Shown: in pieces, positions 1-64,000 of the stretch
How positions within the stretch are numbered: position 1 is the first letter of the stretch
Layout of the letters: the number at the start of each line of letters is the position of its first letter
NCBI GenBank assembly: GCA_947090765.1
Contig: OX352322.1
Coordinates: 1,383,501 to 1,447,500, forward strand
Origin: Pseudomonas sp. MM223
GTDB lineage: Bacteria; Pseudomonadota; Gammaproteobacteria; Pseudomonadales; Pseudomonadaceae
Length of the DNA stretch: 64,000 bases
Direction of reading: 5' to 3'
Position numbers and translations under genes: made by a program
Notes under the pieces: model-generated
Told to the model about the DNA's origin: nothing
The model's input: the letters and a program-made list of their open reading frames with translations, nothing else
Database searches by the model: none

Positions 1-74
1 GGCTGAGCCAGGGCGCACAGCCGTCTGAGCGCGTTGCTCAGCTGCTGAAGGACGCTGCCAAGGCCGCTGCCTGA
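1..74 (+). CDS. rpsP: 30S ribosomal protein S16, C-terminal fragment
   Basis: The window opens inside this gene. The frame beginning at base 3 reads LSQGAQPSERVAQLLKDAAK and ends at a TGA at 72-74. This is the usual lysine/alanine-rich tail of bacterial S16, a small-subunit assembly protein. The stop lies 5 bases before rimM, and the following genes are trmD and rplS, which is the conserved rpsP-rimM-trmD-rplS operon. Only the last 23 codons are visible, so the identification rests largely on that context. Confidence 0.9.
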   Translation, partial: LSQGAQPSERVAQLLKDAAKAAA

Positions 75-79
75 ACAGT

Positions 80-616
80 ATGAACGCGACGCCAGAAAAG
101 GCTGACGACCTCATCGTCGTTGGCAAGATTTTTTCGGTTCACGGCGTTCGCGGCGAGGTGAAGGTGTATTCCTTTACCGATCCGATTGAAAACCTGTTGG
201 ATTATCCCGGCTGGACGCTTCGGCACGAAGGCAAGGTAAAGCAGGTCGAGCTGGTCAGCGGTCGTGGCTCCCAAAAGGGCCTGGTCGTGAAGTTGAAAGG
301 CCTCGATGATCGTGATGAAGCCCGTCTTCTGAGTGGTTACGAAATCTGCATTGCGCGGAGCCTTTTGCCCAACCTGGCTGCCGACGAGTACTACTGGTAC
401 CAGTTGGTAGGTCTGAAGGTCATCAACCAGGACGAACAACTGTTCGGCAAGGTCGATCACCTGTTGGAGACCGGTGCGAACGATGTAATGGTGGTCAAGC
501 CCTGCGCAGGCAGCCTGGATGATCGCGAGCGTCTGTTGCCCTACACGGCGCAATGCGTGCTCAACGTCGACCTGGAAGCAGGCGTGATGCGGGTTGAATG
601 GGACGCGGACTTCTAA
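80..616 (+). CDS. rimM: Ribosome maturation factor RimM
   Basis: This 178-residue protein assists late maturation of the 30S head and binds ribosomal protein S19. The N-terminal RimM domain (about residues 12-95) opens with VVGKIFSVHGVRGEVKVYSF, the family hallmark. The C-terminal PRC-barrel (about 100-178) contains the aromatic EYYWYQLVGLKV segment. Length and both domains are normal. It sits 5 bases after rpsP and 3 bases before trmD, so it is almost certainly cotranscribed and translationally coupled within the ribosomal operon. Confidence 0.97.
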   Translation: MNATPEKADDLIVVGKIFSVHGVRGEVKVYSFTDPIENLLDYPGWTLRHEGKVKQVELVSGRGSQKGLVVKLKGLDDRDEARLLSGYEICIARSLLPNLAADEYYWYQLVGLKVINQDEQLFGKVDHLLETGANDVMVVKPCAGSLDDRERLLPYTAQCVLNVDLEAGVMRVEWDADF

Positions 617-619
617 ACG

Positions 620-1372
620 ATGGGTAACCTTCGCGTAGACGTCATCACGTTGTTCCCCGAGATGTTCTCGGCCATCACGGAGTACGGCATTACCAGCCGC
701 GCGGTGAAACAGGGGTTGCTTCAGGTGACTTGCTGGAACCCGCGGGACTACACCACAGATCGTCACCACACGGTAGATGATCGGCCGTTTGGCGGTGGTC
801 CGGGCATGGTGATGAAAATCAAGCCTCTGGAAGACGCCCTGGTTAGCGCCAGGCAAGCGACCGGAGCTGCGGCAAAGGTGATCTACCTTTCGCCACAAGG
901 CCGCAAGCTGACTCAGCAGGCGGTCAAAGGCCTGGCCGAACAGGAATCGTTGATCCTGATCGCCGGTCGTTATGAAGGCATCGACGAGCGCTTTATCGAG
1001 GCTCATGTCGATGAGGAGTGGTCGATTGGTGACTATGTGCTTTCCGGTGGCGAGCTGCCGGCCATGGTACTGATCGATGCGGTTACACGGCTGCTGCCCG
1101 GAGCTTTAGGGCATGTGGACTCGGCGGAAGAGGATTCCTTCACCGACGGTCTGCTCGATTGCCCGCACTACACCCGACCTGAGGTGTATGCGGATCAGCG
1201 TGTTCCCGACGTGTTGCTAAGTGGCAACCATGCACATATCCGGCGTTGGAGGATGAAGCAGTCCCTTGGTAGGACCTTCGAACGACGCGCCGATCTTCTG
1301 GAAAGTCGCTCGCTTTCTGGAGAAGAGAAGAAGCTGCTCGAGGAATACCTCCGCGAGCGGGACGATAGTTAA
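620..1372 (+). CDS. trmD: tRNA (guanine-N1)-methyltransferase TrmD
   Basis: This 250-residue SPOUT-fold enzyme methylates G37 of tRNAs that carry a G at position 36, using S-adenosylmethionine, and so prevents +1 frameshifting. Visible motifs are the N-terminal [11 protein letters not shown], the [14 protein letters not shown] loop near residues 54-67, [12 protein letters not shown] (about 114-125) and the knot segment [16 protein letters not shown] (about 134-149). The length is typical. The start is an ATG 3 bases after the rimM stop. rplS follows after 42 bases, completing the conserved operon. Confidence 0.98.
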
Positions 1373-1414
1373 ACGTATCGATGGTGGATCGCGTATCCAT
1401 CTTAGGAGCACAGC

Positions 1415-1765
1415 ATGACCAACAAGATCATCCAGCAGCTCGAAGCCGAGCAGATGAGCAAGGAAATCCCGACCTTCGCACCAGGCGACACCGTTGTCGT
1501 TCAGGTTAAAGTGAAGGAAGGTGAGCGTTCCCGTCTGCAGGCGTTCGAAGGCGTTGTTATCGCCAAGCGTAACCGCGGTCTGAACAGCGCCTTCACCGTG
1601 CGCAAGATCTCCAGCGGCGTTGGCGTAGAGCGTACCTTCCAGACCTACAGCCCGCAAATCGACAGCCTGGCCGTGAAACGTCGTGGTGACGTGCGTAAAG
1701 CCAAGCTGTACTACCTGCGCGACCTGTCCGGCAAAGCCGCTCGCATCAAGGAAAAACTGTCCTGA
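1415..1765 (+). CDS. rplS: 50S ribosomal protein L19
   Basis: This 116-residue large-subunit protein lies at the 30S-50S interface. The sequence contains the family core [20 protein letters not shown] and the conserved [20 protein letters not shown] region. It ends in a basic tail. It is preceded by TTAGGAGCACAGC, a good Shine-Dalgarno at a normal distance. It is the last gene of the operon: a strong intrinsic terminator follows 37 bases after its stop. Confidence 0.98.
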
Positions 1766-1801
1766 GTACAGTTTGCCCGGTGGCCAAGGCCGCCTAGCGA
1801 G

Positions 1802-1829
1802 AAAAAAGCAGCCTTCGGGCTGCTTTTTT
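1802..1829 (+). terminator. Intrinsic terminator of the rpsP-rimM-trmD-rplS operon
   Basis: A perfect stem, GCAGCC-TTCG-GGCTGC, carries a UUCG tetraloop and is flanked by six A and six T residues. This is a textbook rho-independent terminator. The A/T symmetry means it could also work on the opposite strand, although no minus-strand gene ends here. Confidence 0.95.
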
Positions 1830-1859
1830 GCGTTTTGAACCCCCGAAGATGTGATTGCC

Positions 1860-2267
1860 ATGACTACCCGAGACCAGGAAATCCAGCGCCGCACCGAGTT
1901 GTCGGTGACCCGCGTGACCAAGGCGGTGTTCCCCAACACCACCAACCACCACAACACCCTGTTCGGCGGCACCGCCCTGGCCTGGATGGACGAAGTATCG
2001 TTCATCGCCGCCACGCGCTTCTGCCGCCTGCCGTTGGTGACCGTGTCCACCGACCGTATCGACTTCAAGCACCCGATCCCGGCAGGCTCGATCGTCGAGT
2101 TGGTGGGCTCGGTGATCAAGGTCGGCAATACCAGCCTGCAGGTGCAGGTGGACGTGTTTGTCGAGAACATGTACCTGGACGGCCGCGAGCGAGCGATTCA
2201 CGGTGTCTTCAGCTTCGTCGCCATCGACGAGGACAAGCGCCCGGTACCGGTGCTGCCAGGCGCCTGA
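1860..2267 (+). CDS. Acyl-CoA thioesterase, hotdog fold (YciA-like)
   Basis: This 135-residue protein is a single hotdog domain of the acyl-CoA hydrolase (YciA/BACH) type, which cleaves acyl-CoA thioesters in the cytoplasm. The diagnostic helix region NTLFGGTALAWMDEVSFIAA lies around residues 30-49, followed by STDRIDFKHPIPAGSIVEL. An in-frame GTG nine bases upstream (1851) is possible. The ATG at 1860 is preferred because its protein starts like the family (MTTRDQEI) and the weak GAAG element is better spaced from it. It lies just after the rplS terminator. Substrate chain length cannot be told from sequence. Confidence 0.85.
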   Translation: MTTRDQEIQRRTELSVTRVTKAVFPNTTNHHNTLFGGTALAWMDEVSFIAATRFCRLPLVTVSTDRIDFKHPIPAGSIVELVGSVIKVGNTSLQVQVDVFVENMYLDGRERAIHGVFSFVAIDEDKRPVPVLPGA

Positions 2268-2270
2268 CCA

Positions 2271-4076
2271 TCAAGGTTCCGGCGCTGGCTCGATCAGTGC
2301 AACCAAGGTCCACCCCGGTTGCGGCTGCAACGGGTTGTCGGGGCTGGCTACATGCACCCAGCCATGCCCATCCCGAGCAAACAGCAGGTGTGCGCGTTCG
2401 CCATGCAGGGCCTGGTAGGCGTCCCAGTCAAAGCCTTCGGTCAGGTTGGTGCTGTACAGCTCGGCGCCCTGATGCAAGCGGTTGGCCAGTTGCAGGTACG
2501 TCATTGCGCTGGCCCCCAGCAAGTGCCCGCGGTGCTCTTCGGCTGCCCGATGCTTGTCGCTGCGCTGTTTCTCCAGGCCGCTGGCCAGCACGAACAGCCG
2601 GCCGTGGCCGAAGTCATGGCGAAACCTTGCGCAGGCCAGGGCATTGATTTCGCCAGCGGGCGACAGGCCAAGCAAGTGCCCGAGCCCGACCAGGTCCAGG
2701 TGGGCGTCGGCATGCTGCGAGGCGGGGTTGCCAAAATAAGTGGGTAGCCCGTCCATGCGCGCGGCGCGAATGTTTTCCCAGCTGGAATCCGTCAGCAAAA
2801 CCCGGCAGCCCAATTGTTGCAGGGCTTTGGCGATGGCCCGGGCCGGCCCGTTGGCACCCACGATGAGAAACCCGCTGGGTGCCGGTTCGGCGACTTTCAG
2901 CAGGCGTGCCAGCGGCCTGGCCGTGGCACTTTGCAGTACCACTGTGCCGATGATCACGGCAAAGGTCAGCGGCACCAGCAGCAAGGCGTCCTGATGGCCG
3001 GCCTGGTGCAGGCGAATGGCGAAAATCGCCGAAACGGCCGCGGCAACGATGCCACGTGGCGCAATCCAGGCCAGCAACGCGCGCTCCCGCCAGCTGAGTG
3101 TCGAGCCCAGTGTGGCCAGCCATACGTTGAGCGGGCGTGCCAGCAACTGGATCACCAGCAGCAGTGCCAGTACTGCCGGGCCCAGCCCCAGCAGAGCATG
3201 CAGGTCAAGGCGCGCAGCCAGCAGGATGAACAGGCCGGAAATCAGCAACACGCTGAGGTTTTCCTTGAAGTGCAGGATTTGCCGCACATCGACCCCACGC
3301 ATGTTGGCCAGCCACATCCCCATCACGGTCACCGCCAGCAGCCCGGATTCGTGCATGATCTGGTTGGCGGCAATGAAAATACCCAGCACTGCCGCCAGTG
3401 ATGCGAGGTTGTGCAGGTACTCCGGTAGCCACTGCTCGCGCATGATCTGCCCCAGCAGCCACCCACCGGCCGCGCCCAGGGCGGTGCCGCAAAAAATGAC
3501 CCCGGCAAAGGTGGTCAGGCTCTGGCTCAGGCCGTTGCCGTCGGCGCTGGCGATGATGAAGCTGTACACCACCACGGCGAGCAGCGCGCCGATCGGGTCG
3601 ATCATGATCCCTTCCCAGCGCAGGATATTGGCGATGGTCGACTTTGGCCGCACCACGCGCAGCATGGGCACGATCACCGTGGGGCCGGTCACCAGGGTCA
3701 AGGTGCCGAACAGGATCGACAGCGGCCAGTCGAACCCGAGCAGCCAGTGGGTCGCCAGGGCGATTACCAGCCAGGTGACCAATGCGCCCACGGTGACCAG
3801 GCGATGCACCACGCTGCCGATTTCGCGCCACTGCGACAGGTGCAGGGTCAGGCTGCCTTCGAACAGGATCAGCGCCACTGCCAGCGACACCAGCGGCATC
3901 AGCAACGGGCCGAACAGCGCCTCGGGGTCAAGCCAGCCCAGTGCCGGGCCAGCGATGATCCCGGCCAGCAGCAGAAACAGGATCGCCGGTAGTTTCAGGC
4001 GCCAGGCCAGCCATTGGCAGGCAAGCGCGGCGGCACCGATACCGCCGACGCTGAGAAGTATCTGCTCTTCGCTCAT
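2271..4076 (-). CDS. CPA1-type sodium/potassium:proton antiporter with a cytosolic nucleotide-binding domain
   Basis: This 601-residue inner-membrane protein has roughly twelve hydrophobic segments over residues 1-395, then a Rossmann-type RCK/TrkA-N domain starting at GFLIVGANGPARAIAKAL. A C-terminal soluble part of about 200 residues ends the protein. The membrane part shows LILFEGSLTL, GPTVIVPMLR and EGIMIDPIGALLAVVVY, matching the Na+/H+ exchanger core with its conserved Asp. It would exchange monovalent cations for protons, gated by a bound nucleotide. The start has GGGAG six bases upstream. It converges with the thioesterase gene, with a 3-base gap. The transported ion is not determinable. 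Confidence 0.87.
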   Translation of the reverse strand: MSEEQILLSVGGIGAAALACQWLAWRLKLPAILFLLLAGIIAGPALGWLDPEALFGPLLMPLVSLAVALILFEGSLTLHLSQWREIGSVVHRLVTVGALVTWLVIALATHWLLGFDWPLSILFGTLTLVTGPTVIVPMLRVVRPKSTIANILRWEGIMIDPIGALLAVVVYSFIIASADGNGLSQSLTTFAGVIFCGTALGAAGGWLLGQIMREQWLPEYLHNLASLAAVLGIFIAANQIMHESGLLAVTVMGMWLANMRGVDVRQILHFKENLSVLLISGLFILLAARLDLHALLGLGPAVLALLLVIQLLARPLNVWLATLGSTLSWRERALLAWIAPRGIVAAAVSAIFAIRLHQAGHQDALLLVPLTFAVIIGTVVLQSATARPLARLLKVAEPAPSGFLIVGANGPARAIAKALQQLGCRVLLTDSSWENIRAARMDGLPTYFGNPASQHADAHLDLVGLGHLLGLSPAGEINALACARFRHDFGHGRLFVLASGLEKQRSDKHRAAEEHRGHLLGASAMTYLQLANRLHQGAELYSTNLTEGFDWDAYQALHGERAHLLFARDGHGWVHVASPDNPLQPQPGWTLVALIEPAPEP

Positions 4077-4144
4077 ATGGGCTCCCTATGCCTGCAGTGT
4101 TATGAAAGACTAAGCGCCAATTCGCCGTTTGCCACCGAGTTTTC

Positions 4145-5041
4145 ATGCCCGCCCTCGACCACCCCCTGATCGACCAGTTTCTTGATGCCCTGTGGCTTGA
4201 AAAAGGCCTGTCCGACAACACCCGCGTGTCCTATCGCAGCGACCTGGCATTGTTCAATGGCTGGCTGCAGGAGCATTCGGTTTCCCTGCCCGACGCCGGC
4301 CGTGACCTGATCCTCGACCACCTGGCCTGGCGCCTCGACCAGGGCTACAAGCCACGCTCCACGGCGCGCTTTCTGTCTGGCTTGCGCGGTTTCTTCCGTT
4401 ACCTGCTGCGGGAAAAGCTGGTGGCAGTAGACCCGACCTTGCAGGTCGACATGCCGCAACTGGGCAAGCCGCTGCCCAAGTCGCTGTCCGAAGCTGACGT
4501 TGAAGCCTTGCTGCAGGCCCCGGACCTGGGCGAAGCCATTGGCCAGCGCGACCGCGCCATGCTCGAAGTGCTCTACGCCTGCGGGCTGCGCGTCACCGAG
4601 CTGGTCAGCCTGACCCTCGATCAGGTCAACCTGCGCCAAGGTGTGCTGCGGGTGATGGGCAAGGGCAGCAAGGAGCGCCTGGTACCCATGGGCGAAGAGG
4701 CAGTGGTGTGGCTAGAGCGTTACCAGCGCGATGGCCGCGCCGAGTTGCTGAATGGCCGCCCCAGCGACGTGTTGTTCCCCAGCCAGCGCGGCGAACAGAT
4801 GACCCGCCAGACCTTCTGGCACCGTATCAAGCACCATGCCCGGGTGGCAGGTATCGACAAACCGCTGTCGCCACACACGCTGCGCCATGCGTTCGCCACC
4901 CACCTGCTCAACCATGGCGCCGACCTGCGCGTGGTGCAGATGCTGCTTGGCCACAGCGACCTGTCGACCACCCAGATCTACACCCACGTTGCCAAGGCCC
5001 GCCTGCAGCAGCTGCACGCACAGCACCACCCGCGTGGATGA
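4145..5041 (+). CDS. xerD: Site-specific tyrosine recombinase XerD
   Basis: This 298-residue recombinase resolves chromosome dimers at dif together with XerC and FtsK. The N-terminal SAM-like DNA-binding domain spans residues 1-100. The catalytic domain shows the full set of active-site residues: R149 (in CGLRVTEL), K173 (in GKGSKERL), H244 and R247 (in HTLRHAF), H270 (in LLGHSDLSTT) and the nucleophile Y279. Length matches XerD. It is followed by dsbC and hom, the common pseudomonad order, which supports xerD over a mobile-element integrase. Confidence 0.96.
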   Translation: MPALDHPLIDQFLDALWLEKGLSDNTRVSYRSDLALFNGWLQEHSVSLPDAGRDLILDHLAWRLDQGYKPRSTARFLSGLRGFFRYLLREKLVAVDPTLQVDMPQLGKPLPKSLSEADVEALLQAPDLGEAIGQRDRAMLEVLYACGLRVTELVSLTLDQVNLRQGVLRVMGKGSKERLVPMGEEAVVWLERYQRDGRAELLNGRPSDVLFPSQRGEQMTRQTFWHRIKHHARVAGIDKPLSPHTLRHAFATHLLNHGADLRVVQMLLGHSDLSTTQIYTHVAKARLQQLHAQHHPRG

Positions 5042-5194
5042 ATGTTTTTCATGTTCCGCCGACTGGTCCTTGCAAGGCCCTTCACTGGTGGTGTGATGTG
5101 GTAGGCTTGGGCGGTTTGCACCAAGGGCTGCACGGCCACCGCGTATTTTCCGCAGGTGGCACCCTCCGGCCCCTGTCCGCCTTCAGGAGTTCCC

Positions 5195-5938
5195 ATGCGC
5201 GTGACCCAGTTTTTCGCCGCCGCCGCGTTGGCGCTGGCCAGTACCTTTGCCGTTGCCGCGGCAACCGATAGCAATGCAGTGGCCGAGCAGGCCATCCGCA
5301 AATCGCTGCAGAACCTCGAACTGGAAGTGCCCGTCGAAAGCGTGGCCAGCAGCCCGCTGAACGGCCTGTATGAAGTCAAGCTGCAGGGCGGCCGCGTGCT
5401 GTACGCCAGCGCCGACGGCCAGTTCGTGATGCAGGGCTACCTGTTCCAGATCCAGGACGGCAAGCCGGTCAACCTCACCGAAAAAACCGAGCGTCTGGGC
5501 GTCGCCAAGCTCATCAACGGCATTCCAGCCGCCGAGATGGTGGTTTATCCTGCCAAGGGCGAGACCAAGTCGCACATCACCGTGTTCACCGATACCACCT
5601 GCCCGTACTGCCACAAGCTGCACGCCGAAGTGCCCGAGCTGAACCGTCGCGGTATCGAAGTGCGCTATGTCGCCTTCCCGCGCCAGGGGCTCGGCTCGCC
5701 GGGCGACCAGCAGCTGCAGGCGGTCTGGTGCTCCAGTGATCGTCGTGGGGCGATGGACAAGATGGTCGAAGGTGAAGAAATCAAGGCCGCCAAGTGCGCC
5801 AACCCGGTCAGCAAGCAGTTCCAGCTGGGCCAGTCGATTGGCGTCAACGGCACGCCGGCCATCGTCCTCGAAAGCGGCCAGGTCATTCCGGGCTACCAGC
5901 CGGCACCGCAGGTCGCCAAACTGGCACTTGCCAAGTAA
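5195..5938 (+). CDS. dsbC: Thiol:disulfide interchange protein DsbC
   Basis: This 247-residue periplasmic disulfide isomerase has a Sec signal peptide (about residues 1-22, MRVTQFFAAAALALASTFAV). A dimerisation domain (about 25-85) is followed by a thioredoxin-fold domain carrying the redox-active CPYC at 136-139. The cis-proline loop GVNGTPAIVL lies near the C-terminus. The ATG at 5195 is chosen over upstream codons because it follows an AGGAG and begins the signal peptide. It reshuffles wrong disulfides in exported proteins, kept reduced by DsbD (not in this window). Confidence 0.96.
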   Translation: MRVTQFFAAAALALASTFAVAAATDSNAVAEQAIRKSLQNLELEVPVESVASSPLNGLYEVKLQGGRVLYASADGQFVMQGYLFQIQDGKPVNLTEKTERLGVAKLINGIPAAEMVVYPAKGETKSHITVFTDTTCPYCHKLHAEVPELNRRGIEVRYVAFPRQGLGSPGDQQLQAVWCSSDRRGAMDKMVEGEEIKAAKCANPVSKQFQLGQSIGVNGTPAIVLESGQVIPGYQPAPQVAKLALAK

Positions 5939-6021
5939 TCCAATTCAGTACGCCGTCGTCATGGGGTGACGGCATGTTTCACGGTCGGCGAAGGTGTCGG
6001 CCGTTCAATGGGGAGTTCACA

Positions 6022-7326
6022 GTGAAACCGGTCAAAGTAGGCATCTGTGGGTTGGGGACCGTCGGTGGCGGAACCTTCAATGTACTTCAGCGCAACGCCG
6101 AGGAGATTGCCCGCCGTGCCGGGCGCGGTATTGAAGTGGCACAGATCGCCATGCGCTCGCAGAACCCGAACTGCCAGATTACCGGTACCCCCATTACCGC
6201 TGACGTGTTCGAAGTTGCGAGCAACCCGGAGATCGATATTGTCATCGAGCTGATCGGTGGCTACACCATCGCCCGCGACCTGGTGCTCAAGGCGATCGAA
6301 AACGGCAAGCATGTGGTCACCGCCAACAAGGCGCTGATTGCCGTGCACGGTAACGAAATTTTTGCCAAGGCCCGCGAGAAGGGCGTGATCGTTGCCTTCG
6401 AAGCGGCCGTGGCGGGTGGCATCCCGGTGATCAAGGCCATCCGCGAAGGCCTGTCGGCCAACCGCATCAACTGGCTGGCCGGCATCATCAACGGCACCGG
6501 CAACTTCATCCTCACCGAAATGCGTGAGAAGGGCCGTGCCTTCCCGGACGTGCTGGCCGAAGCCCAGGCGCTGGGTTACGCCGAAGCCGACCCGACCTTC
6601 GACGTCGAGGGCATCGACGCTGCGCACAAGCTGACCATCCTGGCCTCCATCGCTTTCGGCATTCCGTTGCAGTTCGACAAGGCCTATACCGAAGGCATCA
6701 CCCAGCTGACCACCGCTGATGTGAACTATGCCGAGGCCCTGGGCTACCGCATCAAGCACCTGGGCGTGGCGCGTCGCACCGCCGAAGGCATCGAGTTGCG
6801 CGTGCACCCGACGCTGATCCCGGCCGACCGCCTGATCGCCAACGTCAATGGTGTAATGAACGCCGTCATGGTCAACGGTGACGCTGCCGGTTCCACCCTG
6901 TACTACGGTGCTGGCGCCGGCATGGAGCCTACCGCTTCGTCGGTGGTCGGCGACCTGGTCGACGTGGTCCGTGCCATGACCTCCGACCCGGAAAACCGCG
7001 TGCCGCACCTGGCGTTCCAGCCAGACTCGCTGTCGGCCCACCCGATCCTGCCGATCGAAGCCTGCGAAAGTGCCTACTACCTGCGCATCCAGGCCAAGGA
7101 TCACCCGGGCGTTCTGGCCCAGGTGGCCAGCATCCTGTCGGAGCGCGGCATCAACATCGAGTCGATCATGCAGAAGGAAGCCGAGGAGCAGGACGGCCTG
7201 GTGCCGATGATCCTGCTGACCCATGGCGTGGTCGAGCAGCGTATCAACGATGCCATCGTCGCCCTGGAAGCCCTGCAGGATGTGGTCGGCAAGGTCGTGC
7301 GCATCCGCGTCGAACAGCTCAACTAA
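6022..7326 (+). CDS. hom: Homoserine dehydrogenase
   Basis: This 434-residue enzyme reduces aspartate semialdehyde to homoserine, the branch point to threonine and methionine. The N-terminal Rossmann motif GICGLGTVGGG lies at about residues 7-17. The catalytic domain contains GIINGTGNFILTEM and the EADPTFDVEGIDAAHKL signature. A C-terminal ACT domain (about 350-425, starting LRIQAKDHPGVLAQV) provides threonine feedback. The start is a GTG at 6022, preceded by GGGAG and giving the normal family length. Frames opening further upstream add unrelated sequence. thrC follows after 60 bases. Confidence 0.97.
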   Translation: MKPVKVGICGLGTVGGGTFNVLQRNAEEIARRAGRGIEVAQIAMRSQNPNCQITGTPITADVFEVASNPEIDIVIELIGGYTIARDLVLKAIENGKHVVTANKALIAVHGNEIFAKAREKGVIVAFEAAVAGGIPVIKAIREGLSANRINWLAGIINGTGNFILTEMREKGRAFPDVLAEAQALGYAEADPTFDVEGIDAAHKLTILASIAFGIPLQFDKAYTEGITQLTTADVNYAEALGYRIKHLGVARRTAEGIELRVHPTLIPADRLIANVNGVMNAVMVNGDAAGSTLYYGAGAGMEPTASSVVGDLVDVVRAMTSDPENRVPHLAFQPDSLSAHPILPIEACESAYYLRIQAKDHPGVLAQVASILSERGINIESIMQKEAEEQDGLVPMILLTHGVVEQRINDAIVALEALQDVVGKVVRIRVEQLN

Positions 7327-7386
7327 CAAACGAGTGCCGTCGGGCCGCCAGTGCGGCCCCGGCCCCAGCATCGAAGGTTTGCATCC

Positions 7387-8796
7387 ATGCGCTATATCAG
7401 TACCCGCGGCCAGGCACCGGCCCTGAATTTCGAAGACGTGCTGCTGGCTGGCCTGGCCAGTGACGGTGGCCTGTACGTGCCCGAGAACCTGCCACGTTTC
7501 ACCCAGGAAGAAATCGCCTCCTGGGCTGGCCTGCCATACCACGAGCTGGCCTTCCGCGTGATGCGCCCGTTCGTTGAAGGCAGCATCGCCGACGCCGACT
7601 TCAAGAAAATCCTCGAAGAAACCTACGGCGAGTTCGCCCACGCTGCGGTCGCCCCGCTGCGTCAGCTGAACAGCAACGAGTGGGTGCTGGAGCTGTTCCA
7701 CGGCCCGACCCTGGCGTTCAAGGACTTCGCGCTGCAGCTGCTCGGTCGCCTGCTCGACCACGTGCTGGCCAAGCGCAACGAGCGCGTGGTGATCGTTGGC
7801 GCCACCAGCGGTGACACCGGCTCCGCCGCCATCGAAGGCTGCCGCCGTTGCGACAACGTCGACATCTTCATCCTGCACCCGCACCAGCGCGTGTCGGAAG
7901 TGCAGCGTCGCCAGATGACTACCATCTTCGGCGACAACATCCACAACATCGCCATCGAAGGCAACTTCGATGACTGCCAGGAAATGGTCAAGGCCAGCTT
8001 CGCCGACCAGTCGTTCCTCAAGGGCACCCGCCTGGTGGCAGTCAACTCGATCAACTGGGCGCGCATCATGGCCCAGATCGTCTACTACTTCCACGCAGCC
8101 CTGCAGTTGGGCGGCCCGGCGCGTTCGGTGGCGTTCTCGGTACCCACCGGCAACTTCGGCGACATCTTCGCCGGCTACCTGGCGCGCAACATGGGCCTGC
8201 CGGTCAGCCAGCTGATCGTCGCCACCAACCGCAACGACATCCTGCACCGCTTCATGAGCGGCAACCAGTACGTCAAGGACACCCTGCACGCGACCCTGTC
8301 GCCGTCGATGGACATCATGGTCTCGTCCAACTTCGAGCGCCTGCTGTTCGACCTGCACGGTCGCAACGGTGCCGCCATTGCCGAGTTGATGGCCAACTTC
8401 AAGCAAGGTGGCGGCTTCAGCGTCGAGCAAGACCGCTGGACCGAAGCCCGCAAGCTGTTCGACTCGCTGGCTGTCAGCGATGAGCAAACCTGCGAGACCA
8501 TTGCCGAAGTCTTCGCCGCCACCGGTGAGGTGCTCGACCCGCACACCGCGATTGGCGTCAAGGCTGCCCGCGAGTGCCGCCGTAGCCTGGACACGCCGAT
8601 GGTGGTGCTGGGTACCGCGCACCCGGTCAAGTTCCCGGAAGCCGTGGAAAAGGCGGGCGTAGGCAAGGCGCTGGAGCTGCCGGCGCACCTCAGCGACCTG
8701 TTCAGCCGTGAAGAGCGTTGCACGGTGCTGGCCAATGACCTGAAAGCAGTGCAGGACTTTGTCAGCCAGCACGGCAACCGCGGCAAGCCCCTGTAA
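7387..8796 (+). CDS. thrC: Threonine synthase
   Basis: This 469-residue PLP enzyme converts O-phosphohomoserine to threonine. The PLP lysine is K112 in GPTLAFKDFALQ. The phosphate-binding loop ATSGDTGSAAIEG and the VPTGNFGDIFAGY segment are also clear. It is the longer threonine-synthase class found in proteobacteria and fungi. The ATG at 7387 starts the conserved MRYISTRGQAP N-terminus. It forms an operon with hom, and a REP pair follows the stop. The kinase and phosphorylation steps of the pathway are elsewhere. Confidence 0.97.
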   Translation: MRYISTRGQAPALNFEDVLLAGLASDGGLYVPENLPRFTQEEIASWAGLPYHELAFRVMRPFVEGSIADADFKKILEETYGEFAHAAVAPLRQLNSNEWVLELFHGPTLAFKDFALQLLGRLLDHVLAKRNERVVIVGATSGDTGSAAIEGCRRCDNVDIFILHPHQRVSEVQRRQMTTIFGDNIHNIAIEGNFDDCQEMVKASFADQSFLKGTRLVAVNSINWARIMAQIVYYFHAALQLGGPARSVAFSVPTGNFGDIFAGYLARNMGLPVSQLIVATNRNDILHRFMSGNQYVKDTLHATLSPSMDIMVSSNFERLLFDLHGRNGAAIAELMANFKQGGGFSVEQDRWTEARKLFDSLAVSDEQTCETIAEVFAATGEVLDPHTAIGVKAARECRRSLDTPMVVLGTAHPVKFPEAVEKAGVGKALELPAHLSDLFSREERCTVLANDLKAVQDFVSQHGNRGKPL

Positions 8797-8810
8797 CGGC
8801 GTTGTCTTCT

Positions 8811-8915
8811 GGGGCTGCTCTGCAGCCCTTTCGCGACACAAGGCCGCTCCCACAAGAGAATGCAATCCTCCTATGGGAGCGGCCTTGTGTCGCGAAAGGG
8901 CCGCAAAGCGGCCCC
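8811..8915. repeat. Paired inverted REP element (AAGGCCGCTCCCAC family)
   Basis: Two copies of a roughly 40-base REP sequence face each other. The left copy contains TTTCGCGACACAAGGCCGCT and the right copy is its reverse complement, with about 25 bases between. Each arm ends in its own small GC hairpin. It lies just after thrC and may protect the mRNA 3' end or act as a RAYT target. Confidence 0.93.
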
Positions 8916-9013
8916 AAAATCTCAGCATTCTCCCTTAGATGCTTCAGAAATATCCTATTCGGCCTGCCGAGCCGCAAGCCTAGATTAGCCGGTCCTCCCA
9001 CCAGGAGCGGCTC

Positions 9014-9433
9014 ATGCACCAGCCCTACGTGTTGATTCACCAGGCTCGCCCATCCCACCAGATCCTCCTGCACCAGGCCCTCAACGCCCAAGGCGTGTTC
9101 AACGTGCGCATCAGTGCAAACGCCGCTGACCTAGACGCCTGCCTGAACGCTGAACGTCGCCCCGACCTGCTGATTCTCGACCATGCCATGCCAACTCGCG
9201 CAGGCCTTGCCGTGCTCGCTCGGCAGCACCAGTCACGCGCATTGCTGTTCGTTGGCCAGGCCACCCCGAAGCATCAGAACCTTGCCAAGGCGGCAAGAAG
9301 CCAGGGCCTGTGGGTGCTCGCCGAGCTGCCCTGGCCGCTGTCGATGCCGCGCTTGCAGCGTGCCCTGCAAACATTGCCGGTGCGCCAGGGGCGCCATATT
9401 CAAACTGTCACGTCAGCCCCGCATGCTCGCTGA
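9014..9433 (+). CDS. Degenerate response-regulator receiver-like protein
   Basis: This 139-residue single-domain protein has a CheY-like layout. Residues 48-58 read RPDLLILDHAM, which retains the phospho-acceptor aspartate context (LILDHAMPTRAGL). However, the N-terminal strand reads YVLIHQARPSHQ, where a functional receiver has an acidic pair that binds Mg2+. The distal lysine position is also not convincing. It is therefore probably a pseudo-receiver that does not undergo normal phosphorylation. There is no adjacent sensor kinase; neighbours are thrC and a small DUF3509-like gene. The start has AGGAG nearby. Function unknown. Confidence 0.7.
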   Translation: MHQPYVLIHQARPSHQILLHQALNAQGVFNVRISANAADLDACLNAERRPDLLILDHAMPTRAGLAVLARQHQSRALLFVGQATPKHQNLAKAARSQGLWVLAELPWPLSMPRLQRALQTLPVRQGRHIQTVTSAPHAR

Positions 9434-9491
9434 AGCAGGCGCGGTTTGACGAACTTTCTGCGGCGCCTGCTGGTCAGTTCCTTTATATCCC

Positions 9492-9794
9492 ATGACGCAG
9501 CGAGTGATCCGGATGGAAAGAATCTGCAAACTGCTCAACGAAGCCCTGACTCCCTATCAGGCCGAGCTTGGCATTACCGATGCCAGCGGCAATCGCCAGT
9601 TGACCGTTCACGACCGCGTGGCCGGCATTACCCTGCGGCGCATGGTTAGCGAGCGCCAGTTGCAGGAGCAGCGGTTATTGATCGATTTGGTCGATGGCCT
9701 GCACCGAGACCTGCAGATTGCCGAAGGCCGTTTGCAGCCTTGTGTGATAGCGGCACTGCAACAGCGTCAGCAACCCCAGGGAACCTTTGCCTGA
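9492..9794 (+). CDS. Small DUF3509-like hypothetical protein
   Basis: This 100-residue soluble protein is rich in Arg, Gln and Leu. The central part, RMVSERQLQEQRLLIDLVDG followed by LHRDLQIAEGRLQP, resembles from memory the DUF3509 family of small Pseudomonas proteins (QL...RRDL...P pattern); that assignment is tentative. There is no signal peptide or transmembrane helix. A second in-frame ATG at 9513 would shorten it by seven residues, and neither start has a strong Shine-Dalgarno. A terminator at 9888-9926 probably ends its transcript. No function can be given. Confidence 0.6.
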   Translation: MTQRVIRMERICKLLNEALTPYQAELGITDASGNRQLTVHDRVAGITLRRMVSERQLQEQRLLIDLVDGLHRDLQIAEGRLQPCVIAALQQRQQPQGTFA

Positions 9795-9887
9795 GTGGTT
9801 TATCAGACAGTGTAGGGATGGCCAGCCAGCGTTCTGCTCCGGCGTTGGCAAGGCTGTCTCGGGAAGCCCTCAAAGGCTTTCGCTTGG

Positions 9888-9926
9888 CCCCGGGCGTCCT
9901 CCCCAGCGTCCGGGGTTTCTTTTTTT
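9888..9926 (+). terminator. Intrinsic terminator downstream of the DUF3509-like gene
   Basis: A 9-bp stem, CCCCGGGCG paired with CGTCCGGGG (one G-U pair), is followed by TTTCTTTTTTT. It sits about 95 bases after the preceding stop codon, leaving an unusually long structured 3' untranslated stretch. Confidence 0.88.
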
Positions 9927-9944
9927 CGTGTATGCATACACCAC

Positions 9945-10060
9945 TGTAGGAGCGGCCTTGTGCCGCGAAAGGGTCGCGCAGCGACCCCAGATTTCAGCTA
10001 CGCCGCAGAAATTGCCGGGGCCGCTCTGCGACCCTTTCGCGGCACAAGGCCGCTCCTACA
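9945..10060. repeat. Paired inverted REP element (AAGGCCGCTCCTACA family)
   Basis: Two facing copies of TGTAGGAGCGGCCTTGTGCC and its complement are each continued by a CGCGAAAGGGTCGC arm. It separates the DUF3509-like gene from the convergent minus-strand binding-protein gene. Confidence 0.93.
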
Positions 10061-10085
10061 GGGCCCTGAGCATGCCGATCAGCAT

Positions 10086-10961
10086 CTATTGGGCTTCGAA
10101 GAAGCGTTTGCTCTCTTCCAGATAGTCTTCCTGCAATGCCGGGTCCAGCCAGCGCGCATACAACCCCGGCAGCACATCCCGGCGCAGGGCAGGCAACAGC
10201 TGGTCGATATGCGCGACCGCTTCGCGGCCCAATGGGTTGTCAGAGCAGGCTATATGAAGAAACTGATAGCGCGTCACCCCCTGAACAGGATGAAACTGAT
10301 AGTCGGCCGGTGACCCGCCTTGCTGCTGAATCAGGTAGCGTACTTCAGGCCAATACCCGAGCACCATGCGCAGGCGCCCCAACTTTTGCATTTGCAGCAG
10401 GTTGGCGGTGGCGTCGTTACCATAGTGGCGGCTGAGCGCAGCGTCGGGCAAGTCGTGCAGGATGGCATCTATCTCGGTACCGTAGCTACGTTCAGCGACA
10501 ATCCCCAATTTCAGCTGGGATTCACTCAGCAGGCCATGCAGGTCTACCTGCTGGCCGTCGAGGTACGGTGCCAGCAGCGCCTGGTTTTCCTTGCGTAGCA
10601 CCAGGCCACCGCTGAGCACGCCTAGCGAAGGCATGGAAAAACGCACGTATTCGGCACGTTCCGGGGTCCATAGCAGGGTCGGGTCGCAGGTGAAGCTGTT
10701 ACGGTCTTGCAGCATCTGGATACCGCGGGCGCGGTTGACCCGCACGATGCTGTGGTCGTATTCGGGCATCTGCCCGATCAGCAGCGGCAACAGCTGGTCG
10801 ACTACCCCCTGGCCTTTTTCCGGGCCTTCGAAAATGGTGAACGGCGGCAGGTCTCGCACCAGCCACAAGATGCGCTCCTTGGCACTGGCAGGCTGTAGCA
10901 GCAATGCGGGCAGCAGCCCGCACAGCACGATCAGGTGGCGTAACCAGCGGGCAGCGCACAT
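10086..10961 (-). CDS. Periplasmic substrate-binding-like protein (extracellular solute-binding family 3 type)
   Basis: This 291-residue protein has a Sec signal peptide (about residues 1-27, hydrophobic core LIVLCGLLPALLL and an ASA cleavage site). A two-lobed binding-protein-like region follows, beginning RILWLVRDLPPFTIFEGPEKG, which is the normal family-3 opening. It resembles the TIGR02285-type proteins of pseudomonads that stand alone without transporter genes. Neighbours offer no transporter or sensor partner. It may sense or bind an amino-acid-like ligand in the periplasm; the ligand is unknown. The gene starts 20 bases after the end of the CoA-transferase gene, so the two are probably cotranscribed. 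Confidence 0.78.
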   Translation of the reverse strand: MCAARWLRHLIVLCGLLPALLLQPASAKERILWLVRDLPPFTIFEGPEKGQGVVDQLLPLLIGQMPEYDHSIVRVNRARGIQMLQDRNSFTCDPTLLWTPERAEYVRFSMPSLGVLSGGLVLRKENQALLAPYLDGQQVDLHGLLSESQLKLGIVAERSYGTEIDAILHDLPDAALSRHYGNDATANLLQMQKLGRLRMVLGYWPEVRYLIQQQGGSPADYQFHPVQGVTRYQFLHIACSDNPLGREAVAHIDQLLPALRRDVLPGLYARWLDPALQEDYLEESKRFFEAQ

Positions 10962-10982
10962 GGGCGAGGGCGGCGGCAGACG

Positions 10983-12182
10983 TCAGACCGCGCCGGCTTC
11001 GCGCAGGCCGGCAATGGCTGCCGCGTCGTAGCCCAGGCGGGTGAGCAGTATGTCGGTGTGTTCACCCAGCGCCGGGCCCACCCATTCGGTAGAGCCAGGC
11101 GTGTCCGAAAGCTTCGGCACGATGCCCGGCATGCGGAAGGGCTTGCCGTCCGGCAGCTTGGCCTGAAGGAACATTTCCCGTGCCAGGTACTGCGGGTCAT
11201 TGAACATGTCCTCGGCCGAATAGATACGGCTGGCCGGTACTTCGGCCGTGGTCAGTACCTGCATCAGTTGTTCCAGGGGCAGGCTGTTGGCCCAGCGGTC
11301 GATCACCCCGTACAACTCGTCTCGGCGCAGGTCGCGGCCATCGTTGCTGGCCAGGGTCGGGTCGTCTGCCAAGTCGGCACGGCCAATGGCCTGCATGAAG
11401 CGCTTGAAGATCGCATCGCCGTTGGCGCCGATCTGCACGTGCTTGCCATCGGCGCTGGTGTGGATGGAGGAGGGCGTGATACCCGGCATGATGTTGCCGG
11501 TGCGCTCGCGGATAAAGCCGAACACATCGAACTCCGGCACCATGCTTTCCATCATGGCGAAGATCGCTTCATACAGTGCCACGTCCACCACCTGGCCCTG
11601 GCCGCCATTGACTTCACGATGGCGCAGCGCCATCAGCGCACCGATCACCCCCCACAGGGCGGCAATCGAGTCACCGATGGAAATGCCGGTGCGCACGGGC
11701 GGGCGGTCCTCGAAACCGGTGATGTAGCGCAAACCGCCCATCGACTCGCCCACGGCGCCGAAGCCCGGTTGGTCTTTCATCGGCCCGGTCTGGCCAAAAC
11801 CCGAAAGGCGCACCATGACCAGGCGCGGGTTCAGCGCATGCAGCACATCCCAGCCCAGGCCTAGTTTTTCCAGCACGCCGGGGCGGAAGTTCTCAATCAG
11901 GATGTCGGCGTCGGCCAGTAGGCGCTTTAGAATCTCGCGGCCTTCGGGGTGCTTGAGGTTGAGGGTGAGCGATTGCTTGTTGCGCGCCTGCACGAACCAC
12001 CACAGCGAAGTGCCTTCGTACAGCTTGCGCCACTTGCGCAACGGGTCGCCGCCATCGGGGGATTCGACCTTGATGACCTCGGCGCCGAACTCGGCGCAGA
12101 TGCGCGAGGCGAATGGCCCGGCAATCAGGGTGCCAAGTTCGACAACTTTGAGGCCGGCGAGGGGTTTGCTGGGCGTCGACAT
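10983..12182 (-). CDS. CaiB/BaiF family (class III) CoA-transferase
   Basis: This 399-residue protein moves CoA between acyl-CoA and a free acid through an aspartyl-CoA intermediate. Visible family motifs are LAGLKVVELGTLIAGPFASR at the N-terminus, EVIKVESPDGGDP, and NLKHPEGREILKRLL. The region PGFGAVGESMGGLRYITG lies near the expected catalytic domain. The ATG at 12180-12182 gives the conserved MSTPSKPLAGLK start; the longer frame upstream adds 39 unconvincing residues. No pathway genes adjoin, so the substrate is unknown (formyl-, succinyl- and carnitine-type members all look alike). Confidence 0.88.
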   Translation of the reverse strand: MSTPSKPLAGLKVVELGTLIAGPFASRICAEFGAEVIKVESPDGGDPLRKWRKLYEGTSLWWFVQARNKQSLTLNLKHPEGREILKRLLADADILIENFRPGVLEKLGLGWDVLHALNPRLVMVRLSGFGQTGPMKDQPGFGAVGESMGGLRYITGFEDRPPVRTGISIGDSIAALWGVIGALMALRHREVNGGQGQVVDVALYEAIFAMMESMVPEFDVFGFIRERTGNIMPGITPSSIHTSADGKHVQIGANGDAIFKRFMQAIGRADLADDPTLASNDGRDLRRDELYGVIDRWANSLPLEQLMQVLTTAEVPASRIYSAEDMFNDPQYLAREMFLQAKLPDGKPFRMPGIVPKLSDTPGSTEWVGPALGEHTDILLTRLGYDAAAIAGLREAGAV

Positions 12183-12313
12183 GAGGCATCCGTGGCAGCT
12201 GGGCAGAGCCGTGGTTTTATCACACGTCGGTTTCGCCGGGTACTGCTGCGGCGCATGGAAGGTGTGGATGGGGTAGACTGTGCCACTTTTCTTTTGCACG
12301 AAGCCCGTCGACC

Positions 12314-12856
12314 ATGGCCCAGCCGTCCACCACCTACAAGTTCGAATTGAATCTCACCGACCTTGATCGCAATGTCTACGAAAGCGTCAAGCAGACCATT
12401 GCTCGCCACCCTTCGGAAACCGAAGAGCGTATGGCGGTTCGTCTGTTGGCGTACGCGCTCTGGTACAACGAGAACTTGTCGTTTGGCCGCGGTCTGTCGG
12501 ATGTCGACGAGCCGGCGCTGTGGGAAAAGAGCCTGGACGATCGCGTGTTGCACTGGATCGAAGTCGGCCAGCCAGACGCCGACCGCCTGACCTGGTGTTC
12601 ACGTCGCACCGAACGCACCAGCCTGCTGGCCTATGGCAGCCTGCGTGTGTGGGAAGGCAAGGTGGTGGGTGCCGTGAAGAACCTGAAAAACCTGAACATC
12701 GCTGCTGTGCCTCAGGAGGTGCTGGAGACGCTGGCTACCGACATGCCGCGTAGCATCAAGTGGGACGTGATGATCAGTGAAGGTACGGTGTTCGTGACGG
12801 ATGACCGTGGCCAGCACGAAGTGCAATTGCAATGGCTGCTCGGTGAGCGTGGCTGA
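12314..12856 (+). CDS. yaeQ: YaeQ family protein
   Basis: This 180-residue cytoplasmic protein matches the YaeQ family along its full length (YKFELNLTDLDRNVYESVKQ near the start, then ETEERMAVRLLAYALWY). The family has a PD-(D/E)XK nuclease-like fold; a role in transcription elongation as an RfaH suppressor was proposed and later questioned. The acidic and lysine residues of the nuclease core could be present, but I cannot confirm activity. It ends 8 bases before recJ, implying cotranscription. Confidence 0.9.
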   Translation: MAQPSTTYKFELNLTDLDRNVYESVKQTIARHPSETEERMAVRLLAYALWYNENLSFGRGLSDVDEPALWEKSLDDRVLHWIEVGQPDADRLTWCSRRTERTSLLAYGSLRVWEGKVVGAVKNLKNLNIAAVPQEVLETLATDMPRSIKWDVMISEGTVFVTDDRGQHEVQLQWLLGERG

Positions 12857-12864
12857 AGCGACCC

Positions 12865-14574
12865 ATGCGTATCGAACCTCGCCCCCTGCCGCCGACCCTG
12901 CCATTTCTGGGTAACCTGCCACCCTTGCTGACCCGCCTATACGCCGCGCGTGGTGTACAGTCCGAGGCCGAACTGGACAAAAGCCTGGCGCGCCTGCTGC
13001 CGTACCAGCAGCTAAAGGGTATCGAGGCCGGTGTCGACCTGCTGGTCGAGGCACTGGAGCAGCGCCAGCGCATTCTCATTGTTGGCGACTTCGATGCCGA
13101 TGGCGCCACCGCCAGCACCGTCGGGGTGCTGGGCCTGCGCCTGATGGGGGCAGCCCACGTCGATTACCTGGTACCCAACCGCTTCGAATACGGCTATGGC
13201 CTGACCCCGGAAATCGTCGAGGTGGCGCTGCAGCGTCAGCCGCAACTGCTGATTACCGTGGACAACGGCATTTCCAGTGTCGAGGGTGTGGCGGCAGCCA
13301 AGGCCGCCGGGCTCAAGGTGCTGGTCACCGACCACCACCTGCCGGGCCAGCAATTGCCTGATGCCGACGCCATCATCAACCCCAATCAGCCGGGCTGTAC
13401 GTTCCCCAGCAAGGCGCTGGCCGGGGTAGGGGTGATTTTCTACGTGCTGATGGCCCTGCGCGCACGCCTGCGCAGCCTGGGGCGCTACGAGACGCAACCA
13501 CAGCCGAACATCGGCGAACTGCTCGACCTGGTCGCGCTTGGCAGCGTCGCCGACGTGGTGCCGCTGGATGCCAACAACCGCATCCTGGTGCACCAGGGCC
13601 TTGAGCGTATCCGCGCCGGCCGTGCCCGGCCAGGCTTGAAAGCGATTCTTGAAGTGGCCCGCCGCGATCACCGGCGCATCACCTCGACTGACCTGGGTTT
13701 CATCCTCGGCCCACGGCTAAACGCCGCCGGTCGCCTGGACGACATGAGTCTGGGTATTGAATGCTTGCTGTGCGAAGACGCGGCGCTGGCCCAGGACATG
13801 GCCCAGCAGCTGGATGACCTGAACCAGGACCGCAAGTCCATCGAGCAGGGCATGCAGCGCGAGGCCCTGGCCCAGCTCAAGGACCTGCCGGTCGAGTCGA
13901 TGCCGTACGGCCTGTGCCTGTTCGATGCCGACTGGCACCAAGGCGTGATCGGTATTCTGGCTTCGCGCCTGAAAGAGCGTTATCACCGGCCAACCATCGC
14001 TTTTGCTGATGCCGGCGAGGGCATGCTCAAAGGCTCGGCGCGTTCGGTACCCGGGTTCCATATTCGCGATGCGCTGGATGCCGTGGCGGCCCGCCACCCC
14101 GAGCTCATCAGCAAGTTCGGCGGCCATGCCATGGCGGCAGGGTTGTCGTTGCCTGAGGGTAATTTCCCGGCGTTTGCCGAAGCATTCGACGAAGAAGTGC
14201 GGCGCCAGTTGCGTGAAGAGGACCTCACCGGCCGGTTGCTCTCCGATGGCAGCCTGGCCGTGGAAGAGTTCCACCTCGACCTGGCCAAGGCCCTGCGCCA
14301 CGCCGGGCCTTGGGGCCAGCACTTCCCCGAGCCGCTGTTCCATGGCGTGTTCCAGCTGGTGGAGCAGCGCGTGGTGGGCGAGCGGCACCTGAAGGTGGTG
14401 CTCAAAAGCGAATGTGGCTCAGTGCGACTGGACGGCATTGCCTTTGGCGTCGACCGCGAAGTGTGGCCGAACCCGACCGTGCGCTGGGTCGAGTTGGCGT
14501 ACAAGCTGGACGTGAACGAGTTTCGTGGCAATGAAAGTGTGCAGTTGATGATTGCCCACATGGAGCCGCGCTGA
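12865..14574 (+). CDS. recJ: Single-stranded-DNA-specific 5'-3' exonuclease RecJ
   Basis: This 569-residue enzyme degrades single-stranded DNA 5' to 3' in RecFOR recombination and in mismatch and base-excision repair. DHH-phosphoesterase motifs are clear: ILIVGDFDADGATAS (motif I), TVDNGISS (motif II), TDHHLPG (motif III, the DHH) and VALGSVADVVPL (motif IV). The C-terminal DHHA1 region includes KGSARSVPGFHIRDAL and FGGHAMAAGLSL. Length is normal. It forms a two-gene unit with yaeQ, after an 8-base spacer. Confidence 0.97.
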   Translation: MRIEPRPLPPTLPFLGNLPPLLTRLYAARGVQSEAELDKSLARLLPYQQLKGIEAGVDLLVEALEQRQRILIVGDFDADGATASTVGVLGLRLMGAAHVDYLVPNRFEYGYGLTPEIVEVALQRQPQLLITVDNGISSVEGVAAAKAAGLKVLVTDHHLPGQQLPDADAIINPNQPGCTFPSKALAGVGVIFYVLMALRARLRSLGRYETQPQPNIGELLDLVALGSVADVVPLDANNRILVHQGLERIRAGRARPGLKAILEVARRDHRRITSTDLGFILGPRLNAAGRLDDMSLGIECLLCEDAALAQDMAQQLDDLNQDRKSIEQGMQREALAQLKDLPVESMPYGLCLFDADWHQGVIGILASRLKERYHRPTIAFADAGEGMLKGSARSVPGFHIRDALDAVAARHPELISKFGGHAMAAGLSLPEGNFPAFAEAFDEEVRRQLREEDLTGRLLSDGSLAVEEFHLDLAKALRHAGPWGQHFPEPLFHGVFQLVEQRVVGERHLKVVLKSECGSVRLDGIAFGVDREVWPNPTVRWVELAYKLDVNEFRGNESVQLMIAHMEPR

Positions 14575-14616
14575 GGGTCTCGGTGGGCTTGCCTTGATTT
14601 TTGCAGTGTGGCGGAA

Positions 14617-14644
14617 ATCGAGCGCCGCCCGCGCGGCGCTCGAT
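14617..14644. other. Perfect 12-bp stem-loop between recJ and the OYE gene
   Basis: ATCGAGCGCCGC is followed by a 4-base loop and its exact reverse complement. There is no T-tract on either strand, so it is not a standard intrinsic terminator. It may still end or stabilise the recJ transcript. The rest of the 242-base gap shows no other clear signal. Confidence 0.6.
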
Positions 14645-14816
14645 CTCATAGGCGACATCCCTTTCGAGCCAAACACTACGCACCCCACCCAAAATCCCAT
14701 GGAACCTCCCCCCCACCCATTCTGGTCTAGTCTGAAGTTATGACCGGACCTGGGCCAGGGACGTGCAATTGAGTGTCCGGGCCGGATCACCATTGGAGTC
14801 CTTGGGAGGTGCCCTC

Positions 14817-15923
14817 ATGAGCTTGCTGCTCGAGCCTTACACCCTGCGTCAGCTGACCCTGCCCAACCGCATCGCCGTATCGCCGATGTGCCAGTATTCC
14901 GCCGTCGATGGCCTGGCCAACGACTGGCACCTTGTGCATTTAGGCAGCCGTGCTGTGGGTGGCGCCGGCCTGGTGATCACTGAAGCCGTGGCGGTTACCG
15001 CCGATGGCCGTATAACCGCCGAAGACCTCGGCCTGTGGGATGACGCACAGATCGCGCCGCTGCAACGCATTACCCGCTTCATTACCGCCCAGGGTGCTGT
15101 GCCTGGCATCCAGCTGGCCCACGCCGGGCGCAAAGCCAGCACTTACCGCCCGTGGTTGGGCAAGCAAGGCAGCGTCAAGCTGGAAGAGGGCGGTTGGCAA
15201 CCAGTAGGCCCGTCGAAGATCGCTTTCGACCCGCAACACACACCGCCACACGAACTGACCCAGGACGAGATCCAGGGCGTGATCGGGGCCTTCGTCGCTT
15301 CGACAGAACGCGCCTTGAAGGCCGGCTTCAAGGTGGTCGAAATCCACGCCGCCCATGGCTACCTGCTGCACCAGTTCCTCTCGCCGCTGAGTAACCAACG
15401 CAGAGACGAGTACGGCAGCTGCTTCGAAAACCGCATCCGCCTGACCCTGCAAGTGGTGGAGGCCGTGCGTAAGGTATGGCCTGCCGAGTTGCCGCTGCTG
15501 GTGCGGGTATCGGCAACCGACTGGGTCGAGGACGGGTGGAACCCGGATGAAACCGTCGAACTGGCCCGCCGCCTGCGCGGCTTGGGCGTGGACTTGATCG
15601 ACGTGTCCTCTGGCGGCACTTCGGTAAACGCCGAAATCCCTACCGGCCCCGGCTACCAGACCCGCTTTGCCGAACGCGTGCGCAAGGAATCGGAAATTGC
15701 CACCGGCACCGTGGGCATGATCACCGAACCGGCCCAGGCCGAGCACATTCTGCGTACCGGTCAGGCCGATATCATCTTCCTCGCTCGTGAACTGCTGCGC
15801 GACCCGTACTGGCCACTGCACGCCGACGACGACCTGGGCGGCAACAAGGCGACCTGGCCTGCGCAATACCAGCGTGCGACCAGCCGCGCCAACCCGATTC
15901 ACGAGTCCGACCTGCGCGACTGA
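14817..15923 (+). CDS. NADH:flavin oxidoreductase, Old Yellow Enzyme family (YqjM-like)
   Basis: This 368-residue FMN-binding TIM-barrel ene-reductase has C25 and Y27 in SPMCQYSA, as in the thermophilic-like/YqjM subclass. The substrate-anion-binding pair H177/H180 lies in VVEIHAAHGYLLHQF, and GIQLAHAGRKAS is also present. It would reduce activated C=C bonds of enones, nitro compounds or nitrate esters using NAD(P)H. The ATG at 14817 is preceded by GGGAGG. It stands alone between recJ and a REP pair. The physiological substrate is unknown; related P. putida enzymes are called xenobiotic reductases. Confidence 0.92.
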   Translation: MSLLLEPYTLRQLTLPNRIAVSPMCQYSAVDGLANDWHLVHLGSRAVGGAGLVITEAVAVTADGRITAEDLGLWDDAQIAPLQRITRFITAQGAVPGIQLAHAGRKASTYRPWLGKQGSVKLEEGGWQPVGPSKIAFDPQHTPPHELTQDEIQGVIGAFVASTERALKAGFKVVEIHAAHGYLLHQFLSPLSNQRRDEYGSCFENRIRLTLQVVEAVRKVWPAELPLLVRVSATDWVEDGWNPDETVELARRLRGLGVDLIDVSSGGTSVNAEIPTGPGYQTRFAERVRKESEIATGTVGMITEPAQAEHILRTGQADIIFLARELLRDPYWPLHADDDLGGNKATWPAQYQRATSRANPIHESDLRD

Positions 15924-15943
15924 CCCAAGCCTTGCGCGGTCCC

Positions 15944-16061
15944 TGTAGGAGCGGCCTTGTGCCGCGAAAGGGCCGCGAAGCGGCCCCAGTAATGTCAGCA
16001 GCGGAGCTGAAAACCTGGGGCCGCTTCGCGGCCCTTTTCGCGGCACAAGGCCGCGCCTACA
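15944..16061. repeat. Paired inverted REP element (AAGGCCGCTCCTACA family)
   Basis: The left arm, TGTAGGAGCGGCCTTGTGCC, is matched by a right arm carrying GGCACAAGGCCGCGCCTACA. Inner arms GGGCCGCGAAGCGGCCCC and GGGGCCGCTTCGCGGCCC are themselves palindromic. It lies between the convergent OYE and hicB genes. Confidence 0.93.
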
Positions 16062-16083
16062 ATGACCGTATTGGCAGCTTGAA

Positions 16084-16416
16084 TCAGCTATAGGCAGCCT
16101 TGCTTAGAATATCGCTTACCCATTGGTTGATGCTCTTCTCTGCCAGTTCCGCCTTGGCCGCCACGCTGGCGTGAAGAGTAGGCTCAAGGCGCAGGCTGAG
16201 CTTGCCCGAGTACGTCTTCTGCGGTTCTCGCCCGAGGCGCTTACACGCCTCAAGATAGTCGTCAACGGCCTCTTCAAATGCTTGACGCAACTCACTGATC
16301 GATTCGCCATGAAAACCGATCACGTCGCGAATACCTGCGACATGGCCGATCAGCAACTGGTCTTCGTCGCTGTATTCGATACGAGCGGCGTAGCCGCGGT
16401 AGGTCATTACATTCAT
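16084..16416 (-). CDS. hicB: HicB-family antitoxin
   Basis: This 110-residue protein has two parts. An N-terminal HicB domain (residues 1-65) begins MTYRGYAARIEYSDEDQLLI and continues GHVAGIRDVIGFHGES. A C-terminal ribbon-helix-helix-like DNA-binding segment contains GKLSLRLEPTLHASVAAKA. HicB neutralises HicA and represses its own promoter. It overlaps hicA by 4 bases (ATGA), with the toxin gene first, the usual hicAB order. A palindromic candidate operator lies at the head of the operon. Confidence 0.93.
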   Translation of the reverse strand: MNVMTYRGYAARIEYSDEDQLLIGHVAGIRDVIGFHGESISELRQAFEEAVDDYLEACKRLGREPQKTYSGKLSLRLEPTLHASVAAKAELAEKSINQWVSDILSKAAYS

Positions 16417-16667
16417 GGTAATACTCCTGCCTGCTCAAGGAACTGGCGGGCGTCCCGTAGTTGATAGGGCTTGGCGTGCTTGTCTGGATGAGGGCGGTGG
16501 AAGGTTGCCACCGCTCCATTTAGTTCGAAACGAACCCGTGACCCTCTTCCTTCTATGACCCAGGCACCCAGCGATACCAACAGTGACTCCACTCGCGCCC
16601 ATTCCAGTGTCCTGGGAACCGGCCTTTTCAGTACTGCTTCAAGTGTGGCTTTCTGATGATTATTCAT
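16413..16667 (-). CDS. hicA: HicA-family mRNA interferase toxin
   Basis: This 84-residue protein has a double-stranded-RNA-binding-like HicA fold. It cleaves mRNA and tmRNA when released from HicB. The family glycine/serine segment EGRGSRVRFELNG precedes the histidine motif TFHRPHPDKHAKPYQL. The N-terminal extension (HQKATLEAVLKRPVPRTLEW) marks the longer HicA subclass, so the start at 16667 is probably right even though no Shine-Dalgarno precedes it. The start codon directly abuts a palindrome, raising the possibility of a leaderless message. Confidence 0.92.
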   Translation of the reverse strand: MNNHQKATLEAVLKRPVPRTLEWARVESLLVSLGAWVIEGRGSRVRFELNGAVATFHRPHPDKHAKPYQLRDARQFLEQAGVLP

Positions 16668-16686
16668 GGTATCAAATTATGATACC
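16668..16686 (-). promoter_or_regulatory. Candidate HicB operator and hicAB promoter region
   Basis: GGTATCA-AATTA-TGATACC is a perfect 7-bp inverted repeat touching the hicA start codon. On the minus strand, CATAAT inside it can serve as a -10 box, with TTGACC (bases 16698-16703) 15 bp upstream as a -35 box. RHH-type HicB antitoxins bind palindromes in this position. The promoter assignment is inference; the palindrome is direct observation. Confidence 0.7.
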
Positions 16687-16795
16687 GATCACGAAGGGTC
16701 AATGGATGAGCAGTAGGAGGGAGTAGATCTCGGTTGAAGGAAATTTCTGAGATTTTGACCGAGGGGCAGTCAGCACCCTCGGTCAGCGTGAGCAC

Positions 16796-18220
16796 TTAAT
16801 GCTTGATCATCACATGCCGCACACAAGTGTAATCCTCCAGCCCATACATCGACATGTCCTTCCCATACCCCGAATGCTTCTGCCCGCCATGGGGCATTTC
16901 GCTGACCAGCATGAAGTGGGTGTTCACCCAGGTGCAGCCATACTGCAAACGTGCTGCCAGGCGGTGGGCGCGGCCGGTGTCGCGGGTCCACACCGAAGAG
17001 GCCAGGCCGTAGTTGGAGTCGTTGGCCCATTCCAGCGCCTGCGCTTCGTCGGTGAAGCGGGTGACCGACACCACCGGGCCAAACACTTCGTTGCGTACGA
17101 TCTCGTCGTCCTGCAGGGCGTCGGCCAGCACGGTCGGTTCGAAGTAGAAGCCGTCGCCATCAATCGCCTTGCCACCCGTCACCAGACGAATGTGCGGCTG
17201 GGCGATGGCCCGCTGCACAAGGCCTGCGACCTTGTCGCGATGCTGGGCACTGATCAATGGCCCCAGTTCAGTGTCCTCGGCGTCTTGCAAGCCCGGCTTG
17301 AGGCTGGCCACCGCTGCACCGAGCCGTTCGACGAATTGCTCGTAGATACCGTCCTGCACATACAGGCGGCAGGCTGCGGTGCAGTCCTGGCCGGCGTTGT
17401 AGAAGCCGAAGGTGCGGATACCGTCGATGGCAGCGTCGATGTCGGCATCGTCGAACACCAGCACCGGGGCCTTGCCGCCCAGCTCCATGTGCATGCGTTT
17501 CACGCTGTCGGCGGTGGCGCTGATGATGTGCGCGCCGGTGGGGATCGAACCGGTCAGCGACACCATGCGTACCTTGGGGTGGTTGACCAGCGGGTTGCCG
17601 ACCGTCTGGCCGCGGCCAAACAGGATGTTCAGCACCCCCGGTGGCAGCAGGTCCTGTGCCAGTTCGCCCAGGCGCAAGGCGGTCAGCGGGGTCAGCTCGG
17701 AAGGCTTGATCACTACCGTATTACCGGCGGCCAAGGCCGGGGCGATTTTCCAGGCCAGCATCATCAGCGGGTAGTTCCACGGTGCGATGGAGGCCACCAC
17801 ACCCAGCGGGTCGCGGCGGATCATCGAGGTGTGGCCGGGCAAGTATTCGCCCGCCGCCGAGCCGCCCAGGCAGCGCGCCGCACCGGCAAAGTAGCGGAAC
17901 ACATCGGCAATCGCCGGGATTTCGTCGTTCAGCGCGGCGCTCAAAGGCTTGCCGCAGTTCTGCGATTCCAGCCGGGCCAGTTCATCGCCATGGGCTTCGA
18001 TGGCATCTGCCAGCGCCAGCAAGGTTTGCGAGCGGTCCTTGGGGCTGGTTTGCGACCAGCTGTCGAAGGCCTGGTCGGCGGCGCGCACGGCGCTGTCCAC
18101 CTGGGCCTCGGTGGCTTCGTTGATCTGCGCCAGGGCCGTTCCCAGCGCCGGGTTGAGCACGGTCCAGGCCGGGCCTTGGCCAGCGACCAGTTGGCCATTG
18201 ATCAGCATCTGCGTTTGCAT
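16796..18220 (-). CDS. patD: Gamma-aminobutyraldehyde dehydrogenase
   Basis: This 474-residue NAD-dependent aldehyde dehydrogenase oxidises 4-aminobutanal (from putrescine) to GABA. Catalytic residues are in place: N149 in APWNYP, E246 in MELGGK and C280 in AGQDCTAA. The choice of PatD/YdcW over other aldehyde dehydrogenases rests on overall similarity and on its place as the last gene of a ydcSTUV-like transporter operon. The ATG at 18220 is chosen because CCTGGAGGAGTCCCTG precedes it; an ATG seven codons upstream lacks such a site. Confidence 0.9.
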
Positions 18221-18237
18221 CAGGGACTCCTCCAGGG

Positions 18238-19044
18238 TCATTTGCCACTGCCCGCGACGCTTTCGCCGCCACGGGTCAGGTAATAGGCGCCAAGGATTGG
18301 CAGCATGGTCACCAGCATCACCAGCATGGCGACCACGTTGGTCACCGGCACGTCGCGCGGGCGGCTGAGCTGGTTGAGCAGCCAGATCGGCAGGGTGCGT
18401 TCGTGCCCGGACGTGAAGGTAGTAACGATGATTTCATCGAACGACAGGGCAAAAGCCAGCATGCCGCCGGCCAGCAGCGCCGAGCCGAGGTTGGGCAGGA
18501 TGATGTAGCGGAAGGTTTGCCAGCCATCGGCGCCCAGGTCCATCGACGCTTCAATCAGGCTTTGCGAGGTGCGCCGCAGGCGAGCGATCACGTTGTTGTA
18601 GACGATCACCACGCAGAACGTGGCGTGGCCGACCACGATGGTGAACACACCGGGCTCGATACCCAATGTCTTGAACGCCGAAAGCAGGGCAATACCGGTG
18701 ATGATGCCGGGCAGGGCGATAGGCAAGATCAGCATCAGCGAAATGCTTTCCTTGCCGAAAAAGCTGCGCCGGTACAGCGCCGCCGACGCCAGAGTGCCAA
18801 GCACCAGGGCGATCAGTGTGGCCAGGCAAGCCACCTGCAACGACAGCTTGATCGCCTCCAGCACATCCGGCCGGGCGAAGGCCACGGCGAACCACTTCAG
18901 GGTAAAGCCCTTGGGCGGGAAGCTGAATGCCGCGTCTTCGGTATTGAAGGCGTACAGGAAGATGATCAGGATCGGGAAGTGCAGGAACACCAGCCCGCCC
19001 CAGGCTGCCAGGCGCAGCCCTGTCGACGCTTTTTCAGAGTGCAT
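18238..19044 (-). CDS. ydcV: ABC transporter permease, polyamine type (YdcV-like)
   Basis: This 268-residue inner-membrane permease of the PotC class has about six transmembrane helices. The first is [20 protein letters not shown]. The cytoplasmic EAA-type loop lies at [20 protein letters not shown], where the ATPase docks. It overlaps the upstream permease gene by 11 bases and ends 17 bases before the dehydrogenase start, so translation is probably coupled through the operon. With YdcU it forms the heterodimeric channel for putrescine or a related amine. Confidence 0.9.
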
Positions 19045-19945
19045 CGAAGGCCCCCAGGCGCTTGACGATGGACAGGTACACCGCGATCAGCACGATCGGC
19101 ACCAGCGTAAACGCGGCGGCCATCGGCATGTTGCCAATCGCGCCTTGCTGGGCATAGACCATGCTGCCGATAAAGTAACCGGGCGGGCCAATCAATTGCG
19201 GCACGATGAAATCGCCCAGGGTGAGCGAGAACGTGAAGATCGAGCCGGCAGCAATGCCCGGGATCGACAGCGGCAAGATCACCTGCACGAACGTTTGCCC
19301 AGGCCGTGCGCCAAGGTCTGCCGAGGCTTGCAGCAGTGAAGGTGGCAGGCGCTCCAGCGAGGCCTGGATCGGCAGGATCATGAACGGCAGCCAGATGTAC
19401 ACGAACACCATGAAGCGCCCCAGGTGGGACGTCGACAGCGTGCTGCCGCCCACGCCCGGCACGGCCAGCACCGCTTGCAGCAGGCCATCCAGGTGCAACT
19501 GCTGGACGAACCACTGGGCTACGCCGCCCTTGGCCAGCAGCAGGGTCCAGGCATAGGTCTTGACGATGTAGCTGGCCCACATGGGCATCATCACCGCGAT
19601 GTAGAAAAACGCCTTGGTCTTGCCGCTGGTGTAGCGCGCCATGTAATAGGCGATGGGGAAGGCCAGCACGGCGCTGGCCAGCGACACGGCCACCGCCATG
19701 CCCAGGGTGCGCAGGATGATGTCGAAGTTCGACGGGTTGAACAGCGCGGCGAAGTTGCCCAGGGTCAGGTCCGGGGTCACCGCCATGGTGAAGTCGTCGA
19801 AGGTATAGAAGCCTTGCCACAGCAGGTTCAGCAACGAGCCCAGATAGATGGCGCCGAACCAGGTCAGCGGGGGTACCAGCAGCAGTGCCAGGTACAGGTT
19901 GGGGCGCCGGTACAGCAGGTTGGACAAGCTGCGCAGTGTGCTCAT
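19034..19945 (-). CDS. ydcU: ABC transporter permease, polyamine type (YdcU-like)
   Basis: This 303-residue permease of the PotB class has an N-terminal cytoplasmic stretch and six predicted helices, the first being [20 protein letters not shown]. The EAA loop, [20 protein letters not shown], lies around residues 210-229. It starts one base after the ATPase gene ends and overlaps the next permease, typical of a tightly coupled transporter operon. It partners with the YdcV-like permease and the YdcT-like ATPase. Confidence 0.9.
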
Positions 19946-19946
19946 G

Positions 19947-20978
19947 TCAGCGGGCCTCGGTTTCCTGCAGCACCGTCATGGCCTCGCGCGGCCAGTGTGC
20001 CAGCACCCGTTGCCCGGGCTGCCAGGCCTGGGCCTGCGCTTGCCAGCGGTCGTTGGCCTGGCTTACCGCCAACAGCTGGCCGCTGTCCAGTTGCAGCTCG
20101 AAGCGGGTGGCACTGCCTTGATACTGGACATCGCGCAACAGGCCGCTTACCTGTACTTCGTGGCTGGTCACCACCGGCTCGCCCAGGCGGATGTGCTCGG
20201 GGCGGATGGAGAAGGGTGCCGGGCTGCCGTTGAGCTGCATGGCCAACTCGCCACGCACCACGTTGGAGGTGCCGACGAATTCGGCGACGAACGTGGTGGC
20301 AGGCTTCATGTACAGGTTGCGCGGTGTGTCGACCTGTTCGATACGGCCGCGGTTGAACACCGCGACCCGGTCGGACATCGACAGCGCCTCGGTCTGGTCG
20401 TGGGTGACGAAGATGAAGGTGATGCCCAACTGGCGTTGCAGCTTTTTCAGCTCGCCCTGCATCTGTTCGCGCAACTTCAGGTCCAGCGCGCCCAACGGCT
20501 CGTCAAGCAGCAGTACCCGTGGCCGGTTGACCAGCGCTCGGGCCAGGGCCACGCGCTGGCGCTGGCCGCCAGACAGCTGTGCCGGCTTGCGCGCACCGTA
20601 GCCGGCCAGGGCCACCATGGCCAGGGCTTCTTCGGCGCGGCTGCGGCGTTCGTCCTTGGCCACGCCTTTTACCTTCAGGCCGTAGGCGATGTTGTCCAGC
20701 ACGTTCATATGCGGGAACAGGGCGTAGTCCTGGAACACGGTGTTGACGTCGCGCTGGTAGGGCGGCACGCCAGCGGCCTCGACACCGTGGATGCGGATCG
20801 AACCGCTGCTGGGTTGTTCGAAGCCGGCGATCAGGCGCAGGCAGGTGGTTTTGCCCGAACCCGAAGGGCCGAGCATGGAGAAGAACTCGCCATCGATGAT
20901 GTCAATGCTGACCTGATCGACAGCCTTGACCTCGCCGAAGGTGCGGGAAACCTGGGTGAACTGGACGGCTAGGGGCAT
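19947..20978 (-). CDS. ydcT: ABC transporter ATP-binding protein, polyamine type (YdcT-like)
   Basis: This 343-residue ATPase of the PotA class shows a Walker A (GPSGSGKTT, near residue 37), Q-loop, signature LSGGQRQRVALARAL, Walker B (VLLLDEPLGALD) and the switch histidine in FVTHDQTEAL. The C-terminal ~110 residues form a TOBE regulatory domain (SIRPEHIRLGEPVV). It energises import through YdcU/YdcV. A REP pair separates it from the upstream binding-protein gene; transcription very likely reads through. Confidence 0.93.
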   Translation of the reverse strand: MPLAVQFTQVSRTFGEVKAVDQVSIDIIDGEFFSMLGPSGSGKTTCLRLIAGFEQPSSGSIRIHGVEAAGVPPYQRDVNTVFQDYALFPHMNVLDNIAYGLKVKGVAKDERRSRAEEALAMVALAGYGARKPAQLSGGQRQRVALARALVNRPRVLLLDEPLGALDLKLREQMQGELKKLQRQLGITFIFVTHDQTEALSMSDRVAVFNRGRIEQVDTPRNLYMKPATTFVAEFVGTSNVVRGELAMQLNGSPAPFSIRPEHIRLGEPVVTSHEVQVSGLLRDVQYQGSATRFELQLDSGQLLAVSQANDRWQAQAQAWQPGQRVLAHWPREAMTVLQETEAR

Positions 20979-21010
20979 TGGCTCTACTCAGTTGTCTTTG
21001 TATTGCCTGT

Positions 21011-21110
21011 ACCGGCCCTCTCGCCGGCAAGCCAGCTCCCACATGTCTTGCACAAGGCTCGGGGCCTGTGGAAACCCTGTGGGAGCTGGCTTGCCGGCGA
21101 GAGGGCCGGT
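21011..21110. repeat. Paired inverted REP element (GCCGGCAAGCCAGCTCCCAC family) inside the ydc operon
   Basis: The left copy, ACCGGCCCTCTCGCCGGCAA followed by GCCAGCTCCCAC, faces its reverse complement with about 36 bases between. This sequence family differs from the CGCGACACAAGG elements elsewhere in the window. It lies in the ydcS-ydcT gap and could terminate or stabilise the upstream ydcS message. Confidence 0.93.
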
Positions 21111-21126
21111 GCAGGCCAATTTACCT

Positions 21127-22278
21127 TTAGCGCCCACCCATGATGGCAATGTAGTCCTGGGTCCAGCGGCTATACGGCACGAACTTGCCCCCTTGGGCCT
21201 GCGGGGTTTTCCAGAAGGCGATCTTGTCGAAGTTGTCGAACCCGTTGGTCTTGCAGCCCTCGGCCCCCAGCAACTCGCTGCCGGTGCACGCTGCCGGCAC
21301 CGCCGGCAACGAACCGAACCAGGCCGCCACGTCACCTTGCACCTTCGGCTGCAATGACCAGTCCATCCACTTGTAGGCGCAGTTGGGGTGCTTGGCTTCG
21401 CTGTGTAGCATGGTGGTGTCGGCCCAACCGGTCGCGCCTTCCTTGGGAATGGTCGATGCCACCGGCTGGTTTTCGGCCTTCAGGCCATTGACCATGTATC
21501 CCCAGGAGCTGGAGGCGACCACGCCTTCGTTCTTCACGTCGCTCATCTGCACGGTTGCGTCATGCCAGTAACGGTGGATCAGCGGTTGCTGCTGGCGCAG
21601 CAGTTCCAGCACGGCCTTGTATTGATCTTCGTTCAGCTCGTAGGGGTCCTTGATGCCCAGTTCGGGCTTGGCCGACTTCAGGTACAGCGCCGCGTCGGCG
21701 ATGTAGATCGGCCCGTCGTAGGCCTGCACGCGGCCCTTGTTCGGCTTGCCGTCGGGCAGGTTCTGCGGCTCGAACACCACACCCCAGCTGGTGGGTGCCT
21801 GCTTGAAGGTGTTGGTGTTGTACAGCAGCACGTTCGGCCCCCACTGGTACGGGGTGCCGTATACCTGCTTGTCGACCACGTACCAGCCACCGTTCTGCAG
21901 GCGCGGGTCGATGTTCTTCCAGTTGGGGATCAGGGCGGTGTTGATCGGCTGTACGCGCTTGCCCACGATCAGCCGCAGCGAGGCATCGCCCGAGGCGGTG
22001 ACCAGGTCATAACCGCCCTTGGTCATCAGGCTGACCATTTCGTCCGAGGTGGCGGCAGTCTTCACACTGACCTTGCAGCCGGTTTCCTTTTCGAAGCCGG
22101 TCACCCAGTCGTAGGCCTTGTCGCTTTCACCGCGCTCGATGTAGCCGGGCCAGGCGACGATATCCAGGCGCCCTTCGCCAGGCCCCAGGGCCTTGGGCGG
22201 TTCGGCAGCCTGCAGGCTGGCGCTGGCCAGCACGGCGCCCGTCATGGCGCCGAGCAATGCGGTCTTGTGCACTGACAT
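21127..22278 (-). CDS. ydcS: Periplasmic binding protein of a polyamine-type ABC transporter (YdcS-like)
   Basis: This 383-residue protein has a Sec signal peptide (about 1-25, ending SLQAAEP) and a PotD-like two-lobe fold with segments DIVAWPGYIERGE and YGTPYQWGPNVLLYN. Full-length similarity to YdcS, and the gene order S-T-U-V-dehydrogenase, support putrescine or GABA-related substrates. It is the promoter-proximal gene. The REP pair after it probably lets the binding protein be made in excess over the membrane components. Confidence 0.92.
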   Translation of the reverse strand: MSVHKTALLGAMTGAVLASASLQAAEPPKALGPGEGRLDIVAWPGYIERGESDKAYDWVTGFEKETGCKVSVKTAATSDEMVSLMTKGGYDLVTASGDASLRLIVGKRVQPINTALIPNWKNIDPRLQNGGWYVVDKQVYGTPYQWGPNVLLYNTNTFKQAPTSWGVVFEPQNLPDGKPNKGRVQAYDGPIYIADAALYLKSAKPELGIKDPYELNEDQYKAVLELLRQQQPLIHRYWHDATVQMSDVKNEGVVASSSWGYMVNGLKAENQPVASTIPKEGATGWADTTMLHSEAKHPNCAYKWMDWSLQPKVQGDVAAWFGSLPAVPAACTGSELLGAEGCKTNGFDNFDKIAFWKTPQAQGGKFVPYSRWTQDYIAIMGGR

Positions 22279-22494
22279 GGTGTTCCCTCTTATTGGCGAT
22301 CTTGTTCGGGGCAGTCATCAAGCAAGTGGTGAAGCAATTGTTATAAGCGTAGTGCGGTGGCGCGAGGTATTGGCGATATCGAGTCTAGTTGGCTTTTTGC
22401 CAGCCAATGCAACATCCGGAAGCAAATCCACGGTGGTGTGTGCTGCGCCAGGCCTTACTCTGGCGGTTGAATCTTCTTACGTGGAGACACACGA

Positions 22495-23178
22495 ATGAAC
22501 ACCCGCGGTTTGCTTGATCAACTGCTTAAATCCGGCCAGCAGATGCTCGAAAAACAGGGCGGCGCGAACAAGTCCGGCAGCGCTGCCGGTGGGCTTGGCG
22601 GGCTGTTGTCCGGTGCAGGCGGCGGCCTGTTGGGAGGGGGCGCCCTGGGCTTGTTGCTGGGTAGCAAGAAGGCCCGCAAGTACGGCGGTAAAGCCTTGAC
22701 CTACGGTGGCCTGGCCGCGCTGGGTGTGCTGGCCTACAAAGCCTACGGCAATTGGCAGGCCAATCAGCAAGGGGCCGCTGCCGAACCTCAAACCGTCGAC
22801 CGGCTGCCGCCTGCCCAGGCCGAGCAGCACAGCCAGGCAGTGCTGCGGGCGCTGGTGGCGGCGGCCAAGTCCGATGGCCATATCGACGAGCGCGAGCGGG
22901 CGCTGATCGAGGGCGAATTCACCCGCCTGGACAGCGACCGTGAACTGCAGCACTGGCTGCATGCCGAGCTGAACAAGCCGCTGGACCCGGCCGAAGTGGC
23001 CCGTGCTGCACAAACGCCAGAAATGGCAGCCGAGATGTACCTGGCCAGCGTGATGATGGTCGACCAGGAAAACTTCATGGAGCGTGCTTACCTGGACGAA
23101 CTGGCCCGCCAGCTGCGCCTGGACCCGGGCTTGCGCCAGGCGCTGGAAAGCCAGGTGCGGCTTGCAGCAGGCCAATAA
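22495..23178 (+). CDS. DUF533/TerB-like protein (YebE type)
   Basis: This 227-residue protein has an N-terminal glycine-rich stretch (residues 30-62, LGGLLSGAGGGLLGGG) followed by one hydrophobic helix (about 65-80, YGGLAALGVLAYKAY). A C-terminal TerB-like helical domain (about 105-225) contains LVAAAKSDGHIDERERALIE, with the DG.ID.. acidic motif seen in tellurite-resistance TerB folds. It has a good GGAG-type start. It sits between the divergent ydcS and wspA. Function is not established; the family is probably inner-membrane-associated. Confidence 0.85.
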   Translation: MNTRGLLDQLLKSGQQMLEKQGGANKSGSAAGGLGGLLSGAGGGLLGGGALGLLLGSKKARKYGGKALTYGGLAALGVLAYKAYGNWQANQQGAAAEPQTVDRLPPAQAEQHSQAVLRALVAAAKSDGHIDERERALIEGEFTRLDSDRELQHWLHAELNKPLDPAEVARAAQTPEMAAEMYLASVMMVDQENFMERAYLDELARQLRLDPGLRQALESQVRLAAGQ

Positions 23179-23204
23179 TTGTTCATCAAGGCGTGCCGCG
23201 TTCC

Positions 23205-23299
23205 CTGTAGGAGCAGCCTTGTGCTGCGAAGAGGCCATGAAGGCTCATACATCTGTATTGATCGTGCCGGCCCTTTCGCAGCGCAAGGCTGCTCCTACA
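23205..23299. repeat. Paired inverted REP element (divergent copy)
   Basis: TGTAGGAGCAGCCTTGTGCT faces AGCGCAAGGCTGCTCCTACA. It is a diverged variant of the GCGGCCTTGTG family, with AGC replacing the usual GC-rich core. It lies between the DUF533 gene and the wspA promoter region. Confidence 0.9.
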
Positions 23300-23451
23300 G
23301 GGGCCATGGTGCGCTCATGATCCATGACACACATGGCATGTCCATCAGGTGGGATGCCTGTTTACCCCTCACATCACCCGCAAATCTGTAAGGCCTCTGG
23401 GCTATACTTCAGCGATTTTTCCCGCTCGTTGTGAATTCCTGAGGGCTGAAT

Positions 23452-25074
23452 GTGAAGAACTGGACCTTGCGCCAACGGATCCTGGCAAGTTTCGCCGTGA
23501 TCATCGCCATCATGTTGCTGATGATCGTGGCCGCCTACTCGCGGTTGGTGACCATCGAAACCGCCGAAGAGGCGGTGGGGACCGACAGCATTCCCGGGGT
23601 CTACTACAGCTCGATGATCCGCAGCGCCTGGGTTGACAGCTACGTCACCAGCCAGCAACTGGTGGGCCTGTCAAACCACCGCGAAATCACTTCGGCCGAC
23701 ATGGAGCTGTTCAAAAGCTTCGAAGACAGGCTGAAACAGCACATGGCCAGCTACCAGGCCACCATCCAGGACAAAGACGACCAGGCCCGCTTCGACGCCT
23801 TCATCCAGCTGGAAGAAAATTACGTCAAGCTTGTGGGCGAGGTGCTCGACGCGTATCGGGCGCATAACTACGACGAAGCGCAGCGTTTGATTACCGATGT
23901 ACTCACCCCGGCCTGGGTGGACGGTCGCAAACATCTCAACGAAGTGATCGAGCACAACCGTGCTGCTGCTGACAACGCTACCAACGAGATCGTCAGCGCC
24001 GTGAGCACGGCCAAGGGCAGCATGGTGGTATCGCTGCTGCTGGCCATCGTCGCCGCCGGCGTTTGCGGCCTGTTGCTGATGCGTGCCATCACCGCCCCCA
24101 TGCAGCGCATTGTCCATGCCCTCGACAAGCTGCGTTCAGGTGACCTGAGCATGCGCCTGAGCCTGGACCGCAAGGACGAGTTCGGCGCCATCGAAAGCGG
24201 CTTCAACGAAATGGCCGAGGCGCTGGCCAACCTGGTGGCCCAGGCCCAGCGGTCGTCGGTGCAGGTAACCACGTCGGTGACCGAGATCGCCGCCACGTCC
24301 AAGCAGCAGCAGGCCACCGCCACCGAAACAGCCGCCACCACCACGGAAATCGGCGCCACCTCGCGGGAAATTGCCGCCACCTCGCGTGACCTGGTGCGCA
24401 CCATGACCGAAGTCACCTCGGCCGCTGATCAGGCTTCCAGCCTGGCCGGCTCCGGCCAGCAAGGGTTGGCACGCATGGAGGAGACCATGCACCAGGTGAT
24501 GGGCGCCGCCGACCTGGTCAACGCCAAGCTCGGCATCCTCAACGAAAAGGCCAGCAACATCACCCAGATGGTGGTGACCATCGTCAAGGTTGCCGACCAG
24601 ACCAACCTGCTGTCGCTCAACGCCGCCATCGAAGCGGAAAAGGCCGGCGAGTACGGCCGTGGCTTTGCCGTGGTGGCCACCGAAGTGCGCCGCCTGGCCG
24701 ACCAGACCGCTGTGGCCACCTACGACATCGAGCAGATGGTGCGCGAGATCCAGTCGGCGGTGTCGGCCGGGGTCATGGGCATGGACAAGTTTTCCGAAGA
24801 AGTGCGCCGCGGCATGTTCGAGGTGCAGCAGGTGGGCGAGCAGCTTAGCCAGATCATTCACCAGGTGCAGGCCTTGGCGCCGCGTGTGCTGATGGTCAAC
24901 GAAGGCATGCAGGCCCAGGCCACCGGTGCCGAGCAGATCAACCAGGCCCTGGCCCAGCTCAGCGATGCCAGTACCCAGACCGTCGAGTCGCTGCGCCAGG
25001 CCAGTTTTGCCATCGATGAACTGAGCCAGGTGGCCGCCGGCCTGCGTGGCGGCGTGTCGCGCTTCAAAGTCTGA
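23452..25074 (+). CDS. wspA: Wsp system methyl-accepting chemoreceptor WspA
   Basis: This 540-residue inner-membrane receptor senses surface contact or envelope stress and drives the WspE kinase. TM1 lies near residues 12-31, followed by a periplasmic four-helix bundle (about 35-185), TM2 (about 190-210, [19 protein letters not shown]), HAMP (211-262) and the signalling domain. The conserved hairpin tip is [20 protein letters not shown]. The start is a GTG at 23452 with GAGG seven bases upstream. It is the first gene of wspABCDEF-R; five bases separate it from wspB. Confidence 0.95.
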
Positions 25075-25079
25075 CCGCG

Positions 25080-25586
25080 ATGAACAACTTGCAACCGCGC
25101 GCCGCACCCGCGCACAACGCCAAGGGTGCGTTGTACCTGCAGTTTCGCCTCAGGGAACAGCGCTTTGCCCTGAGCGTGCACGAGGTGATCGAGGTGTTGC
25201 CGCGCCAGCCGCTCAAACCGATCGCCCAGGCACCTGCCTGGGTCGCGGGCATCCTCGCCCATCGTGGCCAACTGGTCCCGGTAATCGACCTTGCGGCATT
25301 GAGTTTTGGCCAGCCGGCGGCCCAACGTACCAGTACCCGCCTGGTACTGGTGCATTATCGTGGCAGCCTGCAGCTTGGCCTGATCCTGGAGCAGGCCACC
25401 GAGACGCTGCGCTGCCACCCCGACGAGTTCCAGCCTTATGGCGTGGACAGCGGTGAAGCCCCGTATCTGGGCCCGGTGCGCCAGGATGAGCAGGGCCTGC
25501 TGCAGCGCATCGAAGTCAATGACCTGCTGCCTGATGCGGTGCACCACCTGCTGTACACGGATGAGCCGACAGGGATGCCGACATGA
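25080..25586 (+). CDS. wspB: CheW-like adaptor WspB
   Basis: This 168-residue single CheW domain couples WspA to WspE. The core begins LYLQFRLREQRFALSVHEVI and contains PAWVAGILAHRGQLVPVIDL, the usual CheW beta-barrel pattern. Its stop overlaps the wspC start by 4 bases (ATGA), consistent with translational coupling. Length is normal for WspB. Confidence 0.93.
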   Translation: MNNLQPRAAPAHNAKGALYLQFRLREQRFALSVHEVIEVLPRQPLKPIAQAPAWVAGILAHRGQLVPVIDLAALSFGQPAAQRTSTRLVLVHYRGSLQLGLILEQATETLRCHPDEFQPYGVDSGEAPYLGPVRQDEQGLLQRIEVNDLLPDAVHHLLYTDEPTGMPT

Positions 25587-26858
25587 ACGAACAGCGTTTC
25601 TTCCGCTTTTTGCGCGAGCGCATCGGCCTGGACGTTGAGTCGGTGGGCGCGCCCATGGTCGAGCGTGCGCTGCGTCAGCGTTGCGTGGCCGTGGGCGCCA
25701 TCGACCTGGACGATTACTGGTTGCGCCTGCAGCAGTCAGCGGATGAGCAACAGGCGTTGATCGAGGCGGTGATCGTCCCGGAAACCTGGTTCTTCCGCTA
25801 CCCGGAGTCCTTTACCGCCCTGGCCAGCCTGGCACACAAGCGCCTGGCCGAACTGGCCGGAGCACGCCCAGTGCGCCTGCTCAGCCTGCCATGCTCGACT
25901 GGCGAGGAACCCTATTCGCTGGCCATGGCCTTGCTTGACGCGGGCATTGCGCCTGGGGCGTTTCTGATTGATGGCATGGACATCAGCCCCAGTTCGGTAG
26001 CCAAGGCCGGGCAGGCCGTGTATGGGCGCAATGCGTTTCGCGGCAGCGACCTGGGCTTTCGCGAGCGCTACTTCGATGCCCTCGACGAAGGCCACCGCCT
26101 GCACGATCGAGTGCAGCAGCAAGTCAGCTTGCAGGTGGGCAATGTGCTCGACCCGGCGCTGGCCAGCCGCGACGGCCTGTATGACTTCGTGTTCTGCCGC
26201 AATCTGTTGATCTATTTTGATGTGCCGACCCAGCAGCGTGTATTCGAAGTGCTCAAGGGGTTGTTGCACCCGCAGGGTGTGCTGTTCATCGGCCCGGCCG
26301 AAGGCAGCTTGCTGGCGCGGCTGGGCATGCGCCCATTGGGGATCGCCCAGTCGTTTGCCTATGTGCGCCAGGAGGGTGGTAATGCCCCGCTGGCAGTGGC
26401 ACCTGTGCAACCCGCACGGCGCAGCGTGCCGCCGCAGGCCACGGCAGGTTATCCGCCCCCCGGCACGCCGCTGCCACGCCCGCTGCGTGTACTGCCGATG
26501 GCGGCCAAGCCAGCGCCGGCCCGCGAGCATGCGCGCGAAGGCGCGAGTGAGCCTGCTGGCCAGTATCGCCCGGCTTGCCAATGCCGGCGCCAGCGAACAG
26601 GCGCGTGCCGAATGCCAGCGCTACCTGGGCCAGTTCGCGCCGTCGGCGCAGGTGTACTACTGGCTGGGGCTGCTCAGTGATACCGACGGCGATGCCCAGC
26701 AAGCGCTGACCCACTATCGCAAAGCCCTGTACCTGGAGCCGCAGCACCCCGAGGCGCTGGTACACCTGGCGGCCTTGCTGGCGTCCCAGGGTGACCTGAC
26801 CGGTGCCCGGCGCCTGCAGGAGCGTGCTGCACGGGTTGGCAGGGAGCCTGAACGATGA
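25583..26858 (+). pseudogene. wspC: Chemoreceptor methyltransferase WspC, interrupted by a frameshift
   Basis: This is a CheR-type S-adenosylmethionine methyltransferase that methylates WspA. The first frame runs intact to about residue 312 and includes PETWFFRYPESF, LPCSTGEEPYSLAMAL and YDFVFCRNLLIYFDV. After base ~26519 it continues into nonsense and stops at 26680. The expected C-terminal TPR part (YYWLGLLSDTDGDAQQALTH) is in the +1 frame and ends at 26858, overlapping wspD by ATGA. Removing one base, for example from the CCC at 26520-26522, restores a 424-residue protein. The catalytic domain may still be made, without its TPR tail. A sequencing error is not excluded. Confidence 0.88.
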
Positions 26859-27520
26859 AGGGTGAAACGGCGATGCAACTGCTGGCCGAAGATGACGCGC
26901 ACATCGACGACTGCTGGAACCGCATTGGCGTGCACGGCGACAAGCAGTGCCCGCTGCTGGAGCGGCATGTCCACTGCCGCAACTGCGACGTGTATGCGGC
27001 TGCGGCCACCCGGTTGCTTGACCGCTACGCGCTGATGCAGGACCACCAGGCTGCGCCGGCCCAGCCGGTCGAGGAAAACACCGGCCGCTCCATGCTGCTG
27101 TTTCGCCTGGGCGAAGAGTGGCTGGCGCTGGCCACCGCCAGCCTGGCCGAGATTGCCCCGTTGCAGGCTGTGCATTCGCTGCCGCACCAGCGTTCGCGGC
27201 TGCTGCAAGGGGTTGCCAATGTACGCGGTGCGTTGGTGCCGTGCCTGTCGCTGGCTGACTTGCTGGGTGTGCAGGCCGGTACCGCCGAACAACGTAGCGG
27301 TCGGGCGATGCCGCGCATGCTGATTCTGGCCGCCGAAGGTGGGCCGGTAGTGATGGCCGTCGAGGAAATCGACGGTATTCACCGGCTCGACCCACTGTTG
27401 CTGGGCAGCGGCCAGGACGCCACACGCTTCACCGCCGCCGTCCTGCAGTGGCGCGGCCGCAGCGTGCGAGTGCTGGACGATCAACACTTACTGTCTGCTG
27501 TGCAGCGGAGCCTGTCATGA
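26855..27520 (+). CDS. wspD: CheW-like adaptor WspD
   Basis: This 221-residue second Wsp adaptor has an N-terminal extension with a conserved cysteine/histidine cluster (CPLLERHVHCRNCDVYAAAA, about residues 30-49) before the CheW domain (about 75-215). That domain contains LLFRLGEEWLALATASLAEI and GVANVRGALVPCLSLADLL. The N-terminal cluster is typical of WspD and absent from WspB. The start overlaps the restored wspC end by ATGA, and its own stop overlaps wspE by ATGA. Confidence 0.93.
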   Translation: MKGETAMQLLAEDDAHIDDCWNRIGVHGDKQCPLLERHVHCRNCDVYAAAATRLLDRYALMQDHQAAPAQPVEENTGRSMLLFRLGEEWLALATASLAEIAPLQAVHSLPHQRSRLLQGVANVRGALVPCLSLADLLGVQAGTAEQRSGRAMPRMLILAAEGGPVVMAVEEIDGIHRLDPLLLGSGQDATRFTAAVLQWRGRSVRVLDDQHLLSAVQRSLS

Positions 27521-29814
27521 CCCCAGAGCAAATGCGCGACGCATCGTTGCTCGAACTGTTCAGCCTGGAGGCCGAGGCGCAGACCCAGGTCCTCAGCGCC
27601 GGCCTGATGGCGCTGGAGCGCAACCCAACCCAGGCTGACCAGCTCGAAGCCTGCATGCGGGCTGCCCACTCGCTGAAGGGTGCGGCACGCATCGTTGGGG
27701 TGGATGCCGGCGTCAGCGTCGCCCACGTCATGGAAGACTGCCTGGTCGCGGCACAGGAGGGCCGCTTGCGCCTCGGTGCTGAGCACATCGACGCACTGTT
27801 GCAAGGCACCGACCTGCTGATGCGTATCGCCACACCCGGAGATGTCGAGGCCCAGGCGACCCTGCCCGTATTCCTCGCGCAAATGGCCAGCCTGCTTGAC
27901 CCAGGGGCAGTGGCCATGCCTGCCGTGCCGCCGCCAGTGCCAGTGTTGCCAGACCTGCCGTTGGCAACCTTGCCAGCCGAGCCGTTGGCGTTGCCACTGG
28001 AAGCCCTGGAGCCCGACCCCGAGCCTACCCCGCGCCGCAAGGCCGGCAAACGTGGCGGCGAAGGCGCCGAGCGGGTACTGCGGGTCACCGCCGACCGCCT
28101 CAACAGCCTGCTCGACCTGTCCAGCAAGTCGCTGGTGGAAACCCAGCGGCTCAAGCCCTACCTGGCCACCCTGCAGCGCCTGAAACGCATGCACGGCCAA
28201 GGTATGCAGGCGTTGGACGGCCTGCGCATGCAGTTGGAGGGCAGTGGCCAAGGCAGCGAAGTGCTCGAAGCCTTGACGCAAACCCAGCGCCTGTTGGCAG
28301 AAACCCAGCAGATCCTGCAGCAGCAGGCCGCCGATCTGGACGAATTCGGCTGGCAGGCCAGCCAGCGTGCTCAGTTGCTGTACGACACTGCCCTGGCCTG
28401 CCGGATGCGCCCGTTCGCCGATGTGTTGACCGGCCAGAGCCGTATGGTCCGTGACCTTGGCCGCTCGTTGGGCAAACCGGTACAGCTGGCAGTGGACGGC
28501 GAAAAGACCCAGGTCGACCGCGATGTGCTGGAAAAGCTCGAAGCACCACTGACACACCTATTACGCAACGCGGTCGACCACGGCATCGAGCTGCCGGAGC
28601 GTCGCCTGCTGGCGGGCAAGCCAGAGGAAGGGGTGATCCGCCTGCGTGCTTCGCACCAGGCCGGCATGCTCAGCCTGGAACTGATCGACGATGGTGCCGG
28701 CATCGACCTGGAGCGTTTGCGCAGCAGTATTGTCGAGCGCGCCCTGTCGCCCGCCGACACGGTGGCGCGGATGAGTGAAGCAGAGCTTCTGACGTTTCTG
28801 TTCCTGCCCGGGTTCAGCCTGCGCGACAAGGTCACCGAGGTGTCGGGGCGCGGTGTCGGTCTGGATGCTGTGCAACACATGATTCGCGAGCTGCGCGGCT
28901 CCATCGAGCTGACCCAGGTGGCGGGGCAGGGCTGTCGCTTCCACCTGCAGGTGCCACTGACCCTATCGGTGGTGCGCAGCCTGGTGGTGGAGGTGGGCGG
29001 TGAGGCTTACGCCTTCCCGCTGGCCCATATCGAACGCACGCTGGAAGTGACTGCCGAACAGATCGTGCAGATTGAGGGACGCCAGCACTTCTGGCACGAA
29101 GGCCGGCATATTGGCCTGGTGGCGGCCAGCCAGTTGCTCAATCGCCCGGCCGGGCAAAGCGACGAAGCCAACCTGCGGGTGGTTGTGATCCGTGAGCGCG
29201 AGCAACTGTACGGCGTGGCCGTGGAGCGGCTGGTAGGTGAGCGGGTACTGGTGGTGATGCCGCTCGATACCCGGCTGGGCAAGGTGCAGGACATTTCCTC
29301 CGGTGCGTTGCTCGATGATGGTTCGGTGGTGCTGATCGTCGATGTCGAAGACCTGCTGCGTTCGGTGGAGAAACTGCTCAGCACCGGCAGCCTTGAACGT
29401 GTCGAACGCGGCAGCAGCGGCGCCCGTGGCGTGGTGCGCAAGCGCATCCTGGTGGTCGACGATTCGCTGACCGTGCGCGAGCTGCAACGCAAGCTGCTGG
29501 GCAACCGCGGCTACGACGTGGCGGTTGCGGTAGATGGCATGGACGGCTGGAACGCCCTGCGCAGCGAGGACTTCGACCTGCTGATCACCGACATCGACAT
29601 GCCGCGCATGGACGGCATCGAGCTGGTTACCCTGGTGCGCCGCGACCAGCGCCTGCAGTCGCTGCCGGTGATGGTGGTGTCCTATAAAGACCGTGAGGAA
29701 GACCGACGGCGTGGCCTGGATGCCGGTGCCGACTACTATTTGGCAAAGGCCAGCTTCCACGACGATGCGTTACTGGATGCTGTGGTGGAGCTGATCGGAG
29801 GTGCTCAGGGATGA
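27517..29814 (+). CDS. wspE: Hybrid CheA-type histidine kinase/response regulator WspE
   Basis: This 765-residue cytoplasmic kinase has an N-terminal HPt domain with the phospho-accepting H51 in AAHSLKGAARIVG. A Pro/Leu-rich linker, dimerisation region and HATPase domain follow (N-box HLLRNAVDHGIE; GRGVGLDAVQ), then a CheW-like domain and a C-terminal receiver from about residue 642 with its Asp near 692 (LLITDIDMPRMDG). It phosphorylates WspR (output) and WspF (adaptation). The ATG at 27517 overlaps the wspD stop and is preferred over the longer upstream frame. Confidence 0.95.
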   Translation: MTPEQMRDASLLELFSLEAEAQTQVLSAGLMALERNPTQADQLEACMRAAHSLKGAARIVGVDAGVSVAHVMEDCLVAAQEGRLRLGAEHIDALLQGTDLLMRIATPGDVEAQATLPVFLAQMASLLDPGAVAMPAVPPPVPVLPDLPLATLPAEPLALPLEALEPDPEPTPRRKAGKRGGEGAERVLRVTADRLNSLLDLSSKSLVETQRLKPYLATLQRLKRMHGQGMQALDGLRMQLEGSGQGSEVLEALTQTQRLLAETQQILQQQAADLDEFGWQASQRAQLLYDTALACRMRPFADVLTGQSRMVRDLGRSLGKPVQLAVDGEKTQVDRDVLEKLEAPLTHLLRNAVDHGIELPERRLLAGKPEEGVIRLRASHQAGMLSLELIDDGAGIDLERLRSSIVERALSPADTVARMSEAELLTFLFLPGFSLRDKVTEVSGRGVGLDAVQHMIRELRGSIELTQVAGQGCRFHLQVPLTLSVVRSLVVEVGGEAYAFPLAHIERTLEVTAEQIVQIEGRQHFWHEGRHIGLVAASQLLNRPAGQSDEANLRVVVIREREQLYGVAVERLVGERVLVVMPLDTRLGKVQDISSGALLDDGSVVLIVDVEDLLRSVEKLLSTGSLERVERGSSGARGVVRKRILVVDDSLTVRELQRKLLGNRGYDVAVAVDGMDGWNALRSEDFDLLITDIDMPRMDGIELVTLVRRDQRLQSLPVMVVSYKDREEDRRRGLDAGADYYLAKASFHDDALLDAVVELIGGAQG

Positions 29815-30824
29815 AGATCGCCATCGTCAATGACATGCCCATGGCCGTCGAGGCGCTGCGCCGGGCGGTTGCCTTCGAGCCTTCGCACCAGGTGGTGTGG
29901 GTGGCCAGCAATGGTGCCGAGGCGGTGCAGCGTTGCGCCGAACAACTGCCGGACCTGATCCTGATGGACCTGATCATGCCGGTCATGGACGGCGTGGAGG
30001 CCACCCGGCGGATCATGGCCGAAACCCCGTGCGCCATCGTCATCGTCACGGTCGACCGCAAGCAGAACGTGCATCGGGTGTTCGAGGCCATGGGCCACGG
30101 TGCCCTCGACGTGGTCGACACCCCGGCGCTGGGCGCTGGTGATGCCCGCGAAGCGGCGGCACCACTGCTGCGCAAGATCCTCAATATCGGCTGGTTGGTC
30201 GGCCAGCAACGCACCCCAGCCGCAAGGCCGGTAGCCGCGCCGTTGCGCGAGGCTTCCCAGCGTCGCGGGTTGGTGGCGATTGGCTCGTCGGCAGGCGGCC
30301 CTGCCGCCCTCGAAGTGCTGCTCAAGGGGTTGCCGGCAGCGTTTCCGGCGGCCATCGTGCTGGTCCAGCATGTGGACCAGGTGTTTGCCGCGGGGATGGC
30401 CGAATGGCTCAGCAGCGCAGCCGGCCTGCCGGTGCGCCTGGCCCGTGAAGGCGAGCCGCCACAGCCGGGCCAGGTGTTGCTGGCCGGCACCAACCACCAC
30501 ATTCGCCTGCTACAGAACGGCCAACTGGCCTACACTGCCGAACCTGTCAACGAAATCTACCGGCCCTCGATCGATGTGTTCTTCGAAAGTGTGGCACGTT
30601 ACTGGAATGGCGATGCGGTGGGCGTGCTGCTCACCGGCATGGGGCGCGACGGCGCCCAGGGCCTGAAGCTGATGCGTCAGCAGGGTTTTTTGACCATTGC
30701 CCAGGACCAGGCCAGCAGCGCAGTGTACGGCATGCCCAAGGCCGCCGCGGCAATCGATGCCGCGGTGGAAATTCGCCCGCTGGAACGCATAGCCGGGCGC
30801 TTGACGGACTTTTTCGCTAAATGA
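29811..30824 (+). CDS. wspF: CheB-type methylesterase WspF
   Basis: This 337-residue protein removes methyl groups from WspA and so damps the Wsp signal. The N-terminal receiver has its Asp at 53 (LILMDLIMPVMDG). The C-terminal methylesterase carries the catalytic S160 (AIGSSAGGPAAL), H187 (LVQHVDQVF) and the Asp in LLTGMGRDGAQG. Loss of wspF in pseudomonads is known to lock WspR on and give wrinkly colonies; here the frame is intact. It overlaps wspE by 4 bases. Confidence 0.95.
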   Translation: MKIAIVNDMPMAVEALRRAVAFEPSHQVVWVASNGAEAVQRCAEQLPDLILMDLIMPVMDGVEATRRIMAETPCAIVIVTVDRKQNVHRVFEAMGHGALDVVDTPALGAGDAREAAAPLLRKILNIGWLVGQQRTPAARPVAAPLREASQRRGLVAIGSSAGGPAALEVLLKGLPAAFPAAIVLVQHVDQVFAAGMAEWLSSAAGLPVRLAREGEPPQPGQVLLAGTNHHIRLLQNGQLAYTAEPVNEIYRPSIDVFFESVARYWNGDAVGVLLTGMGRDGAQGLKLMRQQGFLTIAQDQASSAVYGMPKAAAAIDAAVEIRPLERIAGRLTDFFAK

Positions 30825-30875
30825 CGAAATGTATTGAATCACGCCGCCAGGCCGGTAGTGATCGGGTGAACAGGT

Positions 30876-31880
30876 ATGAATGAATTACCGATCGAAGGTT
30901 TTGCCACCACCAACGAGAACTCGGCGATGGTGCTGCTGGTCGACGACCAAGCCATGATCGGCGAGGCGGTGCGGCGTGGTCTTGCCAATGAAGACAACAT
31001 CGACTTCCACTTCTGTGCCGACCCGCACCAGGCAGTGGCCCAGGCCATGCGCATCAAGCCCACGGTCATCCTTCAGGACCTGATCATGCCTGGCCTGGAC
31101 GGATTGACCCTGGTGCGCGAATACCGCAACAACCCAGCCACCCAGGACATCCCGATCATTGTCCTGTCGACCAAGGAAGACCCGCTGGTCAAGAGCGCCG
31201 CATTTGCCGCCGGGGCCAACGACTACCTGGTCAAGCTGCCGGACACCATCGAGCTGGTGGCGCGCATTCGTTACCATTCGCGCTCCTACCTTACCCTGCT
31301 GCAACGCGACGAGGCCTACCGCGCCTTGCGCGTCAGCCAGCAGCAGTTGCTCGATTCCAACCTGATGCTGCAGCGGCTGATGAACTCCGATGGCCTGACC
31401 GGGCTGTCCAACCGCCGCCATTTCGACGAATACCTGGAACTGGAATGGCGCCGGGCCATGCGTGAACAACAGCAGCTGTCGTTGCTGATGATCGATGTGG
31501 ATTATTTCAAAGCCTACAACGACAGCTTCGGCCACCTGGCCGGCGATGAAGCCTTGCGCCAGGTGGCCGAGGCAATCCGTGGCTCGTGCTCGCGGCCGAC
31601 CGACCTGCCGGCCCGCTATGGCGGCGAGGAGTTTGCCTTGGTGCTGCCCAATACCTCGCCTGGCGGGGCACGCCTGGTGGCCGAAAAGCTGCGTCAGACC
31701 GTGCTGGGCCTTGGCATCCCGCATACCGCCCCGGTGGCCGATGCGCGCCTGACCGTAAGTATTGGCCTTGCCACCCAGACCCCGGCCGTCGGCAGCCACT
31801 GCCGGCAGTTGATCTCGGCGGCGGACAAAGGCTTGTACCAGGCCAAGAACAGCGGGCGTAATCAGGTGGGTATAGCCTGA
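30876..31880 (+). CDS. wspR: Diguanylate cyclase response regulator WspR
   Basis: This 334-residue output protein makes cyclic di-GMP when phosphorylated, promoting biofilm formation. The receiver (about 17-135) has D68 in [13 protein letters not shown] helical linker leads to the GGDEF domain with active site GGEEF at 249-253. The inhibitory-site motif RPTD lies at 240-243, five residues before the active site, as expected for product feedback. It follows wspF after 51 bases, unlike the overlapping genes before it. A REP pair ends the operon. Confidence 0.96.
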
Positions 31881-31882
31881 AA

Positions 31883-31979
31883 GGGCCTCATCGCCGGCAA
31901 GCCAGCGCCCACAGGTACAGCGCATGCCTTGAGGATGGTGCGGCCCCTGTGGGCGCTGGCTTGCCGGCGATAGGGCCGG
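31883..31979. repeat. Paired inverted REP element (GCCGGCAAGCCAGCGCCCAC variant)
   Basis: It begins 3 bases after the wspR stop. The left copy, GGGCCTCATCGCCGGCAAGC, faces GCTTGCCGGCGATAGGGCC on the right. Both arms carry the matching change AGCGCCCAC/GTGGGCGCT relative to the other copies. Confidence 0.92.
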
Positions 31980-32099
31980 GGCAGGTGTACCCGGATCCTT
32001 CTGCCTGCACGATTTCTACCGCCCGGCGGGTCTGCCGCCTGGCTACGGACTCGGTTATACTCGCGGGCTTTTCACCGAATTCGCACGAGTAGCCAGCCC

Positions 32100-33195
32100 A
32101 TGGAAATCCAACCGATCCTGAACACCATCAAGGACCTCACCGAGCGTTCCCAGTCCATTCGGGGGTATCTTTGACTACGATCACAAGCATGACCGCCTGA
32201 TCGAAGTCAACCGCGAGCTGGAAGACCCTAACGTCTGGAACAAGCCCGAGTACGCCCAGGCCCTGGGCCGCGAGCGTGCCATGCTGGCGCAGGTCGTCGA
32301 GACGCTGGACAAACTGTCCAACGGCTTGTCCGACTGCAAGGACCTGCTCGACATGGCTGTCGAGGAAGAGGACGAAAGCGCTGTCGGCGACGTCGAGACC
32401 GAGCTGCAGGGCCTGGAAGAATCCCTGGCCCAGCTTGAGTTCCGTCGCATGTTCAGCGGCGAGATGGACATGAACAACGCCTACCTGGACATCCAGGCCG
32501 GCTCCGGTGGTACCGAGGCGCAGGACTGGGCCAACATCCTGCTGCGCATGTACCTGCGCTGGGCCGACAAGCGTGGTTTCGACGCCACCATCATCGAGCT
32601 GTCCGAAGGTGAAGTCGCCGGTATCAAGGGCGCCACCGTGCACATCAAGGGCGAGTACGCCTTCGGCTGGCTGCGTACCGAAATCGGTGTGCACCGCTTG
32701 GTGCGCAAGAGCCCGTTCGACTCCGGTGCCCGCCGCCACACCTCGTTCTCGGCGGTATTCGTGTCGCCCGAAATCGACGACAAGGTCGAGATCGAGATCA
32801 ACCCGTCCGACCTGCGCATCGACACCTACCGTTCCTCCGGTGCCGGTGGTCAGCACGTGAACACCACCGACTCGGCCGTACGTATCACCCACGTACCGAC
32901 CAACACCGTGGTGGCCTGCCAGAACGAACGTTCCCAGCACGCCAACAAAGACACCGCCATGAAAATGCTGCGGGCCAAGTTGTACGAGCTGGAAATGCAG
33001 AAGCGTAACGCCGCTTCGCAGGCGTTGGAAGACAGCAAGTCGGACATCGGCTGGGGCCACCAGATCCGTTCCTACGTACTGGATGACTCGCGCATCAAAG
33101 ACCTGCGCACAGGCGTAGAGCGCAGCGACTGCCAGAAGGTGCTTGACGGCGACCTCGACCAGTACCTGGAAGCAAGCCTCAAGCAAGGGCTGTAA
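32100..33195 (+). CDS. prfB: Peptide chain release factor 2, with +1 programmed frameshift
   Basis: RF2 releases peptides at UGA and UAA. Translation starts at the ATG at 32100 and reads [20 protein letters not shown], then RGYL, to an in-frame UGA at 32172-32174. Shifting +1 there joins the 3' frame at DYDHKHDRL and gives 364 residues. Codon-recognition motif SPF ([10 protein letters not shown]) and catalytic GGQ ([15 protein letters not shown]) are intact. lysS follows after 93 bases, the conserved pair. This is normal autoregulation, not a defect. Confidence 0.97.
32161..32175 (+). promoter_or_regulatory. prfB programmed +1 frameshift site
   Basis: GGGGGTATCTTTGAC contains the internal Shine-Dalgarno-like G-run, then CTT followed by the UGA stop and C. 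The ribosome slips from CUU to UUU when RF2 is scarce, so RF2 controls its own synthesis. Confidence 0.95.
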
Positions 33196-33288
33196 GCCGC
33201 ACTCCACTGCCGCGATACCTGGCTACCCGCCGGTATCGCGTGCCCTGCCCGAATAGGGCAACGAATACCTGATGGAAAGAATGACGAC

Positions 33289-34791
33289 ATGAGCGACCTC
33301 AAGACCGAATCGCAAGACCTGCAACAGGAAGAAAATGCCCTGATCGCCCTGCGCAAGGAAAAACTTGCCGCCGAGCGCGCCAAAGGCAACGCCTTCCCCA
33401 ACGACTTCCGTCGCGACAGCTACTGCAACGACCTGCAGAAGCAGTATGCGGACAAGACCAAGGAAGAGCTGGAAGCAGCCGCGATTCCGGTCAAGGTTGC
33501 CGGCCGTATCATGCTCAACCGTGGCTCGTTCATGGTTATCCAGGACATGACCGGGCGCATCCAGGTCTATGTCAACCGCAAGACCCTGCCGGAAGAAACC
33601 CTGGCCGCCGTCAAAACCTGGGACCTGGGCGACATCATCAGCGCCGAAGGCACCCTGGCCCGTTCCGGCAAGGGCGACCTGTACGTCGAAATGACCAACG
33701 TGCGCCTGCTGACCAAGTCGCTGCGCCCGCTGCCCGACAAGCACCACGGCCTGACCGACACCGAGCAGCGCTACCGCCAGCGTTACGTCGACCTGATGGT
33801 CAACGAAGAAACCCGCCACACGTTCCGTGTGCGTTCGCAGGTGATCTCGCACATTCGCAAGTTCCTCATCGAACGTGACTTCCTCGAAGTCGAGACGCCG
33901 ATGCTGCAGACCATCCCGGGCGGCGCGGCGGCCAAGCCGTTCGAAACCCACCACAACGCCCTGGACATGGCCATGTTCCTGCGTATCGCGCCGGAGCTGT
34001 ACCTCAAGCGCCTGGTGGTGGGTGGCTTTGAAAAGGTGTTCGAGATCAACCGCAACTTCCGTAACGAAGGTGTTTCGACGCGTCACAACCCAGAATTCAC
34101 CATGCTTGAGTTCTACCAGGCCTACGCCGACTACCGCGACAACATGGACCTCACCGAGGAACTGTTCCGCGAGCTGGCGCAACTGGTACTGGGCAGCACC
34201 GACGTGCCGTACGGCGACAAGGTGTTCCACTTCGGTGAGCCGTTCGTGCGCCTGTCGGTGTTCGACTCGATCCTCAAGTACAACCCGGAATTGACCGCTG
34301 CCGACCTGCAGGACGTCGACCGCGCCCGCGACATCGCCAAGAAGGCCGGTGCCAAGGTGCTGGGCCACGAAGGCCTGGGCAAGCTGCAGGTGATGATTTT
34401 CGAAGAGCTGGTCGAGCACAAGCTGGAGCAGCCGCACTTCATCACCGAGTACCCGTTCGAAGTGTCGCCGCTGGCCCGTCGCAACGACGACAACCCGGCT
34501 GTAACCGACCGCTTCGAGCTGTTTATCGGTGGCCGCGAAATCGCCAACGCCTACTCCGAGCTCAACGATGCCGAAGACCAGGCCGAGCGCTTCCTGGCCC
34601 AGGTGGCCGAGAAGGACGCCGGTGACGACGAAGCCATGCACTACGACGCCGACTTCGTGCGTGCGCTGGAGTACGGCATGCCGCCGACCGCCGGTGAGGG
34701 CATTGGCATCGACCGCCTGGTGATGTTGCTGACCAACTCGCCGTCGATCCGCGACGTGATCCTGTTCCCGCACATGCGTCCACAGGCCTGA
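33289..34791 (+). CDS. lysS: Lysyl-tRNA synthetase, class II
   Basis: This 500-residue enzyme charges tRNA-Lys. The N-terminal OB-fold anticodon-binding domain (about 65-180) contains [20 protein letters not shown]. The class II catalytic domain shows motif 2 ([19 protein letters not shown]) and motif 3 ([20 protein letters not shown]). Length is standard. It follows prfB and ends just before an intrinsic terminator. Confidence 0.98.
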
Positions 34792-34803
34792 GTGAAATGA
34801 ACA

Positions 34804-34829
34804 AGCCGCCTTTCGAGGCGGCTTTTTCT
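34804..34829 (+). terminator. Intrinsic terminator after lysS
   Basis: AAGCCGCC-TTTCGA-GGCGGCTT is followed by a T-run (TTTTTCTT), a perfect 8-bp stem starting 12 bases after the lysS stop. Confidence 0.93.
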
Positions 34830-34850
34830 TGCCTGAAGCTTTATGTTGTC

Positions 34851-34958
34851 TGTACTGGCCCTATCGCCGGCAAGCCAGCTCCCACAGGTACTGCACAGGT
34901 CCTGAATAGTGTGGAGTTCCTGTGGGAGCTCGGCTTGCCGGCGATGGGGCCGGTACAG
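34851..34958. repeat. Paired inverted REP element (GCCGGCAAGCCAGCTCCCAC family)
   Basis: CTGTACTGGCCCTATCGCCGGCAAGC and its complement face each other. The right copy has a one-base insertion (GAGCTCGGCTTGCC) relative to the usual GAGCTGGCTTGCC. It lies between the lysS terminator and the TetR gene. Confidence 0.92.
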
Positions 34959-34991
34959 GCTGCAGCTGACTTGACCCATGAGGTATCCCCC

Positions 34992-35708
34992 GTGACACCC
35001 GCCATGCCTGACCAAGGCGCCGCCGGCATCGCTACCGCCGTCGCCGAAAGCGTGCAATACCAAGGCCGCAAGACTGCCCGCCAAGGCAGCGAACAGCGCC
35101 GCCAACTGATCCTCGACGCCGCCATGCGCATCGTTGTGCGCGATGGCGTGCGCGGTGTACGCCACCGTGCGGTGGCCGCCGAGGCCGCTGTGCCACTCTC
35201 GGCCACCACCTACTACTTCAAAGATATCGAGGACCTGCTCACCGACACTTTCGCCCAGTATGTCGAGCGCAGCGCCGCCTACATGGCCAAACTGTGGGCC
35301 AACACCGAAGTGGTTTTGCGCCAGTTGCTGGCCCAGGGCGACGGCAGCCCGCAGGCACGAGCGCGGCTGGCTGACGACGTGGCACGCATGACCGCCGACT
35401 ATGTGCAGCGGCAACTGTTGAACCGCCGCGACTTCCTGATGGCCGAACAGGCCTTCCGCCAAGAAGCGCTGTTGTGCCCGCGCCTGGCCGAACTGGTGTG
35501 CGCCCACGAGCAGATCCTGCTGCACGGCACCCGGCAATTGCTGCAGGTAGTGGGGTCGCGGCAACCGGAACAGGACGCCCAGATGTTGACGGCGATTATC
35601 GAGCAGATGGAATATCAGGGCCTGCTCAAGGATGCGAACGTGCAAGCCGATGGGCAGATGCTCGCTATGCTTACCCGATACCTGCAGCTGGTGCTGGCAT
35701 CGGCCTGA
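34992..35708 (+). CDS. TetR-family transcriptional regulator
   Basis: This 238-residue regulator has an N-terminal helix-turn-helix (about 33-80): RRQLILDAAMRIVVRDGVRG, then VRHRAVAAEAAVPLSATTYYF. This is the AcrR/TetR DNA-binding pattern. The C-terminal helical ligand domain is not recognisable to a specific class. The start is taken as GTG at 34992 with GAGG upstream; an ATG four codons later is an alternative. The lipoprotein gene begins 29 bases downstream and may share its transcript. Target genes are unknown. Confidence 0.85.
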   Translation: MTPAMPDQGAAGIATAVAESVQYQGRKTARQGSEQRRQLILDAAMRIVVRDGVRGVRHRAVAAEAAVPLSATTYYFKDIEDLLTDTFAQYVERSAAYMAKLWANTEVVLRQLLAQGDGSPQARARLADDVARMTADYVQRQLLNRRDFLMAEQAFRQEALLCPRLAELVCAHEQILLHGTRQLLQVVGSRQPEQDAQMLTAIIEQMEYQGLLKDANVQADGQMLAMLTRYLQLVLASA

Positions 35709-35737
35709 GCCGAGACCGATTTTTCAAGGAGAACCTG

Positions 35738-36286
35738 ATGAAAGCCTGGCGTGTGGTGTTGTTGACTCTGTCATTCCTGCTGCTGGGCGGTTGTCTGGTG
35801 ACCTTCCACGAGCCCTTGCCCAGCAACCAGGCGGCGCCCAAGGCCCTGCTCGGCAAGTGGAGCAGCAAGGACGCCTGGGGCGAGCCGTTGAAGCTGACCA
35901 TCAGCCGCAGCGGCGGGGATGCCTACAAGGCTGTGGCCACGGCCAAGGGCAAGGCGCCTGAGGAATACGTGTTCACCGTGTCGCGCCACGGCAACCGCTG
36001 GTACCTGTCGGCCGGCGTGCCCAAGCGCCTGGGGGGCAACTTCCTGATTGGCGGTTTCGACATCGTCGATGGCAAGGAACTGGTGGTCTACAACCTTGAT
36101 GTCGAACAGGTGCAGCAGGCGGTCGAGAAGAAAGAACTGACCGGGCGCAGCACCGAGGTGCCGGAAGACAACGGCGACGGTGTGCTGATCGATAGCCCGT
36201 CGGCGCGGGTGCTGGCGTACCTCGATGACCCGGCCAACTCCGACCTGTTTGTCGAAGTGGCGCGGTTCCAGCGGTTCGGCAAATGA
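35738..36286 (+). CDS. Putative outer-membrane lipoprotein
   Basis: This 182-residue protein has a lipoprotein signal peptide (VVLLTLSFLLLGGC), with the lipidated cysteine at position 19 in the LGGC lipobox. The mature part is soluble, beta-rich in appearance (LLGKWSSKDAWGEPLKLTIS) and has no domain I recognise. The ATG at 35738 has AAGGAG upstream. The residue after the cysteine is Leu, not Asp, suggesting outer-membrane sorting. It lies between a TetR gene and a REP pair. Function unknown. Confidence 0.78.
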   Translation: MKAWRVVLLTLSFLLLGGCLVTFHEPLPSNQAAPKALLGKWSSKDAWGEPLKLTISRSGGDAYKAVATAKGKAPEEYVFTVSRHGNRWYLSAGVPKRLGGNFLIGGFDIVDGKELVVYNLDVEQVQQAVEKKELTGRSTEVPEDNGDGVLIDSPSARVLAYLDDPANSDLFVEVARFQRFGK

Positions 36287-36300
36287 CCGTGTCGGCGCCA

Positions 36301-36390
36301 TCGCCGGCAAGCCAGCTCCCACAGGTATATCACTGCTTTTGAGCCCTGTGGTGTACTTGTGGGAGCTGGCTTGCCGGCGATGAGGCCGGC
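36301..36390. repeat. Paired inverted REP element (GCCGGCAAGCCAGCTCCCAC family)
   Basis: TCGCCGGCAAGCCAGCTCCC and its reverse complement are separated by about 38 bases. It ends about 30 bases before the start of the DUF1704 gene, so the element lies in that gene's upstream region. Confidence 0.92.
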
Positions 36391-36421
36391 ACAGGTTTCT
36401 TGTACTCAAAAGGAGTCCCCG

Positions 36422-37699
36422 GTGGACGAATACCAGCAAACCATCCGCGCCCTGTCCGACCGCATCGTCGCGGCACAGACCCCGATCCGGGTGCTGGACG
36501 CGGTGAAGTGGGACGACAACATTCGTCAGGGTTTCCTCAAGGCCAAAGGCAAGGAGCCGCCAGCGGTCGACCGCGCCTACTACCAATCGCGCCCGCTGTC
36601 GTTCGACTCCGGCGCGGTGAAGGCCGAGTTTCAGGGCATCGAGCGTGACATCATCCGCCAGCTCGGCCAGTTCAACCCGGTCGGGCAGATCATGAAGCGC
36701 ATGTGCCGCGAGTACCGCATGGTGGTGCGTATGCTTGAGGCGCGCGGTACCGAGGACTTCGGCCTCATCTCCCAGGAGCTGTATGGCGCTGCCTCCGATG
36801 CCTTCCATGCCGGTGACCCGACCCTGGCTGACCTCGGCCTGATGCTGTCGGACTACCTGAACAATATCGATGGCCGTGGCGACCTGAAGGACGAGCCGAA
36901 GAACCTCACTGCCAAGGAGGCTGTGGAAATTCTTCAGCGCCGGCTGAACAAGGTGTTCGGTGAAGCCGAGGAAACCATCCGCGTGTTCGAGTCCGACGGT
37001 ATCGTCGCCGATGCCGCGGCCGGCGCCGACTACATCAAGGTGCGTGCCGATGCCATGTTCAACGCCCGTGACGTACGCGCCCTGGAGGTGCACGAAGGGC
37101 TGGTGCACGTCGGCACCACGCTCAATGGCCTGAACCAGCCAATTTGCACCTTCCTGGCCAAGGGCCCGCCCTCGTCGACGGTAACCCAGGAAGGCCTGGC
37201 TATCCTCATGGAGGTGATTGCCTTTGCCTCCTACCCCAGCCGCCTGCGCAAGCTCACCAACCGTACCCGCGCCATTCACATGGTCGAAGAGGGCGCCGAT
37301 TTCCTTCAGGTGTTCAATTTCTTCCGCGAGCAGGGCTTCGAGATGGCGCAGAGCTACAGCAACGCCAGCCGGGTGTTCCGCGGCTCGGTGCCCAATGGCC
37401 TGCCATTCACCAAGGACTTGTCCTACCTCAAGGGCTTCATCATGGTTTACAACTACATTCAGTTGGCCGTGAAAAAGGGCAAGCTCGAACAGATCCCGCT
37501 GCTGTTCTGTGGCAAAACCACCCTGGAAGACATGCGCACATTGCGCCAGCTGGTCGAGGAGGGGCTGGTCGAGCCGCCCAAGTACCTGCCCGAGCAGTTC
37601 CGCGACCTTAACGCGCTGTCGGCCTGGATGTGCTTCTCCAACTTCCTCAACCACCTGAGCCTGGACCGTATTGAAGCCGACTACGCGAACATTCTCTGA
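36422..37699 (+). CDS. DUF1704 / QEGLA-motif family protein (putative metallopeptidase-like)
   Basis: This 425-residue protein carries the namesake QEGLA motif in STVTQEGLAILMEVIAFASY (about residues 235-255). The segment ALEVHEGLVHVGTTLNG just before it contains HEGLVH, reminiscent of a zinc HExxH-type site. The family has been annotated as flavohaemoglobin-expression-modulating, on thin evidence; some members (MATCAP-like in eukaryotes) are metallopeptidases. The start is a GTG at 36422 after AGGAG. It overlaps the downstream hydrolase gene by 29 bases. Substrate unknown. Confidence 0.82.
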   Translation: MDEYQQTIRALSDRIVAAQTPIRVLDAVKWDDNIRQGFLKAKGKEPPAVDRAYYQSRPLSFDSGAVKAEFQGIERDIIRQLGQFNPVGQIMKRMCREYRMVVRMLEARGTEDFGLISQELYGAASDAFHAGDPTLADLGLMLSDYLNNIDGRGDLKDEPKNLTAKEAVEILQRRLNKVFGEAEETIRVFESDGIVADAAAGADYIKVRADAMFNARDVRALEVHEGLVHVGTTLNGLNQPICTFLAKGPPSSTVTQEGLAILMEVIAFASYPSRLRKLTNRTRAIHMVEEGADFLQVFNFFREQGFEMAQSYSNASRVFRGSVPNGLPFTKDLSYLKGFIMVYNYIQLAVKKGKLEQIPLLFCGKTTLEDMRTLRQLVEEGLVEPPKYLPEQFRDLNALSAWMCFSNFLNHLSLDRIEADYANIL

Positions 37700-38594
37700 G
37701 TGCTGCCGCCTGCTGGCCCTGGGTTTGGTCCTGCTGGGCCTTGGTGGCTGCAGCAGCCTGCTGTTCTACCCCGAGCGTGGCCAGGCCTTTACGCCTGAGC
37801 GGGCCAAGCTCGACTACCGCGATGTCACTCTTGTCACGTCGGACGGGCTGCGCCTGCACGGCTGGTGGTTGCCGGCCAAGGCCGGTGTCGAGGTCAAGGG
37901 CACGGTACTGCACTTGCACGGCAACGGCGGCAACCTGCCGGGGCACCTGGGTGGCAGCTACTGGCTGCCGGAGCAGGGCTATCAGGTGCTGATGATCGAT
38001 TATCGAGGCTATGGCTTGTCGCAGGGGACGCCGAGCCTGCCAGCAGTGTACGAAGATATCGCCGCCGCCATGGCCTGGCTGGACCAGGCGCCCGAGGTAA
38101 AAGGCAAGCCGCTGGTGCTGCTGGGGCAAAGCCTGGGTGGCGCCATGGTCATTCACTACCTGGCGGCCCACCCCGAGCAGCGCCAGCGCTTCAGTGCGTT
38201 GGTGTTCGATGGCGTGCCGGCCAGCTACCGGTCTGTCGGGCGCTTTGCCCTCAGCACGTCGTGGATGACCTGGCCGTTGCAGGTGCCGCTGTCTTGGCTG
38301 GTGCCGGACGGCGACAGCGCAATCCATTCGATCAAGCAACTGAGCAGCTCACCCAAGCTGTTTTTCCACAGCATTGACGACAACCTGGTGCCGATGGAAA
38401 ACGGCATCCGCCTGTATCAGCACGCGCCACCACCGCGGGTGCTGCAACTGACCCGAGGTGGCCACGTGCAGACCTTCGCCGACCCCACGTGGCGCCAGGT
38501 GATGCTGCGTTTCCTTGACGACCCCAGCCATTTCAACGGCCTGCGGCGCCTGGCCGAAGTGCCCAATTACCCTGACGAGAAGAACACGCAATGA
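37671..38594 (+). CDS. Alpha/beta-hydrolase, lipoprotein form (BEM46/YfhR-like)
   Basis: This 307-residue protein has a signal sequence ending at a lipobox (VLLGLGGCSSLLF, Cys at about 27). An alpha/beta-hydrolase fold follows, with oxyanion region VLHLHGNGGNLPGH, nucleophile elbow LLGQSLGGAMVIHYL, an Asp in FFHSIDDNLVP and the His in LTRGGHVQTF. It is probably an envelope-anchored esterase or peptidase. It overlaps the DUF1704 gene by 29 bases and the next gene by 4, so the three genes form a tightly coupled set. Confidence 0.88.
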   Translation: MKPTTRTFSECCRLLALGLVLLGLGGCSSLLFYPERGQAFTPERAKLDYRDVTLVTSDGLRLHGWWLPAKAGVEVKGTVLHLHGNGGNLPGHLGGSYWLPEQGYQVLMIDYRGYGLSQGTPSLPAVYEDIAAAMAWLDQAPEVKGKPLVLLGQSLGGAMVIHYLAAHPEQRQRFSALVFDGVPASYRSVGRFALSTSWMTWPLQVPLSWLVPDGDSAIHSIKQLSSSPKLFFHSIDDNLVPMENGIRLYQHAPPPRVLQLTRGGHVQTFADPTWRQVMLRFLDDPSHFNGLRRLAEVPNYPDEKNTQ

Positions 38595-38917
38595 GTGAAG
38601 AACGCAACGCCATCCCGCTGATCCTGACCGGCGTCGGCAGCATCATCGTGACGGTGGGGGCCTTGTGGTACTACGGTTACCTGCATTTCGCCAAACCCGA
38701 GGATGCCCTGTTGCTGCAGGACTTCACCATGCTCAAGACCATCCCGGGCGAGGACTACAAGGTGTCGCTGGACCCGGCGCCGCAAGTGGCCCAGTGCGTC
38801 GATGGCGTGCTGGTGCTGTTCGACACTGAGCAGAAAGGCCTGACCGGCGTGCTGGTGGACAACCGTAAGCGTGCGGTGCGCTGCATGGGCGAGGAAACCC
38901 CGCAGCAGGTGAAGTGA
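38591..38917 (+). CDS. Small membrane-anchored hypothetical protein
   Basis: This 108-residue protein has a single hydrophobic helix near the N-terminus (about 8-28, IPLILTGVGSIIVTVGALWY) and a soluble C-terminal domain with two cysteines (VAQCVDGVL; AVRCMGEE) that could pair in the periplasm. Its ATG overlaps the stop of the hydrolase gene (ATGA), so it is translationally coupled. No family is recognised; it is probably an accessory to the hydrolase. Confidence 0.72.
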   Translation: MSEERNAIPLILTGVGSIIVTVGALWYYGYLHFAKPEDALLLQDFTMLKTIPGEDYKVSLDPAPQVAQCVDGVLVLFDTEQKGLTGVLVDNRKRAVRCMGEETPQQVK

Positions 38918-38940
38918 GCCAACCGATTCAGCGTCTGTTA

Positions 38941-39035
38941 GGGCCCTTCCGCGGCTAAAGCCGCTCCCACAGGTACTGCGTAAAGCCCGAATTTGACGCG
39001 GTCCCTGTGGGAGCGGCTTTGGCCGCGAGGAGGCC
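38941..39035. repeat. Paired inverted REP element (CGGCTAAAGCCGCTCCCAC variant)
   Basis: GGGCCCTTCCGCGGCTAAAGCCGCTCCCAC faces GTGGGAGCGGCTTTGGCCGC. It is a third sequence variant, intermediate between the two common families, and lies between convergent genes. Confidence 0.9.
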
Positions 39036-39061
39036 CGAGCAGGTCATGAAAGACTGCCAGG

Positions 39062-39379
39062 TCATTTCAGGCGTGAACGGGCAGAATCGTAAATATCGCT
39101 TCGCTCTCGCTTGCCTACCGCGATGACGATCACCACCACGCGCTGATCGAAAACCCGATAAACCAACCGATAACCAGCTGACCGCAGCTTGATCTTGTAG
39201 CAGTCCGGCATGCCGGAAAGTTTGTCTTTCTCCACCCTGGGCTGAGCCAATCGCTCCTTCAGCTTTCTCGCGAACTGAACCTGCAATGCGCCATCGAGCT
39301 TTTGAAATTCCTTCCTTGCCCGCACATCGAATTCAAGGTCGTAGCTTTTTGCTTCCTTCGGCTTCGGCGATGAGCTCAT
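39062..39379 (-). CDS. RelE/ParE-family toxin
   Basis: This 105-residue protein has a RelE-superfamily core: YDLEFDVRARKEFQKLDGAL, then KLSGMPDCYKIKLRSAGYRL and VYRVFDQRVVVIVIAVGKR. It most resembles ribosome-dependent RelE-type mRNA interferases, with the basic residues near the C-terminus (KRERSDIY). The start at 39379 lies 47 bases inside the antitoxin gene, an unusually long overlap. A later start would trim the Lys-rich N-terminus, but no ATG fits better. Confidence 0.88.
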   Translation of the reverse strand: MSSSPKPKEAKSYDLEFDVRARKEFQKLDGALQVQFARKLKERLAQPRVEKDKLSGMPDCYKIKLRSAGYRLVYRVFDQRVVVIVIAVGKRERSDIYDSARSRLK

Positions 39380-39617
39380 CGATATCCACTCTCACGGTAG
39401 GCCCACCACGCCGCTGACGGACAAGCTCAGCCAGTTGCATGTCGTCGATCAATTCCATCATCGCTTCATACCGTTCTGGCGGAACCGCATAGAAAGCCGG
39501 TTCGTTGCGATTGAGGATGACCACGGTTTCACCGGCAGCTTCGCGGATAGTGCCCATAGGGTCTTTCTTGAGGTCTGTGATGGATGCTGCCAGATCGGCA
39601 AGAACCGGATAGGTCAT
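39333..39617 (-). CDS. RelB/Phd-family antitoxin
   Basis: This 94-residue Phd/YefM-type protein's N-terminal DNA-binding part reads ITDLKKDPMGTIREAAGETV followed by VILNRNEPAFYAVPPERYEA, the family signature. The C-terminal tail (VRVDIDELIAEAEGSKKLRP) would wrap the toxin. The ATG at 39617 is chosen because it begins the conserved region; a longer frame to 39722 adds untypical residues. Upstream, a tandem repeat (39669-39694) could be its operator. Confidence 0.87.
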   Translation of the reverse strand: MTYPVLADLAASITDLKKDPMGTIREAAGETVVILNRNEPAFYAVPPERYEAMMELIDDMQLAELVRQRRGGPTVRVDIDELIAEAEGSKKLRP

Positions 39618-39668
39618 AGTTGTATCAACCGATGAGTGTGATTGGCGGTGATGAAAGTGTAGTGCCTC

Positions 39669-39694
39669 AAAGAGTGCTTTTAAAGGTGCTTTTT
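39669..39694. repeat. Tandem AAAG(A)GTGCTTTT repeat upstream of the antitoxin gene
   Basis: AAAGAGTGCTTTT is followed at once by AAAGGTGCTTTTT, two near-identical 13-base units about 50 bases upstream of the antitoxin start. The position suits an autoregulatory binding site or promoter elements, but neither is proven. Confidence 0.45.
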
Positions 39695-39707
39695 GGTCGC
39701 GGCGCAT

Positions 39708-39734
39708 GAAAAACCCCGCCATGAAGGCGGGGTT
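39708..39734 (-). terminator. Intrinsic terminator of the OmpA-like/DUF4398 operon
   Basis: On the minus strand, AACCCCGCC-TTCAT-GGCGGGGTT is followed by TTTC. The perfect 9-bp stem lies 17 bases after the OmpA-like stop codon. Confidence 0.92.
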
Positions 39735-39750
39735 CCGGGTTCAGTCAGCC

Positions 39751-40542
39751 TTACTGCTGCGCTTGGCTCACCGCACGCGGTGCTACCGGCTGGTTGTCGT
39801 TGGAGATGGTCACCTCCACCCGACGGTTTTGCGCACGGCCCGAGTTGCTGCCGTTGTCCGCTACCGGGTACTCCTTGCCATAGCCTTGGGAAACGATACG
39901 CGCCGGGTCGACGCCGGCACGTACCAGTGCCATGCGTACGCTGTTGGCACGGCGCTCGGACAGGGTCTGGTTGTAGTTGGCCGAGCCGACGCTGTCGGTG
40001 TAGCCCTCGACAATCACCTTGCGCTCCGGGTTTTCCTGGAGGAACTGGGCCAGCTTGGTGACGTTCGGGTAGGCGTTGCTCTTGAGCTCGGCCTTGTTGA
40101 AGTCGAACAGCACATCGCCAAAGGTCACCAGCGTACCGCGGTCGGTCTGCTTGGCGTTGAGGCTGTCCTGCAGCTTGGCGATCTGCGCGTCGCGGGCGTC
40201 CAGCTTGGCCTGTGCACGTTGGGCCGAGGCACTTTTCAGTTCGCCTTCGGCGGTGCGCAGGGCAATGGTCTGCTTGGCCACTTCAACACGCTGGTTGGTC
40301 AGGTAGGCCAGTTGGTCGACCTGCTTCTGGTCCTCACGGTCCATGAAGGCCTTGTCGGCTTTGTTCAGCCAGTCCTGGGCGTCCTTGGTCTCCAGTGCCG
40401 CGACCTTGCTCGATTGCGGGTCGCTTTGCAGCGAGGAGAAGTTGGTGCGGGCCGCTTCGAGGTTGGCGTTAGGGTCGTGCGAGCAGGCTGCAAGACCAAC
40501 GCTGAGGGCCAGCAGGGCGGGAATCATGACGAAATTGCGCAT
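39751..40542 (-). CDS. OmpA-family peptidoglycan-binding lipoprotein
   Basis: This 263-residue protein has a lipoprotein signal (LLALSVGLAAC, Cys about 20) and a coiled-coil-like middle rich in Ala, Gln and Lys (about 60-140). A C-terminal OmpA/MotB domain (about 145-250) carries VTFGDVLFDFNKAEL and VEGYTDSVGSANYNQTLSER; its Asp/Arg residues bind diaminopimelate in the cell wall. The ATG at 40542 has AAGGA upstream at a sensible spacing; an earlier ATG would sit on the Shine-Dalgarno. It is cotranscribed with the DUF4398 gene 50 bases upstream. Confidence 0.9.
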   Translation of the reverse strand: MRNFVMIPALLALSVGLAACSHDPNANLEAARTNFSSLQSDPQSSKVAALETKDAQDWLNKADKAFMDREDQKQVDQLAYLTNQRVEVAKQTIALRTAEGELKSASAQRAQAKLDARDAQIAKLQDSLNAKQTDRGTLVTFGDVLFDFNKAELKSNAYPNVTKLAQFLQENPERKVIVEGYTDSVGSANYNQTLSERRANSVRMALVRAGVDPARIVSQGYGKEYPVADNGSNSGRAQNRRVEVTISNDNQPVAPRAVSQAQQ

Positions 40543-40592
40543 AGTGTTCATCCTTTGATCGTGTGCGAAAGCTGAGGTTGGCGGGGCAGGGC

Positions 40593-41006
40593 TCACTGAG
40601 CGCTGCGCAGGCCTTCCTCACGTACGTCCTGAACGCCCTGACGGGCATCCTGCACGGCCTTCTGGGCCTTGGCCGCCTGGGCCTTGCGTTCGGCCAGGCG
40701 TGCGTCCCATTCGGCTTGCTGGGCCAGCAGTTTTGCTTCGTCATACTTCTTGTCATGCATGGCAATCTCGGCCTGCTTGAACTTGTCCTGGGCCGCTTTC
40801 ATCTCAACGGCGGCAAACTCGGTACCGCCAGCACTGACGGCAGCGTTCACCGCGGACTGGGTAACGGCATACTGCTCGGTAGGCGGGTTGCCCGCACAGC
40901 CGGCCAGGACCAGGCTACTGCCCAGGGCCAGCGCGGCCAGCTTGAACCCGCGCACATGAGTGGATGACAGTTTGCTAGTGCGGGTCTTCATGGTGGTCAG
41001 TTCCAT
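40593..41006 (-). CDS. DUF4398-family lipoprotein
   Basis: This 137-residue protein has a lipoprotein signal (LAALALGSSLVLAGC, Cys about 36) and a helical, coiled-coil-prone mature part (FAAVEMKAAQDKFKQAEIAM, then Ala/Lys/Gln/Glu-rich to the end). DUF4398 proteins typically sit next to an OmpA-domain lipoprotein, as here, and the pair may form an envelope scaffold. The ATG at 41006 follows AGGAG by seven bases. Function unproven. Confidence 0.83.
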   Translation of the reverse strand: MELTTMKTRTSKLSSTHVRGFKLAALALGSSLVLAGCAGNPPTEQYAVTQSAVNAAVSAGGTEFAAVEMKAAQDKFKQAEIAMHDKKYDEAKLLAQQAEWDARLAERKAQAAKAQKAVQDARQGVQDVREEGLRSAQ

Positions 41007-41192
41007 TGGATCACTCCTGATTACGACGATGTCCGTAGCAGTCCATCGCTTGTTCCCTGACAAAACCGCGCGCTTCAGCTCAACGGTGCACGAGGGCAGT
41101 GTGCAGGGTTTTAGCGTGATGGCTATTGGCTCCGACTCGACCGTTTTTGGAATGGTTCAGAAAAAAATGCACTAAGCGAGGAATTATTTCTG

Positions 41193-41206
41193 ACTGATCG
41201 GTCAGT
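41193..41206. other. Dyad ACTGATCGGTCAGT
   Basis: This perfect 5-4-5 inverted repeat lies in the 276-base gap upstream of the DUF4398 gene. It resembles a regulator half-site pair, but no specific factor is evident. The rest of this gap holds the probable promoter of the DUF4398-OmpA operon. Confidence 0.35.
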
Positions 41207-41242
41207 GAGGGCTGGCCGGAACTTTCGCGGGCTGGAGCGGTA

Positions 41243-41267
41243 TTCCGGGCCTTGGCGGGGCCCGGAA
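41243..41267 (-). terminator. GC-rich stem-loop after the pilin-assembly-like gene
   Basis: TTCCGGGCC pairs with GGCCCGGAA across a 7-base loop, just downstream of the minus-strand gene ending at 41283. No T-tract follows, so termination strength is uncertain. Confidence 0.45.
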
Positions 41268-41282
41268 CGGTAGGGCGGGTGG

Positions 41283-41627
41283 TTATCTTTCGCTGTCGTC
41301 GCCGGTGGTGCTCAGGCTGTGCAGGTGCTGTCGCGAAAGGGACAGAAAGCGGGGGGTAGAGCCGATATCTTCGTACAGCGGGTCGCCTTCTTCATCGGTG
41401 GCGATGACCTGCCGGCCCTGTACATAGGGGAAGCTGGCTTCCAGCTCTTCGAGGGCGGCCGCCACCAGTTCGCCGAGCAGTTCTTCGGCGGTGCGCTTGG
41501 GGTACATGTCGATCAGCGCGGCCAGGCGCGCCTCGGACTCCAGGTCCAGATGCAATACATGGCCCGTGCGGCTGAGAGTACCGGCGGCATTCTGTTCCCA
41601 GTGCTGGGCGAGTTCACGGATTTTCAT
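41283..41627 (-). CDS. Small conserved Pseudomonas protein (annotated as pilin-assembly-like)
   Basis: This 114-residue acidic cytoplasmic protein has no signal peptide or membrane segment. The central region ARLAALIDMYPKRTAEELLG and the tail DPLYEDIGSTPRFLSLSRQH look conserved. From memory, related proteins are annotated as pilin-assembly or type 1 pili tip components without strong evidence, and no pilus genes lie nearby. It faces away from ppc. I would treat it as unknown function. Confidence 0.7.
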   Translation of the reverse strand: MKIRELAQHWEQNAAGTLSRTGHVLHLDLESEARLAALIDMYPKRTAEELLGELVAAALEELEASFPYVQGRQVIATDEEGDPLYEDIGSTPRFLSLSRQHLHSLSTTGDDSER

Positions 41628-41824
41628 GATGACCTCTGTTGACGCCTGCTAAGGCTGCATTGCATGGGAGTGCTTGCTTTCACTTTAGTTTGCTTTGGCT
41701 GATCGCGGCTTGCCATTGCCGCTCGGCTGGGGGCACTCTTTGGGGTGAATACTGCGCTCCCACAGGGATCGCGTGAAGGCTGAAAGGGATGCAGTGCGCC
41801 AGAAGCGCGCCTAAGTGAGGGCCA

Positions 41825-45372
<3,548 letters not shown>

Positions 45373-45380
45373 CGCACATC

Positions 45381-45413
45381 GACAACGGCCCGCTTGCGGG
45401 CCGTTGTCGTTTA
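45381..45413 (+). terminator. Intrinsic terminator after adk
   Basis: GACAACGGCCCGC pairs with GCGGGCCGTTGTC across a tight loop, followed by GTTTAT. The stem starts 8 bases after the adk stop; the T-tract is short. Confidence 0.75.
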
Positions 45414-45451
45414 TACTGGCGCTCTTTTCCCTGCACCTGGATACCCGTTCG

Positions 45452-46126
45452 ATGACCACCCTGCTGGCCCTGGATACCGCCACCGAAGCCTGTTCCGTTG
45501 CGTTGCTGCATGACGGCAAGGTAACCAGCCATTACGAGGTGATCCCGCGTCAGCACGCGCAGAAGCTGCTGCCGATGATCAAGCAGTTGCTGGCCGAATC
45601 CGGCGTTGCACTGAATGCGCTGGATGCCATCGCCTTTGGCCGTGGCCCGGGTGCCTTCACTGGCGTGCGCATTGCCATTGGTGTGGTCCAGGGCCTGGCT
45701 TTTGCGCTGGAGCGCCCGGTGCTACCTGTGTCCAACCTGGCGGCACTGGCCCAAGGGGCGTTGCGCGAGCAGGGCGTGCAGCAGGTGGCAGCCGCCATCG
45801 ATGCCCGCATGGATGAAGTGTACTGGGGCTGCTACCAGGCCACGGCGGGCGAAATGCGCCTGGTTGGCCGCGAAGCGGTGTTGCCGCCCGAGCAGGTTGC
45901 TTTGCCGACAGGCAGCAATGGCGAGTGGTTCGGTGCCGGTACTGGCTGGGGCTATGCCGAACGCCTGGCGGTACAGGTGGCGGCCAGCAACCCAGGTGCC
46001 TTGCCCAATGCCCTGGACGTTCTCAGCCTGGCCACCTTCGCCTGGGCGCGTGGCGAGGCAATCGTCGCCGAGCAGGCGCAACCTGTATATCTGCGCGATA
46101 ATGTAGCTACGCCCAAGAAGCACTGA
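45452..46126 (+). CDS. tsaB: tRNA threonylcarbamoyladenosine biosynthesis protein TsaB
   Basis: This 224-residue ASKHA-fold protein is the TsaD partner needed for t6A37 formation on ANN-decoding tRNAs. The N-terminal MTTLLALDTATEACSVALL and the region FGRGPGAFTGVRIAIGVVQG (about 63-82) are family hallmarks. The ATG at 45452 gives the usual start; the frame extends upstream without homology. It sits after adk, a conserved pseudomonad arrangement. Confidence 0.95.
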   Translation: MTTLLALDTATEACSVALLHDGKVTSHYEVIPRQHAQKLLPMIKQLLAESGVALNALDAIAFGRGPGAFTGVRIAIGVVQGLAFALERPVLPVSNLAALAQGALREQGVQQVAAAIDARMDEVYWGCYQATAGEMRLVGREAVLPPEQVALPTGSNGEWFGAGTGWGYAERLAVQVAASNPGALPNALDVLSLATFAWARGEAIVAEQAQPVYLRDNVATPKKH

Positions 46127-46257
46127 GTGCTGTTCGTCGGTTATCGCCGATCACGCTAAAACCTTTTGTGCGATCTGTGGTCCAGTTATCACTCAAGCAT
46201 TAGCGACGGAACACTGATGCTGTTAAATTGCCATCATTGGTCCTGAGTGCTCATGCC

Positions 46258-46548
46258 ATGCGTATCGACGGTTTCTCATCGCAGTCCTATCCGGTCAAGC
46301 GCACGCCGCGCAAGGCAGCGGCGCGTGACGAGGCCATCGATGATGCCGAGCTGATCGAAGACAGCCAGGCAGCACCCATGGAAGCCACCGCACGCCGTCG
46401 CAGCGGTGGCCTGCCAGCCCGCCAGCAAGACATGGTCTTCCCCCGCGCCCGTGACCGCCGCACCGCCACCGCACTGGCCAGCTACCTGAGCACAGCCGGC
46501 TTTACCGACTGGGACATGGAAGTACTGGGGCTCGACCTGTACATTTAG
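46258..46548 (+). CDS. Small conserved hypothetical protein
   Basis: This 96-residue, Arg/Ala-rich protein has a likely disordered N-terminal half (KRTPRKAAARDEAIDDAELI) and a more conserved C-terminal end (ALASYLSTAGFTDWDMEVLG). No signal peptide or transmembrane helix is seen. The ATG at 46258 gives the MRIDGFSSQSYP start. It ends three bases before the DUF72 gene, suggesting cotranscription. I do not recognise its family. Confidence 0.7.
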   Translation: MRIDGFSSQSYPVKRTPRKAAARDEAIDDAELIEDSQAAPMEATARRRSGGLPARQQDMVFPRARDRRTATALASYLSTAGFTDWDMEVLGLDLYI

Positions 46549-46551
46549 TGG

Positions 46552-47421
46552 ATGAGTCCATCACCACTGCCTTATTTTCTCGGTTGCCCGTCCTGGAGTG
46601 AAAACGCCTGGCGCGACTACCTGTACCCTGCCGGCGCCAGCAGCAATGAAATGCTTGGCCTCTACAGCCAGGTGTTCAACGCTGTCGAGGGCAACACCAC
46701 GTTCTACGCACGCCCCGCCCCCAGCACCATTGCGCGCTGGGTGCAGGTTATGCCCGAGCACTTTCGTTTCACCGCCAAGTTTCCCCGGGACATCAGCCAT
46801 GAGGGTGACCTGCGGGATCAGCTTGAGCCTGCCTTCGATTTCACCCGCTTGATGGCCCCGTTGGGCCAGCGTGTATCGCCGTACTGGTTGCAGTTGCCGG
46901 CCCAGTTCGGCCCCGCACGCTTGGGCGAGCTTTGCCACTTCCTTGATGAAATTGCCGTGCCAGTGGCCGTGGAGGTGCGCAACCAGGCCTTTTTCGCCAA
47001 GGGTGAAGAAGAACGCCTGCTAAACCGCCTGCTGCACGAACGTGGTGTGGAGCGCATCTGCCTCGATCCGCGAGCGCTGTTCAGTTGCACCTCCCGCGAC
47101 CCTGCCGTGCTGCACGCGCAGCAGAAGAAGCCCAAGGTGCCACCACGCCCCGCAGCCTTCAGCCAGCACCCGCAAGTGCGTTTTATCGGCCACCCGGAAC
47201 TGGAGGCCAACGAACCCTTCCTTACCCCGTGGGTAGACAAGGTCGCTGGCTGGATCGAAGAGGGCCGCAACCCCTATGTCTTCCTGCACACCTCGGACAA
47301 CCGCCTGGCAGCGGCCTTGGCTCAGCGCTTTCACCAGCGGCTGATGGCACGCCTGCCAGGCCTTTCACCTTTGCCGGAATTGCCGCGCGCCCCCGAGGTC
47401 GAACAACTGGGGCTACTCTGA
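46552..47421 (+). CDS. DUF72 (YecE-family) protein
   Basis: This 289-residue protein matches the DUF72 TIM-barrel-like family: YFLGCPSWSENAWRDYLYPA near the start, VEGNTTFYARPAPSTIARWV, FTAKFPRDISHE, and PYVFLHTSDNRLAAALAQRF at the end. The family is widespread but has no assigned reaction. It follows the small hypothetical gene closely and precedes a phosphoenolpyruvate-mutase-like gene by 29 bases. Confidence 0.9.
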   Translation: MSPSPLPYFLGCPSWSENAWRDYLYPAGASSNEMLGLYSQVFNAVEGNTTFYARPAPSTIARWVQVMPEHFRFTAKFPRDISHEGDLRDQLEPAFDFTRLMAPLGQRVSPYWLQLPAQFGPARLGELCHFLDEIAVPVAVEVRNQAFFAKGEEERLLNRLLHERGVERICLDPRALFSCTSRDPAVLHAQQKKPKVPPRPAAFSQHPQVRFIGHPELEANEPFLTPWVDKVAGWIEEGRNPYVFLHTSDNRLAAALAQRFHQRLMARLPGLSPLPELPRAPEVEQLGLL

Positions 47422-47450
47422 CCCTCTTCCTGACTGCCGGAGGTTGATCC

Positions 47451-48281
47451 ATGGATGTGCAAACCCTGCGAGCCGAAGCCTTCAAGGCGCTACACGAGCG
47501 TGACAGCGCGTTCGTCATCCCCAACCCGTGGGATGCCGGTTCCGCCAAGCTGCTGGCCAGCCTGGGCTTCGAAGCGTTGGCGACCACCAGCGCCGGCCTG
47601 GCCTTCAGCCTGGGCCGCCCGGATGCCGAAGGCGCCTTGAGCCTGGACGATACCCTTGATAACGCTGGCGAGATCGTCGATGCCACGGCCTTGCCTGTAG
47701 CGGCGGACCTTGAAAACGGCTTTGGTGACCTGCCCGAGGACTGTGCCAGGACCATTTTGCGTGCTGCCGAGGCGGGCCTGGTTGGCGGTTCCATCGAAGA
47801 TGCCAGCGGCCGTAGTGATGCGCCCATCTATGACTTCGGGTTGGCGGTGGAGCGTGTTCGGGCTGCCGTACAGGCTGCCCGTAGCCTGCCATTTCCGTTC
47901 ACCCTGTGCGCCCGGGCAGAAAACCTGTTGCATGGGCGCATGGACCTGGATGACACCATCCTGCGCCTGCAAGCCTTTGCCGAGGCCGGTGCCGATGTGC
48001 TTTACGCCCCCGGGCTGCGCACCGTGGAGGAAGTCCGTGCGGTGGTGCAGGCGGTGGCACCGCGGCCGGTAAATGTATTGATGGGCATGGCGGGGGTGTC
48101 GCTGAGCGTCAACCAGTTGCAGGACTTGGGCGTGCGCCGTATCAGCGTCGGCTCGTCGCTGGCCCGTGCCGCGCTTGGGGCCTTCCATCGGGCCGCGCTG
48201 GAAATTCGCGATGAGGGCACGTTTGGCTACGGTGAGCAGGCACTGCCGTTCGCTCAGCTCAACGACCTGTTCCGCCGCTGA
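47451..48281 (+). CDS. Isocitrate lyase/phosphoenolpyruvate mutase superfamily enzyme
   Basis: This 276-residue TIM-barrel enzyme has N-terminal FVIPNPWDAGSAKLLASLGF, the metal-binding ADLENGFGD (about 84-92), GGSIEDASG (about 110-118) and FTLCARAENLL. The KKCGH motif of true isocitrate lyase is absent. This points to the PEP mutase/oxaloacetate-decarboxylase/2-methylisocitrate-lyase-like group acting on a 2-oxo acid; the exact reaction is unclear. Its stop codon overlaps the start of the extensin-family gene by one base (48281). Confidence 0.88.
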   Translation: MDVQTLRAEAFKALHERDSAFVIPNPWDAGSAKLLASLGFEALATTSAGLAFSLGRPDAEGALSLDDTLDNAGEIVDATALPVAADLENGFGDLPEDCARTILRAAEAGLVGGSIEDASGRSDAPIYDFGLAVERVRAAVQAARSLPFPFTLCARAENLLHGRMDLDDTILRLQAFAEAGADVLYAPGLRTVEEVRAVVQAVAPRPVNVLMGMAGVSLSVNQLQDLGVRRISVGSSLARAALGAFHRAALEIRDEGTFGYGEQALPFAQLNDLFRR

Positions 48282-48970
48282 TGCGGGCAGTGCTGGCGCT
48301 GTTGGCGGGCCTGTTGGTGCTGGCCGGGTTGGCCTGGCACTTCAGCTGGCGGCTGCCTGCCGTGTGGAACCCCTGGGCGCCGCTCGATGTGCGCCAGCCG
48401 CCCAACCTGTTGACGCCATACAAGCTTTCACGTCTGCGTGATGACCCGGCATTGTGTCGCCAAGCGCTGGAAACCAGTCAGCTGCGCTACCGGGCGCAAG
48501 CCGACAGCCCGGCTTCGGCCAACTGCCCGCTGCAAAACGTATGGCGCATCGAAGGAGGGCAGGCACGGCTCAGCAGCAGTTTCCTGGCCAGTTGCCCGCT
48601 GGCGGTGGCCTATGCGCTGTTCGAGAACCATGGCTTGCAGCCGGTGGCGCAGCGCGTGCTGGGCCAACCGGTGACGCAGGTCGATCACCTGGGCAGTTTT
48701 GCCTGCCGCAATGTCTACCACCGTAAGCAGGGTCGCCTGAGCCAGCATGCCACGGCCAATGCGCTGGATATCAGTGGTTTTCGCTTGCAGGACGGCCAGC
48801 GCATCGTGCTGGCGCGTGACTGGCAGGCGGGTGGGCAGAAGGCAGAATTCTTGCGCCAGGTGCAGCAGGCGGCCTGCGAGCGCTTCAGCACGGTACTGGG
48901 GCCGGATTACAACGCCGCGCACCGCAATCACTTCCACCTGGACATGGGGCGCTGGCAGATCTGCCGTTAG
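48281..48970 (+). CDS. Extensin-like C-terminal domain protein
   Basis: This 229-residue protein has an N-terminal hydrophobic anchor (about 3-20, AVLALLAGLLVLAGLAW). An Extensin_C domain (about 60-229) ends in the metal-site-like HATANALDISGFRL and AHRNHFHLDMGRWQIC. These His/Asp motifs match the LAS-type peptidase fold seen in this family, so cell-wall processing is plausible. Several cysteines could form disulfides in the periplasm. The ATG abuts the previous stop (TGATGC), suggesting coupling. Confidence 0.85.
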   Translation: MRAVLALLAGLLVLAGLAWHFSWRLPAVWNPWAPLDVRQPPNLLTPYKLSRLRDDPALCRQALETSQLRYRAQADSPASANCPLQNVWRIEGGQARLSSSFLASCPLAVAYALFENHGLQPVAQRVLGQPVTQVDHLGSFACRNVYHRKQGRLSQHATANALDISGFRLQDGQRIVLARDWQAGGQKAEFLRQVQQAACERFSTVLGPDYNAAHRNHFHLDMGRWQICR

Positions 48971-48972
48971 CC

Positions 48973-49593
48973 TCAGGCGTGAATGCGCACGTTGTTCAGC
49001 ACCACCGGGCGCGCCCAGTGGATGTCGAATTCCAGTTCGTTTTGCTGTTTGGCCAGTGTGGCCTCGTCGAATGGCTCCGGGGCCGGGTCGAGCAGGTTGG
49101 TCTCGAACTCGGCAATGGGCAGGAACAACGAGCGCGGGGCAGGGCCCGGGCCGGGCTCGGCAATCGGATGGCCCTGGCTCATCACCACCGGGCGCATCCA
49201 GCTGTTGCTGGTGTCGAGCTGGCGCTGTTGCTCGATCAGCTCCATGGCACTGAACGGCTCTGGCGCAGGCGGCAGCAGGTTGGCTTCAAGCTCTGCCTTG
49301 GGCAGAAACAGCGGCTCGGGCGGTGCTACTTCGGTGTCCAGCACCGGGCAGGCGCGCTGGGCGTCGATCAGGGCCAGCGCACGGGCGCCGCCGATGGGCT
49401 CGCCGCTGTCCTGGTCGTATTGCACAAACGACTGGCTGATGCTGTCGACGGGCTCTTCCTGCTGCTCGGCCATGGCCCGGGCAAAGAAATCCTGCCACAG
49501 GTGGCTGACGCCCCCGAGTGCCTGGGTATTGTGCTGACTGTAGTTGCCGACAGGCGACAAATAGGTCAAGCCGATAGGAAGAGTATCTGACAT
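48973..49593 (-). CDS. Hypothetical protein with a duplicated internal unit
   Basis: This 206-residue protein is Pro/Glu-rich, acidic and lacks a signal peptide. Two copies of one unit are visible: LFLPKAELEANLLPPAPEPF ending in SWMRPVVMSQ, and LFLPIAEFETNLLDPAPEPF ending in HWARPVVLNN. The N-terminal 80 residues are unrelated to the repeat. I recognise no family. It converges with the extensin-family gene and diverges from rsmJ. Nothing nearby suggests its role. Confidence 0.72.
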   Translation of the reverse strand: MSDTLPIGLTYLSPVGNYSQHNTQALGGVSHLWQDFFARAMAEQQEEPVDSISQSFVQYDQDSGEPIGGARALALIDAQRACPVLDTEVAPPEPLFLPKAELEANLLPPAPEPFSAMELIEQQRQLDTSNSWMRPVVMSQGHPIAEPGPGPAPRSLFLPIAEFETNLLDPAPEPFDEATLAKQQNELEFDIHWARPVVLNNVRIHA

Positions 49594-49687
49594 GGCAGTC
49601 GCGCGCGTTGTGCTCTGGCAGAATAGCGGGATATTGCCTGTATCGGCCGTGGCTGCTGATTCATTAAGGCTTGGTTTGATTTTTTAG

Positions 49688-50473
<786 letters not shown>

Positions 50474-50504
50474 TTCCTGAAATCGGGCCGGCAAGCACGG
50501 TCAT

Positions 50505-50621
50505 TGTGGGAGCGGCCTTGTGTCGCGAAAGGGCCGCAGAGCGGCCCCGGCTATTGTTGCGTTGACACCGGAATCCTGGGGCCGCTCTGCTGCCCTTTCG
50601 CGACACAAGGCCGCTCCCACA
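50505..50621. repeat. Paired inverted REP element (AAGGCCGCTCCCAC family)
   Basis: TGTGGGAGCGGCCTTGTGTC and its complement face each other, with inner arms GGGCCGCAGAGCGGCCCC and GGGGCCGCTCTGCTGCCC. It lies between convergent rsmJ and the TetR gene, at the edge of the accessory-looking region. Confidence 0.93.
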
Positions 50622-50637
50622 AAGGCCCGTTTACGCC

Positions 50638-51279
50638 TCAGGGTTTGAATGCCCGCAAGAACACCCCCACCACCTCCCGCACATGCGCCTCGGCATCATC
50701 CCCCTCCAGCGGCCCCGCGCACCCCAGCAGTAGCCGATAATCCGGCGCGCCTTTCACCAGGCAGAAGAAATGCTCCGCCGCCCGCAGCGGGTTATCAATG
50801 CGCAACAGCCCGCGCTCATGCGCCCCGCGCAGCAGCGCTTCCATCCCGGCCAGCACACGCTTGGGCCCGGCTTCGTAGAAGTACTCGCCAAAGCTTGGGT
50901 CCTGGCTACCCTGGGCCATGATCAGTCGGCTGAGCTTCACCGCTTCGTCGCTGCTGATCAGTGCCTGGAAGCCGCGGGCAATGGTCAGCAGCACCTCGTC
51001 CACCGGCGCCCCTTCCGGGTACTCGAACAGCAGGTCGGGCAGCTGGATCTGGCAGGTGGCCATGACCGCCGAACAGAACAGGGTCTGCTTGTCGGTGAAG
51101 TGGCTGTACACGGTGAGCTTTGAAACACCTGCCGCCGCAGCGACCGCATCCATGCTGGTGTTGGCGTAACCAAGGCTGAGGAACAGGGCCTTGGCCGCTT
51201 CGAGAATCGCCTCACGCTTGACCAGGTCCTTTGGCCGGCCTGGGCCGATGGGTGCGTCGTTGGGCATTGTCGTCTGCAT
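50638..51279 (-). CDS. TetR/AcrR-family transcriptional regulator
   Basis: This 213-residue regulator has an N-terminal helix-turn-helix (about 20-65): REAILEAAKALFLSLGYANT, then SMDAVAAAAGVSKLTVYSHF. The C-terminal half resembles the AcrR/TetR_C-type dimer domain (PLRAAEHFFCLVKGAPDYRL). It is divergently placed from the monooxygenase-transporter cluster, so it could control that cluster, or be an old flank unrelated to it. An inverted repeat just upstream of its start is a candidate autoregulatory site. The effector is unknown. Confidence 0.9.
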   Translation of the reverse strand: MQTTMPNDAPIGPGRPKDLVKREAILEAAKALFLSLGYANTSMDAVAAAAGVSKLTVYSHFTDKQTLFCSAVMATCQIQLPDLLFEYPEGAPVDEVLLTIARGFQALISSDEAVKLSRLIMAQGSQDPSFGEYFYEAGPKRVLAGMEALLRGAHERGLLRIDNPLRAAEHFFCLVKGAPDYRLLLGCAGPLEGDDAEAHVREVVGVFLRAFKP

Positions 51280-51284
51280 CTGGT

Positions 51285-51303
51285 TTAAGAATCACCATCT
51301 TAA
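51285..51303. promoter_or_regulatory. Candidate TetR operator
   Basis: TTAAGA-ATCACCA-TCTTAA is a perfect 6-bp inverted repeat with a 7-base spacer, five bases upstream of the TetR start codon. The position suits autorepression, but this is inference. Confidence 0.45.
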
Positions 51304-51444
51304 CGGGTCAGGCGCGATCCGGCTAAAACCAGGTCACATTGCCTGCTGTCTGCCTGCGGACAGTTGATCGACAGTGATGTCGTCGTTCAGGCATCAGTGC
51401 TGTTTATGTGTTCAGTAAGTTACTGATTTATAACAATTATTTTA

Positions 51445-51461
51445 TTGGCATGAATCGTGTT
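51445..51461 (+). promoter_or_regulatory. Weak sigma-54-like -24/-12 element upstream of the DszA-like gene
   Basis: TTGGCATGAATCGTGTT matches the -24 box (TTGGCA) but has GT instead of GC at -12. It lies 56 bases upstream of the monooxygenase start in an AT-rich stretch. It is much weaker than the two other candidates in the cluster. Confidence 0.35.
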
Positions 51462-51517
51462 GATAAAGCTTCAAGGGCACCTGACAAAGGTGCCGAGCCT
51501 ATCGAACAGGAGTCACC

Positions 51518-52921
51518 ATGCCACGTGAAATTCGTTTGAACGCCTTCGAGATGAACTGTGTCGGCCACCAGTCACCCGGCCTGTGGCGGCACCCCAAGGA
51601 CCGTGCCTGGCAGTACAAGGACCTGGATTACTGGACCGACCTGGCCAAGCTGCTGGAGCGCGGCAAGTTCGACGGCATTTTCATCGCCGACGTGATCGGT
51701 ATCTACGATGTGCTGGGCGGCAATGGCGACGCGGCTATCCGCCAGGCAGCGCAGGTGCCGGTGAACGACCCACTGGCCGTGATCACACCCATGGCGCTGG
51801 TCACCGAACACCTCGGCTTCGGCCTGACCGCCTCGCTGACATTCGAGCACCCGTACCCGTTTGCCCGCCGCCTATCGACCCTGGATCACCTGACCAAGGG
51901 CCGCATCGGCTGGAACATCGTCACGTCCTACCTCGACAGCGGTGCGCGCAACCTGGGGCAAAAGGCGCTGAGTGACCATGACGCCCGTTACGACTACGCC
52001 GACGAGTACCTGGAGGTGCTGTACAAGCTGTTCGAGGGCAGTTGGGAAGACGGCGCGGTGGTGCGCGACCGCGAAACCGGGCTGTTCACCGACCCGCGCA
52101 AAGTCCACGAGATCCGCCATCAGGGCAAACACTTCCAGGTCCCGGGCATCCACCTGTGCGAACCGTCGCCGCAGCGCACACCGGTGTTGTACCAGGCCGG
52201 TGCGTCCAGCCGTGGCAAGAACTTCGCCGCTGGCCATGCCGAATGCGTGTTCGTCGCCGCGCCGTCCAAGGTCATTCTGAAAAAGACCGTGGCCGATATT
52301 CGCCGCCGCGCCGTCGAAGCCGGGCGCGACCCGCGCAAGGTGCTGATCTTCAACATGCAGACAGTGATCGTCGACGAAACCGACGCCAAGGCCCAGGCCA
52401 AATGGCAGGAATTGAAAAGCTACGCCAGCTACGAAGGCGCCCTGGCGTTGATTTCTGGCTGGACCGGTATCGACTTCAGCGAGTACCAGCCCGACCAGGT
52501 GCTGGAGCATATCCACACCAATGCCATCCAGTCGGCCGTGGAAGCGTTTTCCACCGCCGATCCGAACAAGCGGTGGACCGTGCAGGAACTGGCCGACTGG
52601 GTCGGCATTGGCGGCTTTGGCCCGCTGATTGTCGGCAGTGCGCAAACCGTGGCGGACGAACTGCAGGCCTGGGTTGAAGAAACCGATGTCGACGGCTTCA
52701 ACCTGACCTATGCCCTGGCCCACGAAACCTTCCGCGACGTGGTCGAACTGCTGGTGCCCGAGTTACAGCAACGTGGAGCCTACAAGACCGAGTACCGACC
52801 CGGCACCTTGCGCGAGAAGCTGTTCGGCGACGGCCCACGGCTGCCGGCCAGCCACCCGGCAGCCGGTTACCGCGACCTCAGCCGCCAGCCCACCCCGGCC
52901 AGCAATACCGAGCCGGCCTAA
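51518..52921 (+). CDS. Flavin-dependent monooxygenase, NtaA/SnaA/DszA family
   Basis: This 467-residue luciferase-like TIM-barrel enzyme uses reduced FMN from a partner reductase. Family motifs are LNAFEMNCVGHQSPGLWRHP, LLERGKFDGIFIADVIG, GRIGWNIVTSYLDSGARNLG and VLYQAGASSRGKNFAA. Characterised members oxidise dibenzothiophene sulfone (DszA), nitrilotriacetate (NtaA) or pristinamycin (SnaA). With an SfnB-like gene downstream, a carbon-sulfur-cleaving role is the best guess. No flavin reductase is in the window. It has an AGGAG start and precedes the transporter operon by 19 bases. Confidence 0.88.
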   Translation: MPREIRLNAFEMNCVGHQSPGLWRHPKDRAWQYKDLDYWTDLAKLLERGKFDGIFIADVIGIYDVLGGNGDAAIRQAAQVPVNDPLAVITPMALVTEHLGFGLTASLTFEHPYPFARRLSTLDHLTKGRIGWNIVTSYLDSGARNLGQKALSDHDARYDYADEYLEVLYKLFEGSWEDGAVVRDRETGLFTDPRKVHEIRHQGKHFQVPGIHLCEPSPQRTPVLYQAGASSRGKNFAAGHAECVFVAAPSKVILKKTVADIRRRAVEAGRDPRKVLIFNMQTVIVDETDAKAQAKWQELKSYASYEGALALISGWTGIDFSEYQPDQVLEHIHTNAIQSAVEAFSTADPNKRWTVQELADWVGIGGFGPLIVGSAQTVADELQAWVEETDVDGFNLTYALAHETFRDVVELLVPELQQRGAYKTEYRPGTLREKLFGDGPRLPASHPAAGYRDLSRQPTPASNTEPA

Positions 52922-52940
52922 GCCGACAGGGAGCCACGCG

Positions 52941-53903
52941 ATGAATGTGCATGAATTTACCCCGCCGCAGGCCGATGCTGTGAGCGACAGCCATCTGCAG
53001 GCCTTGCAGCGTTGGGCCAGGGAGCGGCCAACCCAAGTTGCCCTGCGCCATCGGCGCCTGGGCGCGTGGAAGGCCTGGCGCTGGATCGACGTGCAACGGG
53101 AGGTCGAGCGCCTGGCCGATGGCTTGAGCCAGCAGGGTTTCGTGGCTGGCTCACGGCTTGCCTTGAGCGGTGCCTACGAGCCCAGCCTGGTGTTGCTGGC
53201 GCTGGCTGCGCGCCGCCTGAATGGCCACACCCTGCTGATCCCCACCAATAGCCGTGGCGAGGAGCTGCAACGCCAGTTGCGTCTGGCCCACCCGGGTTTC
53301 GCGTTCGTCCAGCGCCGTGAACACGTGGCGCAATGGCTGCAAGCGGGCTTGCACGCGCACTGGCCGCTGCACCTGTTTACGCCGCAAGCCGATGCCGTGC
53401 TCACCGGCCAATGGCAGGTGCAGCCACTGTCGGTGCTGTTTGTGGGCGATGTTCCTGCACCGCAGCGCCATGGCTGGGCGCAGGTTGTCCGGGACGAGGT
53501 GCTGTGGGTTGATGAAGGCAGCGAATGGCGCGAAGGCCTGGCGCACCTGCTGGACCGCTGGCTCGAACAGGGTGAAGGCCTGGCGTTTCCGGAAACGGCC
53601 GAATCGGCCAGCCGGGACCGCCGTGAAATCGCCCCGACGGCGTTGCTGTTGTCTGCCGGGCGGGTACAGGCCCTGGCCGAAGAAATCGAGGCACGCCTGC
53701 CGCCGCCAGGCAGTTGGCAACGCCGGCTGTGCGACTGGGTACAGCAAGACCCGCAGCGCGGCCTGCGCCGCTGGCTGAAGGCCCGAGTACGGCACTTGCT
53801 CGGCTTCCAGCGACTGCAACGCATCGACGTGCCCAGCGCCCCTGCCACTTCGAGCACGGCACGGCCAGCCTGGCTGCGTGATTACCTGGAGCGTGCGGCA
53901 TGA
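52941..53903 (+). CDS. Half-length acyl-CoA-synthetase-like protein lacking the AMP-binding loop
   Basis: This 320-residue protein has an N-terminal 130 residues that look like a long-chain acyl-CoA synthetase (ALRHRRLGAWKAWRWIDVQR, then LADGLSQQGFVAGSRLALSG). The segment PGSWQRRLCDWVQQDPQRGL resembles a later synthetase region. The Ser/Thr/Gly-rich ATP loop, the adenylation motifs and the C-terminal domain are all missing, so catalysis is unlikely. Full-length synthetases commonly head LivGHMF-like operons. Its stop overlaps the ATPase start (ATGA). It may be a decayed enzyme or a retained binding module. Confidence 0.7.
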   Translation: MNVHEFTPPQADAVSDSHLQALQRWARERPTQVALRHRRLGAWKAWRWIDVQREVERLADGLSQQGFVAGSRLALSGAYEPSLVLLALAARRLNGHTLLIPTNSRGEELQRQLRLAHPGFAFVQRREHVAQWLQAGLHAHWPLHLFTPQADAVLTGQWQVQPLSVLFVGDVPAPQRHGWAQVVRDEVLWVDEGSEWREGLAHLLDRWLEQGEGLAFPETAESASRDRREIAPTALLLSAGRVQALAEEIEARLPPPGSWQRRLCDWVQQDPQRGLRRWLKARVRHLLGFQRLQRIDVPSAPATSSTARPAWLRDYLERAA

Positions 53904-54666
53904 GCGCTTTGCTGGAGGTGCGCAACGTGTCGCTGTCGTTCAAGGGCGTGAAAGCGATTTCCGATTTGTCGTTCAGCGTAAGGCGCGGGGAGATCTGCGC
54001 CCTGATCGGGCCCAATGGCGCGGGCAAAAGCTCGCTGCTGAACATTCTCAACGGTGTCTACCGCGCCGATGCCGGCCAACTGTTCTTCGCCGAACAACCG
54101 CTGCGCCGCCCGCACCCGTTGACCGCCGCGCGGCTGGGCATTGGCCGCACGTTCCAGAACAACGCGCTGTTCAAGAAGATGAGCGTGCTCGACAACCTGC
54201 TGACCGGGTTGTCGCGCTTTCAGCGCAGTTTCTTCCTGGAGCAGGCGCTGGGGCTGCCACGCGCCCGCCGAGAGGCGCGAGCCTTCACTGAACGTGCTGA
54301 ACAGGTGCTGGAGTTTCTTGAGTTACAGGCCTGGCGTGATGTGGCCGTCGGTAGCCTGCCTTACGGCCTGCAAAAACGCGTGGGCTGGGCCGGGCGCTGA
54401 TTGCCCAGCCGACGCTGTTGCTGCTCGACGAGCCCATGGCCGGGATGAACGCCGAAGAGAAGCAGGAAATGAGCCGCTTCATTGTCGACATCAACCGCGA
54501 CCTTGGCACCACGGTGATCCTGATCGAGCACGACATTCAGGTGGTGATGGGCCTGTCCAGCCATGTGGTGGTGCTGGACTACGGGCGCAAGGTGGGTGAC
54601 GGCTCACCGGCCGATGTGCAGGCCAACCCTGATGTAATCGCCGCGTACCTGGGGGCAGCGCACTGA
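53900..54666 (+). pseudogene. Branched-chain-type ABC transporter ATPase (LivG-like), frameshifted
   Basis: The first frame (53900-54400) has Walker A GPNGAGKSSLLNIL and the LivG Q-loop region GIGRTFQNNALFKKMSVLDN, then LPYGLQKRV, before running into a stop. The rest, with Walker B LLLLDEPMAGMNAEEK and the switch His in ILIEHDIQVVMG, is in the -1 frame and ends at 54666. One base missing near 54383-54386 (GTGGGCTGGG, expected GTGGAGCTGGG) would restore a 255-residue LivG protein. If real, it removes half of the transporter's ATPase pair. The downstream permease overlaps its stop (TGATG). A sequencing error is possible. Confidence 0.87.
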
Positions 54667-55547
54667 TGAACTTCTTCCTCGAAACCCTGATCGGCGGCCT
54701 GCTCGCCGGCACCATGTATTCGCTGGTGGCGATCGGCTTCGTGCTGATCTACAAGGCCAGCGGCGTGTTCAACTTCGCCCAGGGCGCCATGCTGCTGTTT
54801 GCCGCGCTGACTTTCGTCTGCCTGCACCAGCAAGGCCTGCCGTTTGCCGTGGCGCTGGCCATTACCGTTGTGGTGATGATCATCGGCGCGCTGCTGATCG
54901 AACGGTTGGTGCTGCGGCCCCTGGTCAACCGCTCGCAGATCACCTTGTTCATGGCCACGCTGGGCCTGTCGTTCATCATCGAAGGGCTCGCCCAAGGGCT
55001 GATGGGCGCGCAGGTGCGTGCACTGGACCTGGGCATCGAAGATGTGCCGCTGTTCGTCGGCGACATCATGATCAGCCAGTTCGACCTGGTGGCCGCTGGC
55101 GTTTCGGCCGCACTGGTGGCGCTGCTGGCGCTGCTGTTCAACCGCACTCGCATTGGTCTGGCCCTGCGGGCGGTGGCCGACGATACCCGCGCCGCGTTGT
55201 CGCTGGGCATCAACCTCAACCGTATCTGGCAGGTGGTATGGGCTGTGGCCGGCGTGGTCGGGCTGCTGGCCGGCCTGCTCTGGGGCGCACGCCAGGGTGT
55301 GCAGTTCTCGCTGTCGCTGGTGGTGCTCAAGGCTTTGCCGGTACTGATCATCGGCGGCTTCACCTCGATTGGCGGGGCGATTGTCGGTGGCTTGATCGTT
55401 GGGGCTGCGGAGAACCTGGCCGAGGCTTACATCGGGCCGCTGATCGGCGGTGGCATCACCCCTTGGTTCGCCTATTTCCTGGCGCTGATCTTCCTCTACA
55501 TCCGCCCCGCCGGCCTGTTCGGCGACCGGGCCATCGAACGGGTATGA
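54666..55547 (+). CDS. Branched-chain-type ABC transporter permease (LivH-like)
   Basis: This 293-residue inner-membrane permease has about eight hydrophobic helices, starting NFFLETLIGGLLAGTMYSLV. The motif AIGFVLIYKASGVFNFAQGA and the LivH loop ALRAVADDTRAALSLGINLN are diagnostic. It pairs with the LivM-like protein. The ATG shares one base with the preceding stop, so its translation depends on ribosomes completing the ATPase gene; the frameshift upstream might therefore be polar. The substrate cannot be read from the permease. Confidence 0.93.
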   Translation: MNFFLETLIGGLLAGTMYSLVAIGFVLIYKASGVFNFAQGAMLLFAALTFVCLHQQGLPFAVALAITVVVMIIGALLIERLVLRPLVNRSQITLFMATLGLSFIIEGLAQGLMGAQVRALDLGIEDVPLFVGDIMISQFDLVAAGVSAALVALLALLFNRTRIGLALRAVADDTRAALSLGINLNRIWQVVWAVAGVVGLLAGLLWGARQGVQFSLSLVVLKALPVLIIGGFTSIGGAIVGGLIVGAAENLAEAYIGPLIGGGITPWFAYFLALIFLYIRPAGLFGDRAIERV

Positions 55548-55551
55548 CTGC

Positions 55552-56616
55552 ATGATCACGACTGCCGCGCGCCTGACGGCGCGCTTTGACGATGCACCGC
55601 TGACCCTGGTGGCACGCCACCGTCCACTGGGTTTGGCACTGTTGCTGCTGGTGGCCTTTGTCGTGTTGCCTTGGCTGGGCAACGACTACTGGCTGAATGC
55701 GATCCTCATCCCGTTTCTGGTGTTGTCGCTGGCCGGTCTTGGCCTGAACTTGCTGACCGGCTATACCGGGCAAACCTCGGTGGGGGCGGCGGGCTTCATG
55801 GCGGTGGGGGCCTTTGCCACCTATGGCCTGCTGCTGCGCGTGCCGGGGCTGCCGTTGCCGCTGGCGCTGCTGGGCGGCGGCCTGATCGCCGGGCTGGTGG
55901 GGCTGTTGTTCGGCCTGCCGAGTTCGCGCATCAAGGGCTTCTACCTGATGGTGACTACCCTGGCTGCGCAGTTCTTCCTGGAGTGGGTGTTCGCCAAGTT
56001 CCCGTGGTTCTACAACTACGCCTCGTCCGGCACCATCAGCGCGCCGCGCCTGGAACTGTTCGGCCATAGCCTGGCCACGCCGGTGGGGCGCTACCTGCTG
56101 ACCCTCAGCTGCGTGGTGCTGCTGACCTGGGTGGCGCTGAACCTGGTGCGCAGCCAGGTGGGCCGCAACTGGATGGCGATCCGCGACATGGACACCGCCG
56201 CCGCAGTCATCGGCATCCAGGTGGAGCGCTACAAGCGTCTGGCCTTTGCCGTCAGCGCGTTCTACCTGGGCATTGCCGGGGCGTTGTGGGCCTTTGCCTA
56301 CCTGGGCACGGCCAGTGCCGGCAGCTTCGATATCAACCGTTCGTTCCAGATCCTGTTCATCATCATTATCGGCGGCATGGGCAGCATTGCCGGCAACTTC
56401 ATTGGCGCGGCCTTCATCAGCCTCACGCCGATCCTGCTCAGCCATGCCGGACAGTGGCTGTTCAACGGCCATGTCGATGCCGGGCAATTGCAGAACCTGC
56501 AGAAGATCCTGTTCGGCAGCCTGATCATCTGGTTCCTGATCAAGGAGCCGGAGGGCCTGGTGCGCCTGCTGGGCAACCTGCGCGAACGCATACGTGTCTG
56601 GCCGCTGCGCTTCTGA
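55552..56616 (+). CDS. Branched-chain-type ABC transporter permease (LivM-like)
   Basis: This 354-residue permease has a short cytoplasmic N-terminus and about nine hydrophobic segments. Motifs include GLNLLTGYTGQTSVGAAGFM, GFYLMVTTLAAQFFLEWVFA and RDMDTAAAVIGIQVERYKRL, the conserved LivM loop. It starts four bases after the LivH-like stop. With its partner it forms the membrane channel for a compound brought in by the two binding proteins downstream. Confidence 0.93.
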   Translation: MITTAARLTARFDDAPLTLVARHRPLGLALLLLVAFVVLPWLGNDYWLNAILIPFLVLSLAGLGLNLLTGYTGQTSVGAAGFMAVGAFATYGLLLRVPGLPLPLALLGGGLIAGLVGLLFGLPSSRIKGFYLMVTTLAAQFFLEWVFAKFPWFYNYASSGTISAPRLELFGHSLATPVGRYLLTLSCVVLLTWVALNLVRSQVGRNWMAIRDMDTAAAVIGIQVERYKRLAFAVSAFYLGIAGALWAFAYLGTASAGSFDINRSFQILFIIIIGGMGSIAGNFIGAAFISLTPILLSHAGQWLFNGHVDAGQLQNLQKILFGSLIIWFLIKEPEGLVRLLGNLRERIRVWPLRF

Positions 56617-56695
56617 CTCCAAACCAACACCTTCAGGCGCCTTGACCCGGCCACGGGAAAGGAGGTTTCAAACCCTTCACTTAAAAGAACCGAAC

Positions 56696-58036
56696 ATGCG
56701 TAAAACCTTGCGTCGCCACCTGCTCGCCAGCCTTTTCCTGCTGGGCGCGCCTCCCTTGCTGCCGGCTATTGCCGCCGCTGCCGACAACCAGCAATTCGTG
56801 CCCATGGCCACTTACCGGGTGGGCGCCTACGCCTCCAGCGGTATCCCGTGGTGGGCCGGTGAAATCGACTATTTCCGCTACATCAATGAGGTGGAGGGCG
56901 GCATCAACGGCGTCAAGCTCACCTGGCAGGAATGTGAGACCGAGTGGAACGTCGACCGCATCGTCGAGTGCTACGAGCGCTACAAGAATGGCCAGGACGG
57001 GGCGCCCACGGCGTTTTTCTTCACCCACAGCACGCCAGGCTCGTATGCCCTGATGGAGAAGGGCGCGGCCGACCGCATCCCGCTGATCGACGGCGCTGGC
57101 GGGCGTACCGAGTCCACTGACGGCAGCGTGTTCCCCTATGCCTTCCCGCTGTTGCTGAACTACTACGGCCAGGCGTCGGTGGGCATCAACTACATTGCCG
57201 GGCGCGAGGGCGGTTTCGACAAGCTCAAGGGCAAGAAGATCGTCACCGTGTACCACGACTCGGCCTATGGCCGCGAAACCCAGGCGCCCATGCAGCTGCT
57301 GGCGCAGAAGTACGGTTTCGAGAACATCCAGATCCCGGTGGCCGACCCGGGCAACGAGCAGTCGGCGCAGTGGCGCCAGGTGCGCCAGCTGAAGCCGGAC
57401 TGGGTGTTCCTACGCACCTGGGGTGTATCGACGCCGGTTGGCATCAAGACAGCGGCACGCTTCGGCATCCCGGTCGACCACATCATCGGCGACGTCTGGG
57501 CCGGCTCCGAGGCCGACGTAATCCCGGCCGGCAGCGCGGCCAAGGGCTACCAGGCCCTGGCGCCATTCCCTGGCGGCAGCAACTTCGCCATCCACCAGCG
57601 CCTGCGCCAGCACATCCTCGACACCGGCAAGAGCGACCTCAAGGACCCGAGCTACTTCGGCAAGGTGTACTACAACATCGGCCTGATCAATGCCGCCATC
57701 GCCGTCGAAGCGCTGCGCACGGCCCAGGCGAAGTTTGGCAACCGCCCGCTTAACGGAGAAGAAGCGCGCTGGGGCTTCGAACACCTGAACATCGACGCAA
57801 CACGGCTCAAGGCCATCGGTTTTGAAGGCTTGCTGCCGCCACTGAAGCTGTCGTGCTCGGACCACGAAGGCGGCGGTGCGGCGCGGGTGCAGCAGTGGGA
57901 CGGTGAGAAATGGGTGCTGGTGACCGACTGGGTGCAGGCCGACCGCGCCACCTTGCGCCCGCTGATCGAGGCCAAGTCGGCCGCCTACGCCAAGGAAAAA
58001 GGCATCACGCCGCGCGATTGCGCCAGCGAGCAGTGA
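56696..58036 (+). CDS. Periplasmic substrate-binding protein 1 of the LivGHMF-like transporter
   Basis: This 446-residue protein has a Sec signal (about 1-28, HLLASLFLLGAPPLLPAIAAA) and a type-1 periplasmic binding fold. Its mature start, FVPMATYRVGAYASSGIPWW, and KIVTVYHDSAYGRETQAPMQ are nearly identical to those of the next protein. It belongs to the Peripla_BP_6 group, which binds amino acids, amides, urea or aromatic acids. A perfect GGAGG at 56661-56665 lies too far upstream to serve the ATG, which has only a weak site. Confidence 0.92.
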   Translation: MRKTLRRHLLASLFLLGAPPLLPAIAAAADNQQFVPMATYRVGAYASSGIPWWAGEIDYFRYINEVEGGINGVKLTWQECETEWNVDRIVECYERYKNGQDGAPTAFFFTHSTPGSYALMEKGAADRIPLIDGAGGRTESTDGSVFPYAFPLLLNYYGQASVGINYIAGREGGFDKLKGKKIVTVYHDSAYGRETQAPMQLLAQKYGFENIQIPVADPGNEQSAQWRQVRQLKPDWVFLRTWGVSTPVGIKTAARFGIPVDHIIGDVWAGSEADVIPAGSAAKGYQALAPFPGGSNFAIHQRLRQHILDTGKSDLKDPSYFGKVYYNIGLINAAIAVEALRTAQAKFGNRPLNGEEARWGFEHLNIDATRLKAIGFEGLLPPLKLSCSDHEGGGAARVQQWDGEKWVLVTDWVQADRATLRPLIEAKSAAYAKEKGITPRDCASEQ

Positions 58037-58065
58037 ACACTCAACGACACTTCAGGGAAACCATC

Positions 58066-59415
58066 ATGTACGCACCTTTCAAACGCTACGGCGCCGCCCT
58101 CGGCCTTGCCATTAGCCTTGCCTCGGCATGGTTGCCGGTGGCCCAGGCCGCCAGCAATGAACAGTTCTTCCCGCTGGCCACCTACCGGGTTGGCGTTTAT
58201 GCCTCCAGCGGCATTCCGGTATGGGCCGGGATGATCGACTACTTGCGCTACATCAACGAAGTCGAAGGCGGCATCAATGGCGTCAAGCTGGTCTGGCAGG
58301 AGTGCGAAACCGAGTGGACGGCCGAGAAGGGCATCGAGTGCTACGAGCGCTTCAAAAACGGCCTGAACGGCGCACCGGTGGCCTTGTATCAGCCTAACGG
58401 CGCGCCGGCCGCCTACACCCTGGCGGAAAAGGCCGAGGCCGACAAGATCCCGCTGATCACCTTGGGCTATGGCCGCACCGAAGCCACCGATGGCCGGGTG
58501 TTCCCCTATAACTTCCCGGTGATGCTGACCTTCTACAGCGAGGCCTCGGCGTTCATCAACTACGTGGCCGAGCGCGAAGGCGGGCTGGACAAGCTCAAGG
58601 GCAAGAAGATCGCCACCGTCTACCACGACTCCGCCTACGGCCGCGAAACCCAGGGGCCGATGGCGTTGCTGGCGCAGAAATACGGTTTCGAGAATATTCA
58701 GATTCCGGTAGCCGACCCGGGCAACGAGCAGGCCGGGCAATGGCGCCAGGTGCGCCAACAGAAGCCGGACTGGGTGTTCCTGCGCACCTGGGGTGTGTCC
58801 ACGCCTGTGGCGATCAAGACAGCGGCGCGCTTCGGCTTCCCGGTGGATCGCATTGTCGGCGACATCTGGGCCAGTTCCAACGAAGACGTGTTGCCGGCGG
58901 GTGAAGCCGGCAAGGGCTACCTGGCGTTGACGCCGTACCCGGGCGGCGCCGATTTCGACATTCACGAGCGCATCCGCAAGTACATCGTCGACACAGGCAA
59001 GAGCGACCTCAAAGACCCGAAAAGCTTTGGCAGCGTGTACTACAACTCGGGCCTTGTGAACGCGGCCATCGCCGTGGAGGCAATCCGCGCCGGGCAGAAG
59101 AAGTTCGGCAACCGCCCACTCACGGGTGAGGAAGGGCGCTGGGGCCTGGAGCACCTGGACTTGGGCGATGTCCGTCTGAAGGAAATCGGCTTCCTCGGCC
59201 TGATGCAGCCGCTGAAGCTGTCGTGCAGCGACCACGAAGGCGGGGGCGCGGCCAAAGTACAGCAGTGGGATGGCCAGAAGTGGACGCTGATGACTGACTG
59301 GGTACAGGCCGACCGCGCCACCCTGCGGCCGCTGATCGATGCCAAGGCAGGTGAGTTTGCCCGCGAGAAAGGCGTTACCCCTCGCGAATGCGCGAAAGAC
59401 GAGGTTGGCCCATGA
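58066..59415 (+). CDS. Periplasmic substrate-binding protein 2 (tandem paralogue)
   Basis: This 449-residue protein has a signal peptide (about 1-29, LGLAISLASAWLPVAQAA) and a mature part that aligns end to end with the preceding protein (GFENIQIPVADPGNEQ and the tail LSCSDHEGGGAAKVQQWDG are shared). Differences cluster in the ligand cleft region (for example APVALYQPNGAPAAYTLAEK here versus PTAFFFTHSTPGSYALMEKG). It starts 29 bases after the first and overlaps the second ATPase by ATGA. The pair widens or tunes the ligand range. Confidence 0.93.
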   Translation: MYAPFKRYGAALGLAISLASAWLPVAQAASNEQFFPLATYRVGVYASSGIPVWAGMIDYLRYINEVEGGINGVKLVWQECETEWTAEKGIECYERFKNGLNGAPVALYQPNGAPAAYTLAEKAEADKIPLITLGYGRTEATDGRVFPYNFPVMLTFYSEASAFINYVAEREGGLDKLKGKKIATVYHDSAYGRETQGPMALLAQKYGFENIQIPVADPGNEQAGQWRQVRQQKPDWVFLRTWGVSTPVAIKTAARFGFPVDRIVGDIWASSNEDVLPAGEAGKGYLALTPYPGGADFDIHERIRKYIVDTGKSDLKDPKSFGSVYYNSGLVNAAIAVEAIRAGQKKFGNRPLTGEEGRWGLEHLDLGDVRLKEIGFLGLMQPLKLSCSDHEGGGAAKVQQWDGQKWTLMTDWVQADRATLRPLIDAKAGEFAREKGVTPRECAKDEVGP

Positions 59416-60188
59416 CCCACGCCCCGCTTGCTGCCGAGCACGCCAAGGAGTTGCTGGGTGTACAGGATATCGAAGTGATCTACGACGGTGCGATCCTGGC
59501 CGTGGCCGGGGTTTCCCTACGGGTCGGGCAGGGCGACATCGTCGCCTTGCTGGGCGCCAACGGGGCTGGCAAAAGCACCACGCTCAAGGCCATTTCCGGG
59601 TTGCTGCAAGCCGACCGTGCGCGGGTGAGCCGTGGGCACATCCGCTTCCTGGGCCAGGGCACCGCAGGCATTGCGGCCAACCGGCTGGCGGCTCAGGGCA
59701 TTGTGCATGTGCTGGAGGGGCGACACGTGTTCGCCCACCTCACCATCGAGGAGAACCTGCGCACCGGGGGCTTCTTGCGCAAGCCGGCGCGACACGAACT
59801 GGAGCAGGCGCTGGAGCGTATCTACGCCTGGTTTCCGCGGCTGAAGACCAAGCGCAAGACCCAGGCCGGGCTGACCTCGGGCGGTGAGCAGCAGATGCTG
59901 GCCATCGGCCGCGCGCTGATGACCCAGCCGCGGCTGGTGCTGTTGGACGAGCCTTCGATGGGGCTGGCGCCGATCATCGTCGAGGAAATCTTCGACATCG
60001 TCGCCCAGCTCAATGCCAAGGAGGGCATGAGCTTTCTGGTGGCTGAGCAGAACATCAACGTTGCCCTGCGCCATGCCGACTATGCCTACATTCTGGAGAA
60101 CGGCCGGGTGGCGGGTGAGGGCGCTGCTGCCGAGCTGGCTGCGCGCGAAGACCTGCGGCATTTCTACCTGGGGGGCAAGGCTGGTTGA
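59412..60188 (+). CDS. Branched-chain-type ABC transporter ATPase (LivF-like)
   Basis: This 258-residue ATPase has Walker A ALLGANGAGKSTTLKAISG, LivF-type HVLEGRHVFAHLTIEENL, a signature read as TSGGEQQMLAIGRAL, Walker B LVLLDEPSMGLAP and the switch region SFLVAEQNINVALRHADYAY. It is intact, unlike the LivG-like partner. The ATG at 59412 overlaps the binding-protein stop; a longer upstream frame is not needed. It is the last gene before a 309-base gap that holds a REP pair and an AT-rich promoter region. Confidence 0.94.
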   Translation: MTHAPLAAEHAKELLGVQDIEVIYDGAILAVAGVSLRVGQGDIVALLGANGAGKSTTLKAISGLLQADRARVSRGHIRFLGQGTAGIAANRLAAQGIVHVLEGRHVFAHLTIEENLRTGGFLRKPARHELEQALERIYAWFPRLKTKRKTQAGLTSGGEQQMLAIGRALMTQPRLVLLDEPSMGLAPIIVEEIFDIVAQLNAKEGMSFLVAEQNINVALRHADYAYILENGRVAGEGAAAELAAREDLRHFYLGGKAG

Positions 60189-60195
60189 TAGATCC

Positions 60196-60320
60196 TGGGG
60201 GCTGCGTTGCAGCCCTTTCGCGACACAAGGCCGCTCCCACAGGCACTGCGCATAGCCTGAAACTGGTGCAGTACCTGTGGGAGCGGCCTTGTGTCGCGAA
60301 AGGGGCGCGCAGCGCCCCCA
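60196..60320. repeat. Paired inverted REP element (AAGGCCGCTCCCAC family)
   Basis: CTTTCGCGACACAAGGCCGC and its reverse complement face each other, with inner stems of GGGGGCTGCGTTGCAGCCC type. It fills the first half of the 309-base gap between the LivF-like and porin genes and probably ends the transporter transcript. Confidence 0.93.
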
Positions 60321-60425
60321 GAAGTGTTGTATCGCACGCAACAGCAACTGAACAATTTGCCTCTGAAGAACATCCAAGTAATTTCATGAATTAATATAAG
60401 TATTTGAAATATATGGATTTTATTG

Positions 60426-60442
60426 GTGGCACGGTTATTGGA
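60426..60442 (+). promoter_or_regulatory. Candidate sigma-54 (-24/-12) promoter of the OprD-like porin gene
   Basis: GTGGCACGGTTATTGGA carries the full TGGCACG -24 core and TTG at -12, with the correct spacing of the two boxes (GG at -12 rather than GC). An AT-rich tract at 60378-60425 sits directly upstream, as expected for IHF or activator loops. It lies 56 bases before the porin start. Confidence 0.65.
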
Positions 60443-60497
60443 ATAGCAGAGCATCCCCGCCCCGGCGGGGTTATCCAACTCAAAAGGACGTTCTGCC

Positions 60498-61841
60498 ATG
60501 CGCTCGCGCAATTACCCACCCGTCACCCTTGCCTTGGCCATCGGCCTGGCCGCCCCTGCATTCGCCGAAGATGAAGGTTTCCTCGACGGCACTCAGTTGC
60601 AAATCATCAACCGTAATTATTTCTTCAGCCAGGACTACCGCAACGGCGATTTCACTCGTAACCCCAACACCGGCGAACGGCAGAGCCAGCACCGCGAATG
60701 GGGCCACGGGATCATCGCCAACCTGCAGTCAGGGTTTACCCAGGGTACAGTCGGCCTGGGCATGGACGTACAAGGCCTGGTCGGCCTGAAGCTCGACGGC
60801 GGAAATGGCACGGTGGGAAATGGCGTGGGCGTACCAGGCATCGTCTCGCGCTCGGGCAGCAACTTCGATGGCGAGCCCAAGGACGCCTACGGCAAGGTCG
60901 GTGTTGCGCTGAAGGCCCGCGTGCTGGATACCGAACTGCGCTACGGCGATGTCAGCCCAACCAGCCCGGTGTTGCATGCCAGTGACATCCGTCTGTTGCC
61001 GCAGACCCTGCGCGGCTTCATGTTCAACGACCACTCGCTGCAAGGCCTGAGCTTGCAGGGCGGCAAGCTGGAGTCCAGCAGCGACCGCAATGCCAGCAAC
61101 CACCGGGGCGACCTTGGCACCGTGTACGCCGGGCGGTTGAAGGGCGCCAATGATGTGATGTACCTGGGCGGCGACTACCGCCTCAACGACCAGCTGAACC
61201 TGCGCTTGCACGCCAGCCGCCTGGACGATGTGTGGAACCAGCAGTTCTTCAACGTCGACTACGTGCAGCCGCTAGGCGACAGCCTGGCCCTGAAGACCGG
61301 CCTGGATTACTACCGCACCCGCGACAGCGGCCAGGCGCTGGCCGGCAAGATCGACAACGATTCCTGGAGCGTGCATGCCGGCATCAATGCAGGCGGGCAT
61401 GGCTTCAAGCTGTCGTATACGCGCATCGACGGCGACACACCGTTCGATTACGTGTGGAACACCTACGACATCCAACTGGACGCGGCATCGCAGGTATCCG
61501 ATTTCAACAACCCCAACGAACGGGCCTGGGAAGCGCGCTACGACTACAACTTTGCCGTGCTCGGCCTGCCTGGGCTGTCGCTCACCGCCCGCTATGTGCG
61601 CGGCAGCGATATCGACGGTACCCGCGCCGGTGGTGCCTACAGCTACTACAACGGTATCGAGGATGGTCGCCATTGGGAGCGCAACCTGTGGGTGCGTTAC
61701 GTGGTGCAGGGCGGGCCGGCCAAGAACCTGTCGTTCAACGTGATGCAGGCCACCCACCGGGTGGGCGGGGGGCATACCGCCGAGGCCAACGTCGATGAAC
61801 TGCGGGTAATCGTCGAGTACCCGCTGGACATCAGCCTTTGA
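60498..61841 (+). CDS. OprD-family outer-membrane porin
   Basis: This 447-residue protein has a Sec signal (about 1-23, PVTLALAIGLAAPAFA). The mature part starts EGFLDGTQLQIINRNYFFSQ, the OprD beta-barrel opening, with DYRNG and REWGHGIIANLQSGFTQGTV. Later barrel features (YDYNFAVLGLPGLSLTARYV) and the terminal LRVIVEYPLDISL are typical. Such porins admit specific small acids, amino acids or aromatics. It is encoded between the ABC importer and the sfnB-like gene and likely serves the same substrate. The preceding sigma-54-like promoter suggests separate transcription. Confidence 0.93.
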   Translation: MRSRNYPPVTLALAIGLAAPAFAEDEGFLDGTQLQIINRNYFFSQDYRNGDFTRNPNTGERQSQHREWGHGIIANLQSGFTQGTVGLGMDVQGLVGLKLDGGNGTVGNGVGVPGIVSRSGSNFDGEPKDAYGKVGVALKARVLDTELRYGDVSPTSPVLHASDIRLLPQTLRGFMFNDHSLQGLSLQGGKLESSSDRNASNHRGDLGTVYAGRLKGANDVMYLGGDYRLNDQLNLRLHASRLDDVWNQQFFNVDYVQPLGDSLALKTGLDYYRTRDSGQALAGKIDNDSWSVHAGINAGGHGFKLSYTRIDGDTPFDYVWNTYDIQLDAASQVSDFNNPNERAWEARYDYNFAVLGLPGLSLTARYVRGSDIDGTRAGGAYSYYNGIEDGRHWERNLWVRYVVQGGPAKNLSFNVMQATHRVGGGHTAEANVDELRVIVEYPLDISL

Positions 61842-61955
61842 GTGGTCCCGGCCAACTGTTGGCCGGGCAACAGGCAATCTGCAGTTTGTCGGTCTCAAGG
61901 CTTTCCGAATGATCAATATTTTATCTAACAGTCTGAATTTAAAGGCTTTATCAGA

Positions 61956-61972
61956 TTGGCACAGGTTCTGCT
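61956..61972 (+). promoter_or_regulatory. Candidate sigma-54 (-24/-12) promoter of the sfnB-like gene
   Basis: TTGGCACAGGTTCTGCT matches the consensus TTGGCAC-N5-TTGCT at all but two positions, including both invariant GG and GC pairs at the right spacing. It lies 36 bases before the ATG. SfnR-type sulfur-starvation genes in P. putida are known to use sigma-54. Confidence 0.78.
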
Positions 61973-62008
61973 GAACAGCTGTGGAACCCGTTACGCATGG
62001 AGCTGCAC

Positions 62009-63244
62009 ATGACGACCCTTTCACCCGTATCCAGCCTGCCCCCGCAGGCCCGTTCGGCGCCACGGCGCGCCGCCCATGTCATCCGCAGTGATGCCGAAGC
62101 CATCGAAGTCGCCCAGCGTCTGGCCGAGGACTTTGCCCAGGATGCGGCTTTGCGTGACCGTGAGCGGCGTTTACCGTGGGATGAACTTGATCGCTTTTCC
62201 GACAGTGGCCTGTGGGCGATCACCGTGCCCAAGGAGTTTGGCGGCGCGGGCGTGTCCTATGCCACCCTCAGTGAAGTGATTGCAACCATCTCGGCGGCCG
62301 ATTCGTCCCTCGGGCAGTTGCCGCAAAACCACTTTGGTGTGCTCAGCAACCTGCGCCTGACCGGCAGCGAAACGCAAAAGCGCGACTACTTCTCCAAGGT
62401 GCTGCAGGGCTACCGTTTCGGCAATGCCTTTTCCGAATCGCGCGGCCAGTACGTGACCACCTTCCAGACGCAAATCCGCGTCACTGGCGCCAGCGCCGTG
62501 ATCGACGGCGAGAAGGCGTACTGCACCGGTGCCCTGTTTGCCCATATCGTTCCTGTTGCCGGCGTTGATGAAGAGGGGCGACCGCATATTGCCTTTGTTC
62601 CTCGCGATGCCGCAGGCCTGACCGTGATCGACAGCTGGGACGGCTTCGGCCAGCGCATCACCGCCAGTGGCCAGGTGCGCCTCGACGGCGTGCAGGTACC
62701 GGCGGCCGATGTGATACCGGCCTGGAAGGCCTACGACCAGCCCACGGCTGATGGCCCGATCTCGCAGATTATCCAGGCCGCAGTCGATACCGGTATCGCC
62801 CGTGGCGCCTTCGCAGCAACCTTGCAGGTGGCCCGCCAGGCACGGCCGTGGGCCGACAGCGGCCTGCAACATGGCTGGCAGGACCCGCTCAGTCAGGCAC
62901 TGATTGGCGAACTGGCCTGGCGCCTGCAAGCGGCCGAAGCCCTCCTGCGCCGTGCTGCGCAGGCCGTGGACCTAGCGGTTGCCCAGCCTGACGAAGAGCA
63001 TGTGGCGCAGGCCTCGGTGGTGGTCGGCCAGGCCAAGGTGCTGTCCACGGCCATTTCGCTGGAGGCGTCCAGCCGCCTGCTGGAACTGGGTGGCACGCGC
63101 AGTGTGTCGGCCAGCCAGGGGCTGGACCGTTTCTGGCGCAATGCCCGCACCCACACCCTGCATGACCCGGTGCGCTGGAAGTACCACTTGGTCGGCAATC
63201 AACTGCTCAACGGCATCAAGCCGCAACGTCACGCCTGGAACTGA
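62009..63244 (+). CDS. SfnB-family acyl-CoA-dehydrogenase-like sulfur-acquisition oxidoreductase
   Basis: This 411-residue flavoprotein of the acyl-CoA dehydrogenase fold is closest to SfnB, a component of dimethyl sulfone/sulfonate use under sulfur limitation in P. putida. Visible are ITVPKEFGGAGVSYATLSEV, FGNAFSESRGQYVTTFQTQI (flavin region) and the C-terminal GLDRFWRNARTHTLHDPVRW, shared by DszC/SfnB-type monooxygenases. The ATG at 62009 has GGAG six bases upstream; an ATG at 61997 overlaps that site. It is preceded by a strong sigma-54-like sequence. Its exact reaction is unproven. Confidence 0.88.
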   Translation: MTTLSPVSSLPPQARSAPRRAAHVIRSDAEAIEVAQRLAEDFAQDAALRDRERRLPWDELDRFSDSGLWAITVPKEFGGAGVSYATLSEVIATISAADSSLGQLPQNHFGVLSNLRLTGSETQKRDYFSKVLQGYRFGNAFSESRGQYVTTFQTQIRVTGASAVIDGEKAYCTGALFAHIVPVAGVDEEGRPHIAFVPRDAAGLTVIDSWDGFGQRITASGQVRLDGVQVPAADVIPAWKAYDQPTADGPISQIIQAAVDTGIARGAFAATLQVARQARPWADSGLQHGWQDPLSQALIGELAWRLQAAEALLRRAAQAVDLAVAQPDEEHVAQASVVVGQAKVLSTAISLEASSRLLELGGTRSVSASQGLDRFWRNARTHTLHDPVRWKYHLVGNQLLNGIKPQRHAWN

Positions 63245-63254
63245 GGAGGCGCAC

Positions 63255-63632
63255 ATGTCCAATATCCATTCCCATGGCCGGGGCGACCTGGCACATGCCC
63301 GTGAGGTCGAGGCGGCCTTGCTTGAATACTTGCGTGTGCACAGTGCCCGCCATGAAACCTTGGTGATTGCCACGGTGGGGGAGGTGCGCATTGCTATTGA
63401 TGCTGCCGATGCATTGCTGGAGCAGGCAGATGATTCGCAGGCATCGGCGATTGCTTTTCGCTTGGCGGCTGCTGAAGGGGCTCGGCTGGCCGGTGAGGCT
63501 TACTTCGAGTTGGCCGGTCGCAGCCTGGCACGGCCTGAGGTGAGTGGTGGTGAGCCGGTGCTGGCGACCCAGAGGCGGTTGCTGGGGGACCATTACCTCA
63601 ATGGTGCGGCGTTGGCCGACGGCCTGGACTAG
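63255..63632 (+). CDS. Small protein following the sfnB-like gene
   Basis: This 125-residue, Ala/Glu/Leu-rich, probably all-helical protein has a GAGGAGG start. Its middle, AAEGARLAGEAYFELAGRSL, and end, RRLLGDHYLNGAALADGL, weakly recall the C-terminal part of acyl-CoA-dehydrogenase-type enzymes (compare VGNQLLNGIKP in the gene before it). It could be a detached domain or an unrelated accessory protein. It is ten bases after the sfnB-like stop and surely cotranscribed. Not recognised. Confidence 0.65.
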   Translation: MSNIHSHGRGDLAHAREVEAALLEYLRVHSARHETLVIATVGEVRIAIDAADALLEQADDSQASAIAFRLAAAEGARLAGEAYFELAGRSLARPEVSGGEPVLATQRRLLGDHYLNGAALADGLD

Positions 63633-63646
63633 CCGCTGATAGTGCC

Positions 63647-63764
63647 GGGGCCGCTTTGCGGCCCATCGCCGGCAAGCCAGCTCCCACGGGGGATGTGCAG
63701 GTCTTCAGTGATGCGCGGTCCCTGTGGGAGCTGGCTTGCCGGCGATGGGCTGCGCAGCAGCCCC
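63647..63764. repeat. Paired inverted REP element (GCCGGCAAGCCAGCTCCCAC family)
   Basis: CATCGCCGGCAAGCCAGCTCCCAC faces GTGGGAGCTGGCTTGCCGGCGATG. The outer arms, GGGGCCGCTTTGCGGCCC and GGGCTGCGCAGCAGCCCC, are of the type seen in the other REP family, so the element looks hybrid. It separates two convergent genes. Confidence 0.92.
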
Positions 63765-63775
63765 GATGCGGTTAT

Positions 63776-64000
63776 TCAGGATTGCTTGGCACCCCCACCA
63801 ATCTGCCATACATACGGTGGTTCAACACCGTTCACGTGCCAGTCGCCAATGATCCGCTCCTTGTAGATTACCGGGTTGTGCGAAGCCGCCGTGCGGGCAT
63901 TGCGCCAGTGGCGGTCGAGCTGGCGGCTGGTGCTGGTGGTGGATGCACCCAGGGCATTGAACAGGTCGCTGGTGGCGCGCAGCACCAGGTCGATGGCCGC
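63776..64000 (-). CDS. Acyl-CoA-dehydrogenase/SfnB-like enzyme, C-terminal fragment
   Basis: Only the last 74 codons are visible; the gene runs off the right edge. It reads AAIDLVLRATSDLFNALGAS, then RQLDRHWRNARTAASHNPVI and RIIGDWHVNGVEPPY. This is the tail of DszC/SfnB-type flavin monooxygenases or acyl-CoA dehydrogenases (compare RFWRNARTHTLHDP in the sfnB-like gene). A second enzyme of the same family so close by supports a sulfur-compound oxidation locus continuing beyond the window. Confidence 0.82.
   Translation of the reverse strand, partial: AAIDLVLRATSDLFNALGASTTSTSRQLDRHWRNARTAASHNPVIYKERIIGDWHVNGVEPPYVWQIGGGAKQS

Follow-up and report, generated by a model that had tools for sequence, protein, structure and literature searches.

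The tract at positions 51,285-64,000 of the window (the whole 64,000-nt stretch analysed; Pseudomonas sp. MM223, GCA_947090765.1, contig OX352322.1, positions 1,383,501-1,447,500 of the forward strand) probably represents a locus for organosulfur import and oxidation that belongs to the SfnR/sigma-54 regulon of sulfate starvation. Its regulation, transport and catalysis are read here from sequence. Both the organosulfur function and the SfnR/sigma-54 control put forward in the initial annotation are supported by gene neighbourhoods, phylogeny and a promoter signature common to sfnG and msuE. The gene list of that annotation was largely right, with three corrections that concern the closest relatives of the LLM flavin monooxygenase, a split livG and the conservation of a half-length acyl-CoA-synthetase-like protein (Table 1). 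This retained half-synthetase is the most novel element of the locus.

Table 1. Features of the locus (window numbering).
Feature	Position	Strand	Basis or remark
29-bp upstream element, LLM operon, SfnR-type (putative)	51346-51374	+	matrix rank 2 in window
Sigma-54-like box, LLM operon	51445-51461	+	-12 element imperfect
LLM flavin monooxygenase, NtaA/DmoA family	51518-52921	+	TIGR03860, DmoA/LadA matches
Half-length acyl-CoA-synthetase-like protein, 320 aa	52941-53903	+	conserved; lacks ATP-loop and YGQTE-type motifs
LivG-like ATPase, first piece	53900-54400	+	166 aa; frame ends at 54400
LivG-like ATPase, remaining piece, another frame	54385-54663	+	pieces searched separately, unjoined
LivH-like permease	54666-55547	+	family search
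LivM-like permease	55552-56616	+	family search
Binding protein SBP1, Peripla_BP_6	56696-58036	+	best solved relative 4ru0, 716 bits
Binding protein SBP2, Peripla_BP_6	58066-59415	+	start codon by inspection
LivF-like ATPase	59412-60188	+	start uncertain; frame open from 59388
29-bp upstream element, oprD	60327-60355	+	matrix rank 4; score within shuffle range
Sigma-54-like box, oprD	60426-60442	+	-12 element imperfect
OprD-family porin	60498-61841	+	PF03573, 483 bits
29-bp upstream element, sfnB	61856-61884	+	matrix rank 1 in window
Sigma-54-like box, sfnB	61956-61972	+	positional alignment, conservation
SfnB-family flavin monooxygenase, acyl-CoA dehydrogenase fold	61997-63244	+	TIGR04022
125-aa protein resembling C-terminal part of SfnB-type enzymes	63255-63632	+	hhalign
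Second SfnB-like gene	63776-64000, on to 65017 beyond window	-	TIGR04022; own promoter signature further out

The three sigma-54-like boxes already annotated are present, but by count alone such boxes are no commoner than chance, with 17 found in the window versus 19.5 expected; a second sigma-54 pattern gave 13 versus 7.9, a number reached in 7 of 100 shuffles. They gain weight only because of conservation and of a paired upstream element: about 100 bp upstream of each box lies a 29-bp element resembling those of the sfnF/sfnG and msuE promoters. A matrix built from the sfnF, sfnG and msuE promoters ranked the three sites 1st, 2nd and 4th in the window, the 3rd being an antisense overlap of the 1st. 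Compared to six shuffled windows, whose top scores were 11.0-20.0, the LLM element is barely higher (20.8); the oprD element (13.9) falls within that range and is weak when judged on the matrix alone. Genome-wide, the paired signature, with element and box arranged as at sfnG and msuE, occurs at seven sites, compared to none for the reversed pattern. The seven sites have a spacing of 100-103 bp and lie directly upstream of the LLM gene, oprD, sfnB, the second sfnB-like gene, sfnG, msuE and an SfnB paralogue; four of them (the three in the window and the strain's own msuE) shaped the pattern, which leaves three independent sites, at the second sfnB-like gene, sfnG and the SfnB paralogue.

The signature is conserved at the orthologous promoters of clade A, namely those of the LLM gene (14/15), SfnB (13/13 loci with sfnB) and OprD (4/4 loci with oprD), compared to 0/434 coding slices. 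In clade B it was found at the SfnB promoter of all eight testable loci and of 11/12 named loci; the other 8 of the 16 loci were too short, and the region around the real start was used, as extrapolated starts gave 0/8. The clade-B LLM genes, which lie inside the operon, have no signature of their own (0/16). Scanning 300 bp of upstream sequence with loose weights gave saturated counts (LLM 33/36 versus 28.1 expected), so positional alignment was kept in their place. On these sequence features, an SfnR-type protein is predicted to bind at the three promoters, which would depend on RpoN and be induced when sulfate is lacking. A cluster of msuE, msuC-like and SfnR-like genes lies elsewhere in the same genome; neighbouring genes are called SfnR and MsuC here by size and context rather than by a family cut-off. 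The TetR gene at 50638-51279, considered as a regulator, probably lies outside the system, as it was seen only in L047 among 60 Pseudomonas neighbourhoods, plus the named locus L133.

The importer had been described as an entire LivGHMF-type system. Relatives of LivH, LivM and LivF and two binding proteins, both of the Peripla_BP_6 family, are indeed encoded, but the livG frame closes prematurely and its remainder continues in another frame. All components score below the NCBIfam equivalog cut-offs of LivGHMF (LivH 77 versus 379, LivM 94 versus 366, LivF 225 versus 441, and the first LivG piece 115 versus 362), and the matches listed for LivH, LivM and the binding proteins include no Ssu or Tau family. 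A search of the PDB with the binding-protein profile reached only 4ru0, 3lkb and 4n03, none of which names a ligand. In KT2440, PP_2767-2771 presumably encode such a transporter.

Among 131 related cassettes, livG is in one piece in 121 and split or partial in five (the window, L014, L016, L069 and L148.1); a distance rule left livG unmatched in five cassettes, four of which show LivG matches otherwise. The gene is interrupted in L014 and L016 and largely absent from L069, and L148.1 lies at a contig edge. Unless it is a sequencing error, the frame break probably impairs the importer in strain MM223. It is a serious possibility, albeit the lesser one, that the locus, while part of the sulfur regulon, imports nothing in MM223, with the oxygenases and the porin working on a substrate that arrives by other routes. 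The break itself and the broken livG of L014, L016 and L069 speak for such a loss, whereas an isolated break in an assembly could be erroneous, and the remaining genes of the locus all have open frames and are under constraint.

The importer belongs to a sulfur-linked branch of a Liv family, in which the synthetase is found either as a conserved half lacking the ATP-binding motifs or not at all; in the other branch, a full-length acyl-CoA synthetase gene accompanies the importer. Sulfur oxygenases lie within 8 kb of 96/111 cassettes with half or no synthetase, compared to 0/18 with the full enzyme, and the LivH tree separates the two groups at 95/100. The half-synthetase is present in 92 cassettes; of the 15 that lack a sulfur oxygenase within 8 kb, 12 carry the promoter signature. 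Since none of the 19 synthetase-free cassettes has the signature nearby, these must have another control. In clade C, a related importer and half-synthetase lie directly behind sfnG in 10/20 loci, and in L048 and L050 msuD/ssuD-like, enhancer-binding protein and msuC-like genes adjoin the locus. The combination of a LivGHMF-type importer with sulfur genes, singled out earlier as notable, is real but not peculiar to this tract, as related cassettes occur in sfnG operons and beside DmoA-like and SfnB-like genes. These related cassettes are spread over alpha-, beta- and gamma-proteobacteria.

The synthetase-like protein was initially regarded as a remnant. It is half-length, but it is a conserved gene under purifying selection, with homologues of ~300-390 aa and a confidently predicted fold (pLDDT 84.8). 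It changes faster than its neighbours, with dN/dS of 0.09-0.45 versus 0.01-0.09 for the LLM gene. In an alignment of 30 of the 110 cassettes having a synthetase-like gene, the TSGTT-type ATP loop and the YGQTE/YGSTE-type motif, which together mark a functional acyl-CoA synthetase, were absent from 22/22 half proteins, the window copy included, and both present in 8/8 full-length synthetases. The window protein is apparently non-catalytic. We tentatively propose, at somewhat less than even chances, that this Liv branch moved from acyl-CoA-synthetase-coupled uptake to sulfur scavenging, in which the folded half-synthetase devoid of ATP motifs is kept by selection as a working part of the importer (a subunit, or a ligand-handling or gating partner of LivG/LivM), and the SfnB-tail protein represents a second "half-enzyme" beside SfnB.

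Liv-type systems with acyl-CoA synthetase presumably carry a carboxylate or amino acid, and the importer might still do so, merely sitting beside sulfur genes with the half-synthetase as a decaying leftover. The nearest outside relatives, with full synthetase and no sulfur genes, fit this reading, as do the faster change of the half protein and the 9/20 clade-C cassettes for which the 17 kb retrieved contain no sfnG and no msuC/ssuD-like gene. We consider it unlikely, given that the half protein is still constrained across 92 cassettes and confidently folded in prediction, and that sulfur neighbours or the sulfur promoter signature are kept across distant hosts.

Downstream of the importer, the OprD porin and the SfnB-like enzyme were confirmed, the latter with 614.2 bits against a curated TIGR04022 cut-off of 430.9. 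The small partner is the 125-aa protein, which has 19 homologues. Its likeness to the C-terminal part of SfnB-type enzymes relies on hhalign (probability 96.8, E 2e-10) and not on fold search; in the latter, the matches to TdsC and acyl-CoA dehydrogenases all had E > 0.1. What had been seen as a further DszC/SfnB-like tail is the second SfnB-like gene, complete at 63776-65017 as read from L009, which scores 271.6 bits, below the same cut-off. Two dN/dS values of SfnB (1.58 and 1.82; window versus L048 and L049) were discarded, as they clash with 86-88% protein identity.

The LLM enzyme, first called DszA/NtaA-type, does belong to the NtaA/DmoA family (TIGR03860, 576 bits versus a curated cut-off of 279.7), but its closest solved relatives are DmoA (6ak1, 561 bits) and LadA (516 bits) rather than DszA (260 bits); it matches YtnJ, which we take to be CmoJ, at 223 bits. 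The LadA score close to that of DmoA would suit an alkane or other non-sulfur oxygenase in a locus serving carbon use, which is highly improbable beside an SfnB above its family cut-off and a promoter signature common to sfnG and msuE. Of the DmoA binding residues checked, 16/17 are identical (residue list from PMC9259527), which no more than hints at dimethyl sulfide activity.

The locus resembles the sfn/msu system (sfnFG, sfnAB, sfnR and msuEDC), which handles dimethyl sulfone and methanesulfonate in Pseudomonas, in its SfnB, its promoter signature and the clade-C importers behind sfnG. For the sfn operon of P. putida, ABC transporters are mentioned in a legend of PMC8234197. It differs in lacking sfnG and an FMN reductase, with a DmoA-like enzyme in their place, and in adding OprD and a second binding protein. 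Compared to DmoA, it lacks a reductase partner and possesses an importer, for which dimethyl sulfide, being a gas, would have little need. The DszABC and CmoO/CmoJ-type pathways share the succession of steps proposed below. As outlined in part in PMC10863075, they proceed by S-oxygenation and then C-S cleavage by an LLM enzyme. They differ from the locus in the low DszA and YtnJ scores of its LLM enzyme and in transport, and no DszB is among the genes assigned in the locus. Full-synthetase Liv importers (of Zoogloea, Aromatoleum, Denitromonas and others) have the same order, synthetase-LivG-LivH-LivM-SBP-LivF, and a ~50% identical binding protein; however, their synthetase is whole, and none of the 18 has a nearby sulfur oxygenase or the promoter signature. 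SsuABC and TauABC feed a desulfonating LLM monooxygenase when sulfur is limiting; the window importer, with its Peripla_BP_6 binding proteins, is of a different transporter family.

Altogether, an SfnR-type enhancer-binding protein encoded elsewhere would act at the 29-bp elements, which would drive the LLM operon, oprD and sfnB from sigma-54 promoters about 100 bp downstream. By family, the substrate would enter via OprD and be passed by the binding proteins to the LivHMGF-type ABC importer. SfnB would oxygenate the sulfur and the DmoA-like LLM enzyme would cut a C-S bond, probably using reduced FMN from MsuE made elsewhere. The locus points to a candidate class of importers for organosulfur compounds, and for the sfnG-linked branch the substrate is plausibly dimethyl sulfone itself. 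It also brings to light a conserved pseudo-synthetase with a possible role in transport, and the signature may let the SfnR-type regulon be read off Pseudomonas genomes.

One strand of the locus, from 51.5 kb onwards in the window (positions 1383501-1447500 of the 6.73 Mb genome), encodes a flavin monooxygenase (LLM), a 320-aa acyl-CoA-synthetase-like protein, LivG, LivH, LivM, two binding proteins (SBP1 and SBP2), LivF, an OprD porin, SfnB and a 125-aa protein. A second SfnB-like gene lies on the opposite strand and is complete past the window end. Profile matches bore out the initial annotation for LLM, the importer genes, OprD, SfnB, its putative small partner and the second SfnB-like gene, all of which are present. 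The closest named locus belongs to a Pseudomonas putida strain, with SBP1 99% identical. The upstream TetR gene is probably not a locus member, lying beside the locus only in L047 among the 60 Pseudomonas neighbourhoods fetched, and in the named locus L133.

LLM scores above the NtaA/DmoA family cut-off, and among solved structures it scores best with DmoA (561 bits) and LadA (516 bits), compared to 260 bits for DszA; of the proposed DszA/NtaA type, the NtaA/DmoA family membership stands, but DszA is not among its closest solved relatives. Against 17 DmoA binding residues taken from a partial list in PMC9259527, 16 are identical in LLM. The importer had been described as entire; it is not so in this assembly, because the livG frame stops at 54400 (166 aa) and the remainder lies in another frame. 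Three cassettes, that of the window included, have livG in two frames, all split within about codons 161-174, just beyond the ABC signature region, and L069 keeps the last part of livG alone; repeated loss, sequencing trouble or another cause may account for the splits. The 125-aa protein, predicted as a helical bundle, aligns in a profile comparison with the C-terminal region of SfnB-type enzymes (probability 96.8, E 2e-10), and has 19 homologues, the organism-named ones being from Pseudomonas.

Coordinates of features in the window and in related loci
Feature	Locus	Coordinates	Strand
LLM gene	window	51518-52921	
320-aa synthetase-like protein gene	window	52941-53903	
livG, two frames	window	53900-54663	
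Second sfnB-like gene	window	63776-65017	minus
livG, two frames	L014	9195-9951	
livG, two frames	L016	9108-9871	
Amidohydrolase-like gene (PF04909)	L100	13898-14749	
LLM enzyme gene	L010 (Pantoea or Klebsiella plasmid record)	11989-13398	
LLM enzyme gene	L011 (Pantoea or Klebsiella plasmid record)	11989-13395	
RND efflux adaptor and permease	L009	3779-7975	
Second DmoA-like/SfnB module	L129 (own genome)	286000-303000	

At E<=1e-60, 111 of 398 genomes in the genus contain an SBP1 match. The related Liv cassettes include three clades, A to C. Clade A (15 loci including the window) shares the window's gene order, and 13/15 loci have both SfnB and the small gene downstream; the two loci annotated further downstream, L048 and L050, continue with amidohydrolase-like, msuD/ssuD-like, SfnR-like sigma-54 enhancer-binding protein, msuC-like and msuE-like genes. 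In clade B (16 loci), SfnB and LLM precede the half-synthetase, as we term the 320-aa protein, and the importer; in L074 a FAD-NAD(P)-binding protein comes next. The clade C cassette immediately follows sfnG in 10/20 loci, as in L100, where the order is msuE-type reductase, sfnG, half-synthetase, LivG, LivH, LivM, SBP and LivF, with an enhancer-binding protein, msuC-like and msuE genes on the other strand after LivF. The amidohydrolase-like gene accompanies an msuD/ssuD-like gene in L100, as in L048 and L050. Five alpha-proteobacterial plasmid cassettes viewed carry LLM, LivG-LivH-LivM, SBP, LivF and a SfnB-like gene without a synthetase.

Half of the first 20 neighbourhoods (10/20) have an orphan SBP1 without an importer (L055, L056 and L059-L066; 82-87% identical); several of these adjoin two genes for the ATPases of a different ABC transporter, and one neighbour in L065 is a Nik/Dpp-type permease. 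The own genome holds a second module with an LLM of 53% and two SfnB-like genes of 51-52% identity, flanked by ABC ATPase genes. In L010 and L011, an LLM enzyme 82-83% identical to that of the window sits in another cluster, with a sigma-54-dependent regulator, ssuD, a FAD-dependent oxidoreductase and MFS or Met-type ABC genes. Nothing ties the RND genes after the second SfnB-like gene in L009 to the sulfur locus.

Counts of the sigma-54 boxes noted initially are uninformative by themselves, but their position is kept in the aligned upstream regions of relatives, together with a second conserved block ~100 bp upstream that resembles sfnF and msuE promoters. We built a weight matrix from 16 elements of sfnF, sfnG and msuE promoters (from other loci and the own msuE); in a scan of the 64 kb on both strands, the three window promoters came 1st, 2nd and 4th, the 3rd hit being an antisense overlap of the 1st. 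Their scores (sfnB 27.8, LLM 20.8, oprD 13.9) compare with 11.0-20.0 for the best of six shuffled windows, and the oprD element by itself is within chance. The combined element and box pattern, loosened until the three window sites were included, matched at seven places genome-wide and, when reversed, nowhere. All seven lie directly upstream of LLM, oprD, sfnB, the second sfnB-like gene, sfnG, msuE and a SfnB paralogue, with element and box 100-103 bp apart; three are independent (second sfnB-like gene, sfnG, SfnB paralogue), the window sites and msuE having shaped the pattern. Across Pseudomonas it occurs in 53/99 genomes (own included), with about 115 matches, a few of which look like one repeated coding stretch, against one for the reversed control. 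By a stricter positional test, the signature is present in clade A at LLM in 14/15, SfnB in 13/13 and OprD in 4/4 loci, compared to 0/434 coding slices, and at SfnB in 8/8 testable clade B and 11/12 named loci. The upstream element may already have been described in the original SfnR studies.

The half-synthetase resembles part of acyl-CoA synthetases. Its confidently predicted fold (pLDDT 84.8, pTM 0.83) is similar to adenylate-forming enzymes, isolated N-terminal domains among them (best E 1e-10). Both catalytic motifs occur in 8/8 full-length synthetases and 0/22 half proteins of the aligned set; clade C half proteins retain a degenerate ATP loop, and those of clades A and B have it deleted. 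The gene is constrained, less so than LLM (dN/dS 0.09-0.45 over 8 pairs versus 0.01-0.09). A protein search over 7998 scored candidates, limited to lengths that left out full-length synthetases, found 318 homologues. Among 131 related LivH copies, collected by binding-protein similarity and not by sulfur genes, 18 accompany a full synthetase, 92 a half and 19 none, and two are cut off. A sulfur oxygenase lies within 8 kb of 0/18 full, 77/92 half and 19/19 synthetase-free cassettes, counts that are not independent because the LivH copies are related. Within 6-7 kb, the promoter signature accompanies 70/92 half, 0/18 full and 0/19 synthetase-free cassettes. The LivH tree (77 rows; L208, at a contig end, unlabelled) sets the full-synthetase clade apart at 95/100. 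Because L206.2, a very long branch, groups on the opposite side, two changes are needed to explain the full/not-full label. The direction of synthetase change is one that we infer, since the root was set on the full-synthetase group. Half cassettes without a sulfur oxygenase nearby may be stand-alone regulon members, because 12/15 carry the signature. Cassettes of this kind include L087, L088, L090, L091, L093, L095, L096 and L097.

A literature search, mostly of papers outside subscription, found none on a Liv-type sulfur importer or a half-synthetase; a legend in PMC8234197 mentions ABC transporters in the P. putida sfn operon. Alongside the observed gene content, conservation, co-occurrence and promoter signature, we propose a route in which sulfur limitation would induce the locus and SfnR would bind at its promoters. 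The importer would bring in an organosulfur compound, SfnB would oxygenate its sulfur, and LLM would cleave the C-S bond with FMNH2 supplied by MsuE, by analogy with Acinetobacter baylyi, where, according to PMC13352529, a single MsuE supplies all pathway monooxygenases. Given the clade C arrangement, dimethyl sulfone, or a compound close to it in the same pathway, is the first candidate substrate for that clade; for clades A and B our guess would be a thioether, sulfoxide or sulfone.
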